Assembly (NCBI GenBank): GCA_021299855.1
Contig: JAJTEY010000006.1
Span: 1-35,453 of the forward strand
Direction: 5' to 3'
DNA from: Bacteroidota bacterium
GTDB lineage: Bacteria; Bacteroidota; Bacteroidia; Palsa-965
DNA: 35,453 nucleotides
Shown: piece by piece, positions 1 to 35,453 of the stretch
Layout of the letters: each line of letters starts with the position of its first letter
How positions within the stretch are numbered: the first letter of the stretch is position 1
The notes under the pieces: generated by a model
What the model was told of the DNA's origin: nothing
The model's database searches: none
The model's input: only the letters and a program-made list of their open reading frames with translations
Translations under genes and position numbers: made by a program

Positions 1-2
1 AA

Positions 3-83
3 CCTAAAAGTCCGGCACGTCACTTTACGTCCGAGGCGGATGCCGTAAGTTGGTTGCTCGAACTCAGCACAAACAAGTCTTAG
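3..83 (+). CDS. 3' end of an unidentified protein gene (5' part outside window)
   Basis: One forward frame is open from the left edge to a TAG at 81-83. It gives a 26-residue tail, ending in AVSWLLELSTNKS. The tail has an acidic-amphipathic pattern (ARHFTSEADAVSWLLE) like the last helix of STAS/SpoIIAA-like small proteins, but this is too short to assign. Its stop overlaps the stop of the convergent receptor gene by 4 bp (TTAG). The same arrangement occurs four more times in this window, which supports it as a real gene end. The family is unknown. Confidence 0.4.
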   Translation, partial: PKSPARHFTSEADAVSWLLELSTNKS

Positions 84-2515
84 AATCCCATTGGAGCATC
101 ATCTACGGAAGGAATCACTGATGATTTTTTCTTCTGGAAATCATCTCCGGAACCGAATCTCCAGGTCAAATTTAGCATCAGGATACGCGATTCTCGCTGA
201 CGCCAGATTTCCATTTCATAGCCTGTATTGAAATTCGTGATCAACATTTTACGTGTATTGAAAATGTCAGACAAGTTGACTGAAGCAGTTGCTTTGCCTT
301 TCATGAAATCGTGACGCACGCCAATGTCAACTCCGCCGGGCATCCAAAATGACCCGATTGGACTTTCGTTTTTGGAAGAATACATGCCGGTGAGCTGAAC
401 TGATGTAGAAGAAATGATTTTGTAGGTTGCAGAAATTCTTGTATTCCAACCAAAATAGGTTGCCGAACGTCCCGGAGCGGCTTCGCCACCAACGACAGTG
501 CTTTGAAAGGCACTGCTGCTCCACATTATATTTCCTTTTTTACCTAATGACAAGCGTAGCACGACATCTAATCCAAGATTGTCGGATGACTTGAAATTTA
601 CCGGACCCATCATTGCAACACCCGTTAAGGTATCATACAACCTCATGAATGACATAGCATTGTTTGTATGTCTGTAAAACACAGTAGTATTTAAGGTTAC
701 AATCTTCCAATACTTATTGAAGTTGAATTCCAGAGCGTCAATAAACTCGGGTTGCAAGTAAGGATTTCCAGTTCTGATGTTCAGCGAATCGGAATAATCC
801 AAAAACGGATTCAATTGTCCATTGGACGGACGATTCAATCGTCTGCTATAGCCGAGTTGCATTTCTATTCCATCTTTCGGCGTGTAACGAACAGTAGCGC
901 TTGGGAACAAATTCAAATAGGTGTTTCGAAAGTCGTCGTTAACAGATTCCGAAAAACTGATCATGTCGGTATATTCTACACGAAGACCGGCCTGCATATC
1001 AAATTTTCCACGGTGCGCAGCAGCTTGTAGATAGCCTGCATAGATGTATTCCGAAAAGGTAAAGCGATCGGCAAAGCGGGGATCATCGAAATACATTTCA
1101 TTGGCGTAATCGTACATCGATGCAAGTTGACGGTTGTCATTGTCGCGCAATCCTGCCTTAATTCCGGTTTCTAGTTTAAAACTATCGCTTAAAGGATGCG
1201 TGTAATCAATTTGTAAAGCAGAGGTCAGAAACTCGTTGTTGCCCGATGTCAATTGATACGCGGGCAATGAATAACCGATATGATTCAGCTTAAACGCACT
1301 TCCTACCTGACGTGTATTATATGATAGCGCTCCTGCAGCAGTAAGCAATCGCTTCGAACCCGGAAATGTTTTTCGGTAATCCAGCGTAACATCGCCGGTG
1401 GTGTTGTATTCGTCCGTTGCAGCACGGCGACTAAATCCGTCAAACGCAACTTGTTCACTGTTTAAAAACGTGTACACAGTGCTGTCGCTGCGGTGTTCCT
1501 GACGAGCTGTTAATCCTGCAGCGATAGACAAGGTTTGGTAGGGAGTAGGCGACCAATCGAAACCTGCTCTGCCACTGTGAAACCCGCTGCTCATCAGCGA
1601 TCCGGGTTTATTTTGAAAATAGAAATTGGTGTCGGATGTAAACGTGTGTTGTTGACCGTCACCACGCATCCAACGATCTTCGTAACGATACGTGTACTGC
1701 GCGAATACATTTATTTTTTCTCCGCGGTTATTAAAATTCAAACCACCGTTGTACTTATTGTTGGTGCCAATTCCTGCATTTACTGAGGCGTTAAATCCTT
1801 TGCGACCATCTTTTTTCGTAACGATGTTGATGATACCCGCGGTTCCTTGCGCATCGTACTTTGCGGAAGGATTGGTAACTACTTCAATACGATCGATCAT
1901 TGATGCCGGAATTTGTGCTAATGCGGCCTGACGGTCATTTCCGGTTATACCTGAAGGTTTGCCGTCAATTAAAATGGTGACGTTTTCACTACCACGCAAA
2001 CTTACTTTTCCGTCGACGTCAACCGTTACAGAAGGGACATTTTGTAACACATCGGTTGCTGTGCCACCGGTTGCTGTGATGTTCTGTCCAACGTCGTACA
2101 CTTTCTTATCGATACCGTTTGAATAATCGGCACGATCTTCTTCAATAACAACTGTATTTAATTCTGCGCCCGTACTCTTAAGTTTTATGATTCCGGCATC
2201 GAATTGACCTTGTTGCGGTGATAAAACGAAGGCCGGGGAATACTTGGTCATGTATCCCATAAACGTGATTCGCAACATATACTTTCCCGGAGGTAGTTGA
2301 CGAACCTGAAATGCGCCGTTTTTATCCGTAACACTTCCTCCTTTGACCAAGGAATCTTTTGCGGACATCACGGCTACGGCTGCATAATCGATTGGAGCAT
2401 TAGCCAGTGAGTCTTGTATGATTCCGATGACAACGCCGTTGGCCGGTGGACCCGGCTGTGCGAGTAGCACTGCAGATGATAGTAAAGCGAGAAGAAGCGT
2501 ACTGAAAATTTTCAC
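80..2515 (-). CDS. Outer-membrane beta-barrel receptor, TonB-dependent type, with N-terminal carboxypeptidase-regulatory-like domain
   Basis: This is an outer-membrane receptor/transporter-like protein of about 811 residues. A signal peptide (MKIFSTLLLALLSSAVLLAQ) is followed by a beta-sandwich of the CarboxypepD_reg-like type (GVVIGIIQDSLANAPIDYAAV to about residue 100). Next comes a plug-like domain (VLQNVPSVTVDVDGKVSLRG, then a NPSAKYDAQGTAGIINIVTKK segment) and a long beta-barrel rich in aromatic strands, ending in a FGSGDDF tail. This architecture matches the OMP_b-brl_3 family, whose substrates are mostly unknown. Start choice: the frame is open to a TTG at 2545, but the GTG at 2515 gives a clean signal peptide. 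A TAnnTTTA box at 2534-2541 lies just upstream of that GTG and inside any longer reading. It may be the last gene of a leftward run after the plug gene and apaG. Substrate not predictable. Confidence 0.88.
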   Translation of the reverse strand: MKIFSTLLLALLSSAVLLAQPGPPANGVVIGIIQDSLANAPIDYAAVAVMSAKDSLVKGGSVTDKNGAFQVRQLPPGKYMLRITFMGYMTKYSPAFVLSPQQGQFDAGIIKLKSTGAELNTVVIEEDRADYSNGIDKKVYDVGQNITATGGTATDVLQNVPSVTVDVDGKVSLRGSENVTILIDGKPSGITGNDRQAALAQIPASMIDRIEVVTNPSAKYDAQGTAGIINIVTKKDGRKGFNASVNAGIGTNNKYNGGLNFNNRGEKINVFAQYTYRYEDRWMRGDGQQHTFTSDTNFYFQNKPGSLMSSGFHSGRAGFDWSPTPYQTLSIAAGLTARQEHRSDSTVYTFLNSEQVAFDGFSRRAATDEYNTTGDVTLDYRKTFPGSKRLLTAAGALSYNTRQVGSAFKLNHIGYSLPAYQLTSGNNEFLTSALQIDYTHPLSDSFKLETGIKAGLRDNDNRQLASMYDYANEMYFDDPRFADRFTFSEYIYAGYLQAAAHRGKFDMQAGLRVEYTDMISFSESVNDDFRNTYLNLFPSATVRYTPKDGIEMQLGYSRRLNRPSNGQLNPFLDYSDSLNIRTGNPYLQPEFIDALEFNFNKYWKIVTLNTTVFYRHTNNAMSFMRLYDTLTGVAMMGPVNFKSSDNLGLDVVLRLSLGKKGNIMWSSSAFQSTVVGGEAAPGRSATYFGWNTRISATYKIISSTSVQLTGMYSSKNESPIGSFWMPGGVDIGVRHDFMKGKATASVNLSDIFNTRKMLITNFNTGYEMEIWRQRESRILMLNLTWRFGSGDDFQKKKSSVIPSVDDAPMGF

Positions 2516-2603
2516 GTAGGGGAAATTGATTCTTAAAAATACCAATTCATTTATGAGTAAACGCTAATGGAGTTGCATTCAATTCATAAAAAATGTCAAC
2601 TAA

Positions 2604-2990
2604 CTAGTTAAGTCGATAACCACTAATAAGTTGGAAACGCGGAATGGTTACCTGAAATTCCTTGTTATCGGCAGTGCGCAGAAACGTATAAATGCCGTGC
2701 ATGCTTCCGATTTCTGTGGTCAGGTTACATGCAGATTCATACGTGTATGATTCTCCCGGCAGCAATTCCGGTTGCTGACCTACAACACCTTCACCTTCCA
2801 CTTCGTGTTTATTTCCTGATGAGTCAAAAATAAACCAGTGACGACGCAGCAATTTCACGGTGTAATCACTTTTATTCTCAATTTGGATACGATAAGAAAA
2901 GAAGTAATGATGCTGTTCCGGACGCGAATACAACGGTTGATAGTTGCTATCAACACTAACCTGAATGCCGTTTGTTACTTCTGTAATCAT
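2604..2990 (-). CDS. apaG: ApaG domain protein (Co2+/Mg2+ efflux-associated family)
   Basis: The 128-residue protein matches the ApaG family over its full length. It has an N-terminal EVTNGIQVSVDSNY strand, the YRIQIENKS and LLRRHWFIFDSSG strands, the diagnostic GEGVVGQQPELLPGESYTY segment, and the GSMHGIYTF motif near the C-terminus. ApaG is a fibronectin-III-like beta fold linked by genetics in enterobacteria to cobalt/magnesium resistance; its biochemical role is not settled. It lies 69 bp downstream of the plug gene on the same strand. One arm of the 32-bp inverted repeat (3047-3078) sits just ahead of it, so its transcription probably depends on that upstream region. Confidence 0.93.
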   Translation of the reverse strand: MITEVTNGIQVSVDSNYQPLYSRPEQHHYFFSYRIQIENKSDYTVKLLRRHWFIFDSSGNKHEVEGEGVVGQQPELLPGESYTYESACNLTTEIGSMHGIYTFLRTADNKEFQVTIPRFQLISGYRLN

Positions 2991-3046
2991 GCTTACCGGA
3001 CAATTTTAAGACGAACCTGCTTAAGAAACAAACATTCAGGAGGAAA

Positions 3047-3078
3047 GGTTTTAACAAAGTTACTGTTGACGTGAATTC
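3047..3078. repeat. Right-hand arm of a perfect 32-bp inverted repeat (3' end of plug gene)
   Basis: Bases 3047-3078 are the exact reverse complement of 3691-3722. The match stops sharply on both sides: 3046 does not pair with 3723, and 3079 does not pair with 3690. This arm covers the last codons of the plug gene (LNSRQQ stop) and 13 bases beyond the stop. The segment between the arms is 612 bp. Confidence 0.95.
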
Positions 3079-3698
3079 AGCATTTTGTAACCGATGAGTT
3101 CGTCGATAAATCCGCCTTGTCTTCGGTAGTACACCAGAATCATATATTCATTTTCCGTTTGCGGTTGATAATTCCAATTGGAGAAACTTCCAAACACATA
3201 CATATTGCCGCCTTCCACAGGCATATCATAACTCAGGAAGAAATGCACCCACACATAATCCGCATCAATTTCGCTGTCCGTTCCCTGATATGTTTTCACC
3301 ACGTAACGACCATTGATGTCCGGATTATTCATGTATCGTTTGAATCCGCGTTTTTCATCGGGCATGAGATAGACATGAAACAAACCATTTTCTTTAGCAA
3401 CCGATGCCACACGTTCTCCCTGATAAATCATGCTGCGTGTATCCAGCCAACGATATTCTTTCCCACCGGGAAAAACATTGATGTCGTCATAGTCGTACAC
3501 CAATTCATTATCTTTTAAGAATTGTGGTTGTAATCCGATTTTAGCATTGTCCCAACGTCCGTTTTGCATCACTACCGGTCGGATTTCCTGAAACGGATTT
3601 ACGATTACTCCGGTAGCATACGAGATATTAAAATCTACTTCCTGTTTAAAGTTGCGATCCTGCACAATAGTAGCTGCGTGCACGGAACCGGAATTCAC
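3060..3698 (-). CDS. T9SS plug protein (DUF5103), C-terminal fragment of a broken gene
   Basis: This fragment carries the C-terminal two thirds of a DUF5103 / type IX secretion plug-domain protein. It contains the family-like segments NPFQEIRPVVMQNGRWDNAK and PDINGRYVV, the stretch ADYVWVHFFLSYDMP, and the closing ENEYMILVYYRRQGG and NSRQQ stop. It begins at a GTG (3696-3698) inside one arm of a perfect 32-bp inverted repeat, in a different frame from the upstream half. The two halves overlap by 4 bp. From my recollection of the family, about seven to eight residues (the RF-VY-type strand after PVLTK) are missing at the junction, so a deletion rather than a single-base slip is likely. It has no signal peptide of its own, so it is unlikely to work unless the frame is restored. 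Confidence 0.75.
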   Translation of the reverse strand: MNSGSVHAATIVQDRNFKQEVDFNISYATGVIVNPFQEIRPVVMQNGRWDNAKIGLQPQFLKDNELVYDYDDINVFPGGKEYRWLDTRSMIYQGERVASVAKENGLFHVYLMPDEKRGFKRYMNNPDINGRYVVKTYQGTDSEIDADYVWVHFFLSYDMPVEGGNMYVFGSFSNWNYQPQTENEYMILVYYRRQGGFIDELIGYKMLNSRQQ

Positions 3699-3722
3699 GT
3701 CAACAGTAACTTTGTTAAAACC
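3691..3722. repeat. Internal arm of the same 32-bp inverted repeat, at the frame break of the plug gene
   Basis: These 32 bases are the exact reverse complement of 3047-3078. The arm lies where the plug gene changes frame. It holds both the premature TGA (3695-3697) of the N-terminal fragment and the GTG (3696-3698) that opens the C-terminal fragment. A perfect match of this length between unrelated parts of one gene is not expected by chance. Confidence 0.95.
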
Positions 3723-4198
3723 GGATGTTCTTCATCGCCGTCCACAAAAACTTTCAGCAGGTAATTTCCCGAGAACAGAAACTTCGCATTATCATCCGGA
3801 ATTTGAATTTTATAGTGTGTGAATTTTTGCAATGTAGTTCTTGAAAAGCTGTACGAAGTAATCGGATAGGTAGCGAAGCCATCTAAGTATTCTGAAAGTA
3901 ACACGTTACTCGGTTTCCAGTCCCAGGTACAATGCACAATGGAATAATTGTAGTTTTTGAAATCACCATCCAGATCATCAAACTGCAACCATAACTTATC
4001 TGTGGTATTTAAGCGCAGAAAAGCATAGGTAGGCACTTCGGGATCGGGACTCAACAAAACGGTATGAATGTTTTTACGATACGCGTAATCTTCGTAGCGA
4101 ATGCCGCTGGTGGAATAGTAATCGTCTTCTTCGTTCTGCGCTTGCATTACATTGGCTAGCACGAATAACAACAGGGTAAGAAGTCCTTTAAGATTCAT
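3695..4198 (-). CDS. T9SS plug protein (DUF5103), N-terminal fragment of a broken gene
   Basis: This 167-residue piece starts with a signal peptide (MNLKGLLTLLLFVLANVMQA). It continues through the conserved first domain of the T9SS plug family: LRLNTTDKLWLQFDDLDGDF, then YNYSIVHCTWDWKPSNVLLSEY, then HYKIQIPDDNAKFLFSGNYL. After the family-like DGDEEHPVLTK it reads LLLT and stops at a TGA inside the internal arm of the inverted repeat (3691-3722). The rest of the protein follows in another frame at 3060-3698. No slippery heptamer of the X XXY YYZ type is present at the break, so programmed frameshifting is not supported. An indel, a template-switch mutation and an assembly error remain possible. 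An intact member would be about 400 residues. Confidence 0.8.
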   Translation of the reverse strand: MNLKGLLTLLLFVLANVMQAQNEEDDYYSTSGIRYEDYAYRKNIHTVLLSPDPEVPTYAFLRLNTTDKLWLQFDDLDGDFKNYNYSIVHCTWDWKPSNVLLSEYLDGFATYPITSYSFSRTTLQKFTHYKIQIPDDNAKFLFSGNYLLKVFVDGDEEHPVLTKLLLT

Positions 4199-4280
4199 AA
4201 CCTTGAAGATACAATTATTGTGCCTTGTGAATTATTCCGTTTCTGCTGAAACAACGATCTTTAACAAATAATTTGAACAC

Positions 4281-5078
4281 ATGAATACTCCGGAACAGAA
4301 GAAAGAGGCTTTTGCACGACTTTTAACCATCATGGATGAGTTGCGGGAGCAATGTCCGTGGGATAAAAAGCAAACGCTGGAAAGTTTACGTCATCTCACG
4401 ATAGAAGAAACGTACGAACTGGCGGATGCGATATTGGTTAATGATCTTGACGGGATTAAAAAGGAATTAGGCGACGTGATGTTGCACCTGGTGTTTTATG
4501 CACGCATAGCATCAGAAACGGGACATTTTGATATTGCCGATGTTTTGCACGCGCAATGTGAAAAGTTAATTCGTCGTCATCCGCATATCTATGGTGATGT
4601 AAAAGTGGAGAATGAGCAACAGGTGAAAGAGAATTGGGAGAAGATCAAACTCAAAGAAAAGGACAGCATAACAGCCGGAGGATTTCAGTCGGTGTTAAAC
4701 GGTGTTCCTGTTTCCTTGCCGGCAATGGTAAAGGCTTGGCGTATTCAGGAGAAAGCTCGTGCTGTGGGATTTGATTGGGAAGAGCCGCATCAAGTATGGG
4801 ACAAAGTGAAGGAAGAGCTGGACGAATTGCAGGCAGAAGTGCAGCAGAACGCAGCACAGGAACGCCGTGAAGAGGAGTTTGGTGACGTGTTGTTTGCTTT
4901 AGTGAACTATGCGCGTTTCATCGGCGTTAATCCGGAAGATGCTTTGGAACGCACCAATAAAAAATTCATCAAACGATTTCAATATTTGGAACAAGCGTCA
5001 CAAGCCGACGGTAAGAAACTCGGTGAAATGTCTTTATCCGAAATGGACGAATATTGGGAACGCGCCAAAAGGATGTAA
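4281..5078 (+). CDS. mazG: Nucleoside triphosphate pyrophosphohydrolase MazG
   Basis: The protein hydrolyses NTPs and dNTPs to the monophosphate and pyrophosphate, acting as a house-cleaning enzyme. Its 265 residues match the two-domain MazG family. The N-terminal domain has CPWDKKQT, EETYELADAI and the metal-binding ELGDVMLHLVFYARIA segment. The C-terminal copy has KVKEELDELQAEV and EEFGDVLFALVNYARF. The second copy keeps its EExxE/ExxD residues, as in active MazG proteins. It is divergent from the plug gene (82-bp gap) and ends 2 bp before the stop of the convergent multicopper oxidase gene. Confidence 0.95.
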   Translation: MNTPEQKKEAFARLLTIMDELREQCPWDKKQTLESLRHLTIEETYELADAILVNDLDGIKKELGDVMLHLVFYARIASETGHFDIADVLHAQCEKLIRRHPHIYGDVKVENEQQVKENWEKIKLKEKDSITAGGFQSVLNGVPVSLPAMVKAWRIQEKARAVGFDWEEPHQVWDKVKEELDELQAEVQQNAAQERREEEFGDVLFALVNYARFIGVNPEDALERTNKKFIKRFQYLEQASQADGKKLGEMSLSEMDEYWERAKRM

Positions 5079-5080
5079 GC

Positions 5081-6754
5081 TTAACGCTTGATCACTTTTA
5101 ACGATTGTGTTTGTCCGTTTTCGTTAAGCGTTAACACATACATGCCGGCAGGAATTCCTTCTGTCGTGATTTGAAAAGTTGCTTCTGCGGTTGTTCCAGT
5201 TTTAACTACACGTCCTTGTAAATCAGTCAGCGTCCAGGTGGTGTAATTGTTTCTGAACTTATTTACTTGCCACAATGAAGTTCCCGGATTTGGATAGATC
5301 TGCGTGAACGTTCTGTTACCAAGGTTGTCGAGAGTTCCGGTCGGTTCTTCAATGACAAGAAATTGTCCCATCATGCCCATGTCTTCGTGGTGCAAATTGT
5401 GGCAATGGTACATGTAGGGAACAGAATCGTTAGTAAAGGTTTCGAATTTGGTGATGAACTCGACGTACTCACCTTGTTTCAAATGCACAACATCTTTTAA
5501 GCCTGCTTCATAGGCCAACGGTGCTTGACCGTTGCGACTGATAATGTAAAACTGGATATCGTGAATATGAAATGGATGCGAAATGTTGGAAGTGTTGTTG
5601 ATTCTCCAAATTTCGATGTTGTCCCTGTAAATGGTATCGTTGATGACCATCATGTCAAACAAAATTCCGTTGATGGTAAGATTGCCCATGTCAAACATGC
5701 CTTGTCCCTGCATGTTTTTAATTCGTGTGCGATCTACGTTTGTGATACTCCAAATATTATGCGTGATGAGTGACGTTGGAATTCCAACAACCGGATTGGC
5801 GGTAGGAGCAGTAACACGAATTTCGAACAGCGGAAAATCTACTCCGTTTAATGGACTTTGTCCGTTTGGCATTCCCGCACCACCGGCTTCATTGTTCGCC
5901 AGTGTAGAGCCCTTGCTGATCAGTTGCAGCGTATTGCCAATTGTTTCGCCGGAAAGGTCTACGAGGATTTCATAACGTTCACCATTGGCTACTTTGATGG
6001 AGTTGGTTAAATACGGTTGAGTCAGCAAACCGCCGTCGGATGCAATAACGTAGAAGTAGCGATTGTCATTAAACGCGGCAACAAATGTGCGTGCATTGGA
6101 GCCGTTCAATAATCGAAGACGAACCACTTGCTGCGGTAAATTTAAATAAGCGTTGGGCGTTCCGTTGATTAATACAGAATCAGCTAACGCATCGAATACA
6201 AAATCACCATTACCGGCATACGTTCTATCCTGCATGATGATTGGGAAGTCATCAACGCCGTAAGTGCCCGGAAGGTTGAGTTGTGCTTCGATAGTGTCGT
6301 AGATATAAATTGCTCCGGCAAGTCCCAGATTTACTTGAGGCATGGTGTTTTCATGTACGTGCGGATGATACCAGCACATGGATGCAGCGTTGCGAATCAA
6401 AAATGATGGAGTCCATGTAGCACCAGCCATTACGTGTGTGTGCGGACCTCCGTCGTGTTCCGGCGCAACGTGTAAGCCGTGCCAGTGAACGGTTGTTTCT
6501 TCCGGTAACTGATTGTTGAATACAATATGCACGCTGTCGCCCTGATTCCACATTAATGTTGGTCCCAAATAGGAGCCGTTATAGCCGAAAGTGTTGGTCG
6601 TGATGTTCGTATAAAACTGATGTGTGGTATCGTTCGCAGTAAGGTAAAATGTATCACCTGAAAGGGTCGGCGGAATGTATAGCGGGTTAACGAATTGAGC
6701 TTGTGCCGAAATGGCAAATACCGATGAAAGGACGAACAAGCAAAGTTTTCTCAT
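5081..6754 (-). CDS. Secreted multicopper oxidase with T9SS C-terminal sorting domain
   Basis: This is a laccase/CueO-like oxidase, predicted to oxidise a phenolic or metal substrate while reducing O2 to water outside the cell. The signal peptide is residues 1-20 (ending AISAQAQ). Copper ligands are visible: HWHGLH at about 90-95, WYHPHVH at about 128-134, HPFHIHDIQF in the third cupredoxin domain, and HCHNLHHEDMGMM, the type-1 copper motif with a Met axial ligand. The last 75 or so residues (YPNPGTS, then LTDLQGRVVKTG and GMYVLTLNENGQTQSLKVIKR split over strands) form a type-A T9SS sorting domain, so the enzyme should be released or anchored at the cell surface. A CRP-type palindrome lies upstream at 6804-6825, centred about 60 bp before the start codon. 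The physiological substrate is unknown. Confidence 0.93.
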   Translation of the reverse strand: MRKLCLFVLSSVFAISAQAQFVNPLYIPPTLSGDTFYLTANDTTHQFYTNITTNTFGYNGSYLGPTLMWNQGDSVHIVFNNQLPEETTVHWHGLHVAPEHDGGPHTHVMAGATWTPSFLIRNAASMCWYHPHVHENTMPQVNLGLAGAIYIYDTIEAQLNLPGTYGVDDFPIIMQDRTYAGNGDFVFDALADSVLINGTPNAYLNLPQQVVRLRLLNGSNARTFVAAFNDNRYFYVIASDGGLLTQPYLTNSIKVANGERYEILVDLSGETIGNTLQLISKGSTLANNEAGGAGMPNGQSPLNGVDFPLFEIRVTAPTANPVVGIPTSLITHNIWSITNVDRTRIKNMQGQGMFDMGNLTINGILFDMMVINDTIYRDNIEIWRINNTSNISHPFHIHDIQFYIISRNGQAPLAYEAGLKDVVHLKQGEYVEFITKFETFTNDSVPYMYHCHNLHHEDMGMMGQFLVIEEPTGTLDNLGNRTFTQIYPNPGTSLWQVNKFRNNYTTWTLTDLQGRVVKTGTTAEATFQITTEGIPAGMYVLTLNENGQTQSLKVIKR

Positions 6755-6803
6755 GTGTATCCGATTTTTGGGATAGACGAAGTTATCGAGATAGGGGAAA
6801 TGG

Positions 6804-6825
6804 CAATGTGATGTAGGTCACATTG
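6804..6825. promoter_or_regulatory. CRP/FNR-family operator upstream of the multicopper oxidase
   Basis: The site reads TGTGA-N6-TCACA, with arms extended to a perfect 8 bp (CAATGTGA / TCACATTG) and a 6-bp spacer. This equals the textbook CRP consensus. Its centre is about 60 bp upstream of the ATG at 6754, a spacing that would suit activation by a Crp/Fnr-family regulator if the mRNA leader is short. The regulator itself is not in the window. The palindrome has no T-tract on either side, which argues against a terminator. Confidence 0.6.
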
Positions 6826-6856
6826 AGGAAAAAAGATGGCAGAAAATAGACGAAAC

Positions 6857-6885
6857 AAAAAAAGCAATCTATGAAGATTGCTTTT
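6857..6885 (-). terminator. Rho-independent terminator of tRNA-Leu
   Basis: On the minus strand an 11-bp perfect stem (6860-6870 with 6875-6885) and a 4-nt loop are followed by a run of T residues. It begins two bases after the mature 3' end of the tRNA. Confidence 0.85.
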
Positions 6886-6886
6886 G

Positions 6887-6968
6887 TACGGGCGGAGGGA
6901 CTCGAACCCACATGCCTCGCGGCGCCAGATCCTAAGTCTGGTATGTCTACCAATTCCACCACGCCCGC
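6887..6968 (-). tRNA. tRNA-Leu (anticodon UAG)
   Basis: An 82-nt class II tRNA on the minus strand. The acceptor arm pairs GCGGGCG with CGCCCGT (a G-U pair at 1-72) and has discriminator A73. The D-loop contains TTGGTAGA, and the anticodon stem CCAGA/TCTGG carries loop CTTAGGA, giving anticodon TAG. A short variable arm (GCC GCGA GGC) and a TTCGAGT T-loop follow. The T-stem has one U-U opposition. CCA is not encoded. It decodes CUN leucine codons, and a terminator follows at 6857-6885. Confidence 0.96.
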
Positions 6969-6985
6969 ATTAGGACAAACGATCC

Positions 6986-7012
6986 TTTTGTTTCGCAAAT
7001 ATCGAAACAAAA
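6986..7012. repeat. 10-bp inverted repeat upstream of tRNA-Leu
   Basis: Perfect arms TTTTGTTTCG (6986-6995) and CGAAACAAAA (7003-7012) surround a 7-base loop. The element lies 17 bp upstream of the tRNA 5' end and downstream of the GIY-YIG remnant. It could be a weak terminator of the remnant or an operator overlapping the tRNA promoter. Confidence 0.45.
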
Positions 7013-7077
7013 CCGAATTAATAATAGATTTTCTTCTGATATTCTTCCATGTTGGAGAAAATCGGAATTTGAAAACA

Positions 7078-7290
7078 TTACATGGAAGATTTGTTGTTGG
7101 AATTTCGTTGGATGAAGTCTTCCACTCGAGCTTTGGAGGTAATGTTTTTCAGTTTTCGCACCAATTGCAGTGCCGCTTCACGAGAAGGAACTTCAGCAAA
7201 CCAAACAAGTTCCAAAGGCAAGTATCTCTTTGTAGAAGGAGTTTTACCCGAGTTGTGTTGCAGTGAAAGTGAGATGTAACCAAAGTTCAC
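7078..7290 (-). pseudogene. Remnant of a small GIY-YIG endonuclease-family gene, 5' end lost
   Basis: The frame encodes LSLQHNSGKTPSTKRYLPLE, then LVWFAEVPSREAALQLVRKLKN and SKARVEDFI. This is the C-terminal part of small UvrC-like GIY-YIG proteins (typical pattern HNSGK-STKRY-PWELVY-E-F-T-EA). The first strand and the YIG motif are not recognisable: only FGYISLSLQ precedes HNSGK, about ten residues too few. Upstream the frame runs into a strong hairpin (7298-7324) that is probably the terminator of phaEC. The longest in-frame ATG (7326) lies inside that hairpin, so the natural start has been lost or the product is very short. In the family these proteins are around 80-100 residues and often stand alone. 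I regard this copy as decayed. Confidence 0.6.
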
Positions 7291-7291
7291 T

Positions 7292-7324
7292 AAAAGCGCA
7301 AAGTCCCACATCGTGGGACTTTGC
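7292..7324 (-). terminator. Terminator-like hairpin after phaC
   Basis: A perfect 12-bp stem (7298-7309 with 7313-7324) with a 3-nt loop is followed on the minus strand by GC and a short TTTT run. It lies about 54 bp after the phaC stop and is the likely end of the phaE-phaC transcript, although the U-tract is weak. Confidence 0.6.
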
Positions 7325-7377
7325 ATTCAAACAAACAAGCAAACTTTGCAGTGTTTCGGGCTGCCAAGCGTCTTCAA

Positions 7378-8424
7378 TTATTTGTCGCGATTCATCAGCC
7401 ATTTAGCAACGGCCGGCGCTAATTCTTTTTGTGAACGATTACCCACGAAAACACCAATGTGTCCGCCCGGGAATTTATACAATTCGTGATCTTTTGAACC
7501 GATGTGGTCGTTTAAGGGAATGGTTGCTGCAGGCGGCACTAAATGATCTTCCGTAGCGTAGATATTTAAAACCGGCATGGTCACATTTTTCAATTTCACT
7601 TTCACGCCATCCACTTCCAGTTCGCCTTTCACCAATTTATTTTCCTGGTACAAATCTTTAATAAACTGACGGAAACATTCTCCGGCCTGATCAGGACTGT
7701 CGTTGATCCATTTCTCCATGCGGAGGAAGTTCATCATCTTGTCCTTGTCGTCCAGCAAATCGGGAAAACTGTTGAATTTGTTCACCTTCATCATGGGCTT
7801 CAACATGCCGAAACCGTTATTCAAAAATTCGCCCGGTACGTTGCGGTGAACGTCAACTATGCGATCAATGTTCAATTTGCGTGACCAGCGGAACAACAAG
7901 CCGTCATTGGTAGAGAAATCAACCGGCGTAACTGTAGTAATTAAGTTTTTGATTTTCTCCGGATATAAAGCCGAATAAATAATACTTAATGTTCCACCCT
8001 GACAAACGCCCAGCAAATTCACTTTGTCAAATCCGTGCGACTTACGAACGAAGTCAACAACATCATTGATGTACCAGTTTACATAATCGCTTAAAGTTAA
8101 ATAGCGATCCGCTTTTGTAGGGTAGCCCCAGTCGATTACATAAACGTCAAGCCCCAGATGCAACAGGTTCGCAATAAAACTGCGATCAGGTTGCAAGTCC
8201 ATCATCTCGTAGCGATTTACCAGCGCATACGAAATGATTAACGGAGTTTTGATTGTTGCAGGAGTGTTGCGCACATAGCGATACAGTTTAACTTTATCTA
8301 CTGTGTGCACTAACTCTTTCGGTGTAGTGCCGATTTCAACACTATCCACGTTTACCAGATTGTCATAGCCTTTCGCCATTTTGGCGCCGGCTTCAGCCAG
8401 GTCTTTGATCACTTTCTCGTTCAT
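7378..8424 (-). CDS. phaC: Class III polyhydroxyalkanoate synthase subunit PhaC
   Basis: PhaC polymerises (R)-3-hydroxyacyl-CoA into PHA at the granule surface. Its 348 residues match the short class III (and class IV) PhaC length, not the roughly 560-residue class I/II length. The alpha/beta-hydrolase core has the lipase-like box GVCQGG with nucleophile Cys141. Asp293 (YATEDHLVPP) and His322 (GGHIGVFVG) complete the triad. VYVIDWGYP at about 94-102 is also typical. It lies 24 bp downstream of phaE on the same strand, so the two subunits are co-transcribed. A hairpin terminator follows at 7292-7324. Confidence 0.95.
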   Translation of the reverse strand: MNEKVIKDLAEAGAKMAKGYDNLVNVDSVEIGTTPKELVHTVDKVKLYRYVRNTPATIKTPLIISYALVNRYEMMDLQPDRSFIANLLHLGLDVYVIDWGYPTKADRYLTLSDYVNWYINDVVDFVRKSHGFDKVNLLGVCQGGTLSIIYSALYPEKIKNLITTVTPVDFSTNDGLLFRWSRKLNIDRIVDVHRNVPGEFLNNGFGMLKPMMKVNKFNSFPDLLDDKDKMMNFLRMEKWINDSPDQAGECFRQFIKDLYQENKLVKGELEVDGVKVKLKNVTMPVLNIYATEDHLVPPAATIPLNDHIGSKDHELYKFPGGHIGVFVGNRSQKELAPAVAKWLMNRDK

Positions 8425-8448
8425 AACAATCCGAATAACAGGAATTAA

Positions 8449-9789
8449 TTATGCTGTAGCTGCTTTCTTTTTAGAAGCTTTAACTTCTTTCGCTTCAACA
8501 GCCTCAACGTTCATTTGCTTTTCCAAAGCATAAACACGCTTGCGCAATTCGTAAATGGTGGCATACAAATCGTCAGCTTCGGAACGCAATACCACAGGAA
8601 GATTTTGCATCATTGCTTCAGCAACTTTATCGCTGTTCTGTTTGATTTCCAATTGTAAATCCAATAATTCGCCCTGCAATGCAGAGTAAGCATCGCTTTG
8701 GAATAAACGAGTGTAAGCTTCTTCAGCAGTTGCAATCCACTTCTTGTAAACTTCCTGCGTGTTGCTCATATCAGTTCCGTTCTTGAACAACTCATAGTTT
8801 TCAGTGATGAAACTTTCCCAAGCTTTTGTGCCGGTGTTGTACAAATGTTGTTGGAACTGATAGATCTTGTTTACTGCGATACCTGCTTTTTCAGCCACAG
8901 CAGCCATGTTCTCCTGAACTTCAGTTTCTTTACCCGGATTCACCAAACGTATAACAGGAAGAATCATTTTCTGGAAATAGTTAGCAGTATTTGGAGCTGC
9001 AAAAGAGTTGTATTGAGGTAAATAACCGCGCGTGTTTTCAGGCATTGCGTTTACCCACTGTTCGTATGCATGACGATTGTAGTTGTTCGCCATATCGTTC
9101 CAGTGGTTGATTTGCTGCATCTGTTCGTTAAAGAAATTCGGTGACAAGAAAGCCAAGTTCTTATCCAACATATCCTTGAACATTTCAGGACGGAAATACT
9201 GATTCAGCTGATCCCACTGCACGTTATTCTTGGTCATTGCTTGAGCAAATGGCTGCCACATTTCAACGAAACGCGCATATCCCTGGTTCATGTTGTTCAT
9301 ATCGAACCAAGCGTTTTTCGTAGTAGCGTCGTTCCAGAAATTCATGAATGGAGCGAAAGTGTTGTTAGGCTGATTGAATGCGTTCATCCATTGATTGCGC
9401 ATTTGTTCCATCTGCTTCATGCCGTCGTTCATCCAGCTATTGCCGGTGAAAGAGCTGCTCCAGTTACGGAACATATCGTTCATCTTGTTGTAAGAATCCT
9501 GCTGTTGTTTCATCCACTCGTTCATTTTAGCAGACCATTCTTCAACACCCGACTTTTGTTTGTCGTTAACTGATTTAAACGCTTCAGTAACCTGACCAGT
9601 AGTTGTTTCAGCAGCCTTTCGAGTAAGCTCGTTCTGCTTATTTAGCCACTCGTTGTAAATTTTAGTTCCTTCTTCAGGAGTTTTGCCGGCTGCAATTGCG
9701 TCCTGCATTTTTTTAGATGTTTCCATCCAATTGTTCATGAATTCCTGTTGGGTTTCCATCCAGTTTTCGAAGAAGTTTTTGTTGCTCAT
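8449..9789 (-). CDS. phaE: Class III PHA synthase subunit PhaE-like, enlarged
   Basis: PhaE forms a complex with PhaC and is needed for its activity. This 446-residue protein starts FFENWMETQQEFMNNWMETS. It is rich in Trp, Met, Asn and Gln with amphipathic helices, has no signal peptide, and is followed directly by phaC. Family features include repeated W-x(2-3)-W/M helices and a C-terminal segment PVVLRSEADDLYATIYELRK that leads into a short coiled coil (VYALEKQM). It is somewhat longer than the usual subunit of about 350 residues. It ends in a basic Lys/Ala tail (KASKKKAATA), which recalls DNA- or granule-binding tails of phasin-like proteins. A strong promoter (9851-9881) lies 60 bp upstream. 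Identification rests on composition, C-terminus and context. Confidence 0.85.
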   Translation of the reverse strand: MSNKNFFENWMETQQEFMNNWMETSKKMQDAIAAGKTPEEGTKIYNEWLNKQNELTRKAAETTTGQVTEAFKSVNDKQKSGVEEWSAKMNEWMKQQQDSYNKMNDMFRNWSSSFTGNSWMNDGMKQMEQMRNQWMNAFNQPNNTFAPFMNFWNDATTKNAWFDMNNMNQGYARFVEMWQPFAQAMTKNNVQWDQLNQYFRPEMFKDMLDKNLAFLSPNFFNEQMQQINHWNDMANNYNRHAYEQWVNAMPENTRGYLPQYNSFAAPNTANYFQKMILPVIRLVNPGKETEVQENMAAVAEKAGIAVNKIYQFQQHLYNTGTKAWESFITENYELFKNGTDMSNTQEVYKKWIATAEEAYTRLFQSDAYSALQGELLDLQLEIKQNSDKVAEAMMQNLPVVLRSEADDLYATIYELRKRVYALEKQMNVEAVEAKEVKASKKKAATA

Positions 9790-9850
9790 GGCTAGGTGTT
9801 GTAATTAGTTGTTTTTCAGCGTTTTGAATTCGATTTTAGAATTCAGGGCG

Positions 9851-9881
9851 CAAAGGTACGTATTATTAACTGATTTGTCAA
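9851..9881 (-). promoter_or_regulatory. Bacteroidota-type promoter of phaE-phaC
   Basis: Read on the minus strand, TTG (9879-9881) and TACCTTTG (9851-9858) are separated by 20 bases. This fits the -33/-7 consensus TTG-N19..23-TAnnTTTG exactly. The start of transcription should lie near 9845, giving a leader of about 55 nt. The rest of the 308-bp gap (9790-10097) shows only a poor TATATTTA box at 10072-10079 that could serve the rightward MaoC gene. Confidence 0.7.
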
Positions 9882-10097
9882 GCGAAATCGAATACTTATC
9901 GTAGAATAATGACCTTTAATCCGTAATTATTCCTGTTTTATCGGTTTAGTGTGTTTGATCTTCGAAATGCGAAATAGTAAACACTCGACAAAAATCGAAT
10001 CTGCATGTTGCGCGGTGATCATGTGAATATGGTGAAATCATTAACAATGTCATTGTCGTGATGAAGCTTTCTATATTTACAACAAAACAGAACTCCT

Positions 10098-10502
10098 ATG
10101 ATTGAAGTTGGTACAACTTACACACACAGTTTTTCATTTACGCAGGAAGAAGTAGTGCGCTTTGCGGAAGTTACGGGCGATAAAAATCCGGTTCATTTGG
10201 ATGAAGCATATGCAGCCACTACAATGTTTAAGCGACCTATCATGCATGGGTTTTTAGGCGGCGCAGTATTTTCAAAAGTGTTCGGAACATTGTTTCCCGG
10301 AGAAGGTACTATTTATTTGAAACAGAGCATGGCTTTTATGCGTCCGATGTACGTAGATACGACATACGAAGTGCGCATGACCGTGAAAGAAGTGAATAAA
10401 GAAAAACATCGTGCAACAGTGGAGACGTTAGTTGTAGATGTTGCTTCAGGAGAGACTACAATCAGTGGTGAAGCAACCGTGATGAACGTAACTCAGATTT
10501 AA
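10098..10502 (+). CDS. MaoC-family (R)-specific enoyl-CoA hydratase, PhaJ-like
   Basis: This is a single hot-dog-fold hydratase of 134 residues. The hydratase-2 catalytic motif is present as VTGDKNPVHLDE with Asp28 and His33. Other family signatures are PIMHGFLGGAVFSKVFG and FMRPMYVDTTYEV. Members convert trans-2-enoyl-CoA to (R)-3-hydroxyacyl-CoA. Next to phaEC this would feed beta-oxidation intermediates into PHA synthesis, which is the PhaJ role. It is divergent from phaE. Its stop overlaps that of a small convergent membrane-peptide gene by 4 bp (TTAA at 10499-10502). Chain-length preference cannot be told from sequence. Confidence 0.9.
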   Translation: MIEVGTTYTHSFSFTQEEVVRFAEVTGDKNPVHLDEAYAATTMFKRPIMHGFLGGAVFSKVFGTLFPGEGTIYLKQSMAFMRPMYVDTTYEVRMTVKEVNKEKHRATVETLVVDVASGETTISGEATVMNVTQI

Positions 10503-10627
10503 TCGCGGAACAATTCGGCGCCAAACCACAACGCCGCCAACCACAATAATCCTTTAATCAGGAAGAATAAGAATGCGCCCCAACCTGCGTATTTCAACCA
10601 CTTCTTCTTAGGCTCCGGCGTATCCAT
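10499..10627 (-). CDS. 42-residue single-span membrane peptide
   Basis: A short reading frame starts at ATG (10625-10627) and ends at TAA (10499-10501). It encodes MDTPEPKKKWLKYAGWGAFL followed by FFLIKGLLWLAALWFGAELF and RD. The basic N-terminal segment (KKKW) followed by about 22 hydrophobic residues predicts one transmembrane helix with the N-terminus inside. The frame uses an ATG start, has a clean ORF and fills the space between the MaoC gene and the kinase remnant. Small proteins of this kind (charged head plus Trp-rich span) occur in Bacteroidota genomes, but I know no function. Confidence 0.7.
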   Translation of the reverse strand: MDTPEPKKKWLKYAGWGAFLFFLIKGLLWLAALWFGAELFRD

Positions 10628-10639
10628 AATGGTGTAAAG

Positions 10640-11065
10640 TTACACAGAAAAGATAAACCCGAAGTGCTTGCTCGACACAACTTCCAAGTTAGCTTCTTGG
10701 GACAGCAGCAACTCGGTTATTAAATTGTTTGAAGGACTTAGTACTGTATTAACCCCTCCTGCAAAAGCCGTTTCAATGAAAATGGAAATCTGTTTGCTCT
10801 GAACGTTGAACTTAATTGTTGCTTCCCGCTTATTCCCGCTACCATCAGCTTGCTGCATCATTTGTATTAGGTATTCATTGATGATTATGGCGGCGTTCAG
10901 AGCATGATTGATGTGCACAGAGCAATTGTGGAGCAAAGTTTGCAATTCGGGGTGATGCGTCCCGGCAATAGGCTTCATTCGCGTAATTGGATCGAGCAGG
11001 TAGTCGCGGAAATTGATGAAGCCCGGTTCGCTAGTACGATAAAGCTGTTTGTGAATTATTGCCAT
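10640..11065 (-). pseudogene. Degenerate sensor histidine kinase, C-terminal kinase fragment
   Basis: The 141 residues start SMAIIHKQLYR-like (MAIIHKQLYRTSEPGFINFR). This corresponds to the segment after the phospho-accepting histidine in HisKA_2-type kinases (pattern MA-IHE-LY-S-D---IDF-EYL). A HATPase-like part follows, with AIIINEYLIQMMQQA in place of the N-box NELxTNAxKHA. The DxGxG ATP-lid motif is missing (FIETAFAGGVNTVL). The H-box itself and the upstream sensor domain are not in this frame; a related N-terminal remnant lies upstream at 11097-11450. The pieces look like one GAF-type kinase gene that has suffered frameshifts and an internal deletion. Catalytic function is unlikely. Confidence 0.7.
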
Positions 11066-11096
11066 GGAAGCAACTTTAACATCTGATGCGCGAAAC

Positions 11097-11450
11097 TTAC
11101 AATGGCTGATCGGCCTTTACGGCAATTTCTTTCAGTGCTTCCGTAAGATTATGTTCGGTAATGATTGATGAACTGGAAAGTTCGATTAGTTTTTTCTGAT
11201 AGTCTTGTAAACGTGAAACCGATGTTTCTGCATACTGCCTGCGAATCAGAAACAATAAGTTTCCGTCAGGTAAACCATCCTCGCTAAAGGAGGAATTTTC
11301 ATGCTTTGCGAGAAGTGCAGGTTGTAGTATATCATCAACGTTTAGTTTCAGGAGTTGTTCTACTTACGTGTAGATAAACACGACCCGATAACTGCCGGTA
11401 GTGATAATAGTTCCGCATATTGGTTAAGTTTCGGAGTTTGCAGTGGACAT
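11097..11450 (-). pseudogene. N-terminal remnant of the same GAF-type sensor kinase, with frameshifts
   Basis: Three frames must be joined to read a plausible protein. An ATG (11448-11450) leads into LQTPKLNQYAELLSLPAVIG and CLSTRK in one frame. It continues in another frame as VEQLLKLNVDDILQPALLAK, then SEDGLPDGNLLFLIRRQYAE, then a helix VSRLQDYQKKLIELSSSSII and LTEALKEIAVKADQPL before TAA (11097-11099). The last part resembles the helix that opens a GAF domain (LLELS-S---L--ALREI). GAF core and kinase H-box are absent before the fragment at 10640-11065. There is no good start codon for the second frame alone. A TACCTTTG box at 11465-11472 may be its old promoter. Confidence 0.6.
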
Positions 11451-11464
11451 AAACCAATTTACTG

Positions 11465-11472
11465 CAAAGGTA
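11465..11472 (-). promoter_or_regulatory. TAnnTTTG box of the decayed kinase gene
   Basis: TACCTTTG on the minus strand lies 15 bp before the ATG at 11450. No convincing TTG -33 element is present at the right spacing, so promoter function may be weak or lost. Confidence 0.3.
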
Positions 11473-11492
11473 GGTATCAACGACACAGAAAG

Positions 11493-11500
11493 GTTAATTT
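11493..11500 (+). promoter_or_regulatory. -7 box of the alpha/beta hydrolase gene
   Basis: TAATTTTG fits the TAnnTTTG element and lies 28 bp before the ATG at 11529. No clear -33 TTG is seen. It faces away from the opposite-strand box at 11465-11472, so this is a divergent promoter region. Confidence 0.35.
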
Positions 11501-11528
11501 TGAACTGCAGTAAATAAATCACACCACC

Positions 11529-12335
11529 ATGTATTTCACTTTGCCGGACGGAAATAAGATATACTATGAAATTCGAGGGGACGAAGCAGCATCCTCAACT
11601 ATTGTATTCTTAAACGGATTAACACAAAATACAGGTTCGTGGTTGGGTGTAACGCAAGGGCTGGAACGTGATTTGAGGATTGTTCTGATGGATTTATTGT
11701 TTCAGGGGAAATCCGACCAACCGGATGAATATTTAACGTACGATGCGCATGCTGATTCGGTTGCAGCACTGATTCGACAGGTGAGCACAACACCGGTGTG
11801 GCTGGCCGGTTTATCATACGGCAGTGGTGTGGCGCAACACGTGGCGGTTCGTCATTCGGAAATTGTGAAGGGAATTGTACTGATGAGCACATTTGCGCGT
11901 GCAACTCCTTTGTTTACTGCAATGGGTGAGTCGTGGAAACTAGCGGTGAAGATGGGTGGTTATGCTCACTTAATTGATGTGATGTTGCCGACAGTGTTGG
12001 GCGCTAGTTATTACGAAAATCCTCTCATTCCTGTTGATACTTTAAAAGCGTTGCGTGCAGGAAATGATCTCAACGCGCATCAAATCTTAAAGTTGATGCA
12101 AGGCACGGAAGCTCGCGGTGATTACCGCCATCGTTTGCCTGAAATACAATTGCCTGCTTTGGTGATGCACGGTAAAGAAGATTTACTGATTCCTGCACCG
12201 ATCGGGCGTGAAGTGGCGGAATTAATTCCGGGAGCAGAATGGCAATTGCTGGATCGCGTTGGCCATACATTAAATTTAGAGGCAATTCCGCAGTCTGCAG
12301 CAGCTATACGGCAGTTTATTAGTAACCGCGCTTAG
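11529..12335 (+). CDS. Alpha/beta-hydrolase fold protein
   Basis: The 268-residue soluble protein has the full hydrolase layout. An oxyanion strand VFLNGLTQNTGSW is at 27-38. The nucleophile elbow GLSYG carries Ser96. Asp218 lies in MHGKEDLLIP and His246 in GHTLNLEAIP. No signal peptide is visible, so it acts in the cytoplasm. It resembles 3-oxoadipate enol-lactonase/esterase-type members, but the family is too broad to fix a substrate. Its position between PHA synthase genes and 3-hydroxybutyrate dehydrogenase raises the possibility of thioester or oligomer hydrolysis, which is only inference. Its stop overlaps that of the convergent patatin gene by 4 bp (12332-12335). Confidence 0.88.
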   Translation: MYFTLPDGNKIYYEIRGDEAASSTIVFLNGLTQNTGSWLGVTQGLERDLRIVLMDLLFQGKSDQPDEYLTYDAHADSVAALIRQVSTTPVWLAGLSYGSGVAQHVAVRHSEIVKGIVLMSTFARATPLFTAMGESWKLAVKMGGYAHLIDVMLPTVLGASYYENPLIPVDTLKALRAGNDLNAHQILKLMQGTEARGDYRHRLPEIQLPALVMHGKEDLLIPAPIGREVAELIPGAEWQLLDRVGHTLNLEAIPQSAAAIRQFISNRA

Positions 12336-13369
12336 TATTTGTTCAGGAAGTGTTCTTCAATATCGAACGTAGAACGAATGCCGACTTTGTCGTATTCTTC
12401 ATCCAGCCACTTATCGGCCACACGACGCCCCTGCTCTTTTAGGTACAACAGGAAATCGTAGGATGTATTCAATTTACTCGAGTAGGAGAGTGGATCGAGT
12501 ACATCATAACCACTGATACAATGCACAAATATTTCCCGATTTTGTTCGGGTAATGTCATGCCGCGTCGCAACAATTCGTTTCTGTAATGCACCAAATGCA
12601 TTTCGTTAATCAGTGATGAGTTAAAACTGATTTCATTAACACGTTCTGCAATATCACGCGCAGTTATCGGTAATTTGTGAATATTGATCGAATTAATTTT
12701 CACTAAAACGACATCGTGATTCGAAGTCTCTGCAATGAGCGGAGTTAACGGAGGATTTCCCATATAACCGCCATCCCAATAATATTCGCCATCAATTTCA
12801 ACTGCCTGAAATAAGAAAGGTAAACATGCAGATGCTAAAACAGCCTCTACTGTTATTTCATGATTGTGAAATACACGCGCCCTGTTCGATTTCACATTGG
12901 TTGCACACACGAATAATTTTTTCGTGTTGTAGTGACGTATTTCTTTGAAGTCAATTAACTCCAGTAGTACGTCACGTAGCGGGTTATAATTGAACGGATT
13001 GAGTTGATACGGCGAAAACGCCTGCTGCATGGAGTTAAACCACATGTAAGCCGGCGAATAATTCATATTACCGAAATTCATCGTTTGATCCCATGCTGCG
13101 GGTTTAAACAAGTAGCTGCCGTATTTTGCAATTTGTTTCCACAACTGTTCCAGTAATTCCTTGGCTTTATCCGGCCCGCCGATATGTAAACCATAAGCTA
13201 GAGTTACGGCGTTTACTGCACCTGCGCTGGTTCCGCAAATGCCTTCAGCTACAATTTCATCTATTTCCAACAGACGGTCCAACACGCCCCAGGTAAATGC
13301 CCCATGCGCTCCGCCACCTTGCAGTGCCAGAGAAATGTATTTTTTGTCGAACAGGTGTCTGGGATTCAT
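12332..13369 (-). CDS. Patatin-like phospholipase/esterase (DUF3734-type C-terminus)
   Basis: The 345-residue protein begins YISLALQGGGAHGAFTWGVL, the glycine-rich oxyanion loop of patatins. The nucleophile box GTSAG has Ser48, and the dyad Asp199 is in WDGGYMGNPPLTP. The catalytic Ser-Asp dyad is complete. The C-terminal third (RVNEISFNSSLINEMHLVHY to the end) matches the extra domain found in the DUF3734 subgroup. Patatins hydrolyse acyl esters, typically lipids. The gene lies 28 bp downstream of 3-hydroxybutyrate dehydrogenase on the same strand, so the pair is probably one operon. A role in PHA granule lipid or polymer turnover is possible but not shown by sequence. Confidence 0.9.
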   Translation of the reverse strand: MNPRHLFDKKYISLALQGGGAHGAFTWGVLDRLLEIDEIVAEGICGTSAGAVNAVTLAYGLHIGGPDKAKELLEQLWKQIAKYGSYLFKPAAWDQTMNFGNMNYSPAYMWFNSMQQAFSPYQLNPFNYNPLRDVLLELIDFKEIRHYNTKKLFVCATNVKSNRARVFHNHEITVEAVLASACLPFLFQAVEIDGEYYWDGGYMGNPPLTPLIAETSNHDVVLVKINSINIHKLPITARDIAERVNEISFNSSLINEMHLVHYRNELLRRGMTLPEQNREIFVHCISGYDVLDPLSYSSKLNTSYDFLLYLKEQGRRVADKWLDEEYDKVGIRSTFDIEEHFLNKY

Positions 13370-13397
13370 TGGTTACAAAGCTATCATTTACATCGGC

Positions 13398-14168
13398 TTA
13401 TTGTGCATTCCAGCCGCCGTCAACAGGAATTGCGGTTCCGGTAATTAATTCCGCATGTTCAGAAGCCAAGAACACACATAATGCGCCCAATGATTCGGTT
13501 TTCACGAATTTCTTGACAGCATGTTTCACCAGCATCACTTTAGCAATTACTTCTTCTTCCGTCATGTTATGACTTTTCGCCTGATCCGTGATTTGATTCC
13601 GAACCAGCGGCGTATCTACATATCCCGGGCAGACAGCATTAGCAGTAATACCGTGAGGTGCACCTTCCAGCGCTGTTACTTTCGTTAATCCAACTAATCC
13701 ATGTTTTGCTGCAACATAAGCCGACTTAAATTCGGATGCGACTAATCCATGCGCAGAGGCAATGTTGATGATGCGTCCAAATCCACGTGTTTTCATACTT
13801 CCCATCACTTGTTTGGTCGTGTGAAATGCTGCGCTCAGATTCAATCCGATAATCGCATTCCATTTTTCACCGGGAAAATTTTCGATAGGAGCAACAAATT
13901 GCATTCCGGCGTTATTCACAAGTACATCTATTGGTCCCAATTGTTGTGTAGCTTCTTGAATCATCAGTTCAATGGCGCTTTCCTGTAACAAGTTGGCAGA
14001 AGAAAAGAACACCTTTACACCGAATTCATTGCCGACTTCTTGTGCAATTTTCGCCCCGTTATTTTCGAGTCCGTTGAATGCAATATTGTATCCTGCTTTG
14101 GCAAATTCACGGGCAATTCCCAAGCCGATTCCGCTGGTGCTGCCTGTAATAAGGACTGTTTTTGACAT
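13398..14168 (-). CDS. 3-hydroxybutyrate dehydrogenase (SDR family)
   Basis: The enzyme interconverts (R)-3-hydroxybutyrate and acetoacetate with NAD, the last step in using PHB monomers. The classical short-chain dehydrogenase layout is present: VLITGSTSGIGLGIA cofactor motif, NNAG at about 85-88, Asn110, Ser138 (NIASAHG) and Tyr151-x3-Lys155 (YVAAKHG). The segments GITANAVCPGYVDTPLVRNQ and a C-terminal GTAIPVDGGW match the 3-hydroxybutyrate dehydrogenase subgroup. Start choice: an ATG 18 bp further upstream (14186) would add MLLPLS, but that stretch overlaps a TACCTTTG promoter box. The ATG at 14168 is therefore preferred, giving 256 residues. It heads an operon with the patatin gene. Confidence 0.92.
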   Translation of the reverse strand: MSKTVLITGSTSGIGLGIAREFAKAGYNIAFNGLENNGAKIAQEVGNEFGVKVFFSSANLLQESAIELMIQEATQQLGPIDVLVNNAGMQFVAPIENFPGEKWNAIIGLNLSAAFHTTKQVMGSMKTRGFGRIINIASAHGLVASEFKSAYVAAKHGLVGLTKVTALEGAPHGITANAVCPGYVDTPLVRNQITDQAKSHNMTEEEVIAKVMLVKHAVKKFVKTESLGALCVFLASEHAELITGTAIPVDGGWNAQ

Positions 14169-14171
14169 GCT

Positions 14172-14179
14172 CAAAGGTA
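14172..14179 (-). promoter_or_regulatory. -7 box of the 3-hydroxybutyrate dehydrogenase gene, start codon 3 bp downstream
   Basis: TACCTTTG on the minus strand is followed after AGC by the ATG at 14168. Transcription would begin at or within the start codon, giving a leaderless mRNA. A -33 TTG at the usual spacing is not obvious. Confidence 0.45.
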
Positions 14180-14202
14180 ACAACATTCACGCATTGAAAA
14201 TT

Positions 14203-14234
14203 TTGTCTGTTATCCCGCGTTAACCGTACATTTG
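14203..14234 (+). promoter_or_regulatory. Promoter of the flavin reductase-like gene, probably leaderless
   Basis: TTG at 14203-14205 and TACATTTG at 14227-14234 are 21 bases apart, a full match to the Bacteroidota -33/-7 consensus. The ATG follows at 14239, only 4 bases after the -7 box, so the transcript should begin at or next to the start codon. Confidence 0.65.
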
Positions 14235-14238
14235 CGCC

Positions 14239-15135
14239 ATGCTGACACTTGATCCTAAAGATTTAAAAACTGCACAGGTGCATCAATATTTGTTGCACGC
14301 TGTTGCACCACGACCTATTGCATTCGCATCTACTATTGATGCGGACGGTAACGTCAACGTAAGTCCGTTTAGTTTTTTCAACGTGTTCAGCGCAAATCCT
14401 CCCGTTGTTATTTTTTCTCCTGCACGCAGCGGGAGAACAGGACATACGAAGAACACGCTGGATAACGTTCGTGTAGTGCCGGAAGTGGTGATCAATATCG
14501 TGAATTACGATTTGGTACAACAGGTTTCATTAGCCAGTACAGAATATCCGAAAGGCGTGAATGAGTTTGTGAAGGCCGGTTTAACCGAAGAGCCTTCTTT
14601 AAAAGTGAAACCGCCACGCGTAAAAGAATCGCCGGTGCAGTTGGAGTGTGTTGTGAAAGATATCGTAGAGTTGGGAACACAAGGCGGGGCAGGAAATCTG
14701 GTTATTGCGGAAGTGGTGATGATTCATGTTTCGGAAAATATTTTAGATCCGGAAACGAATATGATTGATCAGCATAAAATTGATGTAGTCGGTCGTTTGG
14801 GAGGTGACTGGTATAGTCGTAATTCGGGTGCGTCTTTATTTAAGGTAGCGAAACCATTAACTACTATTGGCATTGGCGTTGATCAACTTCCCGCATACGT
14901 ACGCAATAGTAAAGTATTGACCGGAAATCATTTGGGTCAGTTGGGTAATGTGGAACGTTTACCGGATGAAGAGGCGGTTTTGCATTATCGCAATTCGGGT
15001 GCGATTAATGAAGCATTTGAAATGTACGGACAGCATCGGGAGAAGTTGGAGGAGCATCTTCATCATATTGCGGCGCGTTTGTTGGATGAAGGAAACGTGC
15101 ACGAAGCTTGGCTGGTATTGATGGCGACGCATTGA
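14239..15135 (+). CDS. Flavin reductase-like, FMN-binding domain protein
   Basis: The 298-residue protein contains a split-barrel flavin reductase-like domain over its first 200 residues. VAPRPIAFASTIDADGNVNV, SPFSFFNVFSANPPVVIFSP and KNTLDNVRVVPEVVINIVNY are the conserved FMN-binding segments, followed by VQLECVVKDIVELG and NLVIAEVVMIHVSENILD. Members reduce flavin or carry FMN for a partner oxygenase. The C-terminal third (about 205-298) is helical and less conserved. It is divergent from 3-hydroxybutyrate dehydrogenase; no partner monooxygenase is in the window. It carries its own strong promoter at 14203-14234. Confidence 0.85.
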   Translation: MLTLDPKDLKTAQVHQYLLHAVAPRPIAFASTIDADGNVNVSPFSFFNVFSANPPVVIFSPARSGRTGHTKNTLDNVRVVPEVVINIVNYDLVQQVSLASTEYPKGVNEFVKAGLTEEPSLKVKPPRVKESPVQLECVVKDIVELGTQGGAGNLVIAEVVMIHVSENILDPETNMIDQHKIDVVGRLGGDWYSRNSGASLFKVAKPLTTIGIGVDQLPAYVRNSKVLTGNHLGQLGNVERLPDEEAVLHYRNSGAINEAFEMYGQHREKLEEHLHHIAARLLDEGNVHEAWLVLMATH

Positions 15136-15159
15136 TGTTAATAAAAAGTGAAGTGTTTT

Positions 15160-15191
15160 TTGATCCACTTTACCTGCTTCACCTATCTTTA
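15160..15191 (+). promoter_or_regulatory. Promoter of the DUF3127 gene
   Basis: TTG at 15160-15162 is followed after 21 bases by TATCTTTA (15184-15191), one base from the TAnnTTTG consensus. The ATG lies 23 bp downstream at 15215, with an A/T-rich leader. Confidence 0.5.
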
Positions 15192-15214
15192 ATCCATCTT
15201 AATTTTTTATAGAC

Positions 15215-15592
15215 ATGTTTAACATTACCGGAGTTATTAAAAAGAAGTTTCCTGAGCAGCAGGTTTCAGAGAAATTCAGAAAGCGTGATTTTGTATTAAC
15301 CGACAATTCATCGCAGTATCCTCAGCACATTACTTTTCAGTTGGTTCAGGATCGTTGTTCCTTAATTGATGGATTTAATGAAGGGCAAGAAGTAAAAGTA
15401 TTCTTCAACTTGCGCGGACGCGAATACACAGACAAGCGCACGAATGAAATTCGTTTTTTCAATACTGTTGAAGCGTGGAAAATTGAAGGTGGTGCCGGTC
15501 AGCAGCAACAAGCTCCTGCAGCAACATCAGCACCGATGCCTGATATCACGACTTTTAGTTCAGGAGATCAAAACGACGATCTTCCGTTTTAA
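15215..15592 (+). CDS. DUF3127 protein with SSB-like acidic C-terminal tip
   Basis: This 125-residue protein has a compact beta-rich domain (MFNITGVIKKKFPEQQVSEK; KRDFVLTDN; QHITFQLVQDRCSLID; GQEVKVFFNLRGREYTDKRT; RFFNTVEAWKIE). It is characteristic of DUF3127, which is near-restricted to Bacteroidota. The arrangement suggests an OB-like fold. After residue 95 comes a Gln/Ala/Pro-rich linker and the end DQNDDLPF, which closely resembles the DDDIPF tip by which single-stranded DNA-binding protein recruits PriA, RecO, RecQ and others. A DNA or RNA metabolic role is inferred, not shown. It has its own promoter, and a hairpin follows 20 bp after the stop. Confidence 0.85.
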   Translation: MFNITGVIKKKFPEQQVSEKFRKRDFVLTDNSSQYPQHITFQLVQDRCSLIDGFNEGQEVKVFFNLRGREYTDKRTNEIRFFNTVEAWKIEGGAGQQQQAPAATSAPMPDITTFSSGDQNDDLPF

Positions 15593-15611
15593 AAAAAATA
15601 GGACTACATTG

Positions 15612-15642
15612 CAATGACCACCCTACCGGTGGTCATTGTTGT
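15612..15642. terminator. Bidirectional terminator hairpin between DUF3127 and the convergent secreted-protein gene
   Basis: An 11-bp perfect stem (15612-15622 with 15628-15638) has a 5-nt loop. TTGTTT follows on the plus strand, and a T8 run lies about 15 bp beyond on the minus strand. The stop codon of the leftward gene (15633-15635) lies inside the stem. Confidence 0.65.
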
Positions 15643-16436
15643 TTATAGATGGTGCAGCTGTCCGCATAATGCACCACCATTTTCTGTTTTTCGAGTCGTA
15701 CGTTTAGTGCTCCTTTGAATTCGCTGTCTTTATATTCTATATCCATATAAGAGAGCAAGTCAACTGCTTTCAATTTTTGTTCTTCAAAATAAATGATGCG
15801 GTCTTCCAAAACCTGAAAGCCTGTCAAATTTTTAATCGGGATAGTTTTGGCGAAAGTGCCGTAGATGTCGAAGATCATGATTCCCGTTGAAGGATTATTC
15901 ACAAAAAGACGGTTGTTTTTTTCCACCATAAAGTTGGGCTGAATGGAAATGTTCAGCACTTGTCCCAGATTGCCGGTACGTTGTTCAATTTGCAAATTTC
16001 GATTGAGACGAATCAATTCGAAGTTATCCTGATCGTACAACCAAAGCCCGTTTTCCATCGAGGTGCATGCTAATTGTGCATTGGGAAATCCGAGTGCCTC
16101 AAGTTGAACCGGCTCTGCATTGATGCTTAACGTATTATCCAGAAAAATGATTCGGCTTACTTCTTTATAAAACAGCAAAATTCGTAACGCATTTGTGGCG
16201 TCGGCGTGTGCGATATTGCCGAAATTTTTGTTGCTGAATTCTTTAATAAACATACCATCCGCATCGTACTTTAAAATTTGATCGTTATAGCAGAGATATA
16301 CATTTCCAATGTTATCAGTGACCATTAACTGAGAACGCTGACGAATGGTTGCATTTTTCCTTTTGCTGTCCTGAACAAAGGCAACACTCATCATAGCCAG
16401 CAGAAAGATGAAAATTCTCATGCCTATTGATTTCAA
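15633..16436 (-). CDS. Secreted hypothetical protein, probable beta-propeller
   Basis: I do not recognise a named family. The 267 residues start with a signal peptide; the second Met (MRIFIFLLAMMSVAFVQDS) may be the true start. The remainder is a series of short repeated strand patterns such as LMVTDNIGNVYLCYNDQILK, YDADGMFIKEFSN, GLWLYDQDNFELIRLNRNLQ and GIMIFDIYGTFAKTIPI. These read like blades of a six-bladed NHL/SMP-type propeller. No catalytic motif or sorting domain is seen, so it should stay periplasmic or be lipidated elsewhere. It begins 3 bp after the stop of the GH3 gene, so the two form one operon. Confidence 0.7.
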   Translation of the reverse strand: MKSIGMRIFIFLLAMMSVAFVQDSKRKNATIRQRSQLMVTDNIGNVYLCYNDQILKYDADGMFIKEFSNKNFGNIAHADATNALRILLFYKEVSRIIFLDNTLSINAEPVQLEALGFPNAQLACTSMENGLWLYDQDNFELIRLNRNLQIEQRTGNLGQVLNISIQPNFMVEKNNRLFVNNPSTGIMIFDIYGTFAKTIPIKNLTGFQVLEDRIIYFEEQKLKAVDLLSYMDIEYKDSEFKGALNVRLEKQKMVVHYADSCTIYKQQ

Positions 16437-16439
16437 AAA

Positions 16440-17975
16440 TTAAGCCACATTACCGGAAGAATTCTTATCGAAATGTAATACGCTTTCTACATGAGTACGT
16501 TCGTTGCTGAGCCGCGGCACTTTATGCTGGCCGCCAAGTTTATTTCGGCTTTTCATCCAGTTGTAAAATGTATCGTGAGGAACAACTCGAATTACCGGTG
16601 GATGCAAAATATAATTGTTGAATCGTTTCGCTTCGTAATCGGAGTTGACAGATTTTAGTGCATTGTCAAAAAGTTCTGTAAACCAGTCAATGTCTACAGG
16701 TTCACGATCGAATTCAATAACCCATTCATGTGCGCCTTTGTTGGTCTGAGCATTCATAAACACGGGAGCAGCAGTATATTCACAAACACATGCGCCGGTT
16801 TTCTCACATGCAACCTGAAGTGCGCGCTCTGCATTTTCGATCATGAGTTCTTCACCAAAAACATTAATGAAATGTTTAGTTCTTCCGACAATACGAAACT
16901 TGTAAGGATTGGTTGAAGTGAATTGGATGGTATCTCCAATCTGATAACGCCACAAGCCTCCGGTGGTGCTGATGACCACGGCATATTTTTTACCCACTTC
17001 AACCTGGTCCAAAGTAACAGTCGGTGAATTTGCCGTATTCCAGTAGGGTTGTTCTATAAATTCATAATAGATGCCATAATCCAACATCAACAACAAATCA
17101 TTCGTGGCAGTTGCATCTTGAATTCCGAAGAAGCCTTCCGAAGCATTGTACAATTCAAGATAACGAATTTCTTTACCGAACAACTCATTAAACTGTTCTT
17201 TATACGGTGTGAAATTCACTCCGCCATGAAAATATACTTCCAATCCGTTCCACACTTCGCCGATATTGTTTTTGCCGGTGACGTCTAAAATTCTTCGCAT
17301 CAACACCATCATCCACGAAGGCACTCCGGCGAGACTTATCACATTTTCATTCATGGTGGAACGAGCCATTTGTTCCAGCTTTTCTTCCCAATCGCTCAGC
17401 AATGCAATGGTAAGATTCGGCAAGCGGAAAAAATCGGCCCACATGGGAAGATTCTGAATAATAATTGCAGAAACATCGCCATGATAGGATTCATAATTAC
17501 CAAAAAAATCGGTAGTGTGGCTTCCGCCCAATGCCAGATTGCGTCCGGTGAATAACTGATGTTCCGGATAATTACTGCAGTAAATGGACACCATATCCTT
17601 GCCACCTTTGTAGTGGCAGTCTTCCAATGATTCGCGCGTTACGGGAATGAACTTGCTTTTTGCATCTGTTGTTCCCGAAGATTTTGCGAACCATTTCACC
17701 TCCGAAGGCCACAACAAGTTTTGTTCACCGCGACGCAAACGATCAATCCACGGTTGCATTTCTTCGTACGATTGCACCGGAAGTCGTTGTTGCAAATCAC
17801 CTATATGTCGTACTTCGGAAAAGTTATACTGCTTGCCAAATTCGGTAACTGCTCCGGCTTCCATCAGTTTTACGAACGTTTCTTCCTGCACCTGATGCGG
17901 ATATTTCCGAAACAAGTCGATCTGGTGCATTCGTTTCACCATGATCCAGGAAGCTATGGAATTGAGGAGCGCCAT
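16440..17975 (-). CDS. GH3-family acyl-adenylate amido synthetase-like protein
   Basis: The 511-residue protein belongs to the GH3 auxin-responsive-promoter family of the ANL adenylating superfamily. Plant members join amino acids to jasmonate, auxin or benzoates. Visible motifs are the phosphate-binding loop WFAKSSGTTDAKSKFIPVT, the adenine-region YNASEGFFGIQD, the Asp-containing GLWRYQIGDTIQFTS, and the hinge-like FRIVGRTKHFINVFGEELMI. These cover both the large N-domain and the small C-domain, so it appears complete. No signal peptide. It is followed by the secreted propeller-like gene. The acyl and amino substrates in bacteria are unknown; wide distribution in Bacteroidota suggests a lipid or siderophore-like metabolite. 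Confidence 0.9.
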   Translation of the reverse strand: MALLNSIASWIMVKRMHQIDLFRKYPHQVQEETFVKLMEAGAVTEFGKQYNFSEVRHIGDLQQRLPVQSYEEMQPWIDRLRRGEQNLLWPSEVKWFAKSSGTTDAKSKFIPVTRESLEDCHYKGGKDMVSIYCSNYPEHQLFTGRNLALGGSHTTDFFGNYESYHGDVSAIIIQNLPMWADFFRLPNLTIALLSDWEEKLEQMARSTMNENVISLAGVPSWMMVLMRRILDVTGKNNIGEVWNGLEVYFHGGVNFTPYKEQFNELFGKEIRYLELYNASEGFFGIQDATATNDLLLMLDYGIYYEFIEQPYWNTANSPTVTLDQVEVGKKYAVVISTTGGLWRYQIGDTIQFTSTNPYKFRIVGRTKHFINVFGEELMIENAERALQVACEKTGACVCEYTAAPVFMNAQTNKGAHEWVIEFDREPVDIDWFTELFDNALKSVNSDYEAKRFNNYILHPPVIRVVPHDTFYNWMKSRNKLGGQHKVPRLSNERTHVESVLHFDKNSSGNVA

Positions 17976-18011
17976 TCAGTTTGAACTTATTTCTCTAAGA
18001 TAGCTATTCTG

Positions 18012-19613
18012 TTATTTACTTTGAAGCCATTGTTCAAATTCCGCACGGGATTTGGCATTCAGACAATGTTCTTTCGTAAGTCCTCCTTTGCGTGAGCTGA
18101 TCACACCCCATTTCACATCAAGCAAACCTACTTTTTCGTGGGCATCGGGATTAATGGAAATTAAAACACCTTTTTCCATGCAATACGGAATCCATCGCCA
18201 ATCGATGTCCAGGCGATAAGGGTGTGCATTTAATTCAATGGCTACATTATTCGAAGCGCAGGCATCAATAATTTTTTTGTAATCCAGCGGATAACCTTCG
18301 CGGGATAACAACAATCGTCCTGAGGGATGCCCTAAAATTCGCGTGAAAGGATTCTCGATAGCCTTGATCAGTCGCGCTGTTGCCCGCGCTTCATCCATTT
18401 TTAAAACGGAGTGTACAGATGCAACAATTAAGTCAAACGTTTTCAGAATTTCAGGATCGTAATCGAGGTTACCGTCGTTTAAAATATCGGATTCAATTCC
18501 TTTGAATATTTTAAAATTATTTAAAGTTGCGTTGAGTTGATCAACTTCCTGATGTTGTTGAAGCACGCGTTCTTCAGAAAGTCCGTTAGCATAAAACGCA
18601 GATTTGGAGTGATCGCAAATAGCGAAATATTCGAAGCCTTGTTCCCGGCAGAAAGTTGCCATTTCTTGCACGGTGTTCATGCCATCACTCCATTTGCTGT
18701 GGTTGTGTAAATTGCCGCGCAGGTCATTCACCTCGATTAATTTCGGAAGTTGATGTTCACGGGCCATCAGGATTTCACCGATGCCTTCGCGCATTTCTGG
18801 TTCGATATAACTCCAGTTAAGATTGGAAAATACTTCTACTTCATTCGCGCATTCAGCAATTGAAATCTTTTCTTGTTCCAGTTGCGCCATGAATGCAGGA
18901 GCTCCCGTTGTTTGAAACCAGATTGTTCCGAAATTATTTGCAGTAGCCGGAATCAGCTCAATTTGAATAGGGAATTGGTTGATGAACGAATCATTTAGCT
19001 CAATTTTTTCATCACAAACTATTTGCACGCTACTGATGATGTTTTCCTTTCGGCGAAGTTCTCCGGTAAATTCAAATCGTGCTTCCGGATGAAGCTTCCT
19101 TAATTCATTGATGATGGCTTCTCCAATTGGTAAAGCTGCGTAGTAATGATATTTGCCGGCATTAGCAATTTTGTATTCGATTGCTTTTTTAATCGATTCT
19201 TGAGTTTTACTGCCGAAGCCTTTTAAATCAACGAGACGGTTTTCGTAACAGGCATACAAGAGTTCTCCCAAACTTTCAGCTCCGAGTTCGTGCCATAATT
19301 GCGCTACTTTTTTAGCGCCGAGTCCTTTTATGCTTAACATTTCAATGACACCAACAGGAGTTTTGTTGAGCAACTCCTGAAGTTCAATTGTGGTGCCGGT
19401 TCTCAGGAGTTCGTCAATCTTGGCAGCAATCCCTTTTCCAATGCCTTCAATTTGCTCTAATTCTTGCAAGGATTTCCCTGTCAGTTCAATGCCTGTTTTA
19501 TCTAATTTATACGCAGCGTTACTCAGCGCCTTTACTTTGAATGGATTTTCACTGTGCAATTCCTGCAGTTTTGCAGTAAGTTGTAATGATTCAGCAATCT
19601 GTTCTGTGGTCAT
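18012..19613 (-). CDS. PolX-type protein: helix-hairpin-helix, inactive-looking polymerase palm, intact PHP nuclease domain
   Basis: PolX proteins combine a family X polymerase with a PHP 3'-5' exonuclease. Here residues 1-145 hold the 8-kDa/HhH modules (LEQIEGIGKGIAAKI; LSIKGLGAKKVAQLW; LKGFGSKTQESI). The palm carries GELRRKENIISSVQIVCDE (184-202), where the expected metal-binding GDxD reads SSVQ, so both aspartates are absent. Residues 300-533 are a PHP domain with all its motifs: LHNHSKWSDG, ICDHSKS, KGIESDIL, VASVHS, LGHPSGRLL, ELNAHPYRLD and NPDAHE. A nuclease or phosphoesterase without polymerase activity is therefore predicted. The length of 533 is slightly short of the usual 570 or so, consistent with a reduced palm. 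Confidence 0.9.
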   Translation of the reverse strand: MTTEQIAESLQLTAKLQELHSENPFKVKALSNAAYKLDKTGIELTGKSLQELEQIEGIGKGIAAKIDELLRTGTTIELQELLNKTPVGVIEMLSIKGLGAKKVAQLWHELGAESLGELLYACYENRLVDLKGFGSKTQESIKKAIEYKIANAGKYHYYAALPIGEAIINELRKLHPEARFEFTGELRRKENIISSVQIVCDEKIELNDSFINQFPIQIELIPATANNFGTIWFQTTGAPAFMAQLEQEKISIAECANEVEVFSNLNWSYIEPEMREGIGEILMAREHQLPKLIEVNDLRGNLHNHSKWSDGMNTVQEMATFCREQGFEYFAICDHSKSAFYANGLSEERVLQQHQEVDQLNATLNNFKIFKGIESDILNDGNLDYDPEILKTFDLIVASVHSVLKMDEARATARLIKAIENPFTRILGHPSGRLLLSREGYPLDYKKIIDACASNNVAIELNAHPYRLDIDWRWIPYCMEKGVLISINPDAHEKVGLLDVKWGVISSRKGGLTKEHCLNAKSRAEFEQWLQSK

Positions 19614-19693
19614 GCGTTGAAGTTCGTGAAAATTATTTCAATTCAGGACGTTTGTTGTGCTGAAAACTGCGTAATTTAAAGAGTGTCAACACT

Positions 19694-19701
19694 TACTTTT
19701 G
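19694..19701 (+). promoter_or_regulatory. -7 box of the Kelch-like gene, start codon 5 bp downstream
   Basis: TACTTTTG fits TAnnTTTG and ends 4 bases before the ATG at 19706. This placement implies a leaderless or nearly leaderless mRNA. A -33 TTG is not clear. Confidence 0.4.
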
Positions 19702-19705
19702 TGGT

Positions 19706-21262
19706 ATGCGAAATTTGTTTGTTTTGCTTTTGCTTGTGGCGACTTGTGTGAATGCACAAGTGCCTTTCAGTTTGGTGCTGGAGCCGGTAACGATGTCTTC
19801 TGTTCCGGCAACACATTCGTTTGCTTTGGCCAAGAGCGGTTCCAAATGGCTGATCATAGGCGGAAGAACGAATGGGCTTCATGGTTTTTCAACCAACGAT
19901 AATTTTCCTGTGGAATATGCCAACAATGATGTTATCGTTATTGACACAACAACGTGGACATGGAGAAGTTCGACGTTGAATGTGTTTCCTTATGCGGTAG
20001 CAGGTCCTTTGCGCAGCAACAATATGCAATATGTGCAATCGGGAGATTATTTATATATCGCAGGAGGATTTGGTTGGGATTCTACGGCTAACGGGTACCG
20101 CACATTTCCGACTTTGAGCGCTGTACATATCGACAGTATGATTAGTGCTGTTTGGAATCAAACCTCCATTGTGTCACATATTCGACAGATTACTGATACG
20201 AATGTGCGTGTGTGTGGTGGAGAAATGATTCAAATTAATGGCGATTGCTATTTAGTTGGTGGTCATGACTTCAACGGAAGATATTCGGATCCTCCAATTC
20301 CTACATTCACTCAAAAGTATAATCATCACATCCGTAAATTTTCCATTACTGATGACGGTACAAATCTTGGAATAGCGAATATTTCATACATCACCGACAC
20401 AACTCATTTTCATCGCCGCGATTACAATTTGGGGCCGATGATTTATCCGGACGGTGCACATGGCTTTACGATTTACAGCGGTGTTTTTCGAAAAGATGCG
20501 GATTTGCCGTTGTATTATCCGATCACATGGCATCCGCAATCAGGCGCAGATACAACAATTACATTTCAGCAGTTTCAAAATAACTATACCTGTGGATTAT
20601 TGCCGATATACGATTCTGTTCATCATAGCATGTACACGGTGTTTTTCGGTGGCATGAGTGCGTATTATTTCGAAGATACGACACAGCAAATGCGTTACGA
20701 TAGTCTTGTTCCATTCATTAATGATATAACAACCGTTGTGCGTGATGCGTCGGGTAATTGGATTCAGATTACGATGCCTGTGACTATGCCGGGTTTACTA
20801 GGAACGAATATGAAGTTTGTAACATCAGGAAATCATTATTACGACAATGGTGTATTAAATATTAGAGAGTTGAATGGCGCAACGGTGATTGGTTATTTAT
20901 ATGGCGGCATTGAATCGTTGGGTTGGCATCGACCTGCTTATAATGCGTCACACGATACGATTTACCGGGTGAAACTAATTCCCGATCAACAAGCCTTGCA
21001 AGTCGGAACCGTGAATGCGAATCAAGCTTTGCAGGTATATCCGAATCCGACAACTGACGTGTTGTATGTTTCAGTAACTGCTGATGTCTCTGTGATTGAA
21101 ATTGTGGACAACAAAGGTCGCGTTGTGTTTCAGCGTCGTGCATCAGGTGTTAATACCGTAGAGCGCATTGCGGTACAACAACTTCCTTCGGGGAATTATA
21201 TGTTACGCTTGAGAAGTGATAAAAAGTCAATGACAGTTTCATTTATTAAGTCAGGAAAATAA
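19706..21262 (+). CDS. Secreted Kelch-like repeat protein with T9SS type-A sorting domain
   Basis: The 518 residues start with a signal peptide (MRNLFVLLLLVATCVNAQ). Kelch-like blades are recognisable from the double-glycine turns: KWLIIGGRTN, DYLYIAGGFGW, CYLVGGHDFNG, YTVFFGGMSAY and IGYLYGGIES, with intervening strands ending in W. The last 80 residues (YPNPTTDVLYVSVTADVSVI, DNKGRVVFQRRA, LPSGNYMLRLRSDKKS) form a type-A T9SS sorting domain. The protein should be exported to the cell surface; its partner or ligand is unknown. priA starts 1 bp after the stop, an odd pairing for an exported protein, so co-transcription is likely. Confidence 0.88.
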   Translation: MRNLFVLLLLVATCVNAQVPFSLVLEPVTMSSVPATHSFALAKSGSKWLIIGGRTNGLHGFSTNDNFPVEYANNDVIVIDTTTWTWRSSTLNVFPYAVAGPLRSNNMQYVQSGDYLYIAGGFGWDSTANGYRTFPTLSAVHIDSMISAVWNQTSIVSHIRQITDTNVRVCGGEMIQINGDCYLVGGHDFNGRYSDPPIPTFTQKYNHHIRKFSITDDGTNLGIANISYITDTTHFHRRDYNLGPMIYPDGAHGFTIYSGVFRKDADLPLYYPITWHPQSGADTTITFQQFQNNYTCGLLPIYDSVHHSMYTVFFGGMSAYYFEDTTQQMRYDSLVPFINDITTVVRDASGNWIQITMPVTMPGLLGTNMKFVTSGNHYYDNGVLNIRELNGATVIGYLYGGIESLGWHRPAYNASHDTIYRVKLIPDQQALQVGTVNANQALQVYPNPTTDVLYVSVTADVSVIEIVDNKGRVVFQRRASGVNTVERIAVQQLPSGNYMLRLRSDKKSMTVSFIKSGK

Positions 21263-21263
21263 C

Positions 21264-23726
21264 GTGGGTGTGCGCAGCGATTTATTTGTAGATGTACTCC
21301 TGCCCCTTGCGCTTCCGCAGTTGTACACGTATCGTGTGCCTCAGCGTTGGAACGATTACGTGATTGCGGGAGGAAGAGTTACCGTGCAATTCGGGAAATC
21401 GAAATTGTACAGTGCGTTGGTGATGCGCGTCCATGAAACCGCACCGAAATATACCGCCAAGTACATTGAGGATATACTGGATGCAGAACCGATTTTATTT
21501 GACGAGCAGTTGAAGTTGTGGGAATGGATGTCAGAGTATTATATGTGTTCTCGTGGCGAAGTTATGCTGGCTGCTTTACCATCCGGGTTACGATTAAGTT
21601 CAGAAACAAAAATTGTGTTACATCCGGAACGGGATGAAGAGGCGGAGTTAAGTGATGATGAACACCTGATGGTAGATGCGTTACGCGTGTCACACATTCT
21701 AACAGCAGATCAACTTGCGGCAGTTATCAGTAAAAAAAGTTGTCATACACAATTACGCGATTTGTTGAAGAAGCGTGTTGTTGTGGTTTACGAGGAATTG
21801 CAGGAACGTTACAAACCCAAAACGGAGACTACGTATTTGTTGCATCCTGATTTGGAAGAGGAATCTTCGTTGCGTGACGTGTTTGCGAAACTGGAACAAC
21901 GTGCATTTAAGCAACTGGAAGCGTTAATGTGCTATTTGCGTTTGTCGGGAAAAGATCGTGATGAACGGATTCCTGTTAGGCGTGAAGAAATGCTGAAACT
22001 GCTTCCTGAATCGGGCGCAGCCATTAACGAGTTGGTGAAAAAGCAAATTCTTATTCGGGATGATATTGCTATTTCGCGTCTCGTGCAGATCGAATCTAAA
22101 CAAACAACGGTTGTACTGAGCGATGAGCAACAACAGGCTTATTATCATATTAAGACGCATTTTGAACGTATAGATTCGGTATTACTGCATGGCGTAACGG
22201 CTAGCGGTAAAACGGAAGTATATATCAAGTTGATGAATGAGCAACTGCAAGCAGGAAAGCAAGTTTTGTTTTTGTTGCCTGAGATTGCATTGACAACACA
22301 GCTCATTAAACGACTGCAGGCTCACTTCGGTGGTGATGTTTTGGTGTATCACTCCAAATTCAATGAGCAGGAGCGCGTAGAAATTTGGAACGAAGTGAGT
22401 AAAGGGCTTCCGAAGATTGTCGTTGGCGCGCGTTCCGGATTATTTCTGCCGTATCGACAGCTTGGGTTGATCATTATTGATGAAGAGCATGATCCTTCGT
22501 TTAAGCAGTCGGAGCCTTCACCGCGTTATAATGCCCGCGAATCGGCGTTATGGTATGCGCGTTTGTTTGGTGCGAAAGTAGTTTTGGGTTCTGCAACACC
22601 AGCTGTGGAATCGTATTATTTAGCCAAACAAGGAAAATTCGGATTGGTTGAAATGCATCAGCGGTATGGTGGTGCACCATTGCCTGTAATATCTGTAATA
22701 GATATTCGTGAAGCAACACGAAAGAAATTAATGAAGTCGCATTTTTCTCCGTACTTATTCGATCGCATGGAACAAGTGATTGCGCAAGGCAAACAGGTGA
22801 TTTTATTTCAGAACAGAAGGGGATTTGCTCCGAGTATCGAATGTCAGGATTGCGCACATATTCCGCAATGCGTGCGTTGCGATGTGAGTTTGACGTATCA
22901 CAAGAATTCAGATCAATTGCGTTGTCATTATTGCGGATACTCCATTCCTCCACCTGTGCAATGTGAAGCTTGCGGAAGTACCGATCTTAAGATGAAAGGA
23001 TTCGGTACGGAAAAAATTGAAGAAGAGTTACAGTTGATGATGGGCTCGGCACGTATAGCACGATTAGATCTGGATACCACGCGTACAAAAAATAGCATGC
23101 AGCAAATTGTGTCCGATTTTGAGCAGCAAAAAACCAACGTGTTGGTAGGAACTCAAATGGTTACGAAAGGATTAGATTTTAGTCATGTTTCTCTGGTTGG
23201 AGTATTGAATGCCGATCAATTAATGAACTATCCCGATTTCAGATCGTTTGAACGTAGTTTTCAGTTAATGTCGCAAGTAGCAGGACGAGCAGGAAGACGA
23301 GATGTACAGGGAGAAGTTGTTATTCAAACGTTTCATCCGGATCATTTCGTGATTCAATGTGTCGTAGAGCACGATTACAAAAAATTGTATGCCGGTGAAA
23401 TTGCGGATCGTATGCAGTTTCATTATCCGCCTTTTTATCGTTTGATTCGATTAACGATAAAAAGTAAGGATTATGTGTTGTTGGATAATGCCGCGATGTA
23501 TTTAGCTTCTAAATTAAAAGAACGATTAGCGGATCGTGTGTTAGGTCCTGAAGCCCCGCCGGTGGGTAAGATACGGGATGAATATTTGCGACAGTTCATG
23601 ATAAAGCTGGAACGAGACATTCATCCCAAACAGGTGAAACAGTTTATTCAAAACGAACTGTTAGTGCTGAAATCGCATAAAGATTTTAAGAGCATCAAGA
23701 CCGTTGTGGATGTAGATCCGATGTGA
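21264..23726 (+). CDS. priA: Primosomal replication restart helicase PriA
   Basis: PriA reloads the replisome at repaired forks. The 820-residue protein has the N-terminal DNA-binding domain (VDVLLPLALPQLYTYRVP; VQFGKSKLYSALV), a Walker A GVTASGKTE (310-318) and DEEHDPSFKQ box (406 on). Eight zinc-binding cysteines lie at 527, 530, 536, 539, 554, 557, 567 and 570. Later motifs are GTEKIEEEL, VGTQMVTKGLDF and QVAGRAGR. The start is a GTG at 21264, one base after the stop of the Kelch gene; no ATG lies nearby in frame, so translational coupling is plausible. It is convergent with the membrane-protein gene, 14 bp apart. Confidence 0.97.
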   Translation: MGVRSDLFVDVLLPLALPQLYTYRVPQRWNDYVIAGGRVTVQFGKSKLYSALVMRVHETAPKYTAKYIEDILDAEPILFDEQLKLWEWMSEYYMCSRGEVMLAALPSGLRLSSETKIVLHPERDEEAELSDDEHLMVDALRVSHILTADQLAAVISKKSCHTQLRDLLKKRVVVVYEELQERYKPKTETTYLLHPDLEEESSLRDVFAKLEQRAFKQLEALMCYLRLSGKDRDERIPVRREEMLKLLPESGAAINELVKKQILIRDDIAISRLVQIESKQTTVVLSDEQQQAYYHIKTHFERIDSVLLHGVTASGKTEVYIKLMNEQLQAGKQVLFLLPEIALTTQLIKRLQAHFGGDVLVYHSKFNEQERVEIWNEVSKGLPKIVVGARSGLFLPYRQLGLIIIDEEHDPSFKQSEPSPRYNARESALWYARLFGAKVVLGSATPAVESYYLAKQGKFGLVEMHQRYGGAPLPVISVIDIREATRKKLMKSHFSPYLFDRMEQVIAQGKQVILFQNRRGFAPSIECQDCAHIPQCVRCDVSLTYHKNSDQLRCHYCGYSIPPPVQCEACGSTDLKMKGFGTEKIEEELQLMMGSARIARLDLDTTRTKNSMQQIVSDFEQQKTNVLVGTQMVTKGLDFSHVSLVGVLNADQLMNYPDFRSFERSFQLMSQVAGRAGRRDVQGEVVIQTFHPDHFVIQCVVEHDYKKLYAGEIADRMQFHYPPFYRLIRLTIKSKDYVLLDNAAMYLASKLKERLADRVLGPEAPPVGKIRDEYLRQFMIKLERDIHPKQVKQFIQNELLVLKSHKDFKSIKTVVDVDPM

Positions 23727-23740
23727 TGCATAAGTCCCGG

Positions 23741-25036
23741 TTATCGATGTTGAACCTCATGTAGTTTGCCTCGCAACATTCTTACCACTAGTTTGAATAC
23801 CCTCGCATACACGATCATCCAAATTGGTAACGCTATTATCACCAAACGATCGCCTTGCCAGAAACTGATTCCCGAAGTGACGATAATGTAGAGTAGCGTA
23901 AGCAGAAGTATCGCGTGTTCCGCCATCAGGTGTATTAACGATTTTTTGAAGGCAAGAATAATTATTCCCAACACGGCAAGCAGGTGAAATCCAACCGAAA
24001 GTTTGCGCGTTGCTTTCACCCAACCATGCAGCATCGGAAGTGTTTCTTTGTTACCCGGTAACAGTTGAGAGCCTGAATCGAGATTAGTGAAGATCGTTTC
24101 AACCCCTGTAAACACTGCATTAGCTGGATTTTGCGCTGCATATGATAAAATGTCTCTCGTCGTCCATGTTGCAGTTGCAGTTGCAATTTGTTGTGTGTCT
24201 TTTTCTTTCGGTCCGCTTTGTAACGGAAAGGAAATGCCCTCTACGCGTGCATAAAGTAGTTGCAAATAATAGTCGTGAATGGTGATGCTTCCAATCTTCG
24301 AGAAGAAAAAACTCCCCTGCTGAATTTTCATTAGCATAGGTTGTGTGATGACGATGATGATGGATGCTATCACCGGAATTTTAAAAATTAAGCGTCTTGA
24401 TTTCGTTTTTAACGCACGATAAAATAACGCAGCAAGAATTCCTACGTACAGGTACAGAAATAAAGGCTTAATTACCGAGGCCATCCCGATTATTAAAATA
24501 CTGTGTAAGATTTTTGCGGGTGACTTGGAAAACTGAACATACACTAATACGCACATTAAAAACGTAATGATACTTTCCGTTAACGCATGAGCGGTCTGAA
24601 CCAGCAATGTTGGGTGTATGCCATACAGCATGACGATTCCAAACCAAAGTATGACCGATCGAAATGTGCTTCTGTTTGTCGCGAATAATAGCATTCCGCC
24701 GGTTACATGAAGCACAAATTGAAAGCACCATAGTAGTTGGATGCCACCTAGTTTGTATAATCCTGCAACCAGTAATGGATACAAGTAGGGTCGAGTAGAA
24801 GAAGCGTAACCACCTATATCAAGCAAATATTCTCCGTATGCTTTGTATTGTTGCGCATCTACTGCATTAAACATGGAGTCTTGTAATTGTGCAAAGACAT
24901 TCCATTGTTCTAACAACATAATACCCAATGCCGCAAGTAAGCTGCCTTCAATAAAGAGCCGCATTATCGCAACCCTTCCGCTGTTATTGCCAAACAGCAG
25001 TTGTTGTAATTTGAATTGTTTTCCTGAGGAGATCAA
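23741..25036 (-). CDS. Polytopic membrane protein, GT-C glycosyltransferase-like
   Basis: A protein of 431 residues with about ten hydrophobic spans. Early after the first span it has VDAQQYKAYGEYLLDIG and then RPYLYPLLVAGLYKLGG. This is the D-x(3)-Y ... R-x-P-x-Y-P layout of the first periplasmic loop of dolichyl-phosphate-mannose (GT39-like) GT-C enzymes. A larger soluble loop lies at about 260-325 between spans. Its donor and acceptor are unknown. The start could be the TTG at 25036 or ATG at 24964 (MRLFIEGSLLAALG), as the first 24 residues are polar. It is the third gene of an operon with the MBL-fold and small membrane proteins (22-bp gap). Confidence 0.7.
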   Translation of the reverse strand: MISSGKQFKLQQLLFGNNSGRVAIMRLFIEGSLLAALGIMLLEQWNVFAQLQDSMFNAVDAQQYKAYGEYLLDIGGYASSTRPYLYPLLVAGLYKLGGIQLLWCFQFVLHVTGGMLLFATNRSTFRSVILWFGIVMLYGIHPTLLVQTAHALTESIITFLMCVLVYVQFSKSPAKILHSILIIGMASVIKPLFLYLYVGILAALFYRALKTKSRRLIFKIPVIASIIIVITQPMLMKIQQGSFFFSKIGSITIHDYYLQLLYARVEGISFPLQSGPKEKDTQQIATATATWTTRDILSYAAQNPANAVFTGVETIFTNLDSGSQLLPGNKETLPMLHGWVKATRKLSVGFHLLAVLGIIILAFKKSLIHLMAEHAILLLTLLYIIVTSGISFWQGDRLVIIALPIWMIVYARVFKLVVRMLRGKLHEVQHR

Positions 25037-25058
25037 CGGTTAAAAGCGGCCGCGTATA

Positions 25059-25883
25059 TTAAAATTCTGCAAGTCGAAACGTTTGATTTACGTTCACTCC
25101 ACGTTCTGTTTGAATTAGCGTGCAACATTCGTGCTGAGCATCGTGCTCGAAAAACAACACATAGTTTTCGGAAGCCGCTTTGGGTAAAAACACTTCTTTT
25201 TCCTCCAGTGTTTTCAACGGTTGTGTGTCATACGCCATAATCCAAGGTAAAGGAACATGGGCAGCAGAAGGCAGCAGATCCGCCATAAAGACTACTGTTT
25301 TTCCCTTGTACGATACATGCGGCAGCATCATCGCCCCGGTATGCCCATATGTAAACCAAATATCAAAACCGTCTATAAGCTGTTCCCCTTCCTTTAAGAA
25401 CTTGAGTTGCCCGCTTTCTTGTATCGGCAAAATATTTTCTTTCAGAAAGGATGCTTTTTCACGTGCATTCGGGTTTGTAGCCCAATCCCAATGAAATTCA
25501 TTGCTCCAGTACGTTGCATTCTTAAAAGCGGTTTTACCGTCTTTATCTATGCTGCCTCCGCAATGATCAAAGTGCAGGTGGGTTAAAAATACATCCGTAA
25601 TATCATCACGGTGAAATCCTTTTTGCTTTAGGGAGTTATCCAAAGTCGCGTCACCATTAAGAAAGTAATAACTAAAGAATTTGGCATCTTGTTTATCACC
25701 AATTCCATTGTCGATTAGAATCAAACGGTTGCCGCTTTCCACTAACAAACAACGCATAGCCCAGTTGCACATATTATTGTCGTCGGCCGCGTTTTTTTTG
25801 CTCCACATACTTTTCGGAACTACGCCGTGCATGGCACCACCGTCTAATTTAAAAAAGCCCGTATCAATCGTGTGTAAATTCAT
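25059..25883 (-). CDS. Metallo-beta-lactamase-fold hydrolase
   Basis: The 274-residue soluble enzyme has the dinuclear-metal motif THLHFDHCGG (His102, His104, Asp106, His107). His181 lies in FTYGHTGAMM, Asp202 in MADLLPS, and a last His in FFEHDAQHECC. The AHL-lactonase/PQQ-type MBL family hydrolyses lactones, thioesters or phosphoesters, so the substrate is open. No signal peptide. Its ATG abuts the TAA of the upstream small membrane-protein gene, so the two are translationally coupled. The GT-C-like gene follows 22 bp later. Expression is likely driven from upstream of 26210. Confidence 0.9.
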   Translation of the reverse strand: MNLHTIDTGFFKLDGGAMHGVVPKSMWSKKNAADDNNMCNWAMRCLLVESGNRLILIDNGIGDKQDAKFFSYYFLNGDATLDNSLKQKGFHRDDITDVFLTHLHFDHCGGSIDKDGKTAFKNATYWSNEFHWDWATNPNAREKASFLKENILPIQESGQLKFLKEGEQLIDGFDIWFTYGHTGAMMLPHVSYKGKTVVFMADLLPSAAHVPLPWIMAYDTQPLKTLEEKEVFLPKAASENYVLFFEHDAQHECCTLIQTERGVNVNQTFRLAEF

Positions 25884-26210
25884 TTACTTAAAAGGATTTT
25901 GGTAATCGTTAGTACTTGAATTTTTGTCTGTTGATTGCTGTTCCAGAGGCGGATATTCTTTCAATCCCGTTTCAGCAAGCATTGGCGGCTTTTCGCGAAA
26001 GGTTGATACTGCTGCAACAACCGAGAAAACCATGAAAAATAGTGATATCATTAGCATGATAATTCCACCGATAAGCGCTTCATCCGGAATCAAGCTTCCT
26101 TCAAAGAAGTCGGAAGCTGCACAACTGCATTCCGACTTGCCCATAATCATGAGGGAAATAACCACTCCGATCGTGCTGAGCATAATAGCAAGTATCGATA
26201 ATATTTTCAT
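25884..26210 (-). CDS. Small two-span membrane protein, hypothetical
   Basis: The 108 residues start at MKILSILAIMLST; an extra 14 residues upstream (from 26252) are polar and in overlap with the FabF promoter region, so this start is preferred. Span one covers about residues 3-23. A short loop with SECSCAASDFFEGS follows, then a second span (EALIGGIIMLMISLFFMVFS) and a polar tail with proline and glutamine. The paired cysteines might bind metal or form a disulfide. I do not recognise the family. It opens the operon for the MBL-fold and GT-C-like proteins. Confidence 0.7.
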   Translation of the reverse strand: MKILSILAIMLSTIGVVISLMIMGKSECSCAASDFFEGSLIPDEALIGGIIMLMISLFFMVFSVVAAVSTFREKPPMLAETGLKEYPPLEQQSTDKNSSTNDYQNPFK

Positions 26211-26278
26211 TGGCCTTGTGTTGGTTAAAAATACACATTTCGCTTCGTGCAATCTATAGTGCTTCGTATTTTCACCAC

Positions 26279-27526
26279 ATGATGAAACGAGTGGTCATTA
26301 CAGGAATGGGAGCTATAACGCCGTTGGGAAATTCTGTCTCTGAATTTGCGACAAATCTTTTTAATGGTGTTTCGGGTGCTGCACGGATACAGCGCTTCGA
26401 TGCAGGTAATTTTAAGACACAGTTTGCCTGTGAGTTGAAAAATTTCAACCCTGAAGCGTACATCGAACGAAGTCAGTTGCGAAAAATGGATCCTGTTACT
26501 TGGTATGCTATGGCAGCTTGCGAACAAGCTATTCAGGAATCGGGTGTATTGGTAACAGGTAACAAAGACAGAATTGGAGTAATTTGGGCCAGTGGCAACG
26601 GTGGACTGTATACGTTGCAGGAACAGATATCCGAATTTGCAACGGGAAACGGAATTCCACGATTCAATCCGTTCTTTATTCCAAAAACATTGATCGATAT
26701 AACTTCGGGTTACATTTCCATGAAGTATGAATTACGTGGTATCAATTATACAGCTGTTTCTGCATGCGCTTCATCCAACACAGCCATCATGGATGCGTTC
26801 AATTACATTCGATGGGGGAAAGCAGATGCCATGATTACCGGGGGAAGCGAAGCGCCTATCTGTGAATCGGGTATTGGTGGATTCAATGCATTGAAAGCGT
26901 TGTCAACAAGGAATGAATCTCCTGAAACAGCGTCACGACCTTATGATGCACATCGAGATGGATTTGTGATGGGCGAGGGAGCAGGTGCATTAGTTTTGGA
27001 GGAATTGGAGCATGCTAAAAAACGCGGTGCAACGATTTACGCAGAAGTTATCGGTTGTGGAATGTCTGCTGATGCGTATCATTTAACTTCTGTACATCCA
27101 GAAGGTCTTGGTGCACAATTGGCTATGCAGATGGCGTTGGATGATGCACACATTCAGTTTTCAGATATCGACTACATTAATACTCACGGAACATCAACTC
27201 CAAACGGTGATATTGCCGAATTGAAGGCGATTCGGGCCATGGCGGGAGCTGCCGTAGAAACCATCAACATGAGTTCTACCAAATCGATGACCGGTCATTT
27301 ACTTGGTGCTGCCGGAGCTATTGAAGCCATAGCCTGTATTGCTGCACTGCGTTCCAATACTATTCCACCAACGATTAACTTCACGGAACCTGATCCGGAA
27401 TTGCCGCAAGGAATTAATATTACGCCGAATACCGCGGTACAGCGCGAAGTTAATGTCGCCATGAGTAATACCTTCGGTTTTGGAGGTCACAACGCTATTT
27501 CCATATTCAAGAAATGGAGTGAATAA
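26279..27526 (+). CDS. fabF: Beta-ketoacyl-ACP synthase II (FabF-like)
   Basis: The enzyme condenses acyl-ACP with malonyl-ACP in fatty-acid elongation. Of the 415 residues (start MMKRVVITGMGAITPLGNSV), the Cys-His-His active site is complete: Cys162 in SACASSNTA, His302 in NTHGTSTPNGD and His339 in SMTGHLLGAAGAIEA. The preceding GMGAITPLG and the FGFGGHNAISIF close match KAS II. The start at 26279 or 26282 is preferred, since upstream residues are unlike the family. No acpP is nearby, so it may be a paralogue or a lone ketosynthase gene. It is divergent from the small membrane-protein operon, a 68-bp gap. Confidence 0.93.
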   Translation: MMKRVVITGMGAITPLGNSVSEFATNLFNGVSGAARIQRFDAGNFKTQFACELKNFNPEAYIERSQLRKMDPVTWYAMAACEQAIQESGVLVTGNKDRIGVIWASGNGGLYTLQEQISEFATGNGIPRFNPFFIPKTLIDITSGYISMKYELRGINYTAVSACASSNTAIMDAFNYIRWGKADAMITGGSEAPICESGIGGFNALKALSTRNESPETASRPYDAHRDGFVMGEGAGALVLEELEHAKKRGATIYAEVIGCGMSADAYHLTSVHPEGLGAQLAMQMALDDAHIQFSDIDYINTHGTSTPNGDIAELKAIRAMAGAAVETINMSSTKSMTGHLLGAAGAIEAIACIAALRSNTIPPTINFTEPDPELPQGINITPNTAVQREVNVAMSNTFGFGGHNAISIFKKWSE

Positions 27527-27594
27527 CATTTTTGTGTGAATAACCGATGCGAACCTATAACATTCTGTGTAGACGTATTCGGTAAGTTTATTTC

Positions 27595-28962
27595 ATGAAG
27601 ACAGAGCGTATTCACTTGATTGCAATCGGCGGCAGCGCAATGCACAATATGGCATTGGCGTTACATGAAAAAGGTCACCATGTTACAGGTTCGGATGATG
27701 AAATTCGCGAACCGTCCAGAAGTCGTTTACAGCGAGCGGGTCTTTTGCCGGCATATGATGGTTGGAATCCCGATGTGATTACTTCGGAATTGGATGCGGT
27801 TATTTTGGGAATGCATGCTCGTGCTGATAATCCGGAATTACTGCGTGCGCAGGAGTTGGGATTGAAAGTGTATTCGTATCCTGAATATTTGTATGAGCAG
27901 AGTAAAGACAAAACGCGCATCGTTATTGGGGGCAGTCATGGTAAAACGTCTATCACTGCCATGATCTTGCATGTGCTTCGCAAGTGCGGAGTAGATGCAG
28001 ATTTTATGGTTGGTGCGCAGTTGGAAGGATTCGATACCATGGTGCGCATGACGCGTGATGCAAAGTATATGGTGCTGGAAGGTGATGAATATCTGGCTTC
28101 ACCGATTGATCGTCGTCCTAAATTTCATTTATACCATCCGCATATTGCAGTGTTGAGCGGAATTGCCTGGGATCACATCAACGTATTTCCTACGTATGAT
28201 ATGTATGTCGATCAGTTCCGGAAATTCATTCAATTGATTGAACCTAATGGTAAGTTGTTTTATTGCCGGCACGATTCGGATTTAAATAAGTTGGCCGGAG
28301 AAAATTATCCTCAGATTTCGGCAATTGGTTATGGTGTTCCTGAACATCGTATTGATAATGGAATCACGTATTTAATTCGGAACGAAGAGCAGGTTTCGCT
28401 AAAAGTATTTGGTGATCACAACCTGATGAATCTGGAAGCAGCGCGATTAGTGTGCGAGCAAATTGGAGTTGCACAACACGATTTTGATCATGCCATACAA
28501 TCATTTAAAGGCGCAGCGAAACGCTTGGAACCTGTTCGTGTAGAAGAAAATTTCGCGTGTTACAAAGATTTTGCGCATTCGCCTTCAAAGCTGAAAGCCA
28601 CTATTGGTGCTGTCCGGAAGCAATTCCCGAATAGGAAATTAATTGCGTGTATGGAATTGCATACATTCAGTTCGTTAACGGCTGAATTTTTACTGCAATA
28701 CGCAGGTTCCATGAATGAAGCAGATGAAGCATTAGTGTACTTCAATCCGCACACGATAGCGCATAAAAAACTACCGCCAATTACTGTTGAGCAAGTACGC
28801 AATTCTTTTGCACGTGAAGACATCATCGTCAGCAATGATTCGTCAGCGATGGTTAGTTTGCTGCAAGGAAAAAAATGGGACAACAGCGTGCTGCTATTGA
28901 TGACATCGGGAAATTTTGATGGCGTAGATTTTAATGATCTCGCACAATCGCTGCAAATCTAA
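27595..28962 (+). CDS. mpl: UDP-N-acetylmuramate:L-alanyl-gamma-D-glutamyl-meso-diaminopimelate ligase (Mpl)
   Basis: Mpl recycles murein tripeptide by joining it to UDP-MurNAc. The 455-residue protein is a Mur-ligase: an N-terminal Rossmann-like domain (HLIAIGGSAMHNMALALHEK; GSDDEI), the ATP loop VIGGSHGKTSITAMIL with Lys and Thr at about 117-118, the middle motif GDEYLASPIDRRPKFHLYHP and HIAVLSGIAWDHINVF, and a C-terminal domain (DFAHSPSKLKATIGAV; MTSGNFDGVDF). The GTGKT loop is replaced by SHGKT, as usual in Mpl. Its stop overlaps the convergent DUF4199 stop by 4 bp (28959-28962). Confidence 0.94.
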   Translation: MKTERIHLIAIGGSAMHNMALALHEKGHHVTGSDDEIREPSRSRLQRAGLLPAYDGWNPDVITSELDAVILGMHARADNPELLRAQELGLKVYSYPEYLYEQSKDKTRIVIGGSHGKTSITAMILHVLRKCGVDADFMVGAQLEGFDTMVRMTRDAKYMVLEGDEYLASPIDRRPKFHLYHPHIAVLSGIAWDHINVFPTYDMYVDQFRKFIQLIEPNGKLFYCRHDSDLNKLAGENYPQISAIGYGVPEHRIDNGITYLIRNEEQVSLKVFGDHNLMNLEAARLVCEQIGVAQHDFDHAIQSFKGAAKRLEPVRVEENFACYKDFAHSPSKLKATIGAVRKQFPNRKLIACMELHTFSSLTAEFLLQYAGSMNEADEALVYFNPHTIAHKKLPPITVEQVRNSFAREDIIVSNDSSAMVSLLQGKKWDNSVLLLMTSGNFDGVDFNDLAQSLQI

Positions 28963-29444
28963 ATCTTAGGCGATAACAGGTTGTTGGTTTTACGTAACAA
29001 TAGCGTAACTACAACTGAAACGAAAAATCCGATAATCACGTTAGTGATTGCAAGAAACAAGGCTCCGGAAAGCATATTACTTTCAGTAAGATTAGATAGC
29101 GCAATTCGAATTTTTGAATTTGTCAATCCGGCATTGCGCATTTCGGTCATGTACATGTCCATATCCAGGTGTGTCCAAGCTACAAATGAGTATGCCGAGA
29201 ACAACAATCCGGCTATCGCTGCAGTTAATACACCAAATTTCAATCCATCTTTAAACGACAAGGTATCGTTCAATTCCTTTTCCTTGGTGAGTTTAATTCC
29301 CAAATAGATCGCAGCAATAAATACGATGCGACTTCCATATTGTAATATGGAAGTCGCTGTACCATTAGGAACTACAAGTACCAGTAGTTCCAATGTCATC
29401 ATGACGAAGCCCCCAATAAGGCCTGTTTTAACGGCTTGTCTCAT
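28959..29444 (-). CDS. DUF4199 membrane protein
   Basis: The 161-residue protein has four predicted spans (about 7-27, 35-50, 70-90 and 125-150) and the DUF4199-type segment KDGLKFGVLTAAIAGLLFSA, with an ISxVFRxFVAxTHLD-like loop. The function of this family is unknown; it is common in Bacteroidota. The ATG overlaps the last base of the rho stop (TAATG), so translation is coupled to rho. It is convergent with mpl. Confidence 0.85.
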   Translation of the reverse strand: MRQAVKTGLIGGFVMMTLELLVLVVPNGTATSILQYGSRIVFIAAIYLGIKLTKEKELNDTLSFKDGLKFGVLTAAIAGLLFSAYSFVAWTHLDMDMYMTEMRNAGLTNSKIRIALSNLTESNMLSGALFLAITNVIIGFFVSVVVTLLLRKTNNLLSPKI

Positions 29445-31228
29445 TAGCTGTTCATTGAGATTAAGAATTCTTCATTCGATTGAGAATTCTTAATACGATC
29501 ACGCAGGAATTCCATGGCTTCATTCGAATTCATGTCAGCCAGGTGATTACGCAACACCCAGATTCGCTGCAGTACATCTTTTGGAATCAACAAGTCATCA
29601 CGACGAGTTGAAGACGCCACCAGATCAATAGCAGGGAAGATACGCTTGTTAGCGAGTTTGCGATCCAACTGCAATTCCATGTTACCTGTTCCCTTAAATT
29701 CTTCGAAAATAACTTCGTCCATTTTAGAACCGGTATCAATCAATGCAGTTGCGATAATAGTTAATGAACCACCGCCTTCAATTTTACGTGCTGCACCAAA
29801 GAAACGTTTTGGTTTATGCAAGGCGTTCGCATCAACACCACCGGACAATACTTTACCTGAGGCAGGTTGAACCGTATTGTAAGCGCGAGCAAGACGCGTA
29901 ATGGAATCCAGTAATATCACCACATCGTGACCACATTCCACCAGACGTTTCGCTTTTTCCAAAACGATGTTGGCAATTTTCACGTGACGTTCAGCAGGTT
30001 CGTCAAATGTAGAAGCAATAACTTCTGCACGAACACTACGCGCCATATCTGTTACTTCTTCAGGACGTTCATCTACCAGCAAAATCATCAGATACACTTC
30101 AGGATGATTATCTGCAATAGCATTCGCAACCTCTTTAAGTAACATGGTTTTACCGGTTTTAGGCTGCGCAACAATAAGTCCGCGCTGACCTTTACCGATA
30201 GGAGTAAACATATCCATGATGCGCATGGATAATGGGGCTTTCATCGTTGCATTGCTGCCCGATAAATTGAATTTTTCTTTAGGAAAAAGTGGAGTCAAAA
30301 AATCGAACGGAACACGATCTCGCACATACGCCGGATCACGTCCATTGATCTTATCAACTTTAACTAACGGGAAATATTTTTCTCCCTCTTTAGGAGGACG
30401 AATGCTGCCGCGCACGGTATCACCTGTTTTCAATCCAAACAATTTGATTTGTGATTGAGAAACGTAAACATCATCCGGTGAATTCAAATAGTTGTAATCT
30501 GCAGAACGCAGAAAACCATAACCGTCAGGCATAATTTCCAGCACACCTTCTGCAACAACCATGTTGTCGAAATTATACATCTCTTCATACTGCTGTTGCT
30601 GTTGCTGACGATGCTGGTTGTGGCGATTGAAGTCGCGTTGCTGATGTCCTTGTTGCTGCTGACTCGGATTCTGGTTAGATGTATTTTGCTGAGTTGCCTG
30701 CGGATTATTGGTATTATCCGTTTTACTAGGTGTGTTTTGCGCTTTTATAAATGCCGGAGCTTCCTGATATGCGGGAGGAACAGGTGGTGTTTGTTGTTGA
30801 TTTTGATGTTGACGGTGATGCCCTTGTTTTTGCTCAAACGGCTTACGCTGTCTTTGCTCAAAATTCTTTTTCTCGTAAGTCTTATGTTGAGACTCGCCGG
30901 TTTTAACTTCCTCTTTCGGAGTTTCTTCCGATGTCTTTGCTTCAGGTGTTTCGGTCTTTTCAACGGAAACAAATCGCGTATCTTCCGTCTGTTTCACATT
31001 CGGTTCAACCGATTCTTCTGCACGTTTTTTCGGAGCTCTTTTCTTTTGGTCACCTTCTGTTGATGAAGGTGCAGGATTAGTACCTGCTGTATTTATTGCT
31101 TGTTGATCAAGAATTTTATAAACCAGTTCTTGTTTCTTAAGTGTTTCTGTTTTCTGGATGTTTAATTGCTTAGCGATCTCACGAAGTTCGCCCACCAGCT
31201 TACTGTTGAGCTCAATAATGTCGTACAT
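29444..31228 (-). CDS. rho: Transcription termination factor Rho with long Q/N-rich insertion
   Basis: Rho is the hexameric RNA-dependent ATPase that ends transcription. The 594 residues begin with a Rho_N helical domain (1-44: [18 protein letters not shown]). A low-complexity insertion of about 170 residues follows (45-216). The RNA-binding cold-shock-type domain begins at about 222 ([15 protein letters not shown]). The ATPase core has Walker A QPKTGKT (about 355-361) and Walker [17 protein letters not shown]. The core ends [16 protein letters not shown]. coli Rho is 419 residues, so the increase is the insertion. Long disordered N-terminal insertions are known in Bacteroidota Rho and have been linked to condensate formation in Bacteroides. 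DUF4199 is coupled downstream. Confidence 0.97.
30581..31096. repeat. Low-complexity region in rho encoding a Q/N/E/K-rich disordered segment
   Basis: Codons 45-216 of rho encode first a charged Glu/Lys-rich half, then a Gln/Asn/His-rich half with Q runs (positions 188-193, 208-213). The opposite strand carries a long but artefactual open frame here. Confidence 0.8.
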
Positions 31229-31441
31229 GTGTAAATAATTAGTGTTTAAGTCTTTGAATTAAAGTAGTTATGACTGAAGCATAACAGAGAAGAGAATGAA
31301 TAAAATGATAATTGGATTTATCTGCCGGAACTTGCGATTATTCGTATCGCATGTGGAAGAACACAGCACAATATTACGAACTTTTTTTGTTCCAACACGA
31401 GCATGAAAAATTTAATTCCCCACGTTTTAGACATCAAATTC

Positions 31442-31449
31442 TAAATTTG
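31442..31449 (+). promoter_or_regulatory. -7 box of the DUF4293 gene
   Basis: TAAATTTG fits TAnnTTTG and is 18 bp before the ATG at 31468. A T-rich stretch about 20 bp upstream may act as the -33 element. The rest of the rho/DUF4293 divergent gap (31229-31467) shows no other clear element. Confidence 0.4.
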
Positions 31450-31467
31450 TAAAAATTCTTAAATCTT

Positions 31468-31884
31468 ATGTTTCAACGCATTCAATCCGTTTTCTTACTG
31501 TTTACTGATCTGTTATTCGTGTTGTTATTTTTTGTGCCCTTCGGAACTGTTGGCGTTGCAGCAGCAGCCTCACTCGTAGAAGCGTTGGATTTAATTTGGC
31601 CTTTAGTAGCGCAGTTTGTGGTTAGTTCGATTGCTGTAATTGCAGCTTTTAACTTCAGGAACCGAAAGTTTCAGATGCGCTTATGTTTAATTGGGGCTAC
31701 GGTGAGTATTATGTATCTCGCATTTCTGTACACCCTGATTAATTTTGTAATGGGGGAAACAATGTCTTTTTCTCCCGGCATCGGTGCTCATTTCAGCGCA
31801 ATTAATCCTGCACTTTTTGTCCTCGCGTACTATTTCATTAAACGCGATGAAGAAATGGTCCGTTCCGCAGACCGACTTCGTTAA
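31468..31884 (+). CDS. DUF4293 membrane protein
   Basis: The 138-residue protein has four spans and the DUF4293 features: MFQRIQSVFLLFTDLLFV at the N-terminus and FIKRDEEMVRSADRLR at the C-terminus. Function unknown. DUF4293 genes often lie next to rho in Bacteroidota, as here. Its stop overlaps the YfcE-type stop by 4 bp (31881-31884). Confidence 0.9.
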   Translation: MFQRIQSVFLLFTDLLFVLLFFVPFGTVGVAAAASLVEALDLIWPLVAQFVVSSIAVIAAFNFRNRKFQMRLCLIGATVSIMYLAFLYTLINFVMGETMSFSPGIGAHFSAINPALFVLAYYFIKRDEEMVRSADRLR

Positions 31885-32387
31885 GTTTTTACCGTACGAG
31901 GGCCTAGTTCAATAACCGCCAGATTTTGTGGTTTTCCGGCGTTGATTTCTAAACTGATCATGGTTCTCATTTTGTGAAAGCCATGTTTTCCGCATGCACC
32001 GGGGTTAATATGTACATGTGATTCTTGCTTGACGTGTTGCACGAGCAATATGTGCGAATGTCCACAAATAACAATTTGAGGTCGAACTTCTCGGATTATA
32101 TTTTGCATTCGTGCTACATATGAATTCGGTCGACCGATTATATGGCTGATTAAAATTTTGCAGCCTTCTAATTCAAATAAATTAATTTCAGGAAAGCGAG
32201 AACGAATTTGTTGACCGTCAATATTTCCAAATACTCCGCGAACCTGTGTTACCTGCTCGAGTTGATTGATGACTGATTCATCGCCAACATCACCGGCATG
32301 CCAAACTTCATCAGCTGCTGCAGCATAGTGTAAAATGCGTTCATCCATGTAACCGTGGGTGTCAGAAAGTATGAGCACTTTTTTCAT
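31881..32387 (-). CDS. YfcE/MJ0936-type metallophosphoesterase
   Basis: The 168-residue phosphodiesterase has the calcineurin-like metal residues: Asp9 and His11 (LSDTHG), Asp33 (HAGDVGDE), Asn55 (VFGNIDG), His82 and the GHSHI motif (His110, His112), ending INPGACGKHG. Family members hydrolyse phosphodiesters such as bis-pNPP in vitro; the cell substrate is uncertain. The start MKKVLILSDTHG (32387) is preferred over a 13-residue longer frame. Confidence 0.92.
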   Translation of the reverse strand: MKKVLILSDTHGYMDERILHYAAAADEVWHAGDVGDESVINQLEQVTQVRGVFGNIDGQQIRSRFPEINLFELEGCKILISHIIGRPNSYVARMQNIIREVRPQIVICGHSHILLVQHVKQESHVHINPGACGKHGFHKMRTMISLEINAGKPQNLAVIELGPRTVKT

Positions 32388-32400
32388 GGTGCAAGAGTAA

Positions 32401-32433
32401 TTAAAAAAGCCGTGAACACTGTCCACGGCTTTC
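32401..32433 (-). terminator. Rho-independent terminator of the giant adhesin gene
   Basis: A 9-bp perfect stem (32406-32414 with 32424-32432) and a 9-nt loop are followed on the minus strand by TTTTTT. It begins about 19 bp after the stop of the adhesin gene and precedes the YfcE-type gene. Confidence 0.8.
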
Positions 32434-32451
32434 TTAAAAATGTAATTAATA

Positions 32452-35400
32452 TTATCTGATTATCGAAACGTGTCCGATTAGGTTGTGCTTTTTACCCATA
32501 ATGTCTGTTGCTTTTATCTTCCAGACATAAGTGTCGATCTGGCAAATTTGTCCGCCACCGCCCTGAACAGTTCCATCCCACGCTTTTGCCATATCATTCG
32601 TGTAGAAAATCATATTGCCCCAACGGTCAAAAATCCATAATTCATATTTCGTTGGATCAATTCCTATGCTCTTCGGAATGAAGTTGTCGTTTGTTCCGTC
32701 TCCGTTTGGAGTAAACGCGTTCGGAACGTAGATGGAAACATCCGGATCAATACAGATGATTTGTGATGCAGTATCTGTACAACCATTCGGAGTTGAAACT
32801 TCAAGTATCACATTATAGCAAGTCGGAGTTTCATAGGTGAACACCGGATTTTGTTGCGTTGATGAAGCATTGCTCAAATCACCAAAACTCCAATTCCAAA
32901 TAGTTGCACCTATTGACATGTCCGTGAAGTAAATCGTCGGATTTAATTCAGTTGTTGGTTGCGGTGTTGCACTAAATGCAGCTACAGGATTAGCGAATAC
33001 GTTGATGTAATTCGACATGATAATCGTATTGGTGCATCCCTGAGCCGTTGTTACCGTTAAGGTCACATTATACAATCCTGCAACGAGGTAGCAATGATTC
33101 GGATTTTGTGAAGTTGAAGTATTACCGTCTCCAAAATCCCATGTCCATGAATTAATCACACCCGGAGGAGCAATTATTGATACATCAGTGAAATTTACGC
33201 AGAGCGGTGCACAACCCGATTGAATATCTGAAGAAACTCCCGCAACCGGATTTTCGATGATGCTCAATGTTGTTGTTGCGGAATCAACGCAACCGTTTGC
33301 ATCGGCAACAACCACAGTATACGTAGTAGTGCTTGGAGCAATAACGGTTTGTGTAGTACCGATCAGATTACCCGGCATCCATACCGTATTGTAGGTTGGT
33401 GTTCCGCCGTTAACTGTTGCAGTTAAAGTTGCAGATGTTCCTACACAAACGCTCGCAGGCGCAACAGCAGCACTCACTGTTAATTGCGTCGGTTGGTTAA
33501 TAGTTATGGTTACTGAAGAAATACATCCGGCGGAATCCGTAACTGTAACTTGATAAACGCCGGCCGTTAAACCGGTTGCTGTATTTGATGTGCTTACGTT
33601 TGGTACCCAAACAAAAGTGTATGGTACTGTTCCGCCTTGAGCGTTAACTGTAGCGGTTCCGTCACTGCCCCCAAAACATGAAACATCTGTAATGGTTCCT
33701 GCTGTAGCAGTTACACCGGGGATGTTACCCACAACGGCAGTTAATGTATCGCTGCATCCTGTAGCGTCAGTAACAATTACGCTATAAGTACCCGGCACTA
33801 CGTTATTTAAATTTTGTCCTGCTACGTTGCCAGGAATCCAGTTGTATGTTAATGTTCCGGTACCTCCGGTAGCTGTTGCTGATGCTGAACCATTTGGTTG
33901 GTTGCAGAATGCATCAACGGTTGTTGTTTGAATAACAATTTGTGCAGGTTCCGTGATTGTTACAGTGATGGAGGTAGTACAGCCATTCGCATCAGTGATG
34001 TTGCAAGTATGTTGTCCGGGGCCCATGCCTGTTTCGGTTGCCGCTGTTCCACCTGTCGACCATGCATACGTGTAAGGTGGTGTTCCTCCCGATACTGTTG
34101 CAGTTGCGGTTCCATTAGATGCGCCAAAACAAGTGACATCAGTTGATGCTGCGGTTGCAGTCAGTTGCGGTGGTTCGGTGATGGTCACTGTAACAGTTGT
34201 AATACATCCATTAGCATCCGTAATATCGCAAGTATATGTACCTGCGACTAACAAACCTTCAGTTGCACCTGTTCCGCCGCTTGACCAAGCATAAGTGTAA
34301 GGCGCGGTTCCGCCGGTAGCAGTAACCGTTGCACTACCCGTATTGCCGCCGAAACATAATACATCTACCTGAGTTGTGGTCGCTGTGAGTTGTGGTGGTT
34401 CGTTGATGGTAACCACTGCTGTATCCGTACATCCGGAAGCGTCTGTAGCAACAACTGTATACGTACCGGCCGTTAAGTTGCCTGCGAGTGTATCTGTATC
34501 ACCGTTCGACCAACTATACGTAATAGGATTTGTTCCGCCCGAAGAACTTACCGCTGCAGAACCTGTATTTAAGCCGAAGCACGATACATTGACAGTACTA
34601 ACTACTGTAACTGTAGGAGACGCTAAAGAATTGACGGTACCTAATCCTATGCCGGGACATCCGTTAGCATCCGTTACATTAACAGAATACGCACCACCCA
34701 CAAGGTTATTACAGCTGGCAGATGTACAACCACTCGGTGTCCATAAATAGGTGTACGGCCCTGTGCCACCTGTTACTATTGCGCTTGCAGAGCCATTCGG
34801 TAATCCGCAAGTTGACGGGGAGGTGGTTAATGTTACATTGACTGCGGTTGGTTGCGTAATGGTTACGGTTCGCGTTGTTGAACAGTTATTCGCATCTGTA
34901 ACGGTAAGTGTATAGGTTCCAGCGCACAATCCCGAAGCAGTGTTGGTTGCGGCCACGGTGTTATTCGCAACGGCAGAGGACCAAGTAAAAGTATACGGAG
35001 GTGTGCCTCCAGTTACGGTATTAACTGAAGAGCCATCGCAAACTCCGTTGCATGATGCATTTGTTTCAGTTCCAGATAAAGTTACACCTCCACCTGTAGT
35101 TGTAATTGTTATTACTGCGGTTGAAGTGTTGCACAACGTTGCATCAGTTACAGTTACTGTATATGTTCCCGGGCACAGACCAGTCGCCGTTGCCGAATTT
35201 CCACCACTAGGTGCCCAAGAATAACTGTACGGAGCACTGCCGCCTACAACGTTAGAAACCGTAGCAGTTCCGTTACAATTTGAACACGTTGCATTAGTAA
35301 ATGTCGTAGTTAATGTAAGTCCCGTGGATAATGGGCAAGTCATACAATTAGTTGAGCGCCAATAGGCTGCTGCTACACAAAGATTGAAGCAATCGCCGCC

Positions 35401-35453
35401 GGTATTCACATTAAAGTTACAAGTGGTCTGATTGTTATTAAAATTAGTATTCA
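32452..35453 (-). CDS. Large surface adhesin: SprB-like repeats, PKD domains and CHU_C/T9SS type-B C-terminus (5' end outside window)
   Basis: This is the last 1000 residues of a very large secreted protein; the frame is open to the right edge with no start needed inside, and a GTG at 35409 is not its start. From the visible N-side come about eight repeats of 75-80 residues with the SprB signature VSCFGxNNGxATV..GGTxPYTYxW...GTYTVTVTDANGC. A ninth, divergent one (33250-33486) follows, then two PKD domains (WTWDFGDGNTS; WNWSFGDLSN). Finally the gliding-motility/CHU_C domain (VPNAFTPNGDGTNDNF; DRWGNMIFY; KHNLIGHVSIIR) directs export by the T9SS type-B route. Such proteins are adhesins used in gliding or biofilm. 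A terminator follows at 32401-32433. Confidence 0.93.
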   Translation of the reverse strand, partial: NTNFNNNQTTCNFNVNTGGDCFNLCVAAAYWRSTNCMTCPLSTGLTLTTTFTNATCSNCNGTATVSNVVGGSAPYSYSWAPSGGNSATATGLCPGTYTVTVTDATLCNTSTAVITITTTGGGVTLSGTETNASCNGVCDGSSVNTVTGGTPPYTFTWSSAVANNTVAATNTASGLCAGTYTLTVTDANNCSTTRTVTITQPTAVNVTLTTSPSTCGLPNGSASAIVTGGTGPYTYLWTPSGCTSASCNNLVGGAYSVNVTDANGCPGIGLGTVNSLASPTVTVVSTVNVSCFGLNTGSAAVSSSGGTNPITYSWSNGDTDTLAGNLTAGTYTVVATDASGCTDTAVVTINEPPQLTATTTQVDVLCFGGNTGSATVTATGGTAPYTYAWSSGGTGATEGLLVAGTYTCDITDANGCITTVTVTITEPPQLTATAASTDVTCFGASNGTATATVSGGTPPYTYAWSTGGTAATETGMGPGQHTCNITDANGCTTSITVTITEPAQIVIQTTTVDAFCNQPNGSASATATGGTGTLTYNWIPGNVAGQNLNNVVPGTYSVIVTDATGCSDTLTAVVGNIPGVTATAGTITDVSCFGGSDGTATVNAQGGTVPYTFVWVPNVSTSNTATGLTAGVYQVTVTDSAGCISSVTITINQPTQLTVSAAVAPASVCVGTSATLTATVNGGTPTYNTVWMPGNLIGTTQTVIAPSTTTYTVVVADANGCVDSATTTLSIIENPVAGVSSDIQSGCAPLCVNFTDVSIIAPPGVINSWTWDFGDGNTSTSQNPNHCYLVAGLYNVTLTVTTAQGCTNTIIMSNYINVFANPVAAFSATPQPTTELNPTIYFTDMSIGATIWNWSFGDLSNASSTQQNPVFTYETPTCYNVILEVSTPNGCTDTASQIICIDPDVSIYVPNAFTPNGDGTNDNFIPKSIGIDPTKYELWIFDRWGNMIFYTNDMAKAWDGTVQGGGGQICQIDTYVWKIKATDIMGKKHNLIGHVSIIR
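33487..35322 (-). repeat. About eight tandem SprB-type repeats in the adhesin gene
   Basis: Repeat units of about 75-80 codons share CFG, GGT-PYTY-W, GTYTVTVTDANGC and TITEPP/Q anchors. Units start near 35322, and the last ends near 33487. Amino-acid similarity is clear but nucleotide identity is moderate, so recent duplication is not indicated. Confidence 0.85.

Follow-up and report, generated by a model that had tools for sequence, protein, structure and literature searches.

A perfect inverted repeat in a broken T9SS plug gene: a probable case of replication template switching

Template-switch mutation is established in E. coli (PMC6357072) and in coding genes of yeast (PMC8604942). In the E. 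coli quasipalindrome mutations, known from lacZ QP reporters and a thyA hotspot, two template jumps at short inverted homologies turn one site into an inverted copy of the other and leave the arms perfect (PMC6357072). In yeast, one arm of an inverted repeat is homogenised inside a protein-coding gene (PMC8604942). The locus described here would have arisen likewise, by two jumps and the homogenisation of an arm within a coding sequence. It differs in scale and outcome: the E. coli cases studied are short quasipalindromes of 18 bp (PMC6357072), and those in yeast have arms of 7-16 bp and spacers examined up to 70 bp and mainly produce substitutions (PMC8604942), whereas here a 32-bp arm, a 612-nt spacer and an inactivating frameshift are seen, and the ancestral sequence is unseen. 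The gene affected encodes the T9SS plug, a partner of SprA that is described as shutting the SprA channel at its periplasmic opening (PMC10202324).

The window, by which we mean the whole 35,453-nt stretch of DNA analysed, belongs to an assembly of 88 contigs that is 72% complete, and all findings on the arms and the broken gene come from a single contig. The features on which the argument turns are as follows.

2604-2990, minus strand: apaG, downstream of the plug gene (PF04379, NF003967), with the same synteny in relatives
3047-3078, minus strand: outer arm, putative source of the copy, comprising the last codons (NSRQQ), the stop (3062-3060) and 13 nt of the plug-apaG spacer
3060-4198, minus strand: T9SS plug gene, broken into two ORFs (4198-3695 and 3698-3060)
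3159-3164, minus strand: junction left by a further lesion, in which ~144 nt (48 codons) are lost in frame
3691-3722, minus strand: inner arm, putative recipient of the inverted copy, with the frame break, TGA at 3697-3695 and GTG at 3698-3696
4281-5078, plus strand: mazG, divergent upstream neighbour (NF007113), found near the plug gene in several relatives

The initial annotation had recognised a T9SS plug gene from the letters alone, and profile searches bear this out: the N-terminal half (4198-3698, minus strand) matches T9SS_plug_1st (PF17116, 4.1e-35), both halves match T9SS_plug (NF052315; PMC10202324), and the apaG/mazG neighbourhood is that of related plug genes. Unlike an intact plug, however, the gene matches NF052315 in three pieces (profile positions 1-123, 136-312 and 360-385). 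With positions 124-135 and 313-359 missing and the frame broken, this is therefore a damaged copy. The first of the two gaps coincides with the inner arm, and it is within this arm that the frame breaks, at TGA 3697-3695, with the next GTG at 3698-3696; the premature stop and the new start thus lie where they had been placed at the outset, and their GTGA overlap (3695-3698) falls where the first plug domain gives way to the second. The genome has no other plug match, and at 72% completeness no second intact copy was found in it.

The plug frame is open in ~100 relatives, none of which carries this pair of lesions, and genus and family relatives each have one open plug frame free of internal stops, apart from one family member (genome 62% complete) in which no plug match was found. 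Comparison with the plug genes of relatives had been proposed in the initial annotation as a check, and the two-arm structure proves absent from them. The nearest same-genus plug genes share ~50-59% protein identity with this one, and there is no relative above 80% DNA identity that could show the pre-event sequence. In one plug alignment, that of an uncultured member of the Prevotellaceae (RUG602, L137), ~27 residues are missing very close to the position that the inner arm occupies here, the result of either a deletion or an assembly error.

Recomputation reproduced the repeat exactly as first reported: 3047-3078 and 3691-3722 are complementary at 32/32 nt across a spacer of 612 nt, and the sequences flanking the two arms bear no relation to each other. 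Across a 1.20-Mb sample of the genome there is no other spaced (>5 nt) perfect inverted repeat of at least 18 nt within 3 kb, and the longest spaced inverted repeat in 150 tiles of 6.7 kb from the same genome is 15 nt, which excludes a chance origin. The same uniqueness argues against a repeat family or a genome-wide palindrome artefact, and both were rejected as no second case occurs in the 1.2 Mb. Among 80 related plug loci none has a repeat bracketing half of the plug gene; the few longer perfect repeats in these loci lie at or beyond the gene edge or elsewhere in the locus. One of these loci carries, directly after the plug gene of a Saprospiraceae genome, a 36-bp perfect inverted repeat whose arms lie 44 nt apart (L118:3878-3993); it may be a terminator or a palindromic element.

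Inverted repeats around a short segment are also the mark of Bacteroidota invertible promoters and shufflons, and a programmed invertible segment, phase-varying the plug between 32-bp sites, had been among the options first listed. A coding segment flanked by perfect inverted repeats fits such a device. The plug locus differs from these systems, however, in that no recombinase or invertase family match is present in the window, related plug genes lack the arrangement, and, with the stop inside the arm, the gene is broken in either orientation; the early remark that inversion alone would leave the frame unrestored holds for the same reason. We therefore rejected this option, which is the least credible of those considered. 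The broken plug looks instead like the product of a one-off copying slip, an ordinary mutation, or possibly of an assembly mistake, rather than a functional device.

Which arm is native can be judged from the proteins of relatives. The outer arm codes for a C-terminus LNSRQQ followed by the stop, to be compared with the same-genus ends NSRLR, NSKVQ, SSRPQ and NSRPQ, and the distance of the stop from the conserved L(I/V)G motif is the same in 4/6 same-genus genes. By tail and stop position, then, the outer arm looks native, in keeping with the initial view of it as the gene's own 3' end. The inner arm, in the downstream frame, reads VTVDVN-SGS-VHAATIV. In all relatives but one, the spacing from SGNY to HAATIV is 34-36 residues (36 in 92; the exception is the shortened L137), and it would be 39 here if VTVDVN were native, allowing for a missing RF.V.ENK-like stretch, an excess of 3 residues. 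In nucleotides, the inner segment is 16 nt short of the family norm, hence the frameshift. Since it is too short at the nucleotide level and too long if taken as native, the simplest account of the inner arm appears to be that the outer arm was copied into it in inverted orientation. It had previously been regarded as a composite with family-like sequence on both sides; of this, PVL(T) is likely native, whereas VTVDVN read as native coding overshoots every relative by 3 residues.

The copy may nevertheless have run the other way. The gene could first have been broken at the inner site by a deletion between short AACAAAG-like direct repeats, directly yielding PVLTK|VTV, after which the broken inner sequence would have been copied in inverted form over the 3' end. 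At the DNA level, AACAAAGTTAC occurs at the inner site of L005, at its NKVT codons, as this order of events would have it, and TTGTTAAAA occurs after the stop of L005 and L010; for proof at this level the relatives are too diverged, and 6-9% of control windows also match the shared words. This sequence of events requires two steps, makes a coincidence of the NSRQQ-stop tail and the correct stop position, and leaves a 3-residue excess found in no relative. We regard it as improbable.

We consider the best explanation to be a recent, real loss-of-function mutation by replication template switching of the quasipalindrome type, with two jumps, and hold this to be probable. The arms, the frame break, the second gap and the intact relatives are observed directly; we infer that copying took place, that it ran from the outer to the inner arm, and that it happened in a living cell. 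Midway through the plug gene, the growing strand would have switched to the inverted 3'-end sequence of the gene, copied ~20-32 bases and jumped back; short words, GAATTC and GGTTTT among them, are shared at the edges. The nascent strand may have folded back onto what it had copied earlier or have moved over to the sister strand; either route would suffice. An inverted copy of the gene's tail would thereby have replaced the sequence lying between plug domains one and two, leaving a segment 16 nt short, a shifted frame and two perfect arms. Template switching is favoured because one event covers the perfect arms, the net loss of 16 nt and the frameshift, and of the options first put forward, the template switch that carries the 3' end into the gene fits best. 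Perfect inverted-repeat arms that appear derived, the hallmark of this kind of mutation, are found here (32/32 nt, unique in 1.2 Mb). Counting against it is the spacer, which at 612 nt (~756 nt before the other deletion) is long compared with the yeast limit of 70 bp.

That other deletion had been overlooked. Around 3161, 18 residues stand in place of the 64-74 of relatives, corresponding to the missing profile positions 313-359, and this in-frame loss of ~48 codons is absent from ~100 relatives. With a frameshift and an in-frame loss in one gene, the locus is best read as a decaying pseudogene. Alternatively, two lesions in one gene could be a sign of poor local assembly. A chimeric read or false join may have placed an inverted copy of the tail into an otherwise intact plug gene; the metagenome assembly is fragmented, 72% complete and possibly of low coverage, inverted-repeat chimeras are a known library artefact (PMC10908179), the plug of related genomes is invariably intact, and this genome retains the other T9SS components. 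An artefact of this kind would, however, have to strike the same gene twice, separately, and join arms 612 nt apart; no similar repeat exists elsewhere in 1.2 Mb, and the remaining genes of the window are single open frames with family matches. We judge an artefact to be unlikely, though it is the main rival.

Loss of the plug function is likely. The N-terminal piece of 167 codons retains a signal peptide-like start and the first domain, whereas the C-terminal piece, with its putative GTG start overlapping the stop (GTGA), has neither a signal peptide nor the 48 conserved codons. It is conceivable that the copied arm and the GTGA overlap created a gene fission, in which each domain is now produced as a protein of its own, with translation of the two coupled. 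Arguing against this are the lost 48 codons and the absence of a signal peptide from the second piece, and we consider it highly improbable. Among the T9SS parts sampled in the genome, SprA (2439 aa, intact), PorV, GldL and 70 C-terminal sorting domains are present. The secretion system itself is thus probably kept, and loss of the whole T9SS was rejected on the presence of SprA, PorV and GldL.

If the event is real, this uncultured bacterium offers a clean, naturally occurring case of a template switch across a long spacer that knocked out an almost universal gene, which would suggest that the plug is dispensable here, given that the secretion system otherwise looks present. Should the structure be an artefact, it would mean that inverted-copy chimeras can make false pseudogenes in metagenome assemblies. 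Elsewhere in the window, at 7378-10502, PhaC-like and PhaE-like genes (class III polyhydroxyalkanoate synthase) adjoin a MaoC-type hydratase.
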